A stretch of 64,000 nucleotides of DNA from Metabacillus sp. KUDC1714 (GTDB taxonomy: Bacteria > Bacillota > Bacilli > Bacillales > Bacillaceae): contig NZ_CP055263.1 in NCBI RefSeq assembly GCF_014217835.1, forward strand, positions 310,001-374,000, in the 5' to 3' direction. The notes under the pieces are model-generated. The model was not told the origin of the DNA. It was given only the letters and a program-made list of their open reading frames with translations, and searched no databases. Of the stretch, positions 1 through 64,000 are shown piece after piece; position 1 is the first letter of the stretch; every line of letters begins with the position of its first letter. The position numbers and the translations under genes are program-made.

Positions 1-228
1 ATCAAACGTTAAACGAGTGCCGTCACCAACCTTAACAATAATCTTATTTTCGTCGATTGAGTCTAAAATACCATGAAGTCCACCAATCGTTACAATTTTA
101 TCGCCCTTTTGTAAGCTGTTTTGCATTTCACGTACCGCTTTTTGTTGCTTTTGCTGCGGACGTATCAACAAGAAATAAAAAATAGCAAACATAAGTACTA
201 AAGGTAATACTGTTCCTAACATTTCCAT
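1..228 (-). CDS. yajC: YajC, preprotein translocase accessory subunit (3' part lies outside the window)
   Basis: The minus strand from 228 reads MEMLGTVLPLVLMFAIFYFL and then LIRPQQKQQK. This is the single N-terminal membrane segment followed by the RPQQK signature of YajC. The downstream part (GDKIVTIGGLHGIL, then KIIVKVGDGTRLTFD) matches the small cytoplasmic domain. An SD-like GGGGTG lies 6 bases before the ATG. YajC associates with SecDF and the Sec translocon in the membrane. The gene directly follows tgt, as in many bacteria. The stop codon is beyond base 1, so the last residues are not seen. Confidence 0.93.
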   Translation of the reverse strand, partial: MEMLGTVLPLVLMFAIFYFLLIRPQQKQQKAVREMQNSLQKGDKIVTIGGLHGILDSIDENKIIVKVGDGTRLTFD

Positions 229-253
229 TATTTTCACCCCTTTCAAGCATGTC

Positions 254-1411
<1,158 letters not shown>

Positions 1412-1433
1412 TTATAAGAAAAGCGTATGTGCC

Positions 1434-2459
1434 CTAGATAATAAGCATCGCATCTCCAAAGCTAAAAAATCGATACTTTTCCTTAACAGCTGCTGTGTAG
1501 GCGTTCATCACATATTCCCTTGATGCTAGAGCACTAACAAGCATAATTAAAGAAGATTTAGGCAGATGGAAGTTTGTGATCATACCATCAATTCCCTTAA
1601 ATTCATAACCAGGATAAATAAAAATATTGGTCCAGCCGCTTTCTGCTACATATTGCCCTTCATTCTTGGACGCAATCGTCTCAAGTGTTCTAGTCGAGGT
1701 TGTCCCTACTGAGATAATGCGACCACCTCTTGAACGCACTTCATTCAAAAGAGAAGCCGTCCCCTCACTTACTTGATAAAATTCTGCATGCATATCATGT
1801 TCTTCTACTGTCTCAGCACTAACTGGCCGAAATGTACCTAATCCTACATGAAGAGTAATAAAGCCGATATGAACCCCTTTTTCTTTAAGTTGATCAAGAA
1901 TTTCTTCTGTAAAGTGTAATCCTGCAGTTGGGGCGGCAGCAGATCCAATTTCACGAGAAAAAACAGTTTGGTATCTTTCTCGATCATCTAATTGTTCTTT
2001 TATATATGGTGGTAATGGCATTTCTCCAAGTGAATCAAGAACTTCATAAAAGATTCCATCATAATCAAATTGTAGTAATCGACCACCATGCTCACTTGTT
2101 CCTACACAAGTAGCCTTTAGTATACCGGAACCAAATGTGATCACTGTACCTTCTTTTACCCGTTTGGCAGGTTTAACCAAAGTTTCCCATACATCAGCTT
2201 CTTGTTGTTTTAATAATAAGATCTCAATACTTGCACCAGTATCTTCCTTCATACCAAAAAGCCTCGCTGGCATAACTCTTGTATTATTTAATACGAGACA
2301 ATCACCAGAGTGGAAATAATCAATAACTGACTTAAATGACTTATGCTGTAGCTCACCTGTCTCCTTGTGAAGAACCATTAGTCTAGATGCATCCCTTTCC
2401 TTTAAAGGAACTTGTGCAATCAGTTCTTCCGGAAGGTGAAAATCAAATAATTCTACCTT
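1434..2459 (-). CDS. queA: S-adenosylmethionine:tRNA ribosyltransferase-isomerase
   Basis: QueA transfers and isomerises the ribosyl group of SAM onto preQ1-tRNA to form epoxyqueuosine. The N-terminal [16 protein letters not shown] and the internal [25 protein letters not shown] and GTTSTRTLE stretches are family signatures. I place the start at a TTG (2459), preceded by AAAGGTG with 6 bases between. This makes the protein begin at the same point as its relatives. A GTG 12 bases upstream (2471) is in frame but overlaps the SD. At 341 aa the length is normal. Confidence 0.97.
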
Positions 2460-2503
2460 CAAAACGTTCACCTTTTTTCTGTAATCACTTAACTTACTTT
2501 ACC

Positions 2504-2704
2504 TTACTTAAATCGACCAAAAAACGAAAATACTAGAGATAGAACAATACTAATGACGATACATGTAACAATGGGGAAAAATATAGTTGTATTCCCTTTT
2601 TTAAACACAATATCTCCAGGTAGTTTCCCAATAAATTGCATAAAAATCCCAATGATTAAAAGCACACCACCGATTATCATTAAAACTTTAGGAAACTCAG
2701 TCAA
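2504..2704 (-). CDS. DUF2905 small membrane protein
   Basis: The 66-aa protein has two hydrophobic segments (about residues 6-26 and 42-62) separated by a short loop with [11 protein letters not shown], the typical motif of DUF2905 proteins. The start is a TTG that overlaps the ruvB stop, with GGAGG 9 bases upstream inside ruvB, so translation is probably coupled. Its function is not known. The same small gene follows ruvB in many Bacillaceae. Confidence 0.85.
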
Positions 2705-3701
2705 TGTTTGGAACCTCCATTTGAAAATGTCGATATACCAGATCTGTTACAATTCTTCCTCTTGGAGTTCGTTGTAGAAATCCAATTTGCAATAGATATG
2801 GCTCATATACATCTTCAATTGTATGTGACTCTTCACCTATTGTAGCCGAAATTGTATCGATTCCAACCGGTCCTCCTCGGAATTTTTCAATAATTCCAAG
2901 GAGAAGCTTATGATCAATATGATCTAATCCTAATTTATCTACTTGAAGCCTCTCTAATGCGTCAACAGCTAATTCAGTTGTGATTGTCTCTACTCCCATT
3001 ACTTGAGCAAAATCTCTTACTCTCCTTAGCAAGCGATTTGCAATTCTTGGTGTACCACGAGATCTTCTAGCCATTTCGACGGCACCATCATATTCAATAC
3101 CAACTTCTAATATTTCTGCTGTACGTTCAATAATATGTGCTAGCTGTTTTTCATTATAATATTCTAATCTGCTCAAGACTCCAAAACGGTCACGAAGCGG
3201 AGCTGTTAATAATCCAACTCTTGTTGTTGCTCCGATTAGCGTGAATGGCGGGAGATCTAAACGAACGGATCTTGCTGTAGAGCCTTTACCTATGACAATA
3301 TCAAGGCAAAAATCCTCCATAGCGGGATACAAAACTTCCTCTATTGAACGATGCAAACGATGTATTTCATCGATAAACAGTACATCACCAGGCTCTAGTG
3401 CTGTTAAAACTGCTGCTAGATCACCAGGTCTTTCAATGGCAGGTCCAGAAGTTGTACGAATATTCACACCCATTTCATTTGCAATAATCGTTGCTAATGT
3501 TGTTTTTCCTAGGCCTGGAGGACCATACAAAAGAACATGATCCAATGTTTCGCTTCGCATTTTTGCTGCTTCAATAAACACCTTTAAATTTTCTTTTACT
3601 TTATCCTGTCCTATGTATTGTCCTAAGTTCTGAGGTCTTAAGCTTTGCTCAATATACGATTCCTGTGAATCTGCTTCATTTGATACAAGGCGTTCATCCA
3701 T
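2697..3701 (-). CDS. ruvB: Holliday junction branch-migration ATPase RuvB
   Basis: RuvB is the AAA+ motor that, with RuvA, drives branch migration of Holliday junctions. The Walker A motif GPPGLGKT lies near residues 60-67 and Walker B is LFIDEIH. The sensor and arginine-finger region ([18 protein letters not shown]) and the C-terminal winged helix ([10 protein letters not shown]) are present. I start it at ATG 3701, because AAGGTG is 6 bases upstream. The in-frame GTG at 3710 is part of that SD. This gives 334 aa, as in B. subtilis. It follows ruvA with a gap of about 10 bases. Confidence 0.98.
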
Positions 3702-3711
3702 GTTTATCACC

Positions 3712-4320
3712 TTACTTCAATAGCTTTTGCAATGCTTTTTTTACATATTGATCTGTAGTTAAACTTTCTTCTGCAAGAGAAGGAGCAACTTTTTTAATTT
3801 CACGTTCGGCATAACCTAGTACTTTCAGTGCCTCAATTGCCTCATTCAAGGCATGATTTGCAGTATGCTTTTTTGAAATTTCTTCATGTGTAAATAAATC
3901 TGGCGCATACAAAGCAGCAACATCGCCTAATTTACCTTTTAAATCTAAGATAATTTGCCGTGCTGTCTTTTTACCTACACCTGGAAACTTTACGAGGAAT
4001 GTATCATTTTCATTTTCAATTGCCTCAATCACCTGTGAGGGATTACCCGAAGCAAGTATAGCTAATGCCCCCTTAGGCCCTATGCCAGTTACATTGAGCA
4101 ATTTCATAAATAATGCTTTTTCTTCTCTCGATTTAAAGCCGTATAAAGCTAATATATCTTCACGTACATGCTGATATGTATAGATAATGATTTCTTCTTG
4201 TTGGCTTTTCTTATAACTAAACGGATTTGGTGTATGGATTTGATATCCTAAACCACGATGATCAATGACAATATACTCTGGCGTCACATCGTCCACATAC
4301 CCTTTAATAAATTCTATCAA
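3712..4320 (-). CDS. ruvA: Holliday junction DNA-binding protein RuvA
   Basis: RuvA forms the tetramer that holds the four-way junction for RuvB. The 202-aa protein has the N-terminal OB fold ([25 protein letters not shown]) and the two helix-hairpin-helix motifs ([16 protein letters not shown] and [17 protein letters not shown]). Its C-terminal domain, which contacts RuvB, is [15 protein letters not shown]. The start is TTG at 4320, with GAGGTG 7 bases upstream. It is the first gene of the ruvA-ruvB-DUF2905-queA-tgt run. Confidence 0.98.
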
Positions 4321-4350
4321 CGATATTCACCTCTTTTACGACTGTACCCC

Positions 4351-4379
4351 ATTGTATCAAAAAAAGCGGTTAATCAGAA
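4351..4379 (-). promoter_or_regulatory. Putative sigma-A promoter for ruvA
   Basis: On the minus strand TTCTGA (4374-4379) and TACAAT (4351-4356) are separated by 17 bases, about 30 bases before the ruvA TTG start. About 30 bases upstream at 4409-4420 is a GAACAATTGTAC-like sequence. It resembles a one-mismatch LexA/DinR box (GAAC-N4-GTTC), which would fit SOS control of ruvAB. The operator is a weak call. Confidence 0.45.
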
Positions 4380-4521
4380 GGGATTTTGACTACAATGCAT
4401 CTAAATACGTACAATTGTTCTTACAACCTATTTTACCATTAAAATTTCGCCTTAGGTATTTTTCTGATAATAATAATTTCTTATTAAGAAAAGCTCAGGG
4501 TGTACTTATTCTTATCTCGTC

Positions 4522-4566
4522 AAAAAAGCTAACTCAAAAGATTTTCACCTTTTAAGTTAGCTTTTT
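4522..4566 (-). terminator. Rho-independent terminator after bofC
   Basis: The arms AAGCTAACT and AGTTAGCTT, extended by AAAAG/CTTTT, form a hairpin followed by a T run on the minus strand, directly after the bofC stop. Confidence 0.85.
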
Positions 4567-5099
4567 TATTTTTTCTCTGACTTTGGATATGTTTCAAGAG
4601 TTTTTAAAACCTCTAGATATTGGTCTCTCGATTGTATTCTAATTCCTTGAATTAATTCATCATGCTTTCTACTTTCCAACTTTTTCACATCAATTTGAAA
4701 GAAGGATTGAATTACTTCATTCGTCTCTGGTTTTCCATTAAAGATCGATAACGTACCATCATCATCAATTCCGAAATAGCCGTTTGTTTTTAATAGAGGT
4801 GAAATATCATCTATACTTCTTTGAAAAACAACTCTCTCTTCATTTTGATCAATTAACTGCCAGCCATCATAGGCAGCCCAGAAATCTTCCATCGAAAGAA
4901 TTGTTTCATTTGTTACCTCTTCACTTAACTCTCCATCAAGATATACTCTCTGTAAAACTACTTTTACAGTTAAAGGACCTTGAACCATATTTTCTTCTGC
5001 TTTAATACTATCTTGATTACCGTTTGCTATTGTTATACTTATGATTACTGCAATAAGACAACAAACGGTAACGATGCGACTTGGATGAAATTTTCTCAT
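4566..5099 (-). CDS. bofC: BofC, forespore regulator of the sigma-K checkpoint
   Basis: BofC is secreted from the forespore into the intermembrane space, where in B. subtilis it restrains the SpoIVB protease that triggers pro-sigma-K processing. After a basic N-terminus (MRKFHPSR) the protein has one hydrophobic signal segment (about residues 8-26). The rest is a hydrophilic domain containing GPLTVKVVLQRVYLDGELSEE, FWAAYDGWQLI and NGYFGIDDDGTLSIFNG, which are typical of BofC. The start ATG at 5099 has GAGGTG 6 bases upstream; the GTG at 5108 is too close. Its place near ruvA matches B. subtilis. The SpoIVFA/FB complex it ultimately influences is encoded at 21.4-23.1 kb. Confidence 0.93.
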   Translation of the reverse strand: MRKFHPSRIVTVCCLIAVIISITIANGNQDSIKAEENMVQGPLTVKVVLQRVYLDGELSEEVTNETILSMEDFWAAYDGWQLIDQNEERVVFQRSIDDISPLLKTNGYFGIDDDGTLSIFNGKPETNEVIQSFFQIDVKKLESRKHDELIQGIRIQSRDQYLEVLKTLETYPKSEKK

Positions 5100-5325
5100 C
5101 GATCTCACCTCGTTTATTTAAATTCGTACAATCATCACATTGAACGTCAACTAATTTAGGATTAAAAAAATTAGTTAATAGCCTAGCTTATTTTATCTAT
5201 TAGAGTTGTTTATTATTTCAACACATCTTAACAATTACTGTTTCGATAATATTGTGACCAATTATAGAAGTTTTAACCATAGAATATTCCTACTAAAAAA
5301 TATTTTTAAAACAATTATTACCTAT

Positions 5326-5354
5326 TTGCTATTCGAGGGATACTCTGTTAATAT
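5326..5354 (+). promoter_or_regulatory. Promoter of the cold-shock gene
   Basis: TTGCTA (5326-5331) and TAATAT (5349-5354) are separated by 17 bases. The implied transcript starts near 5361 and has a leader of about 110 bases before the start codon, as is usual for csp mRNAs. The rest of the 5100-5473 gap is AT-rich sequence in which I see no gene. Confidence 0.6.
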
Positions 5355-5473
5355 TAAGGAGAATTATTTTTGTTCGGTCTGTAAGGAAAGAATAAGTGTT
5401 TAAACTTTTCGCCTTTGATAATTGAGCAAGGATAGTAATAAATCGTGGAATATCCACACGGGAGGCAACAAAC

Positions 5474-5674
5474 ATGCAACAAGGTACAGTAAAATGGTTT
5501 AATGCAGAAAAAGGCTTCGGATTCATCGAAATCGAAGGTGGAGACGACGTATTCGTACATTTCTCAGCTATCCAAGGCGAAGGATTTAAAACTTTAGAAG
5601 AAGGTCAAAAAGTGACTTTCGAAACTGAGCAAGGTCAACGTGGACTTCAAGCAGTTAACGTTAACAAAGCTTAA
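5474..5674 (+). CDS. Cold-shock protein (CspB/CspD type RNA chaperone)
   Basis: The 66-aa single cold-shock domain carries RNP1 (KGFGFIEI) and RNP2 (VFVHFSAI) and begins with [13 protein letters not shown]. It binds single-stranded RNA and DNA and melts structures at low temperature. The SD GGGAGG lies a few bases before the ATG. A strong terminator follows. The codons are close to the highly expressed gene bias (GAA, GGT, AAA). Which of the csp paralogues it is cannot be decided from sequence alone. Confidence 0.97.
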
Positions 5675-5689
5675 TTAGCTTTTATGTAC

Positions 5690-5720
5690 AAAAAAGGACT
5701 TCTAACGAAGTCCTTTTTTT
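5690..5720 (+). terminator. Terminator of the cold-shock gene
   Basis: AAGGACTT, loop CTAACG, AAGTCCTT, then a T run. The A run before the stem makes it potentially bidirectional. Confidence 0.93.
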
Positions 5721-5857
5721 GTGTATAAATTTTCAACAAAAATAATCAATATATTCCATATTATGCTATAATTGTCATTATTTCATATTTAATATGTTCA
5801 ATAAAACGAAGTGAATAAAAACTTCTTAGTTGAAAATAAGATTAAGGTGTGAGCAAT

Positions 5858-6175
5858 GTGGACCTTTTTAATGCAGAATTGCGTAGAATTAGAATTACCC
5901 TCATTTTTTTAACGATTATTATCGCATTTTCTTCTGGTGATCACACTGTAACGGTGGAGGATGACTCTTATAGTAGTAGTCAAGATGTGTATCCACAATT
6001 GGATTACTCCCATATGGTAGATTTAGGTAATGGACACTTTGGTTTACTTACCGCTCATTCAGCAGATTCATCTTTGCAAATTTTAAAAATAATGTATTAT
6101 GATGAGGCAAAAAATGAATTAGTAGTCAAGAAAGAAGTTCCAGTTGATCAGATTAAATCGCTGGTAAATGATTGA
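5858..6175 (+). CDS. Unrecognised small protein with one N-terminal membrane segment
   Basis: I do not recognise this 105-aa protein. The N-terminus LRRIRITLIFLTIIIAF is a signal anchor. The outside part is Ser/Asp/Tyr-rich (TVEDDSYSSSQDVYPQLDY), followed by HMVDLGNGHFGLLT and a lysine-rich tail. I favour the GTG at 5858, since AAGGTG is about 8 bases upstream; an in-frame GTG at 5849 overlaps that SD. A TATAAT with an upstream TG (extended -10) at 5767-5772 could be its promoter. The gene stands alone between the csp gene and another small membrane protein gene. Confidence 0.6.
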   Translation: MDLFNAELRRIRITLIFLTIIIAFSSGDHTVTVEDDSYSSSQDVYPQLDYSHMVDLGNGHFGLLTAHSADSSLQILKIMYYDEAKNELVVKKEVPVDQIKSLVND

Positions 6176-6301
6176 ACTAAATTCAAAGGAAATCTTCACT
6201 TGAATTATTTCTTTTCTAAAATAATATTTTTTCGCTATAGGCTACTTCATTAAACTTACATTCCTTTTAGGACATATATTGTAGTAAAAGGAGGGGTTAC
6301 A

Positions 6302-6487
6302 ATGAATAGCTGGATTTTCTTATTTTTAGCTGCTATTTTATCAGGCTTTGCTTTAATTGAAGTTCCTTTAGCTGGTACATTTTTAGCAAGTTTAGCACCA
6401 TTTACAACAGTGGTGGGTGTACTAACAGTTTTAGTTTTCTCATTAGTCCTCATTTATAAAGGCGTAAAATATTTATTTAATAAATAG
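6302..6487 (+). CDS. Unrecognised 61-aa membrane protein
   Basis: Two hydrophobic helices (about residues 4-30 and 36-55) are joined by a short loop and end in a basic tail (YKGVKYLFNK). An excellent SD (AAAGGAGG, 6 bases from the ATG) and a terminator right after it show that it is a genuine gene. I recognise no family and no function. Confidence 0.75.
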   Translation: MNSWIFLFLAAILSGFALIEVPLAGTFLASLAPFTTVVGVLTVLVFSLVLIYKGVKYLFNK

Positions 6488-6501
6488 TTTCATACTATTC
6501 A

Positions 6502-6547
6502 AAGTCACTCAGTTATCTTATTTCCCTTTACCTGAGTGACTTTTTTT
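6502..6547 (+). terminator. Terminator after the 61-aa membrane protein gene
   Basis: AGTCACTCAG and CTGAGTGACT arms around an AT-rich loop, followed by seven T. It also lies just downstream of the convergent minus-strand gene. Confidence 0.88.
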
Positions 6548-6564
6548 GGATTATTGAGTCGTTT

Positions 6565-6753
6565 TCAAATACTTTTCTTCATTCCACATTCACTACATTC
6601 TCTAAGAAAGATGAAATCCTTAACAGAACTCTTAAATAATGTGTTTCCGCAATTATCACATCGACCACTAATTTCGTCTGGGTATTGTTTAAAATCATAA
6701 ACTACAGTGGTATCGATACCTTTTGTTTCTCGTTTCGGTTTGTTGTCTTCCAT
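6565..6753 (-). CDS. Small zinc-ribbon-like protein, unrecognised
   Basis: This 62-aa protein has two CxxC pairs (CDNC about residue 32 and CSEC about residue 54), which suggest a four-cysteine zinc ribbon. There is no catalytic domain and no membrane segment. ATG 6753 is preceded by AGGTGA; a GTG at 6762 is in frame but too close to it. It may bind nucleic acid or a partner protein, but that is only a guess from the fold. Confidence 0.65.
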   Translation of the reverse strand: MEDNKPKRETKGIDTTVVYDFKQYPDEISGRCDNCGNTLFKSSVKDFIFLRECSECGMKKSI

Positions 6754-6832
6754 ACATATCACCTACAACTACTATTTTCTTTATCATATCACATTTCTTA
6801 ATTATGCTTGGTCCAAGTTTAATTTACAAAAT

Positions 6833-6860
6833 AAAAAGCAAGGGGAACACCCCTAGCTTC
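6833..6860 (-). terminator. Terminator of the YhcN/CoxA-like lipoprotein gene
   Basis: AAGCTAGGGG and CCCCTTGCTT arms on the minus strand with TTTTATTTT after, just beyond the stop at 6862. Confidence 0.75.
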
Positions 6861-6861
6861 T

Positions 6862-7614
6862 TTAGTCACGATCACCATTAAATGGACGTTGAATTGCATC
6901 TCCGAGATCATCCATCAAATTATTGATGTCGGCGTCAATTGTTTTTCGGTCAACACCATTTTGGATATCATTGTCAATGTTACGAACACGTGTAAATGTT
7001 CCTTCATCAGTTACTACTTGGACATTTCTACCATTAGACATTTTACGTACGTTATTAGAAATTTTTTCTTTTAAGGAAGCATTATTGTTGTCAGCTGTAT
7101 CAACTGCAACTAAAATATTGTCCTCTGTTACCAATACACGAGCATTGTCGACGTTGTCCATTTTCTCAACTGATGTTCTAACTTTTCGAGATATCTCGTT
7201 ATCATCACGGTTATTATTGTTTGTGATATTCATTTTATTATTATTATTATTATTATTGTTACCTACATTTTGTAAGTGTCCATGATAATTTGCATCACTA
7301 CGGCTAAAACGATTATCTCTAACTAAGCCATCATCACGATCCCCAAGTGGTACTGTAGGATTACTCATATTTTGATTATTGTTTTTATTATTAACTTTAC
7401 GGAAATAATTATCTTCATTGTTCATTCCGTCCATCATTTCTGTAACAGGACCTTCATTATCTGCGTTTGTATTTTCATTTGAATAGTAACCCATAGGTTG
7501 TGCGTTATCATTATTTCTTGTATCTAATGCACCTTCATCCCCATTACAAGCTGTCAAACCTGTTGTTAAAAGCGCAATAGCTGTAAACGCTGAAGCTTTT
7601 TTACCTTTATTCAA
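6862..7614 (-). CDS. YhcN/YlaJ-family spore lipoprotein (CoxA-like)
   Basis: The N-terminus MNKGKKASAFTAIALLTTGLTAC is a lipoprotein signal with the lipobox LTAC. The middle is extremely Asn-rich, with one run of eight Asn. The C-terminal half (about residues 140-215) has the YhcN/YlaJ pattern EISRKVRTSVEKMDNVDNARV, ILVAVDT and VVTDEGTFTRVRNI. In B. subtilis the cortex protein CoxA (YrbB), of this family, lies next to safA, and this gene has the same place. YhcN relatives are made in the forespore and sit in the inner spore membrane or cortex. Whether it is the CoxA orthologue or another paralogue cannot be decided here. Confidence 0.85.
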   Translation of the reverse strand: MNKGKKASAFTAIALLTTGLTACNGDEGALDTRNNDNAQPMGYYSNENTNADNEGPVTEMMDGMNNEDNYFRKVNNKNNNQNMSNPTVPLGDRDDGLVRDNRFSRSDANYHGHLQNVGNNNNNNNNKMNITNNNNRDDNEISRKVRTSVEKMDNVDNARVLVTEDNILVAVDTADNNNASLKEKISNNVRKMSNGRNVQVVTDEGTFTRVRNIDNDIQNGVDRKTIDADINNLMDDLGDAIQRPFNGDRD

Positions 7615-7787
7615 TACAAAACCCCCCCAGTAGGTACTTTCAAAAAGAGCAATAACTTTTGCTCATTAAGTAGCTTGCACCATAGGGAGGAATAACAAAC
7701 TGTTAGTTAACGGTAACACCTTTAATTTTTGGTCAATATCTTTTAAAGGTTTTTTCGTAAATTACATAAATATGAGAGCTTATAACA

Positions 7788-7820
7788 AAATAAAGCAGAG
7801 GGTATGTCACCTCTGCTTTG
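7788..7820 (-). terminator. Terminator of safA
   Basis: AAAGCAGAGG and CCTCTGCTTT arms on the minus strand with a following TATTTTGTT, right after the safA stop. The 7615-7787 stretch between the two spore genes shows no other gene. Confidence 0.85.
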
Positions 7821-7829
7821 TTGTGATTA

Positions 7830-9233
7830 TTAATCCTGGTCATCTTCTCGTTCATCATAATTAGGCATATCAAACATTTGACCACCTGGTGCCATTTGCA
7901 TCTGTCCGGGTTGCATCTGTCCAGGATTGAAACCATTAGGATTATAGTCTTGCGGGGCCATAAATGGCTGTTGTGTTGGATAACCGCCAAATTGTTGTTG
8001 CATCGGATAACCACCAAATTGTTGTTGCATTGGATAACCACCAAATTGTTGTTGCATTGGATAACCACCAAATTGTTGTTGCATTGGATAGCCACCAAAT
8101 TGTTGTTGCATTGGATAGCCATAATTAACACCATGTTGATATGGATAACCTTGATAAGGATTTATATAAGGTGTTGCTCCTCCACAACCACAATCATTCT
8201 GTGTATAGGCTGGTGCAACTGCCTGTGGATATGGCATATTTGGTGAATGTTCATAATCAAAATCATCATCATCATCATCTGGTGCTTCACCATATGCACC
8301 TAAAACTTGATTTGGATTAAATCCGTATCCAGGTAATACTGGTGACACTGGAACACCTGCATATGGATTAACTGGGAATCCTGGTCCGTAATGTGCTGGA
8401 GCAACTGCATGTGGGTACGGCATATTTGGTGAATGTGCACCTTGATCATCATCATCGTCATCATATTCAGCAGGGCTTACTGCTGCAGGGTATGGCTGAT
8501 TTGGCATTGCTGGCCCATGTCCATACCCATATGGCATTGCCATCGGCTGATAAGGCATCGGTGGGCAGAAACCATACCCAGGTAATACAGGTGAAACAGG
8601 TACCATGTGTTGTGGAGCTAAATATTGCGGTTGATGCATCGCTGGTGATGTATATGCAGGCATTTGCATATTCGGCATATTTGGTACATTTGGCATATTT
8701 GCCATATCTTTTGAAGCCTCCTCTTGTTGTTCTGGTAATTCGTAATGTGGCTGTTCTTTAGCAGGTACCTTATACATATCCTCTACATCTTTTGTAATGT
8801 CTGGCAATACATTTTCTGGTTTTGGCGGTAGTTGTGGGTTCGCCATTTGTGGCATCATCGCCATATTCACCGTATAATAATTATTCATATCCACCCCAGT
8901 GTATACCGGATGCTGAACATTAGGTACAGGTGGTATATAAGGTTTTGAAGGTTTTTCTGAAATTGGTTCCTTCGGTGCTGTATCTTCTACTCCTAAAACC
9001 TCTTTTGGTTTTTCTTTTGCAAATGGGTGTTCAGCTTTTGGCATTTCTTTCTTTATTGGAGCTTCTTTTTTGACCGCAACATTTCCAGAAGGTACTTTAA
9101 TTTTCATTCCTGGCATAATTAAATCTGGATTGCTTAATTGTGTGTTCATCCCTTTTAATTGTTCGAAATCAACCCCATATTTCTTAGCAATCTTCCAAAG
9201 AGTATCGCCCTTTTGAACAATATGAATTTTCAA
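7830..9233 (-). CDS. safA: SafA, spore coat/cortex morphogenetic protein
   Basis: SafA sits at the cortex-coat interface, binds peptidoglycan by LysM and recruits inner coat proteins. Residues 1-49 are a LysM domain (HIVQKGDTLWKIAKKYG, LIMPGMKIKVP). A Lys/Glu/Pro-rich linker and a long Pro/Met/Tyr/Gln-rich region follow. The latter holds two copies of VSPVLPGYGF, three of SPNMPYP or similar, Asp runs and five tandem copies of MQQQFGGYP, encoded by 27-base repeats (7978-8117). The start is TTG at 9233, with AGGAGGG 6 bases upstream and directly before the LysM. In-frame upstream codons lack an SD. At 467 aa it is longer than the 387 aa of B. subtilis, owing to the repeats. SpoVID, its known partner, is encoded at 39.5 kb. 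Confidence 0.95.
   Translation of the reverse strand: MKIHIVQKGDTLWKIAKKYGVDFEQLKGMNTQLSNPDLIMPGMKIKVPSGNVAVKKEAPIKKEMPKAEHPFAKEKPKEVLGVEDTAPKEPISEKPSKPYIPPVPNVQHPVYTGVDMNNYYTVNMAMMPQMANPQLPPKPENVLPDITKDVEDMYKVPAKEQPHYELPEQQEEASKDMANMPNVPNMPNMQMPAYTSPAMHQPQYLAPQHMVPVSPVLPGYGFCPPMPYQPMAMPYGYGHGPAMPNQPYPAAVSPAEYDDDDDDQGAHSPNMPYPHAVAPAHYGPGFPVNPYAGVPVSPVLPGYGFNPNQVLGAYGEAPDDDDDDFDYEHSPNMPYPQAVAPAYTQNDCGCGGATPYINPYQGYPYQHGVNYGYPMQQQFGGYPMQQQFGGYPMQQQFGGYPMQQQFGGYPMQQQFGGYPTQQPFMAPQDYNPNGFNPGQMQPGQMQMAPGGQMFDMPNYDEREDDQD
7978..8117 (-). repeat. Five tandem 27-bp repeats inside safA
   Basis: The in-frame unit encodes MQQQFGGYP. The copies differ at one or two silent positions (ATCGG/ATTGG, ACCG/ACCA), so the array is recent but not brand-new. 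A sixth unit is diverged (TQQPFMAP). Confidence 0.95.
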
Positions 9234-9489
9234 TGATTTCCCTCCTAAGCTTAAAAATAGATCTACCATCAGAAAACGTTTCATAACTGATGGGTTACTG
9301 AACATAATCGATTCATCTATGTGAAAGATTATGTTTCCCCTGTTATAAACGATGAGCATGATGTCATTATTCTTCATCACAATTTATGAAGAAAAAATCA
9401 AAATTATGATTAAACTCGTATTAAAAATTGGATAAACCTAACATCTCACTTAAATACATATGTTGGCTAACTCTTATTTATGTACAATA

Positions 9490-9526
9490 CAAAAAGGAAC
9501 CAACAATAAATTGTTAGTTCCTTTTT
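9490..9526 (-). terminator. Terminator of the nadBCA operon
   Basis: GGAACTAACAATT and ATTGTTGGTTCC arms followed by a T run on the minus strand. The rest of the 9234-9489 gap holds the safA upstream region with no recognisable gene. Confidence 0.9.
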
Positions 9527-9550
9527 GTTGTTAGTTCAATTTTAAAAAGA

Positions 9551-10660
9551 TCAAACATTTGCCAGCATTCGATCCAATGCTAATACAGCATCCTTTGTGA
9601 TATGTTCTGGTACAATAATCTGATTTGTGACTTCACCTTTTTCTATGCTTTCAAGAGCCCATAAAAGATGTGGTAAATCGATACGATTCATTGTTAAACA
9701 TGGACACATATATGGGTTCAATGAAACAATTTCTTTATCCTGGTTTTGTTGAATTAATCTATTTACTAGGTTCATTTCAGTTCCGATAGCCCATTTTGTA
9801 CCAGGTTCAGCTGCTTCAATCATGTCAATAATATATTTTGTGGAACCGGCAAAATCTGAGTGTTCAACCACTTCTCTGCTGCATTCTGGATGGACAATAA
9901 TATTCATATCTGGCTCAGTTTTTCGTAAATGTTCAATATTTGCAACAGTGAAATTTTCATGTACGGAGCAATGTCCCTTCCAAAGGATGACAATGATATC
10001 TTCAACATTTCCATTAAACTCCAATTCATTTGTGATTGGATTCCATATTGCCATTTTATCTAGGGGGATTCCAAGATCGAAGGCCGTATTTCTGCCTAAA
10101 TGCTGATCTGGTAAAAATAATATTCTTTCCTTTTGAGTAAATGCCCACTGTAACATTTTTTTAGCATTCGAGGAAGTAACAGTTGCTCCTCCATTTTTTC
10201 CAACGAACGCTTTAATTGCTGCAGTTGAATTTACATATGTTAAAGGCAGAATCGTGTCACCAAAAAGGTTTTGGAGTTTTCCCCAAGCACGATCAGTTTG
10301 ATCAATATCAGCCATATCAGCCATCGAACAACCTGCTCTCATATCAGGAAGCAGGACCTTTTGGCTTTCAGTTGTTAACATGTCTGCTGTTTCTGCCATA
10401 AAATGGACACCGCAAAAAACGATATATTCTGCCTCTTTATTTGCTGCTGCAGCTTGTGCAAGTTGTAATGAATCACCTGTCACATCTGAGAATTGAACAA
10501 CCTCATCCTTTTGGTAGTGATGTCCTGGAATATAAAGCTTCGTACCAAATTTCTCTTTTATTTCTCGTACACGCTGCTCCATTTCTTCAGTTGAAAGTGA
10601 TTTATAGGATTCTGGCATCATTTCTTTTTTATCGTGCTCAAGAATATCTAATAATTCCAT
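9551..10660 (-). CDS. nadA: Quinolinate synthase
   Basis: NadA condenses iminoaspartate (from NadB) with dihydroxyacetone phosphate to quinolinate, using a [4Fe-4S] cluster. Cys-bearing motifs of the family are visible: [20 protein letters not shown] and the C-terminal [14 protein letters not shown]. The start ATG at 10660 has AGGGGG 7 bases upstream; the TTG at 10666 is too near. At 369 aa it is of the long Bacillus type. It is the last gene of the operon, 11 bases after nadC. NifS, encoded divergently, probably supplies sulfur for the cluster. Confidence 0.97.
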
Positions 10661-10671
10661 TTTCAAGCCCC

Positions 10672-11502
10672 CTATTTTACATTTAAACTTATATCCAAAG
10701 ATTTGTATGAATGTGTTAACATTCCTAATGAAATATAATCAACATTGGTATTACGGTAATCTGCTAAATTATGCATACCTATACCGCCAGATGCTTCTGT
10801 TACAATATGTTTTGGTGTGAGCTCAGCGAATATTGCAACCTCTTCTGGAGATCGGTTGTCAAACATAATCACATCAGCTCCAGCTTCAATTGCCTCTAGA
10901 AGCTGCTTTTCGTTCTCTATTTCTACTTCAATTTTGACCATATGACCTGTTTTAGCCCTAACCTCTTTAACTGCTTTTAAAATGGAACCTGCAAATGCTA
11001 TATGATTGTCCTTTATCATCACACCATCATATAAGCCAAAACGATGATTAAAGCCTCCACCACAACGAACAGCGTATTTTTCAAACATTCTCAATCCTGG
11101 TGAAGTTTTCCTTGTATCGCAAATTCTCGTATGATCTGATTGTAAAAGATGTACAGTTTTATTTGTCAATGTCGCAATCCCACTCATACGCTGAAGTAAA
11201 TTTAGAATGACTCGTTCCCCACTAAGAATAGTGGCAACAGGTCCCTCAAGTTCTGCAATGATATCACCCTGCTTAAGTGCGTCTCCATCTTTCCTTTTTA
11301 GGGCCACATCCACCTTTTGATCGAATAAGGAATAACCAGTAGCTATAACGTCAACACCTGCCAAAATTCCATCTTCCTTAGCAATAATAACAGCTTCTCC
11401 GCGTGCATTAGCACCAAAAACCGTTTGACTTGTAACGTCTAATTCTCCTAAGTCTTCTAGAAAAAATTCTTCTAATTTCTTTTTTAATTTAATCACGTTC
11501 AT
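10672..11502 (-). CDS. nadC: Nicotinate-nucleotide pyrophosphorylase (carboxylating)
   Basis: NadC converts quinolinate and PRPP to nicotinate mononucleotide and CO2. The 276-aa protein has the QPRTase pattern: DVTS near residue 24, [44 protein letters not shown] and the C-terminal EASGGI and [11 protein letters not shown]. It starts 3 bases after the nadB stop, so translation is likely coupled. Confidence 0.98.
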
Positions 11503-11505
11503 TCT

Positions 11506-13059
11506 CTATACCCCCGCATACATTTCATCTTTCATTCGTATAAGCTGCTTTTGTCGCCAGTATTTATCATTTGTTTCAGGAAAATCTAAGCGATAATGTC
11601 CCCCTCTACTTTCTGTTCGATTAAATGCAGAGGTTGAAATTAGCCAGCCTATTGTTAACATATTGATGATTTCAATTTGCTCAGTTGTGAAATTCTTCAC
11701 ATTAAAAACCCAAAAAGTGAATTGATTTTGATAAAACGTAAACCAATTTACTGCAAAGGTTAACTCAGCTTCCGTTCTTTGAATTCCAACATAGTTAGTC
11801 ATGATTTCTTGAATCTGTTTTTTTGTCGGTAATTCGATGAATTCATCTGCTGCAGTGGTATTTGTAAAAACATCAACACTTCTATCCGGTTGCTCGAATG
11901 GTAAAGACAATAGATGATTCGCTACTCTTTTCCCAAAAACAAGTCCCTCTAATAGCGAGTTACTAGCAAGTCGATTAGCACCATGCACACCTGTACATGC
12001 CGCTTCACCTACTGCAAAGAGATTGAGGATATTTGTCTCACCTTTATCATTCGTCTGAATCCCTCCCATTAAAAAGTGCATACCAGGGGCGACTGGAATC
12101 ATTCCTTCGTCTAAATTAATCCCATATTGCTCACACAATTTAGAAATAGTCGGGAATCTTGTTGAAAAATTAGAAATATTAGATATATCAAGGAACACAT
12201 CATTCCCTTTTTTCATTTCATAATAAATTGCTCTAGAAACTACATCTCTTGGTGCTAAATCACCTTGAGGATGAATCTTACCCATGAATGTCTCACCATT
12301 TTGATTTATTAATAAAGCACCCTCACCACGTACTGCTTCCGAAACGAGACCAACACAACGTCCATTAATATTGAGCATTGTCGGGTGGAATTGAATAAAT
12401 TCCATATCAGCAATTTTTGCACCTGCTCTATAAGCCATGGCAATTCCATCACCTGTTATGATATCTGCGTTTGATGTATGGCCATACACAGCACCACACC
12501 CACCGCTAGCTATAATTATTTTACTTGCCAAATATCTTTTCATTTTTCCATTTGCACTCTTTGTAGCAACACCTAAGCAACTACTATTTTTTACAATCAA
12601 ATCTGTTGCCATTTCATTCTCAATCAATGTTACCATTGGTAAAATCGTCTGATATAAAAACTGGGTTACTTCTCTTCCAGTAGCATCGCCACCAGCATGA
12701 ATGATTCGGTGCTGACTATGTGCTCCTTCTTTCCCAAGAAGAAATTGTCCATTTAAATCGCAATCAAAGGTCATTCCTCTTTGACACCATTCAAGGATTT
12801 CAGTTGGACCATCTTGGACAAGATGTTCTACATTTTTTGAATCATTATGATAACAACCCGCAACTAACGTATCTTCATAATGATTTTTCCATGAATCCTT
12901 CGTGTGAACTGCAGCGGCTATTCCACCTTGTGCAAGCATTGAATTGCTTTTTTTCCACGAAGATTTCGTAATAATTGTTACTTGTTTATGTCGTAAGTGG
13001 TATGCTGCAGAAAGGGCGGCAATCCCACTACCGATTATAATGACATCTGTTTGAGGCAT
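11506..13059 (-). CDS. nadB: L-aspartate oxidase
   Basis: NadB is the FAD enzyme that oxidises aspartate to iminoaspartate, the first step of NAD synthesis. Residues 1-35 have the dinucleotide-binding fold (DVIIIGSGIAALSAAYHL). Active-site and FAD motifs follow: LAQGGIAAA, HRIIHAGGDATGRE, EFIQFHPTML and ACTGVHGANRLASNSLLEGLVFGKR. At 517 aa it is full length. It is first in the nadB-nadC-nadA operon and is divergent from nifS-nadR. NadR is expected to repress it. Confidence 0.97.
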   Translation of the reverse strand: MPQTDVIIIGSGIAALSAAYHLRHKQVTIITKSSWKKSNSMLAQGGIAAAVHTKDSWKNHYEDTLVAGCYHNDSKNVEHLVQDGPTEILEWCQRGMTFDCDLNGQFLLGKEGAHSQHRIIHAGGDATGREVTQFLYQTILPMVTLIENEMATDLIVKNSSCLGVATKSANGKMKRYLASKIIIASGGCGAVYGHTSNADIITGDGIAMAYRAGAKIADMEFIQFHPTMLNINGRCVGLVSEAVRGEGALLINQNGETFMGKIHPQGDLAPRDVVSRAIYYEMKKGNDVFLDISNISNFSTRFPTISKLCEQYGINLDEGMIPVAPGMHFLMGGIQTNDKGETNILNLFAVGEAACTGVHGANRLASNSLLEGLVFGKRVANHLLSLPFEQPDRSVDVFTNTTAADEFIELPTKKQIQEIMTNYVGIQRTEAELTFAVNWFTFYQNQFTFWVFNVKNFTTEQIEIINMLTIGWLISTSAFNRTESRGGHYRLDFPETNDKYWRQKQLIRMKDEMYAGV

Positions 13060-13074
13060 AGCATAGTACCCTCC

Positions 13075-13110
13075 TGTAAATTTACACCTGTCTTGACACC
13101 TATATTTACA
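13075..13110. promoter_or_regulatory. Putative NadR (YrxA) operator region between nadB and nifS
   Basis: The 99-bp divergent promoter region holds two palindromes, TGTAAATTTACA (13075-13086) and TGTCTTGACA (13089-13098), then another TTTACA half (13105-13110). A -35-like TTGACA (13093-13098) for nifS-nadR falls inside the second palindrome. TTGTCA and TAAATA elements for nadB lie on the other strand across the same stretch. In B. subtilis the NadR/YrxA protein represses both units from this region with nicotinate as co-repressor. Which sequences are bound here is inference. Confidence 0.6.
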
Positions 13111-13182
13111 TAGATTTAAAATAATGACAAGAGTTTTTTACTAACATTCTCATAGAGTTTGAGAAAACTAGAGGTGAAATCA

Positions 13183-14313
13183 GTGATCTACCTAGATTAT
13201 GCAGCAACTACACCAATGAGTGAAAATGCCCTAACTATATATATGAAGGCTGCTAAAAGTGCATTTGGAAATAGTAGTAGTTTACATGATATTGGCGGAA
13301 TGGCAGCAAGAACTTTACAGGCTTCTAGGAAAATAATTACCGATATGATTTGCGGAAATGAAAAAGGTCTTTATTTTACTAGTGGTGGTAGTGAGGCAAA
13401 CATATTGGCCGTTCAGTCCTTGTTAAATGGTGTTGATCTTAAAAATAACCATATTATTACAACACAAATTGAACATTCATCACTTTATACATTTTTTAAA
13501 AGTCTTCAAACTAGGGGTTATGAGGTTAGTTTTTTAGAGCCCAATAAACAAGGCTTTATTTCAACTGATGACATCACTAGCAAGTTACAATCTAATACAG
13601 GACTTGTCTCGATTCAGCACGGAAATTCCGAAATTGGAGTTGTTCAGCCAATCAAGGAAATTGGACGATTATTAAAAAAACGAGGTATTTTATTCCACAG
13701 TGACTGTGTTCAAACCTTTGGGAAGCTTCCAATAAATGTAGAGGATATTCATATTGATGCCATTTCAATATCTAGCCATAAAATTTATGGACCTAAAGGA
13801 ATTGGAGCGGCCTATATCAATCCATCCGTTTTTTGGCAGCCAGTTATCCCAGGGACAACCCATGAGTCAGGTTTTCGGCCTGGTACAGTTGATGTCCCTG
13901 GTGCAGCTGCATTTGCTACTGCCGCAAAAGATGTTTCAGCTAACATGTATACGAACATTGAACATTATCTAAAACTTAGAAAAGATTTTGTTGACTCACT
14001 AAAGCCTTGCAAGGATAGAATAAAGCTATTAAATGAAAATAACGAAAACACCCTCCCGAACATTCTTCCATTGCTTGTAGATGGGATTGAAGGTCAGTAT
14101 ATGATGTTAGAATGCAATCGATTCGGTTTTGCAATTTCAACAGGGAGTGCATGCCAAGTAGGAATGCAAGCACCTTCTCGTACAATCCTTGCTCTAGGTT
14201 ATGATGAGCAAAAAGCAAAGCAATATATTAGAATATCATTAGGTGCTCAAACATCGAGTGAGGAAGTTCAGACATTTGCAAAACAACTTATTAACATCAT
14301 TGAAAACTTTTAA
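13183..14313 (+). CDS. nifS: Cysteine desulfurase NifS (NAD-operon type)
   Basis: This PLP enzyme takes sulfur from cysteine. Seen are the N-terminal YLDYAATTPM, the PLP lysine in SISSHKIYGPKG and the loop cysteine in STGSACQVG. I start at GTG 13183, because GAGGTG is 6 bases upstream and relatives begin with IYLDYAATTP; the TTG at 13159 has no SD. At 376 aa the length is normal. Its place divergent from nadBCA and before nadR points to maturation of the NadA [4Fe-4S] cluster rather than general Fe-S assembly. Confidence 0.95.
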   Translation: MIYLDYAATTPMSENALTIYMKAAKSAFGNSSSLHDIGGMAARTLQASRKIITDMICGNEKGLYFTSGGSEANILAVQSLLNGVDLKNNHIITTQIEHSSLYTFFKSLQTRGYEVSFLEPNKQGFISTDDITSKLQSNTGLVSIQHGNSEIGVVQPIKEIGRLLKKRGILFHSDCVQTFGKLPINVEDIHIDAISISSHKIYGPKGIGAAYINPSVFWQPVIPGTTHESGFRPGTVDVPGAAAFATAAKDVSANMYTNIEHYLKLRKDFVDSLKPCKDRIKLLNENNENTLPNILPLLVDGIEGQYMMLECNRFGFAISTGSACQVGMQAPSRTILALGYDEQKAKQYIRISLGAQTSSEEVQTFAKQLINIIENF

Positions 14314-14342
14314 AAACATAAATTTTGCAAAGGTAGAAAGGA

Positions 14343-14891
14343 ATGGTATCGGTGAAGACTGATAAAATATTAGGTGAAGAGCGACGAAATCTCTTGTTAG
14401 ATATTCTATCTAAAGCAGACAAGCCGATTACAGGTGGAGAGTTAGCAAGCACAACAAATGTGAGTAGACAGGTAATCGTCCAAGACGTTTCACTGTTAAA
14501 AGCAAAAAATTATCCAATAATGGCTACAAGCCAAGGGTATGTATTTTTAAACAATCAACATGATCAAACTAAATTAGTCGAACGAATTATCGCTTGTAAG
14601 CATGCACCTGAACGAACAATAGAAGAATTATCAATACTTGTTGACCATGGGGTAGTTGTTAAGGATGTAATTGTTGAGCATCAAGTATATGGGGAATTAA
14701 CTGCTTCAATCATGGTAGGAAATCGGAATGATGTGAATGAATTTGTAAAAAAAATAAATCGTTATAATGCCTCATATTTATCACAGTTAACTGGTGGTCT
14801 ACATTTGCATACTTTACAAGCTGATTCTCTTGATAAAATAGATCTTGCTTGTAAAGCACTTGATGAAGAAGGATTCTTAGTAAAGGAATAA
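14343..14891 (+). CDS. nadR: NadR/YrxA transcriptional repressor of NAD synthesis (HTH + 3H domain)
   Basis: The N-terminal winged HTH (about residues 13-68) includes ITGGELASTTNVSRQVIVQDVSLLK. The C-terminal 3H domain (about 75-180) holds ACKHAPE, VVVKDVIVEHQVYGEL and LTGGLHLHTLQ, whose histidines bind metal and nicotinate in relatives. At 182 aa it is the usual length. It follows nifS by 29 bases. A GTG at 14352 with AAAGGA 9 bases upstream is a possible alternative start. It probably represses both nadBCA and its own operon. Confidence 0.94.
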   Translation: MVSVKTDKILGEERRNLLLDILSKADKPITGGELASTTNVSRQVIVQDVSLLKAKNYPIMATSQGYVFLNNQHDQTKLVERIIACKHAPERTIEELSILVDHGVVVKDVIVEHQVYGELTASIMVGNRNDVNEFVKKINRYNASYLSQLTGGLHLHTLQADSLDKIDLACKALDEEGFLVKE

Positions 14892-14970
14892 GCGATCTTA
14901 ACAGGCAGTTTCCCAAATCTCAACCTTCTCCTCTTGCTTTTAGGATTACTTCCACTAAAAATGGGTAAAA

Positions 14971-15006
14971 GAAAACAGGTGACATACTACCCTAGTCACC
15001 TGTTTT
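14971..15006. terminator. Bidirectional terminator between nadR and pheA
   Basis: AAAACAGGTGAC and GTCACCTGTTTT arms (12 bp) with A and T runs outside on both sides, placed between convergent genes. Confidence 0.93.
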
Positions 15007-15010
15007 TAAA

Positions 15011-15895
15011 TCAAACTTCTTTTTCAATTTGCTGGCTAATTGAATATGCTTCATAAGAACCAAGTAATTTAACACTGCAACCTAAAGCCTCGAGCTCAGC
15101 TATCGCCCCTGGTATTAATATCTCGTCAACTAACATATCAATATCAATAATAAAGAAGTAGTTACCTAAACCTGTTTTCATCGGTCTTGATTCGATTTTT
15201 GAGAGATTCAGTTTTCGCCAAGTAAAAGCAGATAACACTTGATGTAAAGCCCCAGATTGATCTGATGGCAGTGTAACCATTAACGTTGTTTTTTCTTTAT
15301 CAGGAGTAAGATATGGGCTAGTATATTCTGCCTTATTTGAAGGATGTAATATTGCAAATCTTGTATGATTATAATGGTAATCATGGATATTCGCTTTGAC
15401 AATTTCTAACCCATATTCCTTTGCTGCAAGATTGTTCGCAATTGCTGCAACTGATTCTTCAGGATGATTACTAACATAACTTGCTGCAGCTCCAGTTGAT
15501 GTTGCATAATCATACGTAATACCTTTAAACGTTTGATGCAAAAACTTATGACATTGTGCAATCGCATGTGAATGAGAATAAATGCGAGTAACATTTTCCC
15601 AATCATTTTTTCTTGAAGGGTGTACCATAAAATGCTGTTCAATCGGTGAAACAATCTCACCAACTATGTACAATGGTTGTTCATGTATTAAATAATCAAA
15701 TGTTAAATTAACCGAACCTTCTAGTGCATTTTCGGTAGGTACGACAGCAAAATCAATCTCCCCATCTGCAACTGCATCAATACATTGTGGAATCGTGGTA
15801 TATGGTACCTGTTCGACTTCATCCCCAAAAAAAGATTGAACAGCAAAATGGGTAAAAGTTGCTCTCGGTCCTAAAAATCCTATCCTGTTTGACAA
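15011..15895 (-). CDS. pheA: Prephenate dehydratase
   Basis: PheA converts prephenate to phenylpyruvate in phenylalanine synthesis. The catalytic domain (about residues 1-190) has IGFLGPRATFTHFAV, VVPTENALEGSVN and the TRFAIL signature. The C-terminal ACT domain (about 200-285) has the Phe-binding GALHQVL and ESRP motifs. The start is TTG at 15895, with AAGGAG upstream. At 294 aa it is of the monofunctional type. It follows pheB by 14 bases. Confidence 0.97.
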   Translation of the reverse strand: MSNRIGFLGPRATFTHFAVQSFFGDEVEQVPYTTIPQCIDAVADGEIDFAVVPTENALEGSVNLTFDYLIHEQPLYIVGEIVSPIEQHFMVHPSRKNDWENVTRIYSHSHAIAQCHKFLHQTFKGITYDYATSTGAAASYVSNHPEESVAAIANNLAAKEYGLEIVKANIHDYHYNHTRFAILHPSNKAEYTSPYLTPDKEKTTLMVTLPSDQSGALHQVLSAFTWRKLNLSKIESRPMKTGLGNYFFIIDIDMLVDEILIPGAIAELEALGCSVKLLGSYEAYSISQQIEKEV

Positions 15896-15909
15896 CTAAC
15901 TTCAACTCC

Positions 15910-16353
15910 TTATGCCCCTTGACCTAATATCTCTACCTTATCGACAAATTCCAATCTACGAAGTTTGGTCATTAATCGGTTTATATCCTCTGTCATTCCA
16001 TTCGTATTAAGCGATAGTGTTACATTTGCACGGCCCTGGATTGGAATGGTTTGATGGATGGTTAAAACGTTACATCCAGCAGTTGCCACTACTGATAATA
16101 ATTGAGATAAAGTTCCACTACGATCTTCAAGATGGAAAAAAAGGGTGATTAATTTTTCTTTCACCATTGTATGAAACGGAAACACAGCATCACGATACTT
16201 ATAAAAAGCACTCCGGCTCATATCGACACGTTGAACTGCTTCAGCCACAGAATCAGCTTTTCCTCTTTCAATTAGCTTCTTTACTTCAAGTGTTTTTTTC
16301 ATTGCTTCAGGTAAAATATCTTCTCGAACTAAAAAAAATGTATCGTCTTTCAT
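15910..16353 (-). CDS. pheB: PheB, ACT-domain protein with N-terminal HTH
   Basis: The 147-aa protein has a helix-turn-helix-like stretch ([21 protein letters not shown], about residues 37-57). An ACT domain follows ([31 protein letters not shown]). Proteins of this type precede pheA in Bacillaceae. A role in sensing aromatic amino acids has been proposed for the family, but its reaction or target is not established. Confidence 0.93.
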
Positions 16354-16500
16354 TAACTCCCTCCCATCTTTTTTCTTAATGTAGATAATTTATCACAATA
16401 TTAGCTAAATTTCTTCCTTTTTCTTTATTTATTTTTATCCAAGCTTTATAACAATACAAAAACAAGGATAAGTTAACATTTGGACCTAAACGAATCCTAT

Positions 16501-16528
16501 AAAAAAGAGAGCTCATGATCAGCTCTCA
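16501..16528 (-). terminator. Terminator after obg
   Basis: GAGAGCT, short loop, AGCTCTC followed by TTTTTT on the minus strand. It separates obg from pheB-pheA. The 16354-16500 gap is AT-rich and holds the expected pheB promoter but no gene. Confidence 0.8.
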
Positions 16529-16568
16529 CAACTTATTATTCATTAGCACCACAACTTTAGTGCTCAAA

Positions 16569-17867
<1,299 letters not shown>

Positions 17868-18419
17868 CTAAATCCCAAGTGAAATAACAGTTGTTAATTC
17901 ATATGTATTAACATGAAATTCATTTACAATCAATTGAGAGTGATTAACAGCTTTTAACCACTCAATTAATTGTTCTGTATCCTTTATTATGCCATTAAAG
18001 TCAAAAAAGAAACGAACTCCTTCAGCTTCTAAACCTATATCAATTGTAATACTTAAATGATTTTCACTTGCAAAATCAACTACTTTATCTAGTTGATCCA
18101 AAAAGCTCTTACTCCATTGGGTCACTGAATCATCAAATGGTTCTAAAGACAACACATTTCCTAAAATTTCGTATTCAAGTACAAAATGGTGGTTACTCCA
18201 ATTAAATGTCATAAGATAACTAGCAAACGAGGGCATTTTCAAATTACAAAGTTTAGATTCCTGTTGCGCTTCTATGATTACTTCCTCAATGAAATCATGT
18301 ACACGATCATATTTTTGCAACGAAAGATTACCTTTAATCAGTTGTAATTTATTCATCCAATCATGTCGTGAATGACTTAATATATCAACAGTATCCCATT
18401 TTTTCGATTTATTTTTCAT
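17868..18419 (-). CDS. spo0B: Spo0B sporulation phosphotransferase
   Basis: Spo0B passes phosphate from Spo0F to Spo0A in the sporulation phosphorelay. The histidine box HSRHDWMNKLQLIKG has the phosphorylated His at residue 19 (His30 in B. subtilis). A degenerate kinase-like C-terminal domain follows. The start is ATG 18419, with AGGAGA 7 bases upstream; the longer frame to 18467 lacks an SD. The 183-aa protein lacks about 10 N-terminal residues compared with B. subtilis, which is common in relatives. Confidence 0.95.
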   Translation of the reverse strand: MKNKSKKWDTVDILSHSRHDWMNKLQLIKGNLSLQKYDRVHDFIEEVIIEAQQESKLCNLKMPSFASYLMTFNWSNHHFVLEYEILGNVLSLEPFDDSVTQWSKSFLDQLDKVVDFASENHLSITIDIGLEAEGVRFFFDFNGIIKDTEQLIEWLKAVNHSQLIVNEFHVNTYELTTVISLGI

Positions 18420-18547
18420 ACTATTTTCTCCTATTTCAACTAAAAAATAATTTTCATAAAGGAGCAATTACTTTACGCTGTAATAAGAATTATAACAAAC
18501 ATTGTGTTGGAACATAAGAGCTATTCATAGATTACTGTTTTAATTCG

Positions 18548-18706
18548 CAAAAGCGAAAGCGCCTTGAACAGCCTCGGGCAAATAAGACGCTAATGAATAG
18601 AAGGTGTTTTTTACCTTCAATTCATGGGTGGCTGTAGACTCAAGAGGGGCTAGACGTTGGATGCCTAGCGCTTTTCCACAGTACTAGAGTTTTATATTTT
18701 CCTTTA
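18548..18706 (+). repeat. Dispersed hairpin repeat, copy 1
   Basis: Starts AAAGCGAAAGCGCCTTGAAC and ends with GGGGCTAGACGTTGGATG and an AT-rich tail (CACAGTACTAGAGTTTTATA). Internal arms around ATGAATAGAAGGT and ACCTTCAATTCAT make a long imperfect hairpin. It lies between rpmA and spo0B. Related copies are at 23177, 37038, 37317, 39290 and 48210. Confidence 0.9.
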
Positions 18707-18711
18707 CAATA

Positions 18712-18745
18712 AAAAAAACTCTAACCTAAGTTAGGTTAGAGTTTT
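18712..18745 (-). terminator. Terminator of rplU-prp-rpmA
   Basis: AACTCTAACCTAA and TTAGGTTAGAGTT arms, then a T run on the minus strand. Confidence 0.93.
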
Positions 18746-18754
18746 CACATGAAC

Positions 18755-19397
<643 letters not shown>

Positions 19398-19408
19398 TTC
19401 AAATAGCC

Positions 19409-19717
19409 TTACGCGTTGATTTTGTCAATCACAACTTTAGTGTATGGCTGACGGTGACCTTGTTTTTTACGATAGTTTTTCTTAGCTTTATATTTGAAGA
19501 CAGTGATTTTCTTTTGACGACCGTGTTTTTCGATCTTACCAGTAACAGTTGCTCCGTCAACAGTTGGGCTACCAACTTTAACATTGTCTCCACCTACAAA
19601 TAAAACTTTGTCAAACGTAACAGTTTCACCTTGATCAGTACCAAGCTTCTCAACGTAGATAACTTGACCTTCTTCAACTTTAATTTGTTTTCCACCAGTT
19701 TCAATAATAGCGTACAT
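19409..19717 (-). CDS. rplU: Ribosomal protein bL21
   Basis: The 102-aa 50S protein that binds 23S rRNA starts [11 protein letters not shown] and has [12 protein letters not shown] and the basic [25 protein letters not shown] region. It has a strong SD and is the first gene of rplU-prp-rpmA, with a structured leader upstream. Confidence 0.98.
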
Positions 19718-19727
19718 CCTTGCACCT

Positions 19728-19830
19728 CCTATAAACTCAGACTCGCCAAAATAAGGTGAATGTTATCTAAACATTGCTTTAACCTCATTCTGAGCGGTTG
19801 TAGCACGGGTGCGCTACAAACCATAACATT
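19728..19830 (-). ncRNA. Probable L21 leader (r-protein autoregulatory structure)
   Basis: The minus strand directly upstream of rplU has a perfect 7-bp stem TTGTAGC/GCTACAA around GCACCCGT (19798-19819). It is followed by GAGGTTAAAG and the AATGTTTAGATAACATT hairpin before the SD. This place and layout fit the L21 leader of Firmicutes, to which bL21 is thought to bind. I judge this from position and hairpins only. Confidence 0.6.
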
Positions 19831-19875
19831 AAACATAATATCAAATACCTATGAAATATGCAACAATTATTTTAT

Positions 19876-21327
19876 TCATTTAAGTCTTTCCATAATCGTC
19901 TTCACATTACCAATATGCCTTATAGAGTAGCTAGGTATAGAATGAAGATATTCTGAACAGATTATTTTGTATTTTAAAGCTTCTTCAAGTTGTTTAAGAT
20001 GTTCGCCGTTTCCTCCGTTTAATAATTCGATTACATCAGCTGTTGCTTCAATCCAAATTGCTTCTTCATCCATAAATTGGTGCTCCCAAAGCTCTCTTTC
20101 TAGCTGATATGCAATCGCCTCTTTAGACGGAATTCGCCCTGTTCCATTACAAGTAGGGCAGCGATCAGTTAGACTTGCTTCAATCGGTTGACGTACCTTT
20201 TTTCTCGTAATTTGCAAAATATTTAGTTCTGTAAAACCTATAACCTTATGTTGAACACGATCTTTCCTCATCTCACGTATAACGGTTTCTTCTATCATTT
20301 TCTGATCTTCTTTATGCTTCATATCGATAAAATCAATTAAAATAATGCCACTTACATTTCTTAGGCGTATTTGCTTTGCAATTTCTATCGCTGCAACTTG
20401 ATTTGTCTTTAGCACTGTATCACGCATAGATAATTTTCCAGAAAATTTTCCCGTGTTTACGTCAATAATTGTCATTGCTTCAGTTTGCTCAATAATGATA
20501 TAGGAGCCATTCTTTAGCCAAACAACATTTTTTAAGAGCTTATCAATTTCTTGCTCGATTTTATATGTTGTAAAAATGGATTCCTTTTGGTCATGGTACA
20601 TAATCTTTGCAGTAGGAAATTGCTGTTTCAAATCCTGAACCCGCTCTATTTGATCACAAATAATTGTGTCTTCAGGTTTAATCGCCAACTCGTTCAAAAT
20701 GCGTTCAACAAAGCTTTTTGCTTCAAATACACATTCAGTTTTACGATACATTGTTTTTATGGATTGAAACTGCTTTTTTAGCTTAATATACTCATCACTA
20801 AGCTCTTCCCATGATTTATGCTTGCTAGCTGTACGAAAAAGAAGCCCCTCTTTTTCTTCTTGGAGCTCATTAGCTATATGTAACAATCTACTTCTCTCTT
20901 TTTCATCTGATAGCTTTTTCGATACAGCTATATAATTACCATAGGGCATGTAAACGAGAAGCTTTCCTCCAAACTCGATATTAGTTGTTAGCTTTGGCCC
21001 CTTTTGATCTGTCCCCTCTTTTACTACTTGAACGAGCAATTGCTCACCCTCTCTTACATAATGGGAGATAGATGGTTTAGAGACTGTATTCTCATTCTGT
21101 TGAAACGAAATTAAATCATTACGGTGTATATAACCATTTTGATTTATTCCAATATCAACAAAAGCAGCTTGCATGCCCGGAAGAACTTTTGTTACACGAC
21201 CAATATATATATTTCCGATAATTTCATTATCAAAGGAATAGGTTTGATGTAGTTCACATAACTGCTCATGTTCAAAGACTGCACAGCGAACTTCCTTCGT
21301 TTTTTCATTTATTATCAGTTTACGCAC
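19876..21327 (-). CDS. rng: Ribonuclease E/G family endonuclease (RNase G)
   Basis: This endoribonuclease takes part in rRNA maturation and mRNA decay. The S1 RNA-binding domain is at about residues 36-115 (GNIYIGRVTKVLPGMQAAFVDIG). The DNase-I-like catalytic region carries the metal-binding Asp289 (IIDVNTG) and Asp332 (ILIDFIDMK). Cys390 and Cys393 (CPTCNGTG) make the zinc-link of the dimer. At 483 aa it lacks the long RNase E tail, so it is RNase G-like. B. subtilis has no member and relies on RNase Y and J; other Bacillaceae carry it at this locus, between rplU and spoIVFB. It is transcribed alone or with the spoIVF pair. Confidence 0.95.
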   Translation of the reverse strand: MRKLIINEKTKEVRCAVFEHEQLCELHQTYSFDNEIIGNIYIGRVTKVLPGMQAAFVDIGINQNGYIHRNDLISFQQNENTVSKPSISHYVREGEQLLVQVVKEGTDQKGPKLTTNIEFGGKLLVYMPYGNYIAVSKKLSDEKERSRLLHIANELQEEKEGLLFRTASKHKSWEELSDEYIKLKKQFQSIKTMYRKTECVFEAKSFVERILNELAIKPEDTIICDQIERVQDLKQQFPTAKIMYHDQKESIFTTYKIEQEIDKLLKNVVWLKNGSYIIIEQTEAMTIIDVNTGKFSGKLSMRDTVLKTNQVAAIEIAKQIRLRNVSGIILIDFIDMKHKEDQKMIEETVIREMRKDRVQHKVIGFTELNILQITRKKVRQPIEASLTDRCPTCNGTGRIPSKEAIAYQLERELWEHQFMDEEAIWIEATADVIELLNGGNGEHLKQLEEALKYKIICSEYLHSIPSYSIRHIGNVKTIMERLK

Positions 21328-21460
21328 TTATTTTCTCCTCTTTCTCTGAACAGGAACAAGGAGCTAAGCCCTAGTTCGACTTATCTATCAATTCCTAAAA
21401 TATCTTTGTATACTATATCATAGAAGTGGTAGTAAACTGAAACCTTGAGGATTAAAAAAC

Positions 21461-22327
21461 TCAATAAGCATACATTAAATCCCCTACCTTTGAGTCAGTA
21501 AGTTTGTTAGCAAAATAGGCATGAAGTAATTCATTTTCATCCATTTCCGATACTTTTGCACCATTTCGCTCGACAACGATCAAATGCTTACACCCTCTCT
21601 GAAATTGAAGTAATACATGATAGATTAACTCTGACTCATCGACGACAATCGGCTTTAGCCGATAAATTGTATCTTGATTACCGTAATACCGCTCCATCAA
21701 AAATCGCAAGCAACCATACATTCGATTTTTATACTCATGATATAAGCTGTAAATAAGAAAGGTTGTAATAAACCACATGTTCAGATGGTTCGGTGAATAG
21801 ACCAGAATAGCTAAAACATAAATAGATAAGAAAAAAATCGACGTCGCTACCATGTAAAAATGTGCTTTTTTATATGGCCAATATTGTGAAAAGAGGATAA
21901 ATAAAAGCTTCCCACCGTCTAGCGGCCAGACTGGGAGCAAATTAAAAAGTAGGATAGATACATTGTATAAAGTGAACAATTGATAATCTGCCAAGCTTAC
22001 GAGATTGGTTGCTTGAAGTAGATAAGCTGCACCTTGAAGCCAAATATGCTGTATTGGACCTGATAACACAACAATCAATTCTTGCTTTAACGAGCGATTT
22101 CCATGTTCATCGACCTCAGCAACCCCTCCAAATGGGAGAAGCATGATTGCTTTGATTCTCCAAGAAAAAAAATGAGCACTTGTTGCATGGCCCATTTCAT
22201 GTATAAATACAATCAGCATTAACAATAACAATGATTTAAAGTTAGCGGTAATGATACTTATTCCAATCATTACCCATAATAATGGATGAATGTGAATTTT
22301 TTGTAAGAGTATGAAATATCTATTCAA
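21461..22327 (-). CDS. spoIVFB: SpoIVFB, intramembrane metalloprotease for pro-sigma-K
   Basis: This site-2 protease cleaves pro-sigma-K in the mother cell. His43, Glu44 and His47 form the zinc site (FIHEMGHATS), and Asp137 in LPVWPLDGGK is the third ligand, at the same numbers as in B. subtilis. Six hydrophobic segments occupy about residues 1-200. The C-terminal part (about 215-288) is CBS-like and senses ATP in B. subtilis. At 288 aa it has the family length. Its start overlaps the spoIVFA stop by 8 bases. Confidence 0.97.
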   Translation of the reverse strand: MNRYFILLQKIHIHPLLWVMIGISIITANFKSLLLLMLIVFIHEMGHATSAHFFSWRIKAIMLLPFGGVAEVDEHGNRSLKQELIVVLSGPIQHIWLQGAAYLLQATNLVSLADYQLFTLYNVSILLFNLLPVWPLDGGKLLFILFSQYWPYKKAHFYMVATSIFFLSIYVLAILVYSPNHLNMWFITTFLIYSLYHEYKNRMYGCLRFLMERYYGNQDTIYRLKPIVVDESELIYHVLLQFQRGCKHLIVVERNGAKVSEMDENELLHAYFANKLTDSKVGDLMYAY

Positions 22328-23105
22328 ATTGGATCACCTGGATTGGGTCAATAAAGTCATCACCCTTTTTAATAGCGAAATAATAAGTACCTTTTTGATT
22401 TTCACTTAATTTCGTTTTCCCAAGTGCTTTCCCTTTTTCTACAAAATCATATAGGGCAACATCAATTTTATCTAAATTTCCATACCATGATTTAGTTCCA
22501 TCAGCATGCTGAAGAACAATTGTCAGACCTGTATCTGGTTTTTCACCTGCTTCGATAATAATTCCTTCATTCATTGCTTCTACAGAAGGTCGATCAGTCT
22601 CAACCATAATCCCTTGTCCGTTATCTTCAAACGTTTCGAGCACTTTACCATTAGCCGGGACAGCAAATTGGACACTTTGAGTCGCATCTTCTGAATCCTT
22701 GTTGTTCTTTGCATTAGGTTCAAAAAGAGCTAGTGGTTCCCCAAATTGATCTCGATACCAGGAAGAAACAGCTGCAAATTGAAATTCTTCCTCTAGGGAA
22801 TACGTAATGGCTGACTTCACATCTTGAAAGAGAGGTGCACTATTTTTAAAGACGATTGCTGTCACTAACACGATAACTGCTGAAAATAATACTTTGAATA
22901 TGAATACTTCTGTACGAAAAAGTGGATGACCGCCGTTTCCTTTGTTCGGGCCGCCTTCATATGTTGGTGGAGAATACACACCATACCTCTCTTCATCACT
23001 TAAAAACAATGATGTTGGCTTTGATGTTTCATGTGTCTCTGACAATCCTTTTTCTCGCTTTCTTTTCGCAATTCTTTTCCTCACTTCATCCGCTCGATGA
23101 CTCAT
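22320..23105 (-). CDS. spoIVFA: SpoIVFA, inhibitor and anchor of SpoIVFB
   Basis: SpoIVFA holds SpoIVFB inactive together with BofA until SpoIVB cleaves it. The cytoplasmic N-terminus is very basic (RADEVRKRIAKRKREKG). One membrane helix follows (FIFKVLFSAVIVLVTAIVF, about residues 68-86). The outer C-terminal part is a LytM/M23-like fold without the zinc ligands (LTIVLQHADGTKSWYGNL). The start ATG 23105 has AAAGGA 9 bases upstream. The protein is 261 aa. Confidence 0.95.
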   Translation of the reverse strand: MSHRADEVRKRIAKRKREKGLSETHETSKPTSLFLSDEERYGVYSPPTYEGGPNKGNGGHPLFRTEVFIFKVLFSAVIVLVTAIVFKNSAPLFQDVKSAITYSLEEEFQFAAVSSWYRDQFGEPLALFEPNAKNNKDSEDATQSVQFAVPANGKVLETFEDNGQGIMVETDRPSVEAMNEGIIIEAGEKPDTGLTIVLQHADGTKSWYGNLDKIDVALYDFVEKGKALGKTKLSENQKGTYYFAIKKGDDFIDPIQVIQFE

Positions 23106-23176
23106 CCCCATCAATCCTTTTGTCAGTTTGTACAAGTTTATGCCTTGTCCTTAAAGGATATGATTAAAAAATATAG

Positions 23177-23298
23177 AAAAGCGCAAGCGCCTTGTTCAGA
23201 CCCGCAGGCATAAGAGGCTCAGGAATAGAAGACGTTCTTTGTCTTCAATTCCTGAGTGGCTGTAGACCTGAGAGGGTCTAGGCGCTGGAGCTAGATAC
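23177..23298 (+). repeat. Dispersed hairpin repeat, copy 2
   Basis: From AAAGCGCAAGCGCCTTGTTC to GTCTAGGCGCTGGAGCTAGA, with internal arms (AGGAATAGAAGAC and GTCTTCAATTCCT). It lies between minD and spoIVFA and is the most canonical copy of the family. Confidence 0.92.
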
Positions 23299-23303
23299 CA
23301 AAC

Positions 23304-23371
23304 AAAAAAGACTAGTGGGCTGAAAGTCGATGTTTCACGAAATACATCGATAATCAAACACTAGTCTTTTA
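23304..23371 (-). terminator. Large terminator after minD
   Basis: Outer arms AAAAGACTAGTG and CACTAGTCTTTT enclose a second hairpin (TCGATGT/ACATCGA), with a T run on the minus strand. Confidence 0.88.
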
Positions 23372-23395
23372 ATTTAATAATCTATTTTTACAAAG

Positions 23396-24199
23396 CTATA
23401 CCCGTACTCCAAAAAACTTTTTCAGCTTTGTTAATACACCCTTATTTTGCTCATCTAAAGATTGTAATGGAACAGATTCCCCAAGGATACGTCGGGCAAT
23501 ATTACGATACGCAATCGCTGCACGATTATTAGGATCCATTGCAATAGGCTCACCATTGTTAGATGCCTTAATAACATCATCATCATCAGCAACGATTCCG
23601 ATTAGGTCAATTGAAAGATGTGAAACGATTTCATCAACATCTAGCATGTCCCCATTTTTAACTAGATGATTACGAATACGATTAATCACTAATTTCGGAG
23701 GCTCAATATCTTCTTTTTCTAGTAAACCAATAATTCGATCTGCATCTCGAACAGCAGAAATTTCTGGAGTTGTCACAACTACAGCCTTATCTGCACCAGC
23801 AACTGCATTTTTGTAACCTTGTTCAATTCCTGCTGGGCAATCAATGATAATATAATCATAATCTTGTTTTAGTTCATCTATTATCTTTTTGATTTGCTCT
23901 GGTTTCACTGCTGTTTTATCACTTGTTTGTGCAGCAGGTAATAAATATAATAAATCTTCAAATCGTTTATCTTTTACAAGAGCTTGGTGCATTTTACAGC
24001 GCCCTTCAACTACGTCTACTAGATCATAAATAATCCGATTTTCTAATCCCATTACAACATCTAGGTTTCGAAGACCGATGTCTGTATCTACTAAGCAAAC
24101 ACGTTTGCCCAATATAGCTAAAGCTGTCCCTAAATTTGCAGATGTTGTTGTTTTACCAACTCCACCTTTACCTGAGGTAATGACAATTGCTTCACCCAT
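23396..24199 (-). CDS. minD: MinD, septum-site ATPase
   Basis: MinD is the membrane ATPase that positions MinC at poles. The deviant Walker A motif GKGGVGKTT is at residues 10-18, DTDIGLRNLD and IIDCPAGIE follow, and the C-terminal amphipathic targeting helix is TKLKKFFGVRV. At 267 aa it has normal length. It is 2 bases after minC, and the pair follows mreBCD. Confidence 0.98.
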   Translation of the reverse strand: MGEAIVITSGKGGVGKTTTSANLGTALAILGKRVCLVDTDIGLRNLDVVMGLENRIIYDLVDVVEGRCKMHQALVKDKRFEDLLYLLPAAQTSDKTAVKPEQIKKIIDELKQDYDYIIIDCPAGIEQGYKNAVAGADKAVVVTTPEISAVRDADRIIGLLEKEDIEPPKLVINRIRNHLVKNGDMLDVDEIVSHLSIDLIGIVADDDDVIKASNNGEPIAMDPNNRAAIAYRNIARRILGESVPLQSLDEQNKGVLTKLKKFFGVRV

Positions 24200-24201
24200 A
24201 G

Positions 24202-24882
24202 TTAGATTCCCCCTTCAAACCTTGTTAAATTAGGTCGTAAATGAGTAAGTTGCTGCAATCGCTCAATAATCATTTCATCGTCACTATTTATAAAAGCACA
24301 TTCCATCTCATTACCTTCATTTGGTATATGATCAGGAGCACGATTTATGATTTCACTTATGCGAAGCTGTGCTGGTTTTAATAATGAAGCAGCAATAACA
24401 GCCTGCCCGTTACCATCTGCACCGGCATGTGCAATTCCTCTTAACGCACCTAGAACAAAGATATTGCCAGTAGCAATAACAGTTCCACCTGGATTTACAT
24501 CACCTATAAGCAGTAAATCACCTTTGACCTTTAAAATTTGACCAGAACGAACAATCTTAGCAACAGAAACGACTTCTGTTTCTCTCTTAATCCTAAGCGC
24601 CTCATCCTTTGTCATCACATTGCTATCAATTGTCTCAACCATGAGATTACGATTTTGTTTGATTACTGTTTCTAGCTTTACTCGTTGATCCTTATTAAGG
24701 AAACGGTTCCCAACTTTTACATTTACACCAATTACTGGACCTGATTGTATATATTGTTTTAAAGATAGCATTTCCTCGAGTTCATGGAGCAATTGATCAA
24801 AAGAACACGAATCATCGAGATGCAACGTTAAGCCATCTTTTGTGCCTTTAATCGTAACATATTGTTGTTTTTGGACCTTCAT
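24202..24882 (-). CDS. minC: MinC, FtsZ assembly inhibitor
   Basis: MinC blocks Z-rings away from midcell. The N-terminal domain (about 1-100) inhibits FtsZ. The C-terminal beta-helix domain (about 105-210) has RSGQILKVKGDLLLIGDVNPG, the MinD-binding face and GTVIATGNIFVLGALRGIAHAG. The ATG at 24882 has GAGGTG 6 bases upstream, so the in-frame GTG (24891) is rejected. The protein is 226 aa. Confidence 0.96.
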   Translation of the reverse strand: MKVQKQQYVTIKGTKDGLTLHLDDSCSFDQLLHELEEMLSLKQYIQSGPVIGVNVKVGNRFLNKDQRVKLETVIKQNRNLMVETIDSNVMTKDEALRIKRETEVVSVAKIVRSGQILKVKGDLLLIGDVNPGGTVIATGNIFVLGALRGIAHAGADGNGQAVIAASLLKPAQLRISEIINRAPDHIPNEGNEMECAFINSDDEMIIERLQQLTHLRPNLTRFEGGI

Positions 24883-25012
24883 GACGTTCACCTCAACGAC
24901 TTTACTATTCGACAGAAATGCTGTAAATCCTTTTTTAAAATGATAATAAAGTATTAGTTTTTTTCATGGCTAGCATTGCCTAACTTTAAAGCACATCTCT
25001 TATTTATTCCAT

Positions 25013-25531
25013 CTAATCATCAGATTCATCTATTTTTATTTTCGTAAGGAACTTTTTCATAGGATAGATTAACAGAATAGCAACAACCGAATTTAAAGCA
25101 AGCGTAGGTAATAACCTTAAGGTTGTAAAGTGATATAATGACATCTTTGTCGTCCCTATTAAATAATTCATTCCATACACATAAAATTCAAGTACAGCGA
25201 TCGATAAAATCGTCAGAAATAGTACAATTAGAGCATTACCATGAAGAACTTTCATTGCTTTATTGATCAAATAAGCTAGGATTCCATATGAAAATAAATA
25301 GATTCCGATCACTTCAATATAAACAATATCATGGAGTAATCCGAACACAATTCCAAATAGCATTCCTTGTGTGCGTGTTAAGTATACCGTCACGAAAATA
25401 CATGCGATTAACATAAATCGAGGTATATATAGTTGATCTTCTAAGGCAAATGGAATATGAACTAAGTGAGCGAAGATACTCTCACTTATAAAAATAAAGA
25501 AGAGTAAAAAAGGAAGGATGAAACGTCTCAC
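25013..25531 (-). CDS. mreD: MreD, rod-shape membrane protein
   Basis: The 172-aa integral membrane protein has five or six hydrophobic segments and belongs to the elongasome with MreB and MreC. The start GTG overlaps the mreC stop (GTGA). The FGLLHDIVYIEVIGIYLFSYG stretch is typical of the family. Confidence 0.95.
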   Translation of the reverse strand: MRRFILPFLLFFIFISESIFAHLVHIPFALEDQLYIPRFMLIACIFVTVYLTRTQGMLFGIVFGLLHDIVYIEVIGIYLFSYGILAYLINKAMKVLHGNALIVLFLTILSIAVLEFYVYGMNYLIGTTKMSLYHFTTLRLLPTLALNSVVAILLIYPMKKFLTKIKIDESDD

Positions 25532-26457
25532 GATTCCTCCTCCTCATTTAACACGTCTACAGGGTCCTCTGATTCAGCAACACGTTCAGCTACCCATACA
25601 CGATCTATATCATAAAAATTAGCTGATGGCTTCACATATGCCATTTGTTCTAACCCATATGAATCTGGCTCAATCTCGATAATTTCACCGATAAGGATTC
25701 CTTCTGGGAAAACTTCACCTTTACCCGATGTAATGACTTTTTGTCCTTCAACAAGCTTAACATCAGATTTAATCCGACGAAGTAAAAGTGCACCTTTATC
25801 CTCGTCATAACCTTCTATTAATCCCATTACCTTTTCACCTGTTGGCGCGTTCTCTTTATCACTATTCTCACTTTCATCTTTCACTTCTACCGGTTGAACC
25901 TCAGATGAAATTCTATTTTTAAGGTCTGTTGCACTCAACAGTTGAACGGTAGAAGTAAATTGTGAAGTGGATTTTACCTTTCCAACAAGACCCTGTGCCG
26001 TTACAACAGCCATATTAGGCTCTATTCCATCCTGTGCACCTTTATCAATTGATATGTAATCATACCATCTATCAGGATTACGACCAACAACAGTAGAAAA
26101 GATCGGATTGTACTCTCTTAAGTTAGCAACATTACCTAATTCGGCTAATAATTTTTCATTTTCAACTTTATACTCTTGAAGATCTGCTTCTAGTTGCATA
26201 TATTCGTCAAGTCTGCTTTTTAGCAACTCATTTTCTTCATATGTATTTTTTAAGTCACTTACGTTTTCAAAAAAGCCAGAAATATATAAAGCTGGCTTAT
26301 GAAATATCGATTGAAAAACACCTACTGAATCCTGTAAAAATTGCTCAGGCCAAGTCAACTTCCGATCTTCCTTTAAGGAAAAACCAATCAATGCCACTAA
26401 AAAAATAATACTAACTAGCAACAAGATAAGGCGTTTATTTAGGAAAAACTGTGGCAT
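25528..26457 (-). CDS. mreC: MreC, cell-shape protein
   Basis: MreC links the MreB filament to the periplasmic-side wall synthesis machinery. One N-terminal membrane helix (LILLLVSIIFLVALIGFSL) is followed by a coiled coil (about residues 65-105) and the two-barrel domain (VVGRNPDRWYDYISIDKG, MAVVTAQGLVGKV, GEVFPEGILIGEI). An acidic insertion (ESENSDKENAPTGEK) splits the barrels. The start ATG 26457 has GAGGGTG upstream; the GTG at 26466 is rejected. Confidence 0.96.
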   Translation of the reverse strand: MPQFFLNKRLILLLVSIIFLVALIGFSLKEDRKLTWPEQFLQDSVGVFQSIFHKPALYISGFFENVSDLKNTYEENELLKSRLDEYMQLEADLQEYKVENEKLLAELGNVANLREYNPIFSTVVGRNPDRWYDYISIDKGAQDGIEPNMAVVTAQGLVGKVKSTSQFTSTVQLLSATDLKNRISSEVQPVEVKDESENSDKENAPTGEKVMGLIEGYDEDKGALLLRRIKSDVKLVEGQKVITSGKGEVFPEGILIGEIIEIEPDSYGLEQMAYVKPSANFYDIDRVWVAERVAESEDPVDVLNEEEES

Positions 26458-26557
26458 GATGAACACCCTCTTAACTCAAATTTCCACTTCAACATATAGC
26501 CTTTGCTTACATTAATAAGATTTAAAAGACTTCAATAAGCAAAGGCTAAAACATAAA

Positions 26558-27580
26558 TTATCTACTATCTCTTGCTTTATTTTTAAATAAGTGTATATGC
26601 TCGAGTGCTTTACCTGTTCCGATTGCAACACAGTCTAAAGGATCTTCCGCAATTAACACTGGCATATTCGTTTCTTCTCCAATAACTTTATCAAGATTAC
26701 GAAGCAATGCACCACCACCGGTTAAAACAATACCACGATCCATGATATCTGCCGCAAGCTCTGGAGGCGTTTTTTCTAACGTGTTTTTAACAGTATCAAC
26801 AATCGTGTATACCGTATCTTTTAACGCCTCAGCAATTTCAGCTGCTGTAATCTCAATTGTTTTAGGTAAACCTGTTAAAAGGTCTCGACCTCTAATATCC
26901 ATATTATCTACACCATCAGGAGAACCAGCTGAACCGATTTCCATTTTTATTGCTTCAGATGTACGATCACCGATCATTAAGTTATATGTTTTTCTAATGT
27001 ATGTAATAATAGCCTCGTCCATTTCATCACCAGCTACGCGAATTGATTGGCTTGTAACAATACCTCCAAGAGAGATAATTGCCACCTCTGTCGTACCGCC
27101 ACCAATATCAACTACCATACTTCCTGTTGGTTCCCAAACAGGTAAATTCGCACCAATCGCAGCTGCAAATGGTTCTTCAATCGTATAAGCATCTCTTGCC
27201 CCAGCCTGTCTAGTAGCATCAATAACAGCTCTTTCTTCAACTGCTGTAATCCCAGATGGGACACAAACCATAACATAAGGCTTATTTGAGAAAATACCTT
27301 TTGTTTTAGTTGCTTGTTTAATGTAGTATTTCATCATTGTCGCTGTTGTTTCATAATCAGCAATAACTCCATCTTTCATTGGACGTAGTGCAACAATATT
27401 TCCCGGCGTACGACCAATCATGTTTTTTGCATCATTACCGACAGCAACTATTTGTTTTGTATCTGTTTGTAAGGCAACAACAGAGGGTTCTCTAACAACA
27501 ACTCCTCTTCCTTTAACAAATACAAGTGTGTTTGCGGTCCCTAAATCTATTCCAAGGTCTCTTGTACCAATACCGAACAT
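26558..27580 (-). CDS. mreB: MreB, actin-like cell-shape protein
   Basis: MreB polymerises below the membrane and steers lateral wall synthesis. The 340-aa protein has [17 protein letters not shown] (phosphate 1), [20 protein letters not shown] (phosphate 2), the adenosine motif [12 protein letters not shown] and the connect motifs. It heads the mreB-mreC-mreD-minC-minD run. The gap of about 250 bp to radC holds its promoter region and an A run; I see no other gene in it. Confidence 0.98.
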
Positions 27581-27835
27581 AGGGTGTATCTTCCTTTCTG
27601 AAACGAAATATATACTTTTTTAATTATTTTAGGAAAATTGACAGAATACAACTTTCTTCATTTTGAGGGTTAGACTACCTTCAGTAAATGAACTGAACTG
27701 TTCTAAGGTTTACATCAATGAGGTTAGTTTTTAAGAAACTGCTTCATCATCTTTCCCGAGTTTAATACTGAGCTTTTTTAATCCGAAAAAAACTCATAAA
27801 CCTTATTATATCGTAATTACACAAAAAAAAAAGTA

Positions 27836-28525
27836 TTAGACGTAGCCTTTTTCTTTTAGACTCACATATTTTTGTTCACCAATTATAAGATGGTCCAAAA
27901 GTTCTATACCTAAAACCTTTCCACATTCTGTTAGCCGCTTAGTTACTTCAATATCCTCTCTACTTGGAGATGGGTCTCCGGAAGGATGGTTATGAATACA
28001 GATTATTGAGGCTGCAGAGCGTTTAAATGCTTCTTTAAAAACCTCGCGTGGATGGACGATCGATGCATTTAAACTGCCTATAAACACTGTTTGTTTATGG
28101 ATAACCTGATTTTTCGTGTTTAAATACAAGCAGACAAAATGCTCCTGACTTAAAAACCGCATTTCCTCCATCACATAATTAGCACCATCCTGTGGGGAAC
28201 GAATTACATATCGATCATCATAAGTAAGTCGATTAATTCTTCTCCCAAGTTCGAGAGCTGCTAATATTTGTACCGCCTTTGCATTACCGATACCTGATAT
28301 CGCGGTAATCTCTTCTACAGATGCATCCTTTAACATTCTTATACCTTCAAAATGTTTAAGGAGATTTTGTGACAACTCCAAAACAGATTCTTTTTTTGTA
28401 CCTGTTCGAAGTAGAATCGCAAAAAGTTCTTGATTTGATAACTTATCAGGTCCTTCATTTAATAAGCGTTCTCTAGGACGCTCGTCTTCAGGGAAATCTC
28501 GAATTTTAAAGGTTGATGTTGACAT
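27836..28525 (-). CDS. radC: RadC family JAMM-domain protein
   Basis: The N-terminal helix-hairpin-helix (LRTGTKKESV, ITAISGIGNAKAVQI, about residues 40-90) is followed by a JAB/MPN metal-binding domain with AFKRSAASIICIHNHPSGDPSPS (His-x-His plus Asp). At 229 aa it is full length. It was once thought to be a DNA-repair protein, but its biochemical role is unsettled. The place between mreB and maf is the conserved Bacillus one. Confidence 0.95.
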   Translation of the reverse strand: MSTSTFKIRDFPEDERPRERLLNEGPDKLSNQELFAILLRTGTKKESVLELSQNLLKHFEGIRMLKDASVEEITAISGIGNAKAVQILAALELGRRINRLTYDDRYVIRSPQDGANYVMEEMRFLSQEHFVCLYLNTKNQVIHKQTVFIGSLNASIVHPREVFKEAFKRSAASIICIHNHPSGDPSPSREDIEVTKRLTECGKVLGIELLDHLIIGEQKYVSLKEKGYV

Positions 28526-28663
28526 TTAGCCTCCTTCGTTTCCCTTTCTGCTCGTAAAGAAATGTGTATTTATATAATGAACCTACGTAGCTGTTTTATT
28601 CTACTAAAACTGATTTGCCTGATTTGTCATTGGGTTACACTTTATTAATGATTTTCTGTTTTA

Positions 28664-29236
28664 CTACGAGTGTTTAAATCCCATATTTAACAGTTCTCTG
28701 TGTGTACGCGCTATAGGTAAACCGACAACAGAATAGTAATCACCAATAATTCCTTCAACTAACAATGCCCCATAGCCTTGAATTCCATATGCTCCCGCTT
28801 TATCCATTGGCTCACCTGTTGATACATAATCCACAATTTCCTTATCTGAAAGTGAAAAAAACGTAACACTTGTTTTCTCAAAAAAGGAGTGAACTTGTTC
28901 ACCTTTTATAATGGCTACCCCAGTAAAAACGTCATGTGTATTCCCTGAAAGCATTTGAAGCATTTCAATTGCCTCGCTTTTATTAGTTGGTTTTCCTAGC
29001 ATTCGACCTCCATATACAACAAGAGTATCTGAACCAATGACAAAAGAGGTTTGATTTGTTTTTGCGACACTTAATGCTTTTTGCTGTGCTAATGATTGAA
29101 CCATTTCTGCAGGATGAAGCTTTTCGTCTACTATTTCCTCAACTTCACTTACGATCACCTCAAAAGGGATTTGAAGTAGTTCAAGAAGTTCTTTTCTGCG
29201 GGGAGAAGCTGAAGCTAAAATGAGGTTTGAATTCAT
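28664..29236 (-). CDS. maf: Maf-family nucleotide pyrophosphatase
   Basis: Maf hydrolyses dTTP, UTP and modified nucleotides to monophosphates and is tied to septum inhibition and competence in Bacillus. ILASASPRRKELL (residues 5-17), VIGSDTLV and DKAGAYGIQGYGALLVEGI are the active-site signatures. I prefer ATG 29236; the ATG at 29248 touches its own AAAGG. About 190 aa. Confidence 0.95.
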   Translation of the reverse strand: MNSNLILASASPRRKELLELLQIPFEVIVSEVEEIVDEKLHPAEMVQSLAQQKALSVAKTNQTSFVIGSDTLVVYGGRMLGKPTNKSEAIEMLQMLSGNTHDVFTGVAIIKGEQVHSFFEKTSVTFFSLSDKEIVDYVSTGEPMDKAGAYGIQGYGALLVEGIIGDYYSVVGLPIARTHRELLNMGFKHS

Positions 29237-29362
29237 GATGTTTTTCATCCTTTCGTTTCAGATTAGAAGATACATGTCTATCCTACCAAACGAAATGCAA
29301 TTGGACAATTTTCTAAAATTGATTTTTAAATTCAGTTGCTTGAGTGGTTTAATTCCTGATTA

Positions 29363-29431
29363 AAAAAAATGATAATAAGCTTCTCATCTCATATTCTACA
29401 GTAATGTATATGAGATAAGCCTATTATCATT
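29363..29431 (-). terminator. Terminator of spoIIB
   Basis: GATAATAGGCTTATCTCAT-type arm pairs with GATGAGAAGCTTATTATC, separated by a short loop, followed by TTTTTTTTA on the minus strand. Confidence 0.82.
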
Positions 29432-29438
29432 CTCTTAA

Positions 29439-30491
29439 TTAGCTCGTTATTTGGTTGGTTACTTCTAATATATGTTGTTGTGCGTCCCATCCCTGATTAT
29501 TTTTAATATTATCAGCTGCTTGTAGAAGTTTTTCCACTAATGATTTTTCTGTTTCATCTGTTGCTTTAATCCCGTTAATCGTTGACTCTATTTTACTAAC
29601 AGCTTCTTGATTTACACTTTCACCGTTAGTTGTTGCAGATGCCAGTGAAGACAACTCCTGGATCGCAGGAGCCCATTGATCAGCTGCACTAATTGTAGAA
29701 ATTGTGAGAGAAAGTTGTTTCCCACCCCAGAACTCAATATCAGCAAAGTTTTGCTGCTTATATACCTCACTTAGTGCACTTGTTTCAGCTTTTTCCTTTC
29801 CCACTCCAGCAAACACTGTATAAGAACCATCAGTTTCCATCACAATCGATGCAAATCCTTTTTCCTTTATATTGGCTGCAACAGTTTCAGCTGATACTTT
29901 GGTCGAAAAAATACCACCTTGAACAGCATATAATTGAAGAGTTGCAGAAGTAGTAGCAGCTCCCGCTTCCTCACCTGCATTTTCTTCGGCATCACCTTTA
30001 GCTTGATCAGAAGTATCCCCGGTAGCCGGTTCTTCATTTGCACTTTCACTTGGTGTACCCGCAGTTGGCATATCTTCATTTGATAAAAAATTTAAGGCGA
30101 TAAAACCAAACATTACGCCTAAACCAATGGCTAATAAAAAAATTGTCATAAACTTTTTTAATGGAAAAGCTACAATATTCTTATTGCGATTTTTCTTGTT
30201 CGAATATTGATAAGGGGTGACAGTTTGATTGGAAAATAGTTTTGTTTTCTTTGAAGATGTCACAACCTTTGGGTCATCTTTAAAAACTGAATCATCCTCA
30301 TCAGGTAAAAGCCAAGGAAATTCATCCTCTTCATCCACCGTTTGCTTTGCTGAAGCAATCTCTTGTTCAGCATCGAGCTTATCCTCCCAGCTTGAAAACG
30401 GTATGACCTCAGCCGTTTCTTCAGCTTGTGACATCGGGCGATCCTTGCCATTTATTTTTATTTTGATTGTATCTGACGTCTGCTTGTCCAT
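29439..30491 (-). CDS. spoIIB: SpoIIB, engulfment protein with SPOR domain
   Basis: SpoIIB is a septal membrane protein that helps SpoIID/M/P start engulfment. The cytoplasmic acidic N-terminus (MDKQTSDTIKIKINGKDRP) is followed by one membrane helix (FMTIFLLAIGLGVMFGFIAL, about residues 118-137). After a low-complexity Glu/Ala linker comes a SPOR-like domain (LYAVQGGIFSTKVSAETVA, SIVMETDGSYTVFAGVG). ATG 30491 has AAGGGTGG upstream; the longer frame to 30542 lacks an SD. Its place next to maf agrees with B. subtilis. Confidence 0.92.
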   Translation of the reverse strand: MDKQTSDTIKIKINGKDRPMSQAEETAEVIPFSSWEDKLDAEQEIASAKQTVDEEDEFPWLLPDEDDSVFKDDPKVVTSSKKTKLFSNQTVTPYQYSNKKNRNKNIVAFPLKKFMTIFLLAIGLGVMFGFIALNFLSNEDMPTAGTPSESANEEPATGDTSDQAKGDAEENAGEEAGAATTSATLQLYAVQGGIFSTKVSAETVAANIKEKGFASIVMETDGSYTVFAGVGKEKAETSALSEVYKQQNFADIEFWGGKQLSLTISTISAADQWAPAIQELSSLASATTNGESVNQEAVSKIESTINGIKATDETEKSLVEKLLQAADNIKNNQGWDAQQHILEVTNQITS

Positions 30492-30616
30492 ATGCCTACC
30501 ACCCTTCTTTTGCAAAACACATGCGATCATTTTGCTTATCATGTTAACAGAAGGGTAAAAAAAAAGAACAAGACATTTGTCGTCTCATCCTTAAAAACCT
30601 TCGTCAAATAATATGA

Positions 30617-31105
30617 TTATTCGTCATTACCATCTTTTATATAAGGTGATAAAGGGTTATGTTTCTTGCTTGACGGTGGTGCCTTATTCGAAGGTGATTC
30701 TGCTTCCAAATCAGTCAATGTCGGTATATAAAATGCAGTAAGCTGTACTTTAAATTCAAGTGGATTCATCACTTGATCACTTTGAGTGACTTCAGGTGGT
30801 CCTTGAAAGGAAATCTGATTGACCTTTGTTATTCTTGTTTGTTGTTCGATCGTTTCGACAAATTTCTTCAGATCATAAAAATTATCCGAACGTACTATGA
30901 CTATGATTGTAAGCTATTCTCCCCTTCTTTTGTACTGGTATTTCTCCGACTTCTTCCTGTGTCCCCTGTTCAACAACTGCTTCAAGTGCATCTTTTATAA
31001 TACCTTTGCTTGCCTCTGCTTAGGTTTCAATGAGACTACCACCCTCAGTAAATTCGATTGATAGAATTGTACTATCATTTGCTCAAAATGACTGGGTAAC
31101 CTTGT
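30617..31105 (-). pseudogene. pilO-like remnant with frameshift and stops
   Basis: The last about 95 codons read TIIVIVRSDNFYDLKKFVET, then TKVNQISFQGPPEV and KVQLTAFYIPTL, which is the C-terminal pattern of PilO of type IV pili. Upstream of about 30905 the frame changes and reads LEAVVEQGTQEEVGEIPVQK. A TAA lies before EASKGIIKD and a TGA before NDSTILSIEFTEGGS, in the same frame. No start codon with an SD remains. I read this as a broken pilO gene. The identification rests on the short motif run and the neighbours. Confidence 0.7.
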
Positions 31106-31194
31106 TTTATTTAACATATCGAATAGCATAATTCTTTATGATTATGTTTCCAATTTTACGATTAAACGATAAAACCATTTTAAAACCCCAATCA

Positions 31195-31950
31195 CTAAAA
31201 GCCAATTAATGAAAAATACCACCAAATAATTGAATCTCCGAAAAAATAAGCAAGTAATGTACCAGCAATAATCGAAGGTCCAAACGGAACAGGTTCTCTT
31301 TTTTTATACTTACCTAACAAGATACGACGTATTCCATCAATCGTCCCGATAAGCGTAGACAAGAAAAAGGCAAGTAAAACAAGCTTTAATCCTAATGCAA
31401 TCCCTAATAAGCCAAAAAGCTTAATATCCCCGCCACCCATGCCACCTTTACTCACATAGGCAATAAGTAACAGTAAACTAAACGCGACCGCTCCTCCAAT
31501 AATAGAATCATACCAAGGAGCTAACGGATACAACACTCGTTCAACAATAAAAAGAACGAGAAAAAAGAGAATGACCTTATCTGGAATAATCATATAGGAA
31601 ATGTCTGAAACGAGAATAATCATAAATAATGATATTAATGTGAGGGCAATCATCAGCTCATAACCCCAGCCAACAATCATTGGCGAAACCATAAATAGTA
31701 GCCCAGTCATTAGCTCCACAAACGGATAAAGAGGTGAAATCCGAATGCCACACTTTCGACACTTTCCTCTCTGTAAAAGGAAAGAAACAACAGGGATTAA
31801 TTCCACTGCTGATAAAGTATGGCGACACCTCGGACAAGCTGACCGAGGTGTGACGATTGATTGATTTTTCGGGACTCTTAGGCCGACTACGTTGTAGAAG
31901 GAGCCTAGGAGGAGGCCGTAGAGGATCATTAGTACAATATTAATCTCCAT
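31195..31950 (-). CDS. comC: Prepilin leader peptidase / N-methyltransferase (ComC/PilD type)
   Basis: This membrane enzyme cleaves prepilins before the conserved Phe/Leu of GFTLIE and methylates the new N-terminus. It begins MEINIVLMILYG and has LLGSFYNVVGLRVP, two CxxC pairs of the methylase domain (CPRCR, CRKCG), and catalytic aspartates in DISYMIIPD and GGGDIKLFG. Seven or eight membrane segments are visible. I prefer ATG 31950, although a TTG at 31962 is possible; neither SD is strong. It overlaps the end of the pilin gene. In B. subtilis comC lies here and matures competence pseudopilins. It is intact while its neighbours decay. Confidence 0.93.
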   Translation of the reverse strand: MEINIVLMILYGLLLGSFYNVVGLRVPKNQSIVTPRSACPRCRHTLSAVELIPVVSFLLQRGKCRKCGIRISPLYPFVELMTGLLFMVSPMIVGWGYELMIALTLISLFMIILVSDISYMIIPDKVILFFLVLFIVERVLYPLAPWYDSIIGGAVAFSLLLLIAYVSKGGMGGGDIKLFGLLGIALGLKLVLLAFFLSTLIGTIDGIRRILLGKYKKREPVPFGPSIIAGTLLAYFFGDSIIWWYFSLIGF

Positions 31951-32263
31951 CGATATGAGCAATCAATTCTTCTTCAGTTTCGGAGTCAGCCTCTTCCCCA
32001 TTTACTATATTTACCGCATCTTGTCCACTAATAATGAAACCATTTTCACCATATTCAACTTCAAAAGTATCAGTTTCAGGATTTTCAGCTTTAGCAATTT
32101 TAGCTGCATCAATAATTTGAATAGCTTCAGAAACAGTAGCTTTATCTCTAGAATTATCAATAATATTCCCAATCGAAGGAACAGCAATCGCTGCAATAAT
32201 CCCCAATATGACAATAACAGCAAGTAACTCAATCAAAGTTAATCCACGCTGGTATTTCAACAT
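31940..32263 (-). CDS. Type IV pilin-like protein
   Basis: The 107-aa protein starts MLKYQRG and then LTLIELLAVIVILGIIAAIA, the prepilin cleavage site (G/L), Glu5 and hydrophobic N-terminal helix. The rest is a short acidic domain (ENPETDTFEVEYGENGFIIS, ending NGEEADSETEEELIAHIDGD) without the disulfide of ComGC. It has a good SD (GGAGATG upstream). The N-terminus is canonical, so the encoded protein should be processable by the adjacent peptidase. With the pilus motor genes absent here, its present role is open. Confidence 0.9.
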   Translation of the reverse strand: MLKYQRGLTLIELLAVIVILGIIAAIAVPSIGNIIDNSRDKATVSEAIQIIDAAKIAKAENPETDTFEVEYGENGFIISGQDAVNIVNGEEADSETEEELIAHIDGD

Positions 32264-32370
32264 TTACAACATCTCCTTTTCGGAATATGGTTTATTAGTC
32301 CTGGTTCATTAGGCTATATTGATTATAGCATGACACTTATGCTGCAAGTACCTTTTTTTGCCAGAAATTT

Positions 32371-32530
32371 TTATTGAACTTGATTAAAAATATCAAACAT
32401 TGGAACCATGATAGAAGTAACGATTATCCCAACTATTCCGGCAAGGAAAACGATCAGTAGTTGGTTCAACATTATCCTCATAGAAATCGGCATTAATTGC
32501 AAAATCTTTAAAGGCATCTGGGAATGCTGG
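32371..32530 (-). pseudogene. pilC/gspF-like inner-membrane platform protein, C-terminal remnant
   Basis: One frame ends in LLIVFLAGIVGIIVTSIMVP and MFDIFNQVQ*, which matches the last membrane helix of PilC/GspF proteins (IEPLLI-FLG--VG-IV---LPIF). The preceding ADFYEDNVE, which should come just before it in PilC, is in another frame (about 32467-32491). No more of the roughly 400-aa protein is left. The 32530-32640 stretch shows no recognised code. Confidence 0.65.
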
Positions 32531-32635
32531 TATTGTCTATGAACACCTAGCACTCTCCTTCCTTTTTTACCCTGGAAACAGATATCAATCTGATTGTTCA
32601 ACCTTGTTCGATAAAAGAGATAAATTAAGTACAAT

Positions 32636-32676
32636 AAAAATCAGCATTGCAAAAATATATACAATGCTGATTTTTA
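32636..32676. terminator. Hairpin with A and T runs upstream of the pilus remnants
   Basis: AATCAGCATTG and CAATGCTGATT arms with runs on both sides. On the minus strand it ends the folC-GGDEF remnant transcript before the pilC remnant. Confidence 0.85.
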
Positions 32677-32787
32677 TTGTAAATCTTTGGCATTTTTAAA
32701 TAAGCAGAGTAAAAACAAATCTTTCATTATTTTATTCCATGGGAAATAATACTTATTCCCTACACCCTATGTAACTTCTTAACTCAC

Positions 32788-32940
32788 TTATGCAGCTACC
32801 TTATTCCGTCCTACTTTCTTTGCTCCAGTATACATTGCTCAATCAGCATATCGAATGAGCGAAAATGTATCATCTGTATCGATTGTGCTGTGGACACACC
32901 GAAATTTACCGTTAAAAAGACAGAAACACCCTCATACTTA
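32788..32940 (-). pseudogene. GGDEF (diguanylate cyclase) C-terminal remnant
   Basis: Directly after the folC stop one frame reads VFLTVNFGVSTAQSI. The next frame reads DTDDTFSLIRYAD*AMYTGA and then KKVGRNKVAA*. This is the end of a GGDEF domain (the SFGVS and ADxAMYxAKxxGRNRV motifs) with one frame change and one in-frame TGA. Only about 50 codons remain and the catalytic GGDEF loop itself is gone. Confidence 0.75.
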
Positions 32941-34260
32941 TCACCTATAACGTTTATTTATTTCTCGACAATATTCTCGAATATGAGAAATGAAATATAA
33001 TGATCCAGTTGCTACTACAATATCTTCTTTTTGATCTTGATAAGCTGTTAGGAGCTCGTCCAATTTTGACTGCCATGACTCTGAGTATGTTTTTTCATTT
33101 AGCTTGCATGCAGAATATAATTCAAATCCAGTTGCTGCTCTTGGAAAATCAAATGATGTGAAATGCATAGATGTCGCAATGCTTGATAAATGGTCAATCA
33201 TTTCAGCATACTCTTTATCTTTTAATGCACTATACAAAAAGTGTATATTCCTTTTTGGATAATGCCTTGATAAAGTTTCGATTAAACTCTCAACCCCTTC
33301 TGGATTATGGGCTCCATCGATAATGACTTCTGGATTGCTATTCACAAGCTCAAATCGCCCTTTCCAAGTGGTTTTCTCCAGCCCTTTGCGGATTTGCTCC
33401 TCAGTTATTCTTACTTTGTTCATTTGGACCAAATAATCAATTGCAGAGAAGGCTATTGCAGCATTATTAATTTGATGCTGACCTTTCATTGTAATAATCA
33501 AATTTTTAACCGTATTGAATGGTGTTTGAATGGAAAACTTTTCACCTAGATTGTAAAGTTGTTTATCAATAACGTTAATTTCTTCTCCTAAAGTAAATAA
33601 TTCTGCAGCATGAAGTAGTGCGGTTTCAGTAATTACTTGTAAAGCACTTTCGTTTTCTATTGCAGTAAAAATAGGTACTCCATGTTTAATAATCCCAGCT
33701 TTTTCAGCAGCAATTTCAGCAATTGTTGACCCAAGTATATTCATATGATCATAGCCAATATTTGTAATAATTGATAATAGTGGTAACACAATATTAGTTG
33801 AATCAAGTCGTCCACCGAGACCTGTTTCAAGTAATAAAAAGTCGGGTTTATTGTATTTTCCAAAGTAAACAAACATCATCGTTGTAATGATTTCAAATTC
33901 AGTTGGTCCACCAAGCTCTGTTTGCTCAATTTTTTCTACATATGGCTTTACTTCATTGACGAGTTCAAGCATCTCTTGATCAGAAATCGGGATACCATTT
34001 ACACTGATTCGTTCATTAAAGGTTTCTATATATGGAGACGTAAAGCTCCCAACCTTATATCCAGCTTCTGTTAACATATGTTGCATATATGAAATGGTAG
34101 AGCCCTTTCCATTAGTTCCAGCAACATGAATGATCGGAATGCTTCTTTCAGGATGATTTAATTCTGCTAAAAGCCATTCCATTCTTTTCAAGCCAGGCTT
34201 TACTCCAAATTTCAACCGACTATGAATCCAATTTACTGCTTCGTTATAGTGCTCAAACAT
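32941..34260 (-). CDS. folC: Folylpolyglutamate synthase / dihydrofolate synthase
   Basis: FolC adds glutamate to dihydropteroate and folates. The ATP loop GTNGKGSTISYM is at about residues 47-58. The omega loop and Mur-ligase motifs (SPYIETFNERI, LETGLGGRLDSTN, DGAHNPEG) follow. At 439 aa it is full length. The SD GGAGG is well placed before ATG 34260. It is downstream of valS, separated by a terminator-like hairpin. Confidence 0.97.
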   Translation of the reverse strand: MFEHYNEAVNWIHSRLKFGVKPGLKRMEWLLAELNHPERSIPIIHVAGTNGKGSTISYMQHMLTEAGYKVGSFTSPYIETFNERISVNGIPISDQEMLELVNEVKPYVEKIEQTELGGPTEFEIITTMMFVYFGKYNKPDFLLLETGLGGRLDSTNIVLPLLSIITNIGYDHMNILGSTIAEIAAEKAGIIKHGVPIFTAIENESALQVITETALLHAAELFTLGEEINVIDKQLYNLGEKFSIQTPFNTVKNLIITMKGQHQINNAAIAFSAIDYLVQMNKVRITEEQIRKGLEKTTWKGRFELVNSNPEVIIDGAHNPEGVESLIETLSRHYPKRNIHFLYSALKDKEYAEMIDHLSSIATSMHFTSFDFPRAATGFELYSACKLNEKTYSESWQSKLDELLTAYQDQKEDIVVATGSLYFISHIREYCREINKRYR

Positions 34261-34283
34261 ATATGTACCTCCTTCAGGTATAC

Positions 34284-34320
34284 AAAAACTCGGGTGAGCT
34301 TAAAATAACCACCCGAGTCA
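34284..34320 (-). terminator. Terminator between valS and folC
   Basis: GACTCGGGTGG and CACCCGAGT arms, then TTTTTG on the minus strand. folC transcription therefore needs read-through or its own promoter. Confidence 0.83.
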
Positions 34321-34326
34321 TCATAC

Positions 34327-36975
34327 CTATCCTCTTAACTCTTTAATTCTCGCTAAAACGATGTCACGTTTTTCAAGATAATCTTTTGCCTTTGCCTTCT
34401 CTTCTTCAATCACCTTTTCAGGAGCTTTCTTTAAGAAGCCTTCATTACCTAATTTCTTCTGAACGCGTTCTACTTCTTTATCAAGCTTTTCACGTTCTTT
34501 TTCTAAACGATTAATTTCCTCTTCAATATTGATTAATCCTTCAATAGGTAAAATGATCTCTGCACCCGTGACAACAGCTGTCATTGATTTTTCAGAAGAC
34601 GAAAGATCCGTAGCAATTGTTAAAGAGCTTGTGTTACAGAAGCGCTCTATATATGCACGATTGGTTTCAAGCTGATTTAACACATCTTCGTCTTTTGCTT
34701 TTATTTGCATTTCAATTTGTTTACTCATAGGTGTATTTACTTCTGAGCGAATATTACGAACCGCTCGAATTACTTCCACTAATAGCTTCATCTCAGATGC
34801 TGCATGATTGTCTGTTAGCTCCTCATTTACAGTAGGCCAAGCTGCAACAGTAATTGATTCACCATTATGTGGTAATGATTGCCATATTTCTTCTGTAATA
34901 AATGGCATAAACGGGTGTAATAATCTCATCGTGTTATCGAGTACATAGCCGAGAATTGAACGTGTTGTCTTTTTCGCTGCTTCATCTTCCCCGTATAAAG
35001 GAAGCTTTGCCATTTCAATATACCAATCACAGAAATCATCCCAAATGAAGTTGTAAAGAAGTCTTCCAACTTCACCAAATTCATATTTATCAGCAAGCTT
35101 TGTAACATTTTCAATCGTTTCATTTAAGCGTGTTAAAATCCATTTATCTGCAACAGATTTTTCGCCTGTTAAATCTATTTCTTCATAAGTTAAGCCGTCC
35201 ATATTCATTAACGCAAACCGGGAAGCATTCCAAATTTTGTTCGCAAAGTTCCAAGTCGATTCTACTTTTTCATAGCTGAAACGTAAATCCTGACCTGGTG
35301 AGCTTCCTGTTGATAAGAAGAAACGTAGTGAATCAGCACCATATTGATCAATAACTTCCATCGGGTCAACACCATTACCAAGTGATTTACTCATTTTACG
35401 ACCTTGGTCATCACGTACTAAGCCATGAATTAAGACATCCTTAAACGGACGTTTGCCAGTGAATTCTAGACCTTGGAAAATCATTCTTGATACCCAGAAG
35501 AAAATAATATCATAACCTGTTACAAGAACATCTGTTGGATAGTAACGTTTGAAATCAGCTGATTCTGTATCAGGCCAGCCCATTGTAGAGAAAGGCCATA
35601 ACGCTGAACTGAACCATGTATCAAGGACATCATGATCTTGCTCCCAGTTTTCAATATCTGCTGGCGGTTCTTGATTTACATACACTTCCCCTGTTTCTTT
35701 ATGGTACCAAGCTGGAATTCGATGTCCCCACCAAAGCTGACGCGAAATACACCAATCACGAATATTTTCCATCCAGCGTAAGTATGTTTTTTCGAAACGA
35801 TCTGGAACAAAATTTACTTTTTCTTCATCTTCTTGTAGCTTTATTGCTTCATCGGCTAATGGCTGCATTTTAACAAACCACTGGGTTGAAAGATAAGGTT
35901 CAACAACAGCACCGCTTCTTTCACTATGTCCAACTGAATGCATATGCTCTTCAATTTTGAATAGTACTCCTTGATCTTGTAGGTCCTTAACAATGTTTTT
36001 TCTACATTCAAAACGATCTAAACCATTATAAATACCTGCTTTTGCATTCATAGTACCGTCTTCATTCATAACAAGAATTCGTTCTAAGTTATGTCGGTTA
36101 CCAACTTCAAAGTCATTAGGGTCATGAGCAGGAGTTATTTTTACCGCTCCTGAACCGAAGTCCATATCAACATAATCATCACCGACAATTGGAATTTCCC
36201 GACCTACTATCGGTAATACAACTTTCTTACCAATTAAATGCTTATAGCGCTCATCTTCAGGGTGCACTGCTACAGCAGTATCACCTAGCATCGTTTCAGG
36301 ACGTGTTGTTGCAACTTCAATTGATCCAGAACCATCAGCTAACGGGTAACGCAGATGATAAAAGGCACCTTGAACATCTTTATAAATAACTTCAATATCT
36401 GATAGAGCTGTTTTTGTTTGTGGGTCCCAGTTAATAATATACTCACCACGGTAAATAAGTCCCTTATTATAAAGCGTAACAAATACCTCTCGTACAGCTT
36501 TTGATAGGCCTTCATCAAGTGTAAAACGCTCGCGTGAATAATCTAAGCCTAGGCCAACCTTTGCCCACTGCTCACGAATATGACCCGCGTACTCGTCCTT
36601 CCACTTCCAAGTTTCTTCAACGAATTTTTCACGACCTAAGTCATAACGGGATTTACCCTCTTCACGAAGCTTTGCTTCAACTTTCGCTTGCGTTGCGATC
36701 CCTGCATGATCCATCCCTGGAAGCCATAGAACATCATAGCCTTGCATTCTTTTCATACGAGTAACAATATCTTGAAGTGTTGTATCCCATGCATGACCTA
36801 AATGAAGTTTACCTGTAACATTTGGTGGTGGAATAACAATTGTATAAGGCTGCTTCGTTTCATCACCAGTTGCTTCGAAATATTTTCCCTCTAGCCAAAA
36901 AGAATAGCGGTTTTTTTCGATTGTATTTGGATCATACTTTGTTGGTAATTCATGCTGTTGTTCATTGTTTCCCAT
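34327..36975 (-). CDS. valS: Valyl-tRNA synthetase
   Basis: ValS charges tRNA-Val and edits threonine. The 882-aa class I enzyme has the HIGH-type motif [14 protein letters not shown] (about residues 52-65), the CP1 editing domain ([17 protein letters not shown]) and KMSKS ([11 protein letters not shown], about 526). The C-terminal coiled-coil tRNA arm is [20 protein letters not shown]. The SD AGGAGG precedes ATG 36975. It is controlled by the T-box leader at 37.24-37.69 kb. Confidence 0.99.
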
Positions 36976-37037
36976 TATGTTTCCTCCTTTATATAATTCC
37001 GTTTTTCATAACTTGTTGAAATGAAAACGTTATGTAC

Positions 37038-37197
37038 AAAAGCGCAAGCGCCTTGATCAGCCTCAGGCAAATAAGATGATTTAGAATAGAAGGCGTTCTT
37101 TGCCTTCAATTCTAAATTAGCTAGACCCTAGAGGGGCTAGGCGCTGGAGCTGGATGTCGTGCGCCTAGCCACAGTTCAAGAATTTTATAATTTCCTA
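37038..37197 (+). repeat. Dispersed hairpin repeat, copy 3 (valS untranslated region)
   Basis: AAAAGCGCAAGCGCCTTGAT to AGGCGCTGGAGCTGGATGTC and an AT-rich tail (CACAGTTCAAGAATTTTATA). Internal arms are AGAATAGAAGGC and GCCTTCAATTCT. It lies between the T-box terminator and the valS start codon. Confidence 0.92.
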
Positions 37198-37238
37198 AAC
37201 GAGTACAAATCACTTTTGGTGCCTTACCTTCATACAAA

Positions 37239-37687
37239 ATAAAAACTCCTTCCATCCACTAAAAGGACGAAAGGAGAAAATTTTCGCGGTACCACCTTTT
37301 TTCATAGACCAGGAACAAAAGCGCAAGCGCCTTGATCAGCGACGAGAAACAAGAGCACTCCGTATGAGATAAAGGAAACACGAAGAGCGTAAGCGATTCG
37401 ATGTTGACTTAGCGTATAAGGAGTGTGAAGTTCACTAGGCGCTGGAGCTGGATGTCAAAGCGCTAATCCATAGTACAAGAATTTTTATAATTCCCTTAAC
37501 TATAAGAAATACGCAAGCATAGTCTATGCACTCAAGATTTATAACGGTCTACACCGGCTTCTCCTACTTAATTCAAAGAAGCAACTCCTGGGCGACCTTC
37601 CAATTTATCTACGTAAGAAATCTTCCAGCAAATGATTTCTCTCTCTGTAACGAGACAGCAATTGTACTCTTCCCATTCAACGTTTAT
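37239..37687 (-). promoter_or_regulatory. T-box riboswitch leader of valS, containing a repeat copy
   Basis: On the minus strand, a TATAAT (37694-37699) is followed by GGGAAGAGTA and the AGAGAG bulge. An apical hairpin GAAATC-GATTTC holds TTGCTGGAAG. The candidate Val specifier GUC lies at 37594-37596, followed by a purine. AGCCGGTGTAGACCGTTATA and a GCATAGACTATGC hairpin come next. The T-box AAGGTGGTACCGCG is at 37284-37297, and the terminator CTCCTTTCGTCC/GGATGGAAGGAG plus T run is at 37239-37275. Uncharged tRNA-Val should stabilise the antiterminator. The leader is about 450 nt long because a repeat (37317-37498) lies between stem III and the T-box sequence. Confidence 0.92.
37317..37498 (+). 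repeat. Dispersed hairpin repeat, copy 4 (inside the valS T-box)
   Basis: The ends match the other copies (AAAAGCGCAAGCGCCTTGAT and TAGGCGCTGGAGCTGGATGT plus the tail CATAGTACAAGAATTTTTAT). The centre is different, with arms CACTCCGTAT and ATAAGGAGTG. It is in the same orientation as copy 3, about 280 bp away. Confidence 0.9.
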
Positions 37688-37925
37688 CGATTTATTATAT
37701 TGATCTATTCTATATTACTAAAAAAATCTTTTTTTCGTCAATATCTTCACCATTTTTATCTGCTAATATACAGGCACCTATCCCGATTGTAATGCATATT
37801 TTTATAGTACGTAGATTCCTACAAGTATCAAAACATATTTCGTTGTTAATTTTCCGATCATTTTCCATAGAGAAAGATAAGAATTTACTTATTAGCGAAG
37901 GCATAAAATGAGGAGGAGTTGTGAC

Positions 37926-38117
37926 ATGAAGAAGCGGTATAATCCTTACACGCTCCCGCCATGGGTAAGACAGGTGCGAGAAATCGGTATCCAAATTATT
38001 ATTCCATTAACAATTTTTCAAGGTATTCGAACAGTTTTCTTTCCAACATCCTTTGATGTACTATTACTTGCTCTCTTAATTTTGTTAGCTGTTGCGTTTC
38101 GTTATGATTGGATCTAA
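37926..38117 (+). CDS. Unrecognised 63-aa membrane protein
   Basis: The protein begins MKKRYNPYTLPPWVRQVREI and has two hydrophobic stretches (about residues 22-36 and 42-57), ending in FRYDWI. GAGGAGGAG lies about 9 bases before ATG 37926. The ATG at 37908 is in frame but upstream of the SD. It is divergent from valS and convergent with ysxE. I know no function. The AT-rich gap 37700-37907 holds its promoter and that of valS but no other gene. Confidence 0.75.
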   Translation: MKKRYNPYTLPPWVRQVREIGIQIIIPLTIFQGIRTVFFPTSFDVLLLALLILLAVAFRYDWI

Positions 38118-38182
38118 AATTTTGTTCATTTCTTTAAATACATTTATACAGTTGCTATAGATAATCTCCTATTTTTCATTTT

Positions 38183-38217
38183 AAAAAAGAGGCTGACACA
38201 AAGTGTTAGCCTCTTTA
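38183..38217. terminator. Bidirectional terminator
   Basis: AAAGAGGCTGACAC and GTGTTAGCCTCTTT arms between the convergent 63-aa membrane gene and ysxE. Confidence 0.92.
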
Positions 38218-38232
38218 TACTACCACATCGTT

Positions 38233-39261
38233 CTAGCCTGAAGATTCTTCTTGCATTTTCTTTTTCTCTTCAATTTCGGATATCTTCATCACGATGTATT
38301 CAATGTTTTTAAAATGCCAATAAGCTTTTAATAATTGCTTGTTCCTTTCTAACTCAGATTGAGTATTATCATTATGGACGTAGTTTTTAATGATACGACA
38401 AATTCGGTCTGGATAGGCTAGGTAGCTAAGGAACAACAGTATTTCTCCTTTTGTATAAGGATAGCTTTTCTGATACGTATAAAACCAATTAACACAATCA
38501 TTACATTGATTAGGATAAGTCTTTCCTGTATGATTCAAGAACAATAGGAAATCATCAATCGGTGAAGCATATTTTGCACGTTCAAAATTCGTTAAGTACC
38601 CTGCGTTATTTTCATCATATAAAAAATGATGGGCCGAAATCTTTCCATGATTTAATACAATTCTAGTCTTCTCCTTTTCTGCCATTTCCTCAGACCATTC
38701 TTTTAATTTCTTTTTGGAGAAATCGATCGCACGACTAACCTCAATAAAATAGGTTACTGCTTGTAATTCAAATGGTGAAAGATACAATCTTTGTTCACAT
38801 TGATCAACAAATGTTTCATAATATGCCTTTGTCTCTTCCCAATGCTTTGTGATCGCTTCATAATGCTTTTCTACCTCTTGACCGTTTAGTTTAATTTCTT
38901 TTTCTGTACGGCTATGCAGTTTAGCAACTTCTTTGAATAGATATTGATGTCGTGCATCTATTTCATCGTCTGTTTCATTTGGCAGCCAAGGCATAAGATA
39001 AAAATATTCATTGCTATTTTGTGAAATGAATTGCTGATGTCTATTTTTCTTAATTGGTACATAACTAGTGTATCTTTGTTGGTCTAAGTGCGATAATAAG
39101 TCAGCAAAAGTAGGATTGAATTTTCTTGAAAGCTTTTTTAACACGAATGTTCCAGTATTTGTGTAAATTTTTATTGCTTTACGACTAATTTCTTCTGTAT
39201 ATTCAGGCTGGATATCATAATGACTTAATAATGGCTTTATTCCATCAACTTGTATCGCCAA
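38233..39261 (-). CDS. ysxE: YsxE, CotS-family spore coat protein (kinase-like fold)
   Basis: YsxE is a coat protein recruited through SpoVID. The 342-aa protein has an aminoglycoside-phosphotransferase-like fold: YTNTGTFVLKKL (residues about 34-45), MPWLPNETDDE and LNHGKISAHHFLYDENNAGYL. The catalytic HGD is changed to HGK, so kinase activity is doubtful. I prefer TTG 39261, since GAGGTG is 9 bases upstream; the GTG at 39273 lies inside that SD. It follows spoVID after a terminator and a repeat fragment. Confidence 0.88.
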   Translation of the reverse strand: MAIQVDGIKPLLSHYDIQPEYTEEISRKAIKIYTNTGTFVLKKLSRKFNPTFADLLSHLDQQRYTSYVPIKKNRHQQFISQNSNEYFYLMPWLPNETDDEIDARHQYLFKEVAKLHSRTEKEIKLNGQEVEKHYEAITKHWEETKAYYETFVDQCEQRLYLSPFELQAVTYFIEVSRAIDFSKKKLKEWSEEMAEKEKTRIVLNHGKISAHHFLYDENNAGYLTNFERAKYASPIDDFLLFLNHTGKTYPNQCNDCVNWFYTYQKSYPYTKGEILLFLSYLAYPDRICRIIKNYVHNDNTQSELERNKQLLKAYWHFKNIEYIVMKISEIEEKKKMQEESSG

Positions 39262-39289
39262 TGTAGATGACACCTCAAATCCTTTAACG

Positions 39290-39355
39290 AAATACGCAAG
39301 TGCCTTGTTTAGCTCGCAAGCAAACGCCTCTTTACAAAGACAAGCTGCTAGAGCT
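39290..39355 (+). repeat. Degenerate fragment of the dispersed repeat, copy 5
   Basis: AATACGCAAGTGCCTTGTTT and GCTGCTAGAGCTAGA keep the ends, but most of the centre is lost. It is located between spoVID and ysxE. Confidence 0.6.
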
Positions 39356-39413
39356 AGAAAAAGGTTCGAATTTTATGTGCCAAAATCAACAGTAAGCTTT
39401 AACAGAGCCTTTC

Positions 39414-39451
39414 AAAAAAACAGCTGAGGTAAATTTCCTCTGCTGTTTTTC
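39414..39451 (-). terminator. Terminator of spoVID
   Basis: AAACAGCAGAGG and CCTCAGCTGTTT arms on the minus strand, then TTTTTTTG. Confidence 0.88.
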
Positions 39452-39471
39452 AAAGCACTGCAAAATGTCGA

Positions 39472-40626
39472 TTATTTACTCGTTGAATATGCAGGGATGT
39501 AAAGAATTTGTCCTTCATAAACATCTTGATCTGCATGAAATTCATTTACGCGAAGAAGCTGTTGAACTGAAATTTCATAACGTTCACTAATAAGATCAAT
39601 TGTATCTCCTTGCTGAACAATACACATTTTCAATCTAGAAAAATCCTCATCTTCATCACGAGCGAAAAGACTTGTTAAATAATGGGCATCTTTCGGATCA
39701 TCTTCTTCTCTTTCATTCTCTTCTTCCGAACCCGGTTTGTTATCGTTACTCGCAAGACTTTCAGATTTAGAGAAGAAGGAATATTGTACTTCCTGTGGTT
39801 CAACAGTCTCCTCTTCCTGTTTCCTCACCTCTATAACAAATGGATCGTAAAGATCTTCTTGTTGATCTTGATGAACCTCTTGGTCTTCACTTTCCACTTC
39901 GTCAATATCCTCAAGGCTAGGTTTAGAAACAACTTCAACTTCTTTTTCGTCCTCGCTCACTTCTTCCACTACACGACTAGGAGCCTCTGTTTTAATAGAT
40001 GATAATTTGTCCATGTCTTCTTCAGTTGTATCAGAATCCTGATAATAAGATGAGAAAGGATGTGCACCATTTTGTTCGAGTGATGTAAAAGTATCATCCT
40101 CATCAGCAAATGGTTGTGTCTGTTGCCCTCTGTAAAGTGGTTCAAATACTTCTTCTTTAATTTCTTCCGGTCTTTCACTTACATCCGCAGCAGTAGGCTC
40201 GGTTTCATCATTTGAAATGCCACTTATCGATAAGTCAGCAACAAGTTTTAAGCATTTTAGTTCTGGGAGTTCATAATCAAATGATTCAATTGACACATAA
40301 ACTTCATCTAAATCTTGGATTCGATTTCTTGGAATCGTAATATCAACTGGAAAACGATGATTGATTATACTTACACCGTCTTCTCGAGTAGAAATTTCAT
40401 TTACATACCGTACATTTGCATATTCAAATTGATCCTGCACATTTGCTTCTGTATCTATTTTGTATTCACCCGTAAGTTGAAGTGCACCTCGAATTGAAAT
40501 GTACTGATCATGCTCATGAATTGAGATATCAGGATCTAGAGAAATTGTTAAAAGTTCAGATACTTCCTGTCCTTTTTGAAACCAGACTGATTCTTCTACA
40601 GAAAAACGTAGTTGTTCCTGTGACAA
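39472..40626 (-). CDS. spoVID: SpoVID, spore coat encasement protein
   Basis: SpoVID drives the coat around the forespore and binds SafA and SpoIVA. The N-terminal conserved region (LRFSVEESVWFQKGQEVSEL, about residues 6-130) is followed by a long acidic Glu/Asp/Ser linker. A C-terminal LysM closes the protein (MCIVQQGDTIDLISERYEIS, VYEGQILYIPAY, about 335-380). The start is TTG at 40626, with AAAGGAGG upstream. At 384 aa it is shorter than the 575 aa of B. subtilis, mainly in the linker. Confidence 0.94.
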   Translation of the reverse strand: MSQEQLRFSVEESVWFQKGQEVSELLTISLDPDISIHEHDQYISIRGALQLTGEYKIDTEANVQDQFEYANVRYVNEISTREDGVSIINHRFPVDITIPRNRIQDLDEVYVSIESFDYELPELKCLKLVADLSISGISNDETEPTAADVSERPEEIKEEVFEPLYRGQQTQPFADEDDTFTSLEQNGAHPFSSYYQDSDTTEEDMDKLSSIKTEAPSRVVEEVSEDEKEVEVVSKPSLEDIDEVESEDQEVHQDQQEDLYDPFVIEVRKQEEETVEPQEVQYSFFSKSESLASNDNKPGSEEENEREEDDPKDAHYLTSLFARDEDEDFSRLKMCIVQQGDTIDLISERYEISVQQLLRVNEFHADQDVYEGQILYIPAYSTSK

Positions 40627-40781
40627 AAATAATTCCTCCTTTCAAATAGCCTAACAAATTACTATGACATTACAGATGTATGTATGAAAGGAGGATAATA
40701 TGTTTATTTTATTTATATTCTGAATATGAATTGAAATTTTCAGGGTGCAGTGCGGTTGCTTTTCTATCTTCTGTTTGAACC

Positions 40782-40821
40782 AAAAAAAGGGTCCAACACC
40801 AAAATTCTTGTTAGACCCTTC
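40782..40821 (-). terminator. Terminator of the hem operon
   Basis: AAGGGTCTAACA and TGTTGGACCCTT arms on the minus strand followed by TTTTTTT, just after hemL. The 40627-40781 gap shows only spoVID upstream sequence. Confidence 0.88.
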
Positions 40822-40826
40822 TCGCT

Positions 40827-42113
40827 CTATTTCAACGCAGCAAATGCCTTTTTTGCTGCTTCAATTGTATAATCAATATCCTCATCACTATGAGCTGTTG
40901 ATAAAAACAAGCCTTCAAATTGTGAAGGAGGTAGGAACACTCCTTCATTTGCCATACTTCTATAATAGCTTGCAAAATACTCAAGATTTGACGTTTTTGC
41001 TACTTCATAGTTTGTTACTTTTTCATTCGTAAAGAAGAATCCAATCATAGATCCTGCACGATTAATCGTATGAGGAATTTCATATTCATTTGCAGCCTTT
41101 GACAAACCGTCTTCAAGACGATCAGCTTTACGCTTAAACTCTATATACGACTCCTTAGTAAGTAGCTTTAATGTTTCATAGCCTGCTGTCATTGCAAGCG
41201 GGTTTCCTGACAATGTTCCTGCTTGGTAAATAGGACCACTTGGCGCAATTTGCTGCATTATGTCAAGTTTACCTCCATAAGCACCTACAGGGAGTCCGCC
41301 GCCTATTACTTTCCCTAAGCATGTTATATCAGGTGTTACGCCATAGTAGCCTTGTGCACAGCCGTAATCTACACGGAAGCCTGTCATTACTTCATCAAAT
41401 ATGAGAAGAGCACCATATTGCTCAGTTAAATCACGCAAGCCTTCTAAAAAGCCTGGCTGTGGTGGTACAACCCCCATATTTCCAGCGACTGGCTCAACGA
41501 TGACGCCTGCAATATCTTCTCCAAATTGCTCAAATGCATAACGAACGCTTTCAAGATCATTATATGGAACAGTAATTGTATTTTTAGCAACACCTTCTGG
41601 AACTCCAGGACTATCTGGTAATCCTAGTGTAGCCACTCCTGATCCTGCCTTTATTAATAATGAGTCACCATGTCCATGGTAGCAGCCCTCAAATTTTATT
41701 ATCTTATTACGTCCTGTATACCCACGTGCTAAGCGTAATGCACTCATAGTAGCTTCAGTTCCAGAGCTAACCATTCTCACAATTTCAATTGATGGCACAC
41801 GCTCAATCACAAGACTAGCCAATTCGTTCTCTATTAATGTTGGCGCACCAAAGCTTGTCCCGGATTCAACGACCTTTTTAATTGCTTCTACAACTGTATC
41901 GTGAGCATGACCATGAATAAGTGGTCCCCATGATAATACATAATCGATGTATTCATTTCCATCGATATCAGTTATTTTAGAACCCTTCCCATGTTCCATA
42001 AAAATTGGGTTCATTCCCACTGATTTAAAAGCACGCACAGGACTATTTACTCCTCCTGGCATTAACGACTGTGCTTTTTGAAACGCTTGTTCACTTTTAA
42101 CATAGCTTTTCAT
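40827..42113 (-). CDS. hemL: Glutamate-1-semialdehyde 2,1-aminomutase
   Basis: HemL converts glutamate-1-semialdehyde to 5-aminolevulinate with PLP. The Schiff-base lysine is in [18 protein letters not shown] (about residue 267). The substrate and PLP motifs [29 protein letters not shown] and [10 protein letters not shown] are present. The 428-aa protein is last in hemAXCDBL, 46 bases after hemB. Confidence 0.98.
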
Positions 42114-42159
42114 TTGTATTCCCCTTTCTCACTCTTGTGATGATTTAAAAGGTTATTTT

Positions 42160-43143
42160 CTACTCTTCTTTTAACCAGCGAGCAACATCCTTTGCAAAGT
42201 AAGTGATAATTAAATCCACACCTGCACGCTTCATCCCTAATAAAGTTTCCATAACAATCGTTTTTTCATCTACCCAGCCGTTTAGAGCTGCTGCTTTAAT
42301 CATTGAATATTCCCCACTAACATTGTAAGCAACAATCGGTGCATTAAAGTTATTTTTGACATCGCGAATGATATCTAAATAAGCTAATGCGGGTTTAACA
42401 ATTAAGAAATCTGCACCTTCATCAAGATCTGACCCTGCTTCCCGTATTGCTTCCTCACGATTAGCAGGATCCATTTGATAGGTTTTACGATCACCGAATT
42501 GTGGAGCACTTTGAGCTGCATCACGGAATGGACCATAGTAAGCACTTGAATATTTTACTGCATAAGACATAATTGGAATATGTTCAAAGCCGGCCTCATC
42601 TAAGCCATGGCGAATCGCTGCAACAAAACCGTCCATCATATTAGAAGGGGCAATGATATCAGCTCCAGCCTTAACTTGACTCACTGCAGTTCGCGCTAAT
42701 AAATCTAGTGTGGGGTCATTAAGTACTTGACCATTTTCAACGATTCCACAATGGCCGTGGTCTGTAAATTCACAAAGACAAGTATCAGCAACAACGATAA
42801 GATCTGGGTATACTTCTTTCACTTGTCTCGTTGCTAATTGAACAATGCCATGATCATGATACGCACCAGAACCTACTTCATCCTTATGATCTGAATCTGG
42901 AACCCCAAATAATATAATTGACTTGATTCCTAAAGAAACTACTTCTTCAATTTCCTCATTTAAAAGATCCAATGAAATCTGAAAAACCCCTGGCATTGAC
43001 GAGACTTCGTTTTTCTTTTTTTCTCCCTCAACAACAAAAATTGGGTAGATAAAATCCTCTACTCGAAGATGATTTTCTCTTAACATTGCTCTCATATTTG
43101 CGCTGTTACGCAAGCGACGATGTCTTGAAAATTGAATATCCAT
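42160..43143 (-). CDS. hemB: Delta-aminolevulinic acid dehydratase (porphobilinogen synthase)
   Basis: HemB joins two 5-aminolevulinates to porphobilinogen. Zinc-type active site cysteines are in [15 protein letters not shown], and lysines in [19 protein letters not shown] and [12 protein letters not shown]. The start ATG 43143 has GAGGAGG 8 bases upstream; the longer frame to 43173 runs into hemD. The protein is 327 aa. Confidence 0.97.
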
Positions 43144-43159
43144 TTGTAAATCCTCCTCC

Positions 43160-43945
43160 TCATCTCTGTTCAAGCTCGATCATGAGCTTTATCATATCTT
43201 CAATGGTGTACGAAGCAGGTATAATGCCTTCAAACCCGTATTCCTTTAATGTATCGTTAGTTATTGGCCCAATACAAACAAAGGTCACTTTCTTTAGGTT
43301 CTCATGGAGCTCATCCTGCTTGAATACGTTCATAAAGCTATCAACTGTTGAAGAACTAGTAAAAGTAATATAGTCTAGTTTATCATTTTGAACATATTTT
43401 CTTAGTTTTTCAGCTTCATTCATATTATGTAACGTTTCATAGACAACAAGGTCTGTCACATTATAACCATTTCGTTTTAACCCAGTTACCAGTACAGGAC
43501 GTGCAAGGTTACCACGGATAACCAAAACCCTAGATTGAGATTTAAGGTTTTTTGTTATACTTTCTGTCAGTTTTTCTGCGACATATTCCTCAGGGATTAT
43601 CGAAACAGCTAACCCTAATTGCTCCATTTGTTTACTTGTCTTTCTACCAACAGATGCAGCAATTAAATGATCTAGCTTTGTATAAGAAATATTCCATTTA
43701 TCTAAATAGCTTTGAAAAAAAGTCACTCCATTTACACTTGTAAACACAATACAGTCAAAGCTCCTGAGATTTTGAATTGTTGCCTTTATCGCTTGCTCAT
43801 TTACATTATTAGCTCTAATCTCCAAAAGCGGAGCAGTAATTGCTACTCCGCCTGCTGATTCAATTTTGTCAATAAACTCTTGCACTTGAGCCTGTGCCCT
43901 TGTTATTAATACTCGCTTGCCTTGTAAAGGAAGGCCTGCTGCCAT
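43160..43945 (-). CDS. hemD: Uroporphyrinogen-III synthase
   Basis: HemD cyclises hydroxymethylbilane with inversion of ring D. The 261-aa two-domain protein is divergent, as usual; [29 protein letters not shown] and [14 protein letters not shown] are the recognisable parts. ATG overlaps the hemC stop by one base (TAATG). Confidence 0.95.
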
Positions 43946-44877
43946 TATTGATCAAGCTCCGCTTTGACTCGATCAATTAGGACTTTCGCACCTTGCTCAG
44001 TTAAAATTGTTGATACGTCTCCACCGATAACGACAGGGTCTTTACCTGTAAGTTGCTGTTTATATACTTCTTTACCATCTGGTGAAGCGATTAAACCAGT
44101 AAATGTGATCTCTTGATTTTCGTTAACTGTCGCAAATCCTGCAATTGGAACTTGACAGCCACCCTCCATTTTTGTAAGAAAGGTTCTCTCTGCATTTACA
44201 GCTAATTGTGTTGCTTTATCTGTGAATTTTGCCAATAAGTCTAGTAATTCATTATCATTTTCACGACATTCAATTGCTAAAGCACCTTGTCCTACAGCAG
44301 GTAGGCAAACTTCGGGCTCTAAAAATTCAGTAACAACTTCCTTGCTCCAGCCCATTCGTGATAACCCTGCTGCAGCTAAAATAATCGCATCATACTCTTC
44401 TGTTTTGAGTTTTTCAAGACGTGTATCTATATTTCCTCTGATCCATTTAATTTCAAGGTCTGGTCGCTCGATTAACAGCTGTGCACTTCTTCTTAAGCTA
44501 CTTGTACCGATTACTGATCCCTTCGGTAGCTCTGCAAGTTTTTTATGATCCTTCGAAATTAACACATCTCGATGATCCTCTCGCTTTGGAATACAGCCAA
44601 TTGTTAAACCATCTGGCAGTACTCCTGGCATATCCTTCATACTATGAACAGCCATGTCAATTTCCCCATCAATCATTGCTTGTTCAATTTCCTTAACGAA
44701 AAGTCCCTTCCCACCAACCTTTGACAAGGTAACATCTAATATCCGATCACCTTTTGTTACAATTTCCTTAATCTCGAATTCAAAAGGTAAGCCAAAGGAT
44801 TTTAGTTGATTTATCACCCAGTTCGTTTGTGTTAACGCTAGTTTACTTCGTCTTGAACCTACAACAATTTTACGCAT
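43945..44877 (-). CDS. hemC: Porphobilinogen deaminase (hydroxymethylbilane synthase)
   Basis: HemC polymerises four porphobilinogens on a dipyrromethane cofactor bound to the Cys in [12 protein letters not shown]. The N-terminus [25 protein letters not shown]-type [11 protein letters not shown] and RRSAQLL are typical. It is 310 aa, with SD GGAGG. Confidence 0.98.
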
Positions 44878-44908
44878 GATATCCTCCTACTACATTCTAC
44901 TGATGATT

Positions 44909-45739
44909 TTATGAATCCCAAAAATGGAATCTAGATAAGCTGCCGAATAAGAAAAAATTAATTAATAACACAAGAAAGGAGGCAATATTCAATAATGCAA
45001 CCGATTTCCCTTGCAATTCTTTCACAATTCGAATATATAAATAAACGCTATATGTGATTAACACCATAAAAGAACCAAGAACTTTTGCATCATACCAATG
45101 AAATTTTTCAACTTTAATGTAAGCCCAAATAATTCCTAATATAAGGCTTAATAACAGCATCGGTACACCAATGACATTTAATACATATGACATATAATCA
45201 AGCTTAGATAAATCTTCTAAGCGCAGAAGACGTTTTCCCCACTTCTTCTTTTTTAGCAAATTATATTGAATCGTATATAAAATTGAAAACACGAACGATA
45301 GTGAAAAGGCACCATATGAAAGTATTGCCATTGTGATATGAATCAATAACAATTCAGAAACAAGCTTACTTGAAACCGCTGCCGACTCATATTGTGCTGG
45401 TGCAAAGGTATGTAATGCCATCATGATGAAGCCTATCACGTTTGTAAAAAAGATAATAAACTCTGCTCGTAAAAATTTATTTAATGCTAGAGATAAAGTG
45501 ACCAATACCCATGTGTAAAAATATAATCCTTCAAACACATTTAATACTGGAAATCTTCCCGTTTCGAACATACGAGCAAATAAAAAAATTGTTTGCAAAA
45601 GCCAAACAATAGAAAGTAACCAGAAGGCAGCTTGTTTCGCCTTCCGGTTATTATTAAGAAAATCTATAAAGTATAAAAGTACACATAATGCATAAAGAAT
45701 AATGGTTACTTCATTAATTCTAGTTAAATTCATCTCCAT
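44909..45739 (-). CDS. hemX: HemX, membrane regulator of HemA level (CcsA-like)
   Basis: The 276-aa integral membrane protein has about eight hydrophobic segments and belongs to the cytochrome c assembly (CcsA/ResC-like) family. In B. subtilis HemX lowers the amount of glutamyl-tRNA reductase, though it is not a heme-pathway enzyme. The start ATG 45739 has AGGAG 8 bases upstream. The position between hemA and hemC is the canonical one. Confidence 0.93.
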   Translation of the reverse strand: MEMNLTRINEVTIILYALCVLLYFIDFLNNNRKAKQAAFWLLSIVWLLQTIFLFARMFETGRFPVLNVFEGLYFYTWVLVTLSLALNKFLRAEFIIFFTNVIGFIMMALHTFAPAQYESAAVSSKLVSELLLIHITMAILSYGAFSLSFVFSILYTIQYNLLKKKKWGKRLLRLEDLSKLDYMSYVLNVIGVPMLLLSLILGIIWAYIKVEKFHWYDAKVLGSFMVLITYSVYLYIRIVKELQGKSVALLNIASFLVLLINFFLFGSLSRFHFWDS

Positions 45740-45801
45740 ACAAAAAACTCCTATGACGTACTGACGCCACCAACTATAATAAAGGAATAACTACATCAAA
45801 C

Positions 45802-47160
45802 TTACGATTGCAGTGAAGCTCGAAAATCTGACATTTGTCCATTCGAAAGATTTAATTGCTTTTCAGCTCTTTCTTTTTGCACTTGCTCCTCAACAGCATC
45901 TTCAATGTTAAATATTTTCATAAATAACTCTAATGACTCCTGAGCATTTGCATCAGTTGAAAGTTCCTTCACTTTCACAATAGGATCTCTGAGTAATTGA
46001 TTAATAATACTTTTCGTATGTTTGCTAAGTACCTTTCTCTCACGATCAGTTAAATCAGGCATTTTCCGCTCAATACTTTGCATTGTCTCAGCTTGAATCG
46101 TTAACGCTTTTTGACGAAGTGCAGAGATAACAGGTACAACACCAAGTGTGTTAATCCATTGCTTAAATTGAACAATTTCAGCTTCAATCATTAGCTCAAT
46201 TTTCTCTGCCGCAACTTTCCGTTCCTGTAGGTTCGCCTCAACAATTCCTTGCAAATCATCGATATCATATAAAAATACACCATCTAATTCTGCAAGCTTT
46301 GGATCTAAATCACGCGGAACTGCGATATCGACCATAAATAATGGTCGACCCTTTCTTAGCTTTTCAACTTGTGACATCATTTCCTTCGATATTACAAAAT
46401 CCTTCGCTCCAGTTGAGCTAATTAGAATATCTGCTTCAACTAATCCACATTGTAGCTCATTGATCCCTTTAGCTTTCCCATTGAAACGATTAGCTAGCTC
46501 TTCAGCTTTTTGCAACGTTCTATTCATAACAGTTACTTTCCCTACGCCATTCCCGTGTAAGTTTTGCACTGCAAGCTCGCCCATTTTTCCGGCACCTAAA
46601 ATAAGCACATGCTTCGTTTTTAAGTCCCCAAAGATCTTCTTCGCTAATTCTACTGCAGCATAACTTACTGATACAGCATTAGCACCTATATCTGTTTCAG
46701 AATGGGAGCGCTTTGCTAGTGTTATAACCTGTTTAAATAGTTGATTGAAGATCGTACCTATTGTGTCGTTTTCTTGTGCAAGTAAAAAGCTAGAGCGAAC
46801 CTGTCCTAGAATTTGTGTTTCTCCAAGTATCATCGAGTCTAATCCACAAGCAACTTTATATAAGTGCTCTAATGCACCATCTTGTTCAAATATCGTTAAG
46901 TACGGTGTAATCTCATCTTTATCTATACCGAACCAATCCGCTAAAAACGCTTTAATATAATAACGTCCTGTGTGCAATTGGTCGACAACTGCATAAATCT
47001 CTGTTCGATTACATGTTGATACAATTACGTTTTCTAAAATGCTTTTTTGGTCTTTTAACTGTTTCATCGCATCAGAAAGCTCGTTCGGTTGGAAAGTAAG
47101 CCTTTCGCGAATTTCAACAGGGGCTGTTTTATAATTTAAGCCGACAACAAGTATATGCAT
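45802..47160 (-). CDS. hemA: Glutamyl-tRNA reductase
   Basis: HemA reduces Glu-tRNA to glutamate-1-semialdehyde, the committed step of heme synthesis. The nucleophile Cys50 lies in [32 protein letters not shown] and the NADPH fold [14 protein letters not shown] (about 188-201) are visible. The 452-aa protein leads hemAXCDBL. An extended -10 TGGTATACT (47201-47209 on the minus strand) may be its promoter. Confidence 0.98.
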
Positions 47161-47292
47161 TTCCCTTTACACCCCCACATGCAAAGATCTCTTTAGTTAT
47201 AGTATACCACTCACATTTTTCATTCACGCAGATAAAATGTGAACAGTATTTGAATCCTATGATATGATTAGAAAAACTAGACTTATGATCAT

Positions 47293-47313
47293 GTCTTATG
47301 ACAGTCTTATGAC
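47293..47313. repeat. Two GTCTTATGAC direct repeats upstream of hemA
   Basis: GTCTTATGAC occurs at 47293-47302 and 47304-47313, with a partial copy (CTTATGATCAT) just before. TGACATGAT occurs at 47431-47439 and 47452-47460 in the same 470-bp divergent gap between hemA and the small membrane gene. No gene lies in the gap. Confidence 0.7.
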
Positions 47314-47634
47314 GTAGCCTTACTTTTTATTATCTTATCATCAATATTGCTATAAATTATAATAAGAAAATTAAGATTCATTAATTGTACTGCTAAGTTA
47401 ATTAAAAGTAAATTTATTAGTCAGAAAATATGACATGATATCTACACGATTTGACATGATCCCTCATGCTCTCCACTCAGTACAATAACAAATATTAAGC
47501 TGTTAATCAAGTTATCAGTTTGTTAACATAGTCAATTATATTGATAATTTATCCTCTGACTTTTAGAGGATTCACGTAATAAGTAATTCAAGCAAATTAT
47601 CAAACAGATATCATTCTATTTAGAGGTGTTCCTT

Positions 47635-48123
47635 ATGAAAAAAATATCGTTATTACCTGGCATTATCTTACTAGGGATTGGCACTTTTTATTCTATCCAA
47701 AAATTAAATATTCATTTATTTGAAAATCAAAATAGTTGGCAAGCTTTACTTATTCTCTTAGGAGCTGCTTACTTGATTAGTGGGCATTTTGAAAAAGACA
47801 ATACGACTATCCTACCTGGTATCATTTTAGCTGGGCTTGGCATTCACTTTATCAATCAACCGAAGTTACCTTCTTGGCCAGACCATGCAGCTGCATTTCT
47901 TTTTATATTAGCCTTGGGAATGCTACTTACTGCCATTAAAACTAAATCTGGTTATGCTCAAGGAATAGTATTACTTTTGATTGGATTATTTCTTCATTTT
48001 TTTCAAACGATCATCCAATCTTTCTCAGTTGTTGAAAATGGTGTTCAGCTTATTGAAACCTATTGGTCATTTTTATTAATTATAATAGGCGCATTCCTAG
48101 TTTTTTTCAAAAGAAAAAAATAA
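47635..48123 (+). CDS. Membrane protein (YsxD-like position), function unknown
   Basis: This 162-aa protein has six hydrophobic segments: SLLPGIILLGIGTFYSI, ALLILLGAAYLISG, ILPGIILAGLGIHF, AAAFLFILALGMLL, GIVLLLIGLFLHF and FLLIIIGAFLVFF. They are organised as LiaF/DUF5668-like repeats (LPGIIL-GLG). The start ATG 47635 has GAGGTG upstream; the in-frame ATG-less frame from 47626 overlaps it. The gene lies between hemA and ysxC, where B. subtilis has ysxD. Here it is on the plus strand, divergent from hemA. Confidence 0.78.
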   Translation: MKKISLLPGIILLGIGTFYSIQKLNIHLFENQNSWQALLILLGAAYLISGHFEKDNTTILPGIILAGLGIHFINQPKLPSWPDHAAAFLFILALGMLLTAIKTKSGYAQGIVLLLIGLFLHFFQTIIQSFSVVENGVQLIETYWSFLLIIIGAFLVFFKRKK

Positions 48124-48140
48124 CAAACTTATATCCACGC

Positions 48141-48172
48141 AAAAAGAGGCTGAACAAAAGTCAGCCTCTTTA
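48141..48172 (+). terminator. Terminator after the small membrane protein gene
   Basis: AAAGAGGCTGA and TCAGCCTCTTT arms with T/A runs. Confidence 0.9.
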
Positions 48173-48209
48173 TTTATGAGATAAGAAAGTATAAGTTTTT
48201 GTACCTAGT

Positions 48210-48335
48210 TTTAGTGTCTAGCTCCAGCGCTTAGACCCTCTTGGGTCTAAGCCACTAATGAATTGAAGGTAAAGAACACCTTCATTTCATTAGCAACTTA
48301 TTTGCCCTAGGCTGAACAAGGCGCTTGCGCTTTTC
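48210..48335 (-). repeat. Dispersed hairpin repeat, copy 6 (inverted)
   Basis: GTGTCTAGCTCCAGCGCTTA to GAACAAGGCGCTTGCGCTTTT, the reverse orientation of the others. It abuts the ysxC stop codon directly, so it forms the 3' end of the ysxC message. Confidence 0.92.
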
Positions 48336-48920
48336 TTATGATGTATAACTTTCGATAATTTTCCACGCTTCATCTTTACCTTGACCTGTTTCTGATGAAA
48401 ACAAAACAAATGAGTCTGACTTTTCCATGTTTAATGAATCCTTAATGATTTTCACATGCTTTTGCCATTTGCTTTTTGGAATTTTATCTGCTTTAGTAGC
48501 GACAATGATTGTCGGGATTTCATAATGCTTTAAAAATCCATACATTAATACATCATCTTTTGATGGTGGATGACGAACGTCTATTAACAGTACAACAGCC
48601 CGAAGCTGTTCACGAGTTGTTATATACGTTTCAATCATTTTCCCCCATGCTTCACGCTCTTTCTTACTTACCTTTGCATACCCATAGCCCGGTACATCAA
48701 CGAAATGCAAAATTTCATTAATAATATAAAAATTTAACGTTTGTGTTTTTCCAGGTTTTGATGATGTTCTTGCAAGGCTTTTTCTCGCAAGCATTTTATT
48801 AATAAATGATGATTTCCCAACATTTGACCGTCCTGCTAATGCGATCTCAGGAAGATCAACAGCTGGATATTGGTCCGGCTTTACTGCACTTATTACGATT
48901 TCTGAACTAGTTACTTTCAT
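48336..48920 (-). CDS. ysxC: YsxC/EngB, ribosome-assembly GTPase
   Basis: An essential TrmE-Era-EngA-like GTPase for late 50S assembly. G1 [11 protein letters not shown] (about residues 31-41), G3 DVPGYGYA, G4 [11 protein letters not shown] and G5 SSETGQG are visible. At 194 aa it has normal length. Its ATG overlaps the lonA TGA (ATGA), as in B. subtilis. Confidence 0.97.
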
Positions 48921-51241
48921 TGCTTCTCCTCTGCTAATGCATGTTTTAATACTTCATCTAGATGTGACACAAGCACAAAGGTAAGCTCATTACGAACACT
49001 TTCTGGAATGTCATCTAAATCTTTTTCATTATCCCTTGGTGCGATTATTTTCGTCAACCCGGCGCGGTGGGCACTTAGTGTTTTTTCTTTTAAACCACCA
49101 ATTGGTAGAACTCTTCCTCGCAAAGTGATTTCCCCTGTCATTCCAACCTCTTTCCTAACAGGTCTTCCTGTTAATGCTGAGATTAACGCTGTTGCCATCG
49201 TTATTCCAGCTGACGGTCCATCCTTTGGAACAGCACCCTCAGGTACATGAATATGAATGTCATTTTTCTCATGAAAGTCTCGGTCAATTTCAAGCTCTTC
49301 TGCACGTGATCTTATGTAACTAAACGCAGCTTGTGCAGACTCCTTCATTACATCGCCTAGTTTACCAGTTAGAATAAGCTTACCTTTTCCTGGTGATACA
49401 GATACTTCAATTGATAAGGTATCTCCTCCAACAGTTGTATAGGCTAACCCTGTTGCAACACCAATTTGGTCTTCGAGTTCCGCTTGACCATATCTAAAAC
49501 GATTTTTACCAAGATAGTCTTCAAGGTTTTTATCAGTTATGATAATCTTTTTACGCTCTTCTTTTACAATGAGCTTTGCAGCTTTACGACAAACTGTAGC
49601 TAGCTGACGTTCTAGACCACGCACACCAGCTTCTCTTGTGTAATAGCGAATAATGCTTAAGATCGCGTCATCTCGAATTTGTAAATGAGATTTTTTAAGA
49701 CCGTGCTCCTTAAGCTGCTTTGGTAGTAAATGATCCTTCCCAATATGAACTTTTTCAAGCTCTGTATAGCCAGCGATATTAATAATTTCCATACGATCAC
49801 GAAGCGGTCCAGGAATTGTAGCTAAGTTGTTTGCTGTCGCAATAAACATTACCTTTGATAGATCATAGGTTTCTTCAACATAATGATCACTGAAGCTATG
49901 ATTTTGTTCAGGATCTAAAACTTCAAGCAATGCTGATGATGGATCCCCTCTAAAATCATTAGACATTTTATCAATTTCATCTAATAGAATAACTGGATTT
50001 ATCGTTCCTGCCTTTTTCATTCCCTGAATAATTCTACCTGGCATGGCGCCTACATATGTACGGCGATGTCCACGAATTTCAGATTCGTCCCTAACACCAC
50101 CAAGTGAAATACGGACAAAATGGCGATTTAACGACTTTGCGACTGAACGTGCTAACGATGTTTTTCCAACACCTGGAGGTCCAGCTAAGCAGAGAATCGG
50201 TCCTTTTAAAGAATTTGTTAGTTGTTGAACTGCCAAGTACTCTAATACACGTTCTTTCACTTTTTCAAGGCCATAATGATCCTCATTAAGGATTTCTTCT
50301 GCTATATTGATATCTAAACGATCTTCTGTTGCATTTGTCCAAGGTAATGATAGAAGCCATTCAATATAGTTTCGGATAACGGCACTTTCAGCAGAGCTTG
50401 CAGGGACTTTTTCATAACGGTCTAATTCCTTGAAAGCAACTGATTTTATATGATCAGGCATACCTGCTTGTTCGATCCGCTCAGTTAGTGATGATACTTC
50501 ACCAACCTTACCTTCTTTTTCACCAAGTTCTTTTTGAATGGCTTTCATTTGCTCACGAAGATAATATTCTTTTTGTGTACGTTCCATAGAACGCTTCACA
50601 CGCTGGCCGATCTTCTTCTCAAGCTGTAGAACTTCCTTCTCATTATGAATTATTGAAATTACTTTGTTTAGTCTTTCTCTTAAATCAAGTGTTTCAAGTA
50701 CCTCTTGCTTTTCTTTTAACTTTAGAGGTAAATGTGAAGCAATAATATCTGCCATTCTTCCAGGCTCATTTATATCTGATACTGTAGCATATGTTTCAGC
50801 GGATACCTTTTTTGAAAGCTTTATGTATTGCTCAAAATATTCTAACATAGTTCTCATTAAGGCTTCTTCTTCAACACTCTTAACTTCTGGGTCCTGATAG
50901 ATAGAAACCTCAACAGAATAATATTCATCTTCTTCAACAAAGCGTTTAATTTCGCCACGCTCTAAACCTTCAACAAGTACTCTAATGGTTCCATTCGGTA
51001 ATTTTAACATTTGTTTTATTTTCGTTAATGTTCCAATTTCGTAAATATCTTCCTTTTTCGGCTCATCTATCGCAATCTCTTTTTGTGTCGTTAAAAAGAT
51101 GATATGATCATCCATCATTGCTTTTTCTAACGCCTGAACAGATTTATCTCTCCCTACATCAAGGTGTAGTACCATCGTTGGATATACTAGCAAGCCTCGT
51201 AACGGTAGGAGGGGGACGATTTGTGTATTTGATTTCGCCAT
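48917..51241 (-). CDS. lonA: ATP-dependent protease LonA
   Basis: LonA degrades misfolded and regulatory proteins. Domains in order: LAN substrate domain (about 1-200, [20 protein letters not shown]), coiled coil, AAA+ ([15 protein letters not shown], about 350-363; [10 protein letters not shown]) and the Ser-Lys protease domain ([20 protein letters not shown] with the catalytic Ser). ATG 51241 has GGAGG upstream. The 774 aa equal B. subtilis LonA. Confidence 0.98.
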
Positions 51242-51381
51242 GCGCTTATACCTCCATGACATAATAGTTAGTTCTTTGTACAATTCTATCCTATTCTTTT
51301 ACTAGTGTCTATTTGTAACCACTTTTCTCATTTAGGTAGTATACCCTATTCACTTTGAGTTGAAAAAGAAATTTTCTATAA

Positions 51382-51550
51382 AAGGGTCTGACTTCTATAT
51401 GGCTGGTCACTAAATACTTAGTAAAAGCTTTATAAAGGGGTCAGACCCCTACAAAGTTTTTCACTAAATAATTAGCAAATAACTCTATAGGGGTCTGACC
51501 CTGGTTTTTACTAAATAATTAGCCAATTAACTCTATAGGGGTCTGACCCC
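51382..51550. repeat. Cluster of GGGGTCAGACCCC-type palindromes
   Basis: AAAGGGTCTGACTTC (about 51382), GGGGTCAGACCCC (51437-51449), GGGGTCTGACCC (51490-51501) and GGGGTCTGACCCC (51538-51550) are about 50 bp apart. They are linked by AT-rich ACTAAATAATTAGC(A/C)AA spacers. A relative is at 60762-60797. The cluster fills the lonA-lonB gap. Confidence 0.92.
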
Positions 51551-51559
51551 GATTTTATA

Positions 51560-53242
51560 TTAGACAGATTCCTGATGTGGGTATGTTGCTTGTAAATTAT
51601 TTTGAAGCAAAGGATTGGCCTTCTCTGTTGGTGGGTTTACAAGGGCTAAGTCAAATACTTCTTGTAAATTTGTAACAGGGACAATGTCAATTCCATCAAT
51701 ACCCTTTATGATCGATTCCATATTTTCCTGAGGAATGATTACCGTTTTCGCTCCAGCTTTTTTAGCAGCTTTTATCTTCGGAATGACTCCACCAATAGGC
51801 TTCACATTACCATGTATACTAATTTCACCTGTCATTGCTACCTTATTATCAATAGCAATTTTATGAATAGCAGAAAAGATTCCAGTTGCCATAGCAATAC
51901 CTGCGGATGGACCATCTATCGGTGTACCACCTGGGAAGTTCACATGAATATCATAATCTCCCGCTTTAATCCCCATTGAACGAAGTACAGTTATAACATT
52001 TTCAATTGATCCTTTTGCCATACTTTTTCTTCTAATCGATTTTGAACGGTCACCAATACTTTCTTCCTCGACAATACCAGTAATATTAATGGTACCTTTA
52101 TCTTTCTCAGCCGGGATTACTGTTACTTCAATTTCTAAAAGTGCACCTGTATTTGGGCCATAGACAGCTAATCCATTTACTAAACCTATCTTCGCCTTTT
52201 TATTAATCTTCTTCTCATGTCTAGGTGTTAATTGGCTTGAATGGATAACCCACTTAATGTCCTCTACAGTAATTTCATTTCGGTCCTCAGACATTGCCAT
52301 ACCTGTAGCAATTTGCATTAAATTTACCACTTCACGGCCATTACGGACATATGAAGTTAGCATATCTATTCCTTCATCACTTACGATCATATCAACCTTA
52401 TTCGCTGCCTTTTTCGCGACAATTGAAAGCTCATCTTGCTCAAGATCTCTAAAGAATACCTCAAGACATCTTGATCGAATTGCAGGTGGAATTTCATTTG
52501 GTGTTCTAGTCGTTGCACCAATTAAACGAAAATCAGCCGGCAAACCATTTTTAAAAATGTCATGGATATGTGTTGGGATTTGTGTGTTTTCTTCATTATA
52601 ATACGCACTTTCTAAAAAAACTTTTCGATCTTCCAACACTTTTAACAGCTTATTCATTTGGATTGGGTGCAATTCGCCAATTTCATCAATAAATAAGACT
52701 CCACCATGTGCATTTGTTACAGCACCTTGCTTTGGCTGCGGAATACCTGCTTGCCCCATTGCACCTGCACCTTGATAAATTGGATCATGTACGGAGCCAA
52801 TTAAAGGATCAGCAATTCCTCTTTCATCAAATCTAGCTGTTGTTGCATCCAATTCAACAAAGACAGCATTTTCTTTGAAGGGTGTTCTCACATTTCTTCT
52901 CGCTTCCTCTAACACAAGCCTTGCAGCAGCCGTTTTCCCAACTCCTGGTGGTCCATAAATAATCACATGCTGTGGATTTGAACCACAAAGGGCTGCACGT
53001 AATGAACGAATTCCATCCTCTTGTCCAACTATATCCTGAAAACTTTGTGGTCTTACTTTTTCAGCTAAAGGTTCTGTTAAACGAATCGCTCTCATCTTCC
53101 GTAATTGTTCCATTTCTTTTTTAGATTCACGGTCAATCGAGATTTTTTGAGTTCTTTGGTTTTTTAATAAATTCCAGAAATACATCCCGATAATAATCCC
53201 AAAAAACAACTGAATAAACAAAGCGATACTTGTCCAACTCAT
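51560..53242 (-). CDS. lonB: LonB, forespore Lon-like protease
   Basis: This is a membrane-anchored Lon form without the LAN domain. An N-terminal membrane helix (IALFIQLFFGIIIGMYFW) is followed by AAA+ ([13 protein letters not shown], about 96-108; FIDEIGELHP) and the Lon protease domain (VNFPGGTPIDGPSAGIAMAT). At 560 aa it is like B. subtilis LonB, which is made in the forespore under sigma-F. A forespore promoter is expected upstream of 53242, but I could not settle it. Confidence 0.96.
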   Translation of the reverse strand: MSWTSIALFIQLFFGIIIGMYFWNLLKNQRTQKISIDRESKKEMEQLRKMRAIRLTEPLAEKVRPQSFQDIVGQEDGIRSLRAALCGSNPQHVIIYGPPGVGKTAAARLVLEEARRNVRTPFKENAVFVELDATTARFDERGIADPLIGSVHDPIYQGAGAMGQAGIPQPKQGAVTNAHGGVLFIDEIGELHPIQMNKLLKVLEDRKVFLESAYYNEENTQIPTHIHDIFKNGLPADFRLIGATTRTPNEIPPAIRSRCLEVFFRDLEQDELSIVAKKAANKVDMIVSDEGIDMLTSYVRNGREVVNLMQIATGMAMSEDRNEITVEDIKWVIHSSQLTPRHEKKINKKAKIGLVNGLAVYGPNTGALLEIEVTVIPAEKDKGTINITGIVEEESIGDRSKSIRRKSMAKGSIENVITVLRSMGIKAGDYDIHVNFPGGTPIDGPSAGIAMATGIFSAIHKIAIDNKVAMTGEISIHGNVKPIGGVIPKIKAAKKAGAKTVIIPQENMESIIKGIDGIDIVPVTNLQEVFDLALVNPPTEKANPLLQNNLQATYPHQESV

Positions 53243-53687
53243 TGTAGTCCCTCCTGCTAAAGTCTCTTGTTTACCGCTACAAGTTGATATATAGACGGAG
53301 TCACTTAGATCATTCTTAGAGTGTATAATCTCCGGCCTTGTAGATTATTTTTTTATCTTGTCCTATGTCTACTTAGTAGATCAGTCATTAAACAAAGTAA
53401 ACCATAAAGAAAATGAAAGTGCCTATTATGTAATATGGATTCCCTTTTCACTTAAAGCTGACAAAAGACAAGCTTCAGCTTGCCTTTTAGCTTAGGCAAA
53501 ATATTTGTAGGTACTTTTAGTATGAAGCGGTTATTTATAGCTAGTATCTCCGAGGTTCTACTGGAATAAACATGTTTTTCTTTTAAAACATCTATAGCAT
53601 ATTACAATCTCTTCTAAATTAAAGGAATAACGAACTGATGTTATCAGGCTGTCGAATATGTAGGGATAGAGAGCCTTTTTATCAATG

Positions 53688-54057
53688 CTGTTTTCGCATA
53701 CTTGGTGCTATTTACCAAGAACTCCGGTGTGGTTGATTCCAGAGAGTTGCTCGCTTTCCGCGGAGCGGGCGGTGAGCTTCCTCGGCGTAAACGCCCTGCG
53801 GGGTCTCACCTGTCCCGCTGCTCCCGTAGGAGTCTCGCAATCCGTTCCAATCAACCTGAATTAGTTTTTGTTTTAGGCTGTTTTCGCAAACTTTGTTGCT
53901 TTTAAAATAGTATTGGGTTGGTTGATTGGCGCTCCAGGATGCTTGCTTTCCGTGGGGCGGGCGATGAGCCTCCTCAGCGCGAAGCGCCTGCGGGGTCTCA
54001 CCTGTCCCGCTACTCCCACAGGAGTCTCGCACCTTCCGCACCAATCACCCTAATCAG
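53688..54057. repeat. Two tandem copies of a GC-rich intergenic repeat (unit about 189 bp)
   Basis: Each copy runs from CTGTTTTCGCA(A/T)ACTT to CACCTGTCCCGCTxCTCC and xGGAGTCTCGCA. The GC-rich cores are at 53731-53865 and 53919-54057. Each contains GCTTTCCGxGGxGCGGGCG, TGAGCxTCCTC and GGGGTCTCACC. The element is clearly richer in GC than the surrounding sequence and has no plausible coding content. The remainder of the lonB-clpX gap (53243-53687) is AT-rich with no gene seen. Confidence 0.9.
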
Positions 54058-54170
54058 TTTTGTTCAAAAACAACAATCTTTTAGAAAAGAGCCTTGTTTT
54101 AAAAGCAACAATCTCTTAGAAAAGAGCTTTTATCAAAGAAAGAATTACTTTTTCTATTTTTGAATACACG

Positions 54171-54203
54171 AAAAAGGAAGCTGATATATATCAGCTTCCT
54201 ATC
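54171..54203 (-). terminator. Terminator of clpX
   Basis: AGGAAGCTGATA and TATCAGCTTCCT arms followed by TTTTTCG on the minus strand. Confidence 0.87.
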
Positions 54204-54224
54204 TAACGTTAAACAATTGCTAAC

Positions 54225-55490
54225 TTAAGCAGATGTTTTTTTATCATCTTGTATAACTGTCCCATCATTTAGGACAAGCTTTGGCGAGATATTTCCTGTA
54301 ACAGTCTCAGCAGTTATAATTGTTTTCGTAATATCGTCTCTAGAAGGTAGGTCAAACATCATATCAAGCATAATACCCTCGATAATTGAACGTAGACCGC
54401 GGGCACCAGTTTTTCTTTCAATTGCTTTTTTAGCAATCTCCATCAGTGCTCCCTCTTCAAACTCAAGTTCAACTCCATCTAGATCAAGCATTTTTTGATA
54501 TTGTTTTACTAGAGCATTTTTTGGTTTCGTTAGGATTTCAACTAATGCATCTTCATCAAGTGGCTCTAAGCTCGCAATTACAGGTAAACGACCAATAAAT
54601 TCAGGTATTAAACCAAATTTCAATAAATCTTCTGGCAATACTTGTGAAAGAAGAGCTTTTTTATCTAGGTCTGCATTTTTGTTGTCTGATCCAAAACCAA
54701 TAACTTTTTTGCCAAGACGGCGTTTAATAATTTGTTCAATGCCATCAAACGCTCCACCACAAATGAACAGAATGTTGGTTGTATCAATTTGAATAAATTC
54801 TTGGTGTGGATGCTTTCTACCACCTTGTGGAGGAACACTAGCTACCGTACCCTCAAGAATTTTAAGCAATGCTTGCTGAACACCTTCTCCTGATACATCA
54901 CGTGTAATGGAAGGATTCTCAGATTTACGAGCAACCTTATCGATTTCATCGATATAAATAATACCCTTTTCTGCTTTTTCAACATCATAGTCAGCGGCTT
55001 GAATTAGTTTTAACAAAATGTTTTCAACATCTTCACCTACATAACCTGCTTCTGTTAATGATGTTGCATCAGCGATTGCAAAAGGAACATTTAATATACG
55101 TGCTAATGTTTGAGCAAGCAATGTTTTACCACTTCCAGTAGGACCGATCATTGCAATGTTACTTTTGGAAAGCTCAACATCATCAATCTTACTATTAGAA
55201 TTAATTCGTTTATAATGATTATATACGGCAACTGCTAAAGATTTCTTAGCTTGGTCTTGACCAATAACATACTCATCTAGAATTTCATCAATTTCTTTCG
55301 GTTTTGGAACATCTTTAAATTCAACTTCTTCTTCAGTGCCTAGCTCTTCTTCAACGATTTCTGTGCAAAGCTCAATACACTCATCACATATGTATACTCC
55401 AGGTCCAGCTACTAACTTACGAACCTGATCTTGGGTTTTACCACAAAATGAACATTTCAATTGTCCTTTTTCGTCGTTAAATTTAAACAT
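54225..55490 (-). CDS. clpX: ClpX, ATPase subunit of ClpXP
   Basis: ClpX unfolds substrates for ClpP. The N-terminal zinc domain has CSFCGKTQ and CDEC (residues 10-37). The AAA+ core has [15 protein letters not shown] (about 114-128) and IIYIDEIDK. The ClpP-binding IGF loop is in [11 protein letters not shown]. It is 421 aa. The 433-bp gap upstream contains two perfect palindromes. Confidence 0.98.
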
Positions 55491-55598
55491 TGTTTCACCC
55501 CTTGTATCTTTATCTCATTCTTTAATAATTCTACCCAACCCTAATTTAATGTCTATCTTTCCCAACCATGTCAGGGAATAGAAGGTGGATGCTTTTCT

Positions 55599-55622
55599 TT
55601 TCTTTACATATATGTAAAGAAA
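55599..55622. repeat. 24-bp perfect palindrome upstream of clpX
   Basis: TTTCTTTACATA is followed directly by its reverse complement TATGTAAAGAAA. It could act as an operator or a hairpin in the clpX leader. Confidence 0.9.
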
Positions 55623-55688
55623 CTAATTTTAAAACAGGTATGTATTGCATTTTACCATAAGTAACGCGAAGACAGGTAATGATACTAC

Positions 55689-55718
55689 TTCAACTTTGTA
55701 AAAGGTTACAAAGTTGAA
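55689..55718. repeat. 13-bp inverted repeat upstream of clpX
   Basis: TTCAACTTTGTAA, loop AAGG, TTACAAAGTTGAA. Not followed by a clean T run on the minus strand, so it is not an obvious terminator. Confidence 0.88.
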
Positions 55719-55876
55719 AAAATAGAAAAAAGTTTTCATTGTACTTTATTTCCATTTCCCTATTTTTTAGCATGTTAAGCCTTTTCGAATTATTACTTAT
55801 TTTATTACTTCATGTGTATGTATGTATTGGCTTTCTTATATCATTCCCAAAGGAATATAAATAAAACATAATTGTA

Positions 55877-55914
55877 CAAAACAAGGCACGATCCACTCGC
55901 GCCTTGTTCTTTAA
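55877..55914 (-). terminator. Terminator of tig
   Basis: AACAAGGCGCGAG and CGTGCCTTGTT arms on the minus strand, followed by a T-rich stretch. Confidence 0.85.
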
Positions 55915-55923
55915 TTATTATTA

Positions 55924-57213
55924 TTATGCAACAACTTTACTATTTTCTACAAGAAAATCGATCGCTTTACGAACTTTTAAATCTTCTTTAAGACCTTCAG
56001 CTGATCCACCTAATGCTTGTTTGATATTTTCAATTGGCATATTGTACATTTCAGCCATTTTAGATAATTCCGCTTCAACATCCTCATCAGAAACTTCAAT
56101 GTTTTCCGCTTTAACAATTGCTTCAAGTGTTAAGTTGTATTTTACACGTTTCTCTGCATCAACTTTCATTTGAGCTTTTAATGCTTCTTCATCTTGACCT
56201 GAGAATTGGAAGTATAAGTCAAGGTTCATACCTTGCATTTGAAGACGTTGCTCAAACTCTTGCATCATGCGTGAAATTTCGTTTTCAATTAATGCATTTG
56301 GAATATCAACTTCTACACTTTCAGCAGCTTTCTCAACTAGAGTATCTCTTAGTTGATTTTCAGCTTCAGTCTTTTTAGCTTCTTCAAGACGAGTTCTTGT
56401 TTGAGCTCTAAGTTCTTCAAGTGTTTCAACTTCCTCGTTAACATCTTTAGCAAATTCATCATCTAAAGCTGGAAGCTCTTTCGCTTTAATTTCATGAATC
56501 TTCACTTTGAAAACAGCTTGCTTTCCTGCAAGATTTTCAGCGTGATATTCTTCAGGGAATGTTACTTCGACATCCTTCTCAGCTCCAGCTTCTAAACCGA
56601 TAAGCTGTTCTTCAAAGCCAGGGATGAATGAACCTGAACCAATTTCTAATGAGTAGTTTTCAGCTGCTCCACCTTCAAAAGCTTCTCCATCAACATAGCC
56701 ATCAAAGTCAAGAACTGCAGTATCACCGTTTTCAATCGCGCCTTCTTCTTTAACAGCTAATTCTGCTTGACGTTCTTGAAGTTGTTTTAATTCATTCTCC
56801 ACATCTTCATCTGTTACAGTGTCGTCTAATTTTTCAACTTCTAGACCTTTATATTCACCTAATTTCACTTCTGGTTTAACTGTAACCTTTGCAGTGAAAA
56901 TTAAGCTTTTTCCTTTTTCAACTTGTTCAACATCAATTTCAGGACGATCCACTGGTTCAATTCCAGCTTCATCAACTGCATTAGGATATGCTGTCGGTAA
57001 GATAATATCTAATGCATCTTGATATAGAGATTCTACACCAAAGCGTTGTTCAAACATACCACGTGGAATTTTACCTTTACGGAATCCAGGAATAGAAACC
57101 TGCTTAACTACCTTTTTAAATGCTTCATCAAGTGCTTTTGTGAAGTCCTCTGCAGAAACTTCAACCGTAAGAACGCCATCGTTCCCCTCTAATTTTTCCC
57201 ATTTTACTGACAT
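55924..57213 (-). CDS. tig: Trigger factor
   Basis: This ribosome-associated chaperone and peptidyl-prolyl isomerase catches nascent chains. The ribosome-binding signature [13 protein letters not shown] is at about residues 43-55. The FKBP-type PPIase domain (about 150-245) has [20 protein letters not shown], and the C-terminal arms follow. It is 429 aa with SD GGAGG. Confidence 0.98.
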
Positions 57214-57542
57214 GTGTTGTTCCCTCCAAAAATCTATAATGATTGTGCGAATAAGTGATAGGTAAATGGTGGTTGCTTGTCCAGTTTAAACAATCAAACA
57301 CTATGATATACCTGTTTTATGTACGGTAAAAATAACCGAATACTAACCATGCTTAAGGATTTCGCATAATTGAAACATCCAGACGTGAGATTCTCCTCAT
57401 CCCCATCGATGTTCGTTTCACTACCATAGTTCCTATTGTCAACCGCCTATACGACAGGTTGGAACGAGATAAAATAGAAGGCCCATTTTTGCCCACACTT
57501 AAAAGACCTTATATACGATGATCACTATTTTGCAACCATTTT

Positions 57543-57570
57543 ATTATAACATAGAAAACATTCCTTTCAA
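57543..57570 (-). promoter_or_regulatory. Putative sigma-A promoter of tig with a long leader
   Basis: On the minus strand TTGAAA (57565-57570) and TATAAT (57543-57548) are 16 bases apart. If used, the leader to the tig ATG is about 320 nt. The 57214-57540 stretch contains no gene I can support, and no known riboswitch pattern. Confidence 0.55.
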
Positions 57571-57579
57571 CATATAGCC

Positions 57580-58584
57580 TCATATTTGCATATAAGAAAT
57601 TTCTTCTATTTGATATATTTTTTTACATACTTCTTGTAATGTCGATATAGACAGCCCGTACATTTGCTGAACTTCCTCAGGATCTAATACTATTCCATGC
57701 ATCTCATATCCAACTATATGAAGAGCAGCAGCCCATAAATTACCATCTGTCGGTTGAGGAAGAAGTGGGAAAAGAACATATAAATGTCTAATCCATAGCT
57801 CTTTTACCGCCTCAAAAAGAGTGGGATTTTCTTGCCCTAACGTGTCATCTAATATATTTAGGACTTTCTTCGTAAAAGGTAAATCGGCAATATCGTTGAG
57901 CTTTGCAGGGATGACCGTGACGGATTCGCCAAATTTGTACACCGTCACTTCCTTTTCAACTTCGTTCTCTATCATTAGATGTAAAATCATAGATTTAATC
58001 ATCGGATGACTATTTGGATTTTCTAATAGGACCTTTAACGATGAGTAATGCTTACTTAAATTTCTATCTTGTAATGATTGGATATAAGCCATTTGCTTGT
58101 TTGTGTTTTCAAGAATGTCTTCAATATATGTCGAACCCGCATCATTATCATCTTCAAAAATATCCTCATCATTTTGAGTCATTTTCCGACTAAATTCTAA
58201 TAATTTATAAAAATGCTCCGCACTTTCTGCAGGAAGATGATTCTCTTCTAACACAGCTTCGATTGTAGTTTGAACTTCGTGATATTCTCGAAGCTGAATT
58301 AAAATCGTTAAATAAATTTGTAACACCGTAAAGTAGTGACCAATATCTTCCAGAAGCATTTTCTTACAAATTTCTTTCGCTTCTTTTAATTCTCCAAGCT
58401 CCATAAAGCAAATTGCCATACCTAAATAGAGCTCTGCCTTATCTTCATTTAAATTTTTAGCTTCAGAAAACATATCAAGTGCCTCATGATACTTTTTCTC
58501 TTTTAATAAGGCCATTCCCTTATCTATGTATCGTTCTTTCAAATTAGGGAAGGGAATGATCTTTGAACGTTTTTTCTCATTCAT
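57580..58584 (-). CDS. ysoA: YsoA-like tetratricopeptide repeat protein
   Basis: The 334-aa protein has TPR-like helical repeats in the first half (GMALLKEKKYHEALDMFSEA, AELYLGMAICFMELGELKEA, about residues 18-85). An acidic segment (EDIFEDDNDAG) and a second helical domain follow. There is no signal peptide. B. subtilis has ysoA at this place between tig and leuD. Its binding partners are not known. Confidence 0.85.
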   Translation of the reverse strand: MNEKKRSKIIPFPNLKERYIDKGMALLKEKKYHEALDMFSEAKNLNEDKAELYLGMAICFMELGELKEAKEICKKMLLEDIGHYFTVLQIYLTILIQLREYHEVQTTIEAVLEENHLPAESAEHFYKLLEFSRKMTQNDEDIFEDDNDAGSTYIEDILENTNKQMAYIQSLQDRNLSKHYSSLKVLLENPNSHPMIKSMILHLMIENEVEKEVTVYKFGESVTVIPAKLNDIADLPFTKKVLNILDDTLGQENPTLFEAVKELWIRHLYVLFPLLPQPTDGNLWAAALHIVGYEMHGIVLDPEEVQQMYGLSISTLQEVCKKIYQIEEISYMQI

Positions 58585-58679
58585 ATGGTGGTCAACTCCA
58601 GCAGCGAATCTTTGCTTACAAGTTTATCAATCCAACTCTTGGAAAACAAGCGGTACCTAATTAAAAAGTAGCTTTGAAC

Positions 58680-58714
58680 AAAAAAAGAGCTGGCATTATA
58701 GAAATGCAGCTCTA
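58680..58714 (-). terminator. Terminator of the ilv-leu operon
   Basis: AGAGCTGCAT and ATGCCAGCTCT arms followed by TTTTTTT on the minus strand. The 5' arm overlaps the last leuD codons. Confidence 0.87.
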
Positions 58715-59289
58715 CTTTCTTCAAATTTTTGAATTTTTTCGTTGTAGTTTAGTGTTAAGTCAATTTCGTCTTTCCCATATAGCAGCATGTCTTTCCAGTA
58801 TGGATCAACAGCAAATGATTCTGAAAGATTATCACTATCCGTAAGCTTTTGCTCTTCTAAGTCTATTTTTAGTTCGTATCCTTCAGCATTTGCCTTTTCT
58901 CGGATCACATCTAAAACAGATTGATCTAAAGTAATTGGCAACAAGCCATTTTTTAGACAGTTCTGATGGAAAATATCTGCATAGGAAGGTGCTAAAATAA
59001 CTTGAAATCCGTAATCTGACAGAGCCCAAGGAGCATGCTCACGAGAAGATCCACAACCGAAATTTTCTCCAGCTAGTAAAATAGAGGCTCCCTTACTTTT
59101 CTCTTGATTTAATTCAAATTCTGGATTATCAGATCCATCAGGAAGGTATCTCCAATCGAAAAAGGCAAATCGACCATAGCCTGTTTTTTCGATTCTTTTA
59201 AGGAATTGCTTTGGAATAATTTGATCTGTGTCAACATTTGCTCTATTTAAAACTGCTATTTTCCCAGTATGGGTAGTAAAAGGTTTCAT
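58696..59289 (-). CDS. leuD: 3-isopropylmalate dehydratase, small subunit
   Basis: LeuD pairs with LeuC to isomerise 2- to 3-isopropylmalate. ANVDTDQIIPKQFL and AGENFGCGSSREHAPWAL are the swivelling-domain signatures. The start ATG 59289 has GGAGGGG upstream, 14 bases after leuC; the longer frame to 59346 is inside leuC. 197 aa. Confidence 0.97.
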   Translation of the reverse strand: MKPFTTHTGKIAVLNRANVDTDQIIPKQFLKRIEKTGYGRFAFFDWRYLPDGSDNPEFELNQEKSKGASILLAGENFGCGSSREHAPWALSDYGFQVILAPSYADIFHQNCLKNGLLPITLDQSVLDVIREKANAEGYELKIDLEEQKLTDSDNLSESFAVDPYWKDMLLYGKDEIDLTLNYNEKIQKFEESRAAFL

Positions 59290-59302
59290 TTTGCCCCTCC
59301 TA

Positions 59303-60730
59303 TTATGCGTGAATTTTCTCCTTCTGAATGTGTCGAACATCAACAAATTTACCGTGTAATGCTGCAGCTGCTGCCATAGCAGGGCTTACTAGATGTGTTC
59401 TCGCACCTTTACCCTGTCTACCTTCAAAGTTTCGATTTGAGGTCGAAGCACAACGTTCTCCTTCTGGAACAACATCATTATTCATGCTTAAACACATACT
59501 ACAGCCAGACTCTCTCCATTCAAAGCCAGCTTCTTTAAAAATGACATCTAAGCCTTCCGCTTCTGCTACCTTTTTAACTGTTTGAGATCCAGGTACAACG
59601 ATTGCTCTGACGGTAGGAGCAACCTTTTGCCCTTTTAGTCCTTTAATAACTTCAGCTGCTTGGCGTAAATCTGTCAAACGTGAATTTGTACAAGACCCAA
59701 TAAAGACATGATCAATTGTAATATCCTCAATCTTCATATTTGGTTGTAATCCCATATAATCAAATGCACGTTTTGCTTCATCTACTTCTTCTGAATTTTG
59801 AAAACCGTTTAGATCAGGTGTCTTTTCGTCAACACCAACTGCCATTCCAGGGTTTGTTCCCCAAGTTACCATTGGAGCAATGTCTTCACCTTGTAACGTA
59901 ATGACTTCATCATATTCTGCGCCTTCATCAGTTTTTAACGTTTTCCAATATTCTACTGCCTTATCGAACTCTTCACCTGTTGGTGCATATTTCCTTCCTT
60001 TAATATAAGAGAAAGTTGTTTCATCTGGTGCGATAAGACCTGCCCTTGCTCCAGCTTCAATCGACATATTACAGATTGTCATTCGCTCATCCATTGATAA
60101 GCTCTCAATAACCTCACCTGTAAACTCAATAATAAAACCTGTACCAAAACGAACTCCGTATTTTCCAATTACAGCTAAAATGACATCCTTAGCAGTAACC
60201 CCATTTTGAAGTTTTCCTGGAACATGTATGTTTAACGTTTTTGGACGTTGTCTCCATAATGTCTGTGTTGCTAAGACATGTTCTACTTCACTAGTACCAA
60301 TTCCAAAGGCAATCGCTCCAAAGGCTCCATGTGTTGATGTATGACTATCACCACATACAATTGTTTTCCCTGGAAGTGTTAAGCCTAATTCAGGTCCAAT
60401 AACATGGACTATTCCTTGATCTTCACTTTCAAGGTCAGCTAAACGAATTCCAAATTCTTTACAGTTACGTTCTAATGCTCCAATTTGAAGTTTTGCAACC
60501 TCATCATTAATCACAAAGCGGTTTACCGTTGGGATGTTATGATCCATCGTAGCAAATGTTCTGTCTGGTCTTCTTACTTTACGATTTTTTTCACGCAAAC
60601 CTTCAAATGCCTGTGGTGATGTAACTTCATGTATTAAGTGTAAATCAATATAAATTAGATCAGGCTTACCTTGTTCTTGCTGAACAATATGCTCATCATA
60701 TATCTTTTCAATTATCGTTCTAGGCTTCAT
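59303..60730 (-). CDS. leuC: 3-isopropylmalate dehydratase, large subunit
   Basis: LeuC carries the [4Fe-4S] cluster on the Cys of [10 protein letters not shown] and [11 protein letters not shown]. The aconitase fold motif MDHNIPT and [13 protein letters not shown] are clear. I start at ATG 60730 ([14 protein letters not shown]), with AAGGAGG 9 bases upstream; ATG 60736 is too close. 475 aa. Confidence 0.97.
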
Positions 60731-60761
60731 GGTCATAAACCTCCTTTTATAGATGGAAAAA

Positions 60762-60797
60762 TGAGGGGCTGACAAATGCACGTGTCAGACCCCTCAA
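60762..60797. repeat. GGGGTC-type palindrome between leuB and leuC
   Basis: GAGGGGCTGACA and TGTCAGACCCCTC arms around AATGCACG. It is related to the lonA-lonB cluster and lies inside the leu transcript. The rest of the 158-bp gap shows no gene. Confidence 0.82.
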
Positions 60798-60888
60798 ACT
60801 CAGGTATCGTTAATTATCAAGTAGATAACATAGTATATTGGTCTATTGTTAGCACAGGCTTGAAGATCAGGTCTTTTAATATTACGAT

Positions 60889-61998
60889 TTATGAATAAGC
60901 TTCCATAATATTTAAGATTGCATGGTCATCTCCAAGTGCATTTTTAATCTCTTCACCTATTTGCTTTGTGGAAACAGCCTTTCCATCTTCAGCAAGGTCA
61001 GCTGTTCTGTTACCAGCATTCAATACATTATCAACAGCCTTTTCAATTGCCTTTGCTTCTTCTTCTAAACCAAATGATTGGCGTAGCATCATTGCTGCAG
61101 AAAGAATAGTTGCAATCGGATTCGCAATGTTTTTCCCAGCAATGTCTGGAGCAGAACCGTGTACTGGCTCAAATAAATGCAATCCACTAGAAGATAAGCT
61201 TGCAGAAGACAGCAATCCTAGTGAACCAGTAATCATCGATGCTTCGTCACTTAATATGTCACCAAACATATTCTCTGTAACAATAACATCGAACTGTTTA
61301 GGTGAGCGGATAAGCTGCATTGCTGCATTATCAACAAGCATATGCTCTAGGGTAACATCTGGATATCTTGCAGCTACCTCTTCTGCCACTTCTCTCCACA
61401 CTCGGCTTGATTCTAATACGTTCGCCTTATCAACAGATGTGACATGTTTGCGACGCTTAGAGGCAATTTCAAATGCTGAAACAAGGATTCGCTCGATTTC
61501 ATAACGCTTGTAAAGTAAAGTATCTACTACAGCATCCTCACCTTCATGAACAATTCGTTCACTTGGCTTGCCGAAATATAATCCGCCTGTTAGCTCTCGA
61601 ACGATTACAAAATCTACTCCATCAACATACTCTTTCTTTAAAGGGGAAGAGTCTAACAAACTTTCAAATGTTTTAATTGGTCGTAGATTTGCAAATAAAT
61701 CAAGTTCTTTCCTTAATGCTAATAGTCCACGTTCTGGTCTAAGTTCCATAGGATTCTGGTCCCATTTCGGTCCACCAACAGCACCTAAAATAATTGCATC
61801 GGAATCCTTACAGATAGCAATAGTTTCTTCTGGTAGTGGAGTGCCTTTTTGATCGATTGCGTCTCCACCGATAAGTCCATAGTTAAATTGAAATTGATGA
61901 TGAAAATGTTCTGCAATAGCTTTTAAGATATCAACTGTTACATCAACAACTTCTTTACCAATTCCATCACCCGGTAATAATGCAATTGTTTTTTTCAT
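60889..61998 (-). CDS. leuB: 3-isopropylmalate dehydrogenase
   Basis: LeuB oxidises and decarboxylates 3-isopropylmalate with NAD. Family motifs are IALLPGDGIGKEV (3-15), the substrate arginines in ELRPERGLLALRKEL, VIVRELTGGLYFG and the NAD site in FEPVHGSAPDIAGKNIANP. 369 aa, SD AGAAGGGGG. Confidence 0.98.
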   Translation of the reverse strand: MKKTIALLPGDGIGKEVVDVTVDILKAIAEHFHHQFQFNYGLIGGDAIDQKGTPLPEETIAICKDSDAIILGAVGGPKWDQNPMELRPERGLLALRKELDLFANLRPIKTFESLLDSSPLKKEYVDGVDFVIVRELTGGLYFGKPSERIVHEGEDAVVDTLLYKRYEIERILVSAFEIASKRRKHVTSVDKANVLESSRVWREVAEEVAARYPDVTLEHMLVDNAAMQLIRSPKQFDVIVTENMFGDILSDEASMITGSLGLLSSASLSSSGLHLFEPVHGSAPDIAGKNIANPIATILSAAMMLRQSFGLEEEAKAIEKAVDNVLNAGNRTADLAEDGKAVSTKQIGEEIKNALGDDHAILNIMEAYS

Positions 61999-62043
61999 GT
62001 TCTATCCCCCTTCTAGTGATTTAATTTAGTAGACTTGCTTCCA

Positions 62044-62250
62044 AGGAGCTAGCCCGATTACTGAGCTGTTTTTGACTTCTTTACGATTTCTTAAACTGCT
62101 AATAAATCACTTTTTAATGAAGCAGGAAAACCTGCTTCATTAACGACAATGCCGAGTTTTTCTAGCTATTTATGCAATCTCACGCATTTATTTAACATTA
62201 AGTTTAAGCCTTTTTAGATTGTTCGCCATCACGGAGCGTTGTAACAAAAA
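62044..62250 (-). pseudogene. leuA: leuA (2-isopropylmalate synthase) N-terminal remnant
   Basis: Directly after the ilvC stop the minus strand reads VTTLRDGEQSKKA* in one frame, the LeuA active-site start (DTTLRDGEQS). Farther on REIA*IARK, then in another frame LGIVVNEAGFPAS, LKSDLLAV*EIVKKSKTAQ and in a third VIGLA follow, matching EAGFPASSxGDFxAVxxI and GLA of LeuA residues about 9-80. There are several stops and at least two frame changes. The remaining roughly 430 codons are deleted, and leuB begins about 45 bp after. Confidence 0.85.
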
Positions 62251-62252
62251 GG

Positions 62253-63341
<1,089 letters not shown>

Positions 63342-63377
63342 TTAAAACCTGTGTTATTCAGGTAAGATCGCTAACTT

Positions 63378-63893
63378 TTATACAATTGATATTGGAACTT
63401 CTTTTACAGATCTTTGAGTTCCGCGAGTGAAAGCTGTGGTTCCAGTTCGTGCAATTTCTTTGATTCCATAAGGTTTCAATAAATCTATTAAAACTTCAAT
63501 TTTCTCAGGTTCGCCTGTTACTTGAACAACAACACTTTCTCGGCTGACATCAATGACTGAAGCACGGAATGGTTGAATGAGTCCTTGAAGCTCCATTCTT
63601 GTCGCTGGAGTGGACATTACTTTAATTAACGCCAGCTCTCTTGATACAATTGAATGTGCTGTAATATCAGTAACCTTAATCACATCAATTTGCTTATTCA
63701 ATTGCTTCGTGATTTGCTCGACTTCTTTTTCTTCTTGAACATTTACAACAAGTGTCATTCGTGAAACACCTTCTGTTTCAGCATGACCTACTGTTATGCT
63801 CTCAATATTGAAATGTCTTTTTGAAAATAAACCTGTAATTCTATTTAAAACTCCAGTTTGATTAAGAACTGTTAATGAGATGATTCTTTTCAT
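63378..63893 (-). CDS. ilvN: Acetolactate synthase, regulatory subunit
   Basis: The 171-aa subunit (called IlvH in B. subtilis) carries the ACT domain [29 protein letters not shown] that binds valine. The C-terminal domain is [21 protein letters not shown]. The start ATG overlaps the ilvB stop (ATGA). Confidence 0.97.
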
Positions 63894-64000
63894 AGTTTAA
63901 CACCTACCATTTCATGCAACCCTTTTCCAGAGGCTACCATAGGATAGACATTTTCATTCTTACAAACATGTATATCTAAAAGTACTGGTTCATCTGAAGT
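63890..64000 (-). CDS. ilvB: Acetolactate synthase, catalytic subunit, C-terminal end only
   Basis: The minus strand reads [20 protein letters not shown] and then [16 protein letters not shown], the usual end of the TPP-dependent IlvB (PMV--G-----M). The 5' part and the expected ilv-leu T-box lie beyond base 64000. Confidence 0.93.

Follow-up and report, generated by a model that had tools for sequence, protein, structure and literature searches.

Loss of leuA from an otherwise complete ilv-leu operon raises the question of whether the organism has become a leucine auxotroph or now carries out this step by other means. The question is posed by Metabacillus sp. KUDC1714 (genome G000), in which the window, the whole stretch of 64,000 nucleotides analysed here, ends within such an operon. 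An earlier note, made from the letters of the window, had described leuA as eroded to a stub between intact ilvBNC and leuBCD genes and had concluded that the strain should require leucine unless leuA existed elsewhere. The relevant features are as follows.

L007:4723-4977, minus strand: T-box leader of the operon (RF00230), outside the window
L007:2891-4615, minus strand: ilvB, full length (NCBIfam model), extending past the window end
63378..63893, minus strand: ilvN, intact and full length (NCBIfam model)
62253..63278, minus strand: ilvC, intact and full length (NCBIfam model)
62048..62266, minus strand: remains of the N-terminal part of class I leuA, equivalent to about 73 codons and interrupted by stops and frameshifts (alignment to G013)
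62021..62044, minus strand: C-terminal end of the leuA relic, made up of the 7 final codons (LEASLLN) and the stop, directly after the deletion junction
61999..62020, minus strand: retained stretch 5' of leuB, with a purine-rich motif resembling a ribosome-binding site (read from the sequence)
60889..61998, minus strand: leuB, intact and full length (NCBIfam model)
59303..60781, minus strand: leuC, intact (NCBIfam model), with the true start probably downstream of the listed GTG
58696..59346, minus strand: leuD, intact and full length (NCBIfam model)

The 254-base gap between ilvC and leuB holds, on the minus strand, a decayed class I leuA. Homology begins at a GTG at 62264-62266, overlapping the end of ilvC, and continues to about 62048, leaving 219 bases in which alignment with relatives revealed substitutions, small indels and stops. 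Identity to the leuA gene of G013 extended over 168 of 206 positions with a local score of 124, and the best of 300 mononucleotide shuffles scored 16; translating the gap and aligning it to LeuA, a check proposed with the original observation, thus matched it to the 5' end of the class I leuA genes of relatives. The three minus-strand frames encode a 20-residue piece, then a piece ending in LGIVVNEAGFPASLKSDLLAV and a stop, and then one ending in NSSVIGLAPWKQVY and a stop, and the hallmarks TTLRDGEQS, NEAGFPAS and GLA are spread over these three frames, as had been reported. The relic was also detected by TIGR00973 (22.1 bits; E, 1.4e-4), with one TAG and two TAA codons inside the match. Syntenic, significant homology combined with a lost reading frame and the absence of most of the catalytic domain identified the relic as a class I leuA (TIGR00973) pseudogene. 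Measured from the ilvC stop, the ilvC-leuB interval was 257 bases in G000 and 1,559 to 1,576 bases in 13 genus members with an intact leuA. As the relic consists of an N-terminal part followed by the native 3' end, an internal deletion has taken about 1.3 kb out of leuA. The missing part is about 85% of the gene, the same proportion as had been estimated from the window. The operonic leuA is certainly dead.

The remainder of the operon was as intact as the earlier note had claimed, with ilvB, ilvN, ilvC, leuB, leuC and leuD all being full length and each scoring above the cut-off of one or more NCBIfam models. Comparison of G000 with G012, taken from an identical LeuA to be Metabacillus bambusae BG109, covers the period after the loss and gave dN/dS values of 0.030 to 0.040 for leuB, leuC and ilvC. 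Values of 2.2 and 2.5 for leuC in two pairs with G001 looked like an alignment fault and were left out; they are probably due to a stop upstream of the true start.

An assembly or sequencing error, with leuA intact in the organism itself, has next to no chance of explaining the stub. The separate genome of M. bambusae has the same junction and the same 257-base interval, and assembly loss is for this reason unlikely; this explanation was rejected on the shared junction. Furthermore, 8 of the 21 genus members lack the operonic gene, with different junctions. Where three intact relatives have the same base, 13 changes were common to the G000 and G012 stubs, 15 were restricted to G000 and none was restricted to G012, the stub of the latter being the less damaged. 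The deletion is older than the split between G000 and M. bambusae, and the suggestion of a recent loss was only partly right, there having been separate losses in other lineages as well. The division of changes between the G012 (L010) and G000 stubs, 0 versus 15, was more uneven than the flanking genes would suggest.

The genome consists of a single contig of 5,764,082 bases (5.76 Mb). A search with PF00682 and the LeuA dimer domain PF08502, as had been recommended, detected one LeuA_dimer match and four PF00682 matches, only one of which was a 2-isopropylmalate synthase (IPMS), and this was a class II enzyme.

G000:C1:5393630-5395333 (L006:5631-7334), minus strand: class II leuA, 567 aa (NF002991)

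On the contig, 5.02 Mb separate this gene from the relic; in a circular chromosome, the distance in the opposite direction would be 0.74 Mb. The other PF00682 matches were an HMG-CoA lyase, a 332-aa aldolase-like protein and a 1,160-residue frame, which was taken from its length alone to be pyruvate carboxylase. The 332-aa protein (L008:3837-4835, minus strand) resembled 4-hydroxy-2-oxovalerate aldolase, scoring 140.7 against a cut-off of 229, and its gene has a neighbour that appeared by eye to be sulfatase-like.

The class II protein scored 794.5 bits with NF002991 (PRK03739), a subfamily model with a cut-off of 455, and 194.3 bits with the class I model TIGR00973. Its score with the TIGR00970 equivalog model, 684.3, was below the cut-off of 697.4; none of the proteins from the 21 genus genomes passed this cut-off and, hence, the protein was not filed under TIGR00970. 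It contains the catalytic barrel (PF00682), a post-catalytic domain (PF22615) and the LeuA_dimer domain (PF08502). The nearest solved structure was 1sr9, a 2-isopropylmalate synthase (516.8 bits; E, 6.7e-154), which we take to be LeuA of Mycobacterium tuberculosis. R80, D81, E218, H285, H287, N321, H379 and Y410, presumably the active-site residues of 1sr9, were identical in the alignment of the two proteins. The dN/dS values for class II leuA were 0.022 to 0.101 (10 of 11 pairs gave a value), and the gene is under purifying selection. Values for pairs of genomes lacking the operonic gene (0.022 to 0.073; 4 pairs, dS being saturated with no value in a fifth) and for pairs retaining it (0.034 to 0.101; 5 pairs) were overlapping. 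From these features of the sequence, the class II protein is predicted to be an active LeuA and the strain to be a leucine prototroph. The remaining LeuA belongs to a different class and is not a moved copy of the lost gene, contrary to the proposal of a relocated leuA.

As IPMS, homocitrate synthases and citramalate synthases have a common fold and the TIGR00970 score was slightly under the cut-off, the class II enzyme might catalyse another chain-extension reaction, with LeuA activity being supplied by a different protein. This was judged very unlikely: the nine best PDB relatives were all named 2-isopropylmalate or isopropylmalate synthase, models for only homocitrate or citramalate synthases gave at most 94.4 bits and the mixed LEU1_arch model gave 120.7 bits, compared to the 794.5 bits for NF002991, the leader of the gene has a leucine triplet, and no further IPMS candidate was found in the genome.

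T-box leaders (RF00230; gathering score, 93) were detected 5' of both class II leuA (139.3 bits) and ilvB (100.1 bits). Both G000 leaders have GAA-CUC-GCC at the specifier place, CUC being a leucine triplet. CTC was present at this place, as set by eye, in all 38 leaders compared, which comprised 20 class II leaders of the genus, 3 class II leaders of other genera, 10 operonic leaders (thereby covering 10 of the 21 genus genomes) and 5 leaders of a stand-alone class I variant. All 20 class II leuA genes of the genus have a T-box 5' of the gene. Since both transcripts start with a CUC T-box leader, coordination between class II leuA and the operon should persist, with uncharged leucine tRNA switching on both. 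The class II leaders of G001 and G011 (L051 and L053) were 84 to 86% like the leaders of the stand-alone class I variants of G006, G008 and G010, 68 to 70% like that of G009 and 63 to 75% like the other class II leaders compared. Leaders may have been exchanged in G001 and G011, leader and gene appearing as if recombined.

Class II leuA was present in 20 of the 21 genus genomes; G014, which does not have it, keeps class I. An intact operonic class I leuA was found in 13 of the 21 and was absent from G000, G003, G005, G008, G012, G017, G018 and G019. All eight of these have class II leuA, and 12 of the 21 genus members keep both genes. A stand-alone leuA of a class I variant, with its own leucine T-box, was detected in five genus members (L187 in G006, L188 in G017, L189 in G008, L190 in G009 and L191 in G010); that of G010 has 523 aa and NF002086 as its best model. 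As G008 and G017 are among the carriers of this variant, class II need not be their replacement; in the other six genomes lacking the operonic gene, class II was the only LeuA found.

The loss label required 4 changes on a tree of the valS region, with the affected genomes forming a G018/G017/G008 clade, the G000/G012 pair and a group of G003, G005 and G019 in which G006 keeps the gene. When the changes were read as losses, there seemed to be at least three loss lineages. The operonic leuA of G006 (L171; G006:C1:45000-59000) is intact inside a clade of losers, and its flanking operon genes share 95 to 99% identity with the genes of G005 and G019, two genomes with a common decayed stub. As a test of a shared early loss in G003, G005 and G019 with restoration in G006, the stubs of G003 and G005 were compared, and 3 same and 3 different derived bases were found in 107 columns. 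The gene of G006 may have been either kept or regained, and the number of losses in that clade would depend on which. The M. bambusae junction was identical to that of G000, those of G005 and G019 end elsewhere and the stub of G003 is shorter, so that examination of the same gap in close relatives, another of the proposed checks, separated one shared deletion from others. In the ilvC-leuB gaps of G018, G017 and G008 (L028, L029 and L030), an inverted repeat followed by T-rich sequence was observed by eye, which could be a terminator or processing site.

The absence of changes restricted to the G012 stub at the scored sites, against 15 in that of G000, would fit a stub that still serves some purpose, for instance as a small peptide or an RNA element in the ilvC-leuB gap. 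Such retention was considered extremely unlikely. Stops and frameshifts are not the same from stub to stub, a search of 61950-62400 gave no terminator-like site, and G008, G017 and G018 have no leuA remnant recognisable by eye or by tblastn at 1e-8.

A survey of 150 genomes of the order Bacillales was performed with three models, using thresholds of E 1e-130 for leuB and E 1e-100 for class I leuA. leuB was detected in 136 genomes, class I in 132 (127 above the model cut-off) and class II in 9 genomes from 9 genera. Neither LeuA class was found in 14 genomes, and these were precisely the genomes in which leuB was missing; a PF08502 search that took in these 14 among 23 genomes gave no match in them. 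Class II without a class I match was observed in G000, G075, G077 and G110, all four of which have leuB. Among genomes with leuB, class I was absent from 4 of the 9 with class II and from none of the 127 without it (Fisher's test, 9.2e-6, kinship ignored); with class I matches below the cut-off counted as absent, the proportions were 4 of 9 and 5 of 127 (0.001, kinship again ignored). These sub-cut-off matches were in G038, G046, G057, G101 and G123; no LeuA_dimer match was found in G038, G046 and G123, and stops interrupt the class I matches of G057 and G123. The LeuA of a few leuB genomes lacking class II may, therefore, be doubtful. The 156-base ilvC-leuB gap of G077, whose assembly is listed with 7% contamination, contains an N-terminal leuA stub of 34 residues (53% identity; E, 3.6e-5), so that another family of the order offers a parallel. 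No leuA relic was found in G075 and G110 at E 0.01. Besides class II, G075 has a second LeuA_dimer protein in a 562-residue frame.

These results bear on leucine auxotrophy, in which leuA would have gone first in an early decay of the pathway, with leuBCD to follow. The certain death of the operonic gene is what such decay would produce. In view of the class II gene and of the survey of the order, auxotrophy was nevertheless rejected and retains only a very slight probability: the genome has a complete class II leuA that is under purifying selection, is preceded by a leucine T-box and encodes a protein in which the active-site residues are conserved; all 136 leuB genomes of the order have a class I match at E 1e-100 (5 below the cut-off) or class II; and leuB, leuC and ilvC continued to exhibit low dN/dS values after the loss. 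The prediction of auxotrophy carried the proviso that leuA might exist elsewhere, and it falls because a full class II LeuA does.

The evidence points with high confidence to a displacement in which an unlinked class II leuA with a T-box leader took over from the operonic class I gene. An ancestor in the Metabacillus lineage would have had two 2-isopropylmalate synthases, one encoded by class I leuA in an ilvBNC-leuABCD operon and the other by a stand-alone class II gene. As the step was then doubly provided for, the internal deletion could have taken most of the operonic gene; leuB would have retained its own ribosome-binding stretch, and the remnant would have decayed further. The class II enzyme most likely supplies the missing step of the pathway today, and 2-isopropylmalate from another source, as had been considered, need not be invoked. 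Through the two CUC leaders, a shortage of charged leucine tRNA would be expected to turn on the operon and class II leuA together. We infer from the distribution that class II arrived before class I was lost, as loss of the operonic gene was observed only with another LeuA present, both in the genus (8 of 8) and in the order (4 of 4 leuB genomes without a class I match at E 1e-100). Displacement is not inevitable, as evidenced by the 12 genus members with both genes.

A tree of 63 class II proteins was constructed from the 20 sequences of the genus survey and 43 of 46 named loci (L139, L141 and L142, having no open frame of >500 aa with the motif, were left out). The Metabacillus genes did not form one clade and were mixed with those of Niallia, Lederbergia and Paenibacillus. 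Some grouped in a supported set (98/88) with M. arenae, Niallia sp. and Bacillus sp. ISL-18; the rest, including G000, were joined to Paenibacillus and Lederbergia by a weak fork, and many forks lacked support. This tree, together with the patchy presence of class II in the order, would fit more than one transfer. There was a suggestion, which we advance tentatively and with somewhat less than even confidence, that class II leuA and its leucine T-box constitute a portable Bacillales unit that spreads between genera, inserts at unlinked sites and repeatedly makes the operonic class I gene dispensable. If so, the committed step of leucine synthesis leaves the ilv-leu operon with its tRNA control retained.

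These findings correct an easy misreading, in which a broken leuA is taken as leucine auxotrophy, and provide a natural series for the passage of one pathway step between enzyme classes, from both genes intact through a deletion with a stub to no trace. Leucine synthesis is feedback-controlled at the replaced step, its point of entry, and a separate RNA switch precedes the substitute gene; the swap thus allows one to ask whether leucine control has changed apart from that of isoleucine and valine. A literature search of open-licence papers found no description of leuA displacement in Bacillales or of this series of stages.

The Bacillus subtilis ilv-leu operon, for which we assume the order ilvBNC-leuABCD with a leucine T-box, has the same gene order and a CUC leader in common with the operon described here, in which, by contrast, leuA is deleted and the step is encoded elsewhere by the other LeuA class. 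Marta, in 1996, is said to have described CUC-dependent leucine regulation of the B. subtilis operon. The class II LeuA of M. tuberculosis (1sr9) is the closest solved relative of the substitute enzyme, with identical active-site residues; it has 644 aa, whereas the protein described here has 567 aa and a T-box upstream. Corynebacterium glutamicum was the only one of 14 control genomes to score above the NF002991 cut-off. Non-orthologous (xenologous) gene displacement, in which a function is handed over to a distant homologue once the two have coexisted for a time, is a kind of event that is known already. A T-box-governed leuA from another phylum (PMC2494555) shares T-box control of this gene with the present system, and the excerpted text of that source makes no mention of class II or of loss of a second leuA. 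What distinguishes the Metabacillus genes from known cases of gene displacement is that several stages, with both genes intact, a stub or no trace, are found inside one genus.
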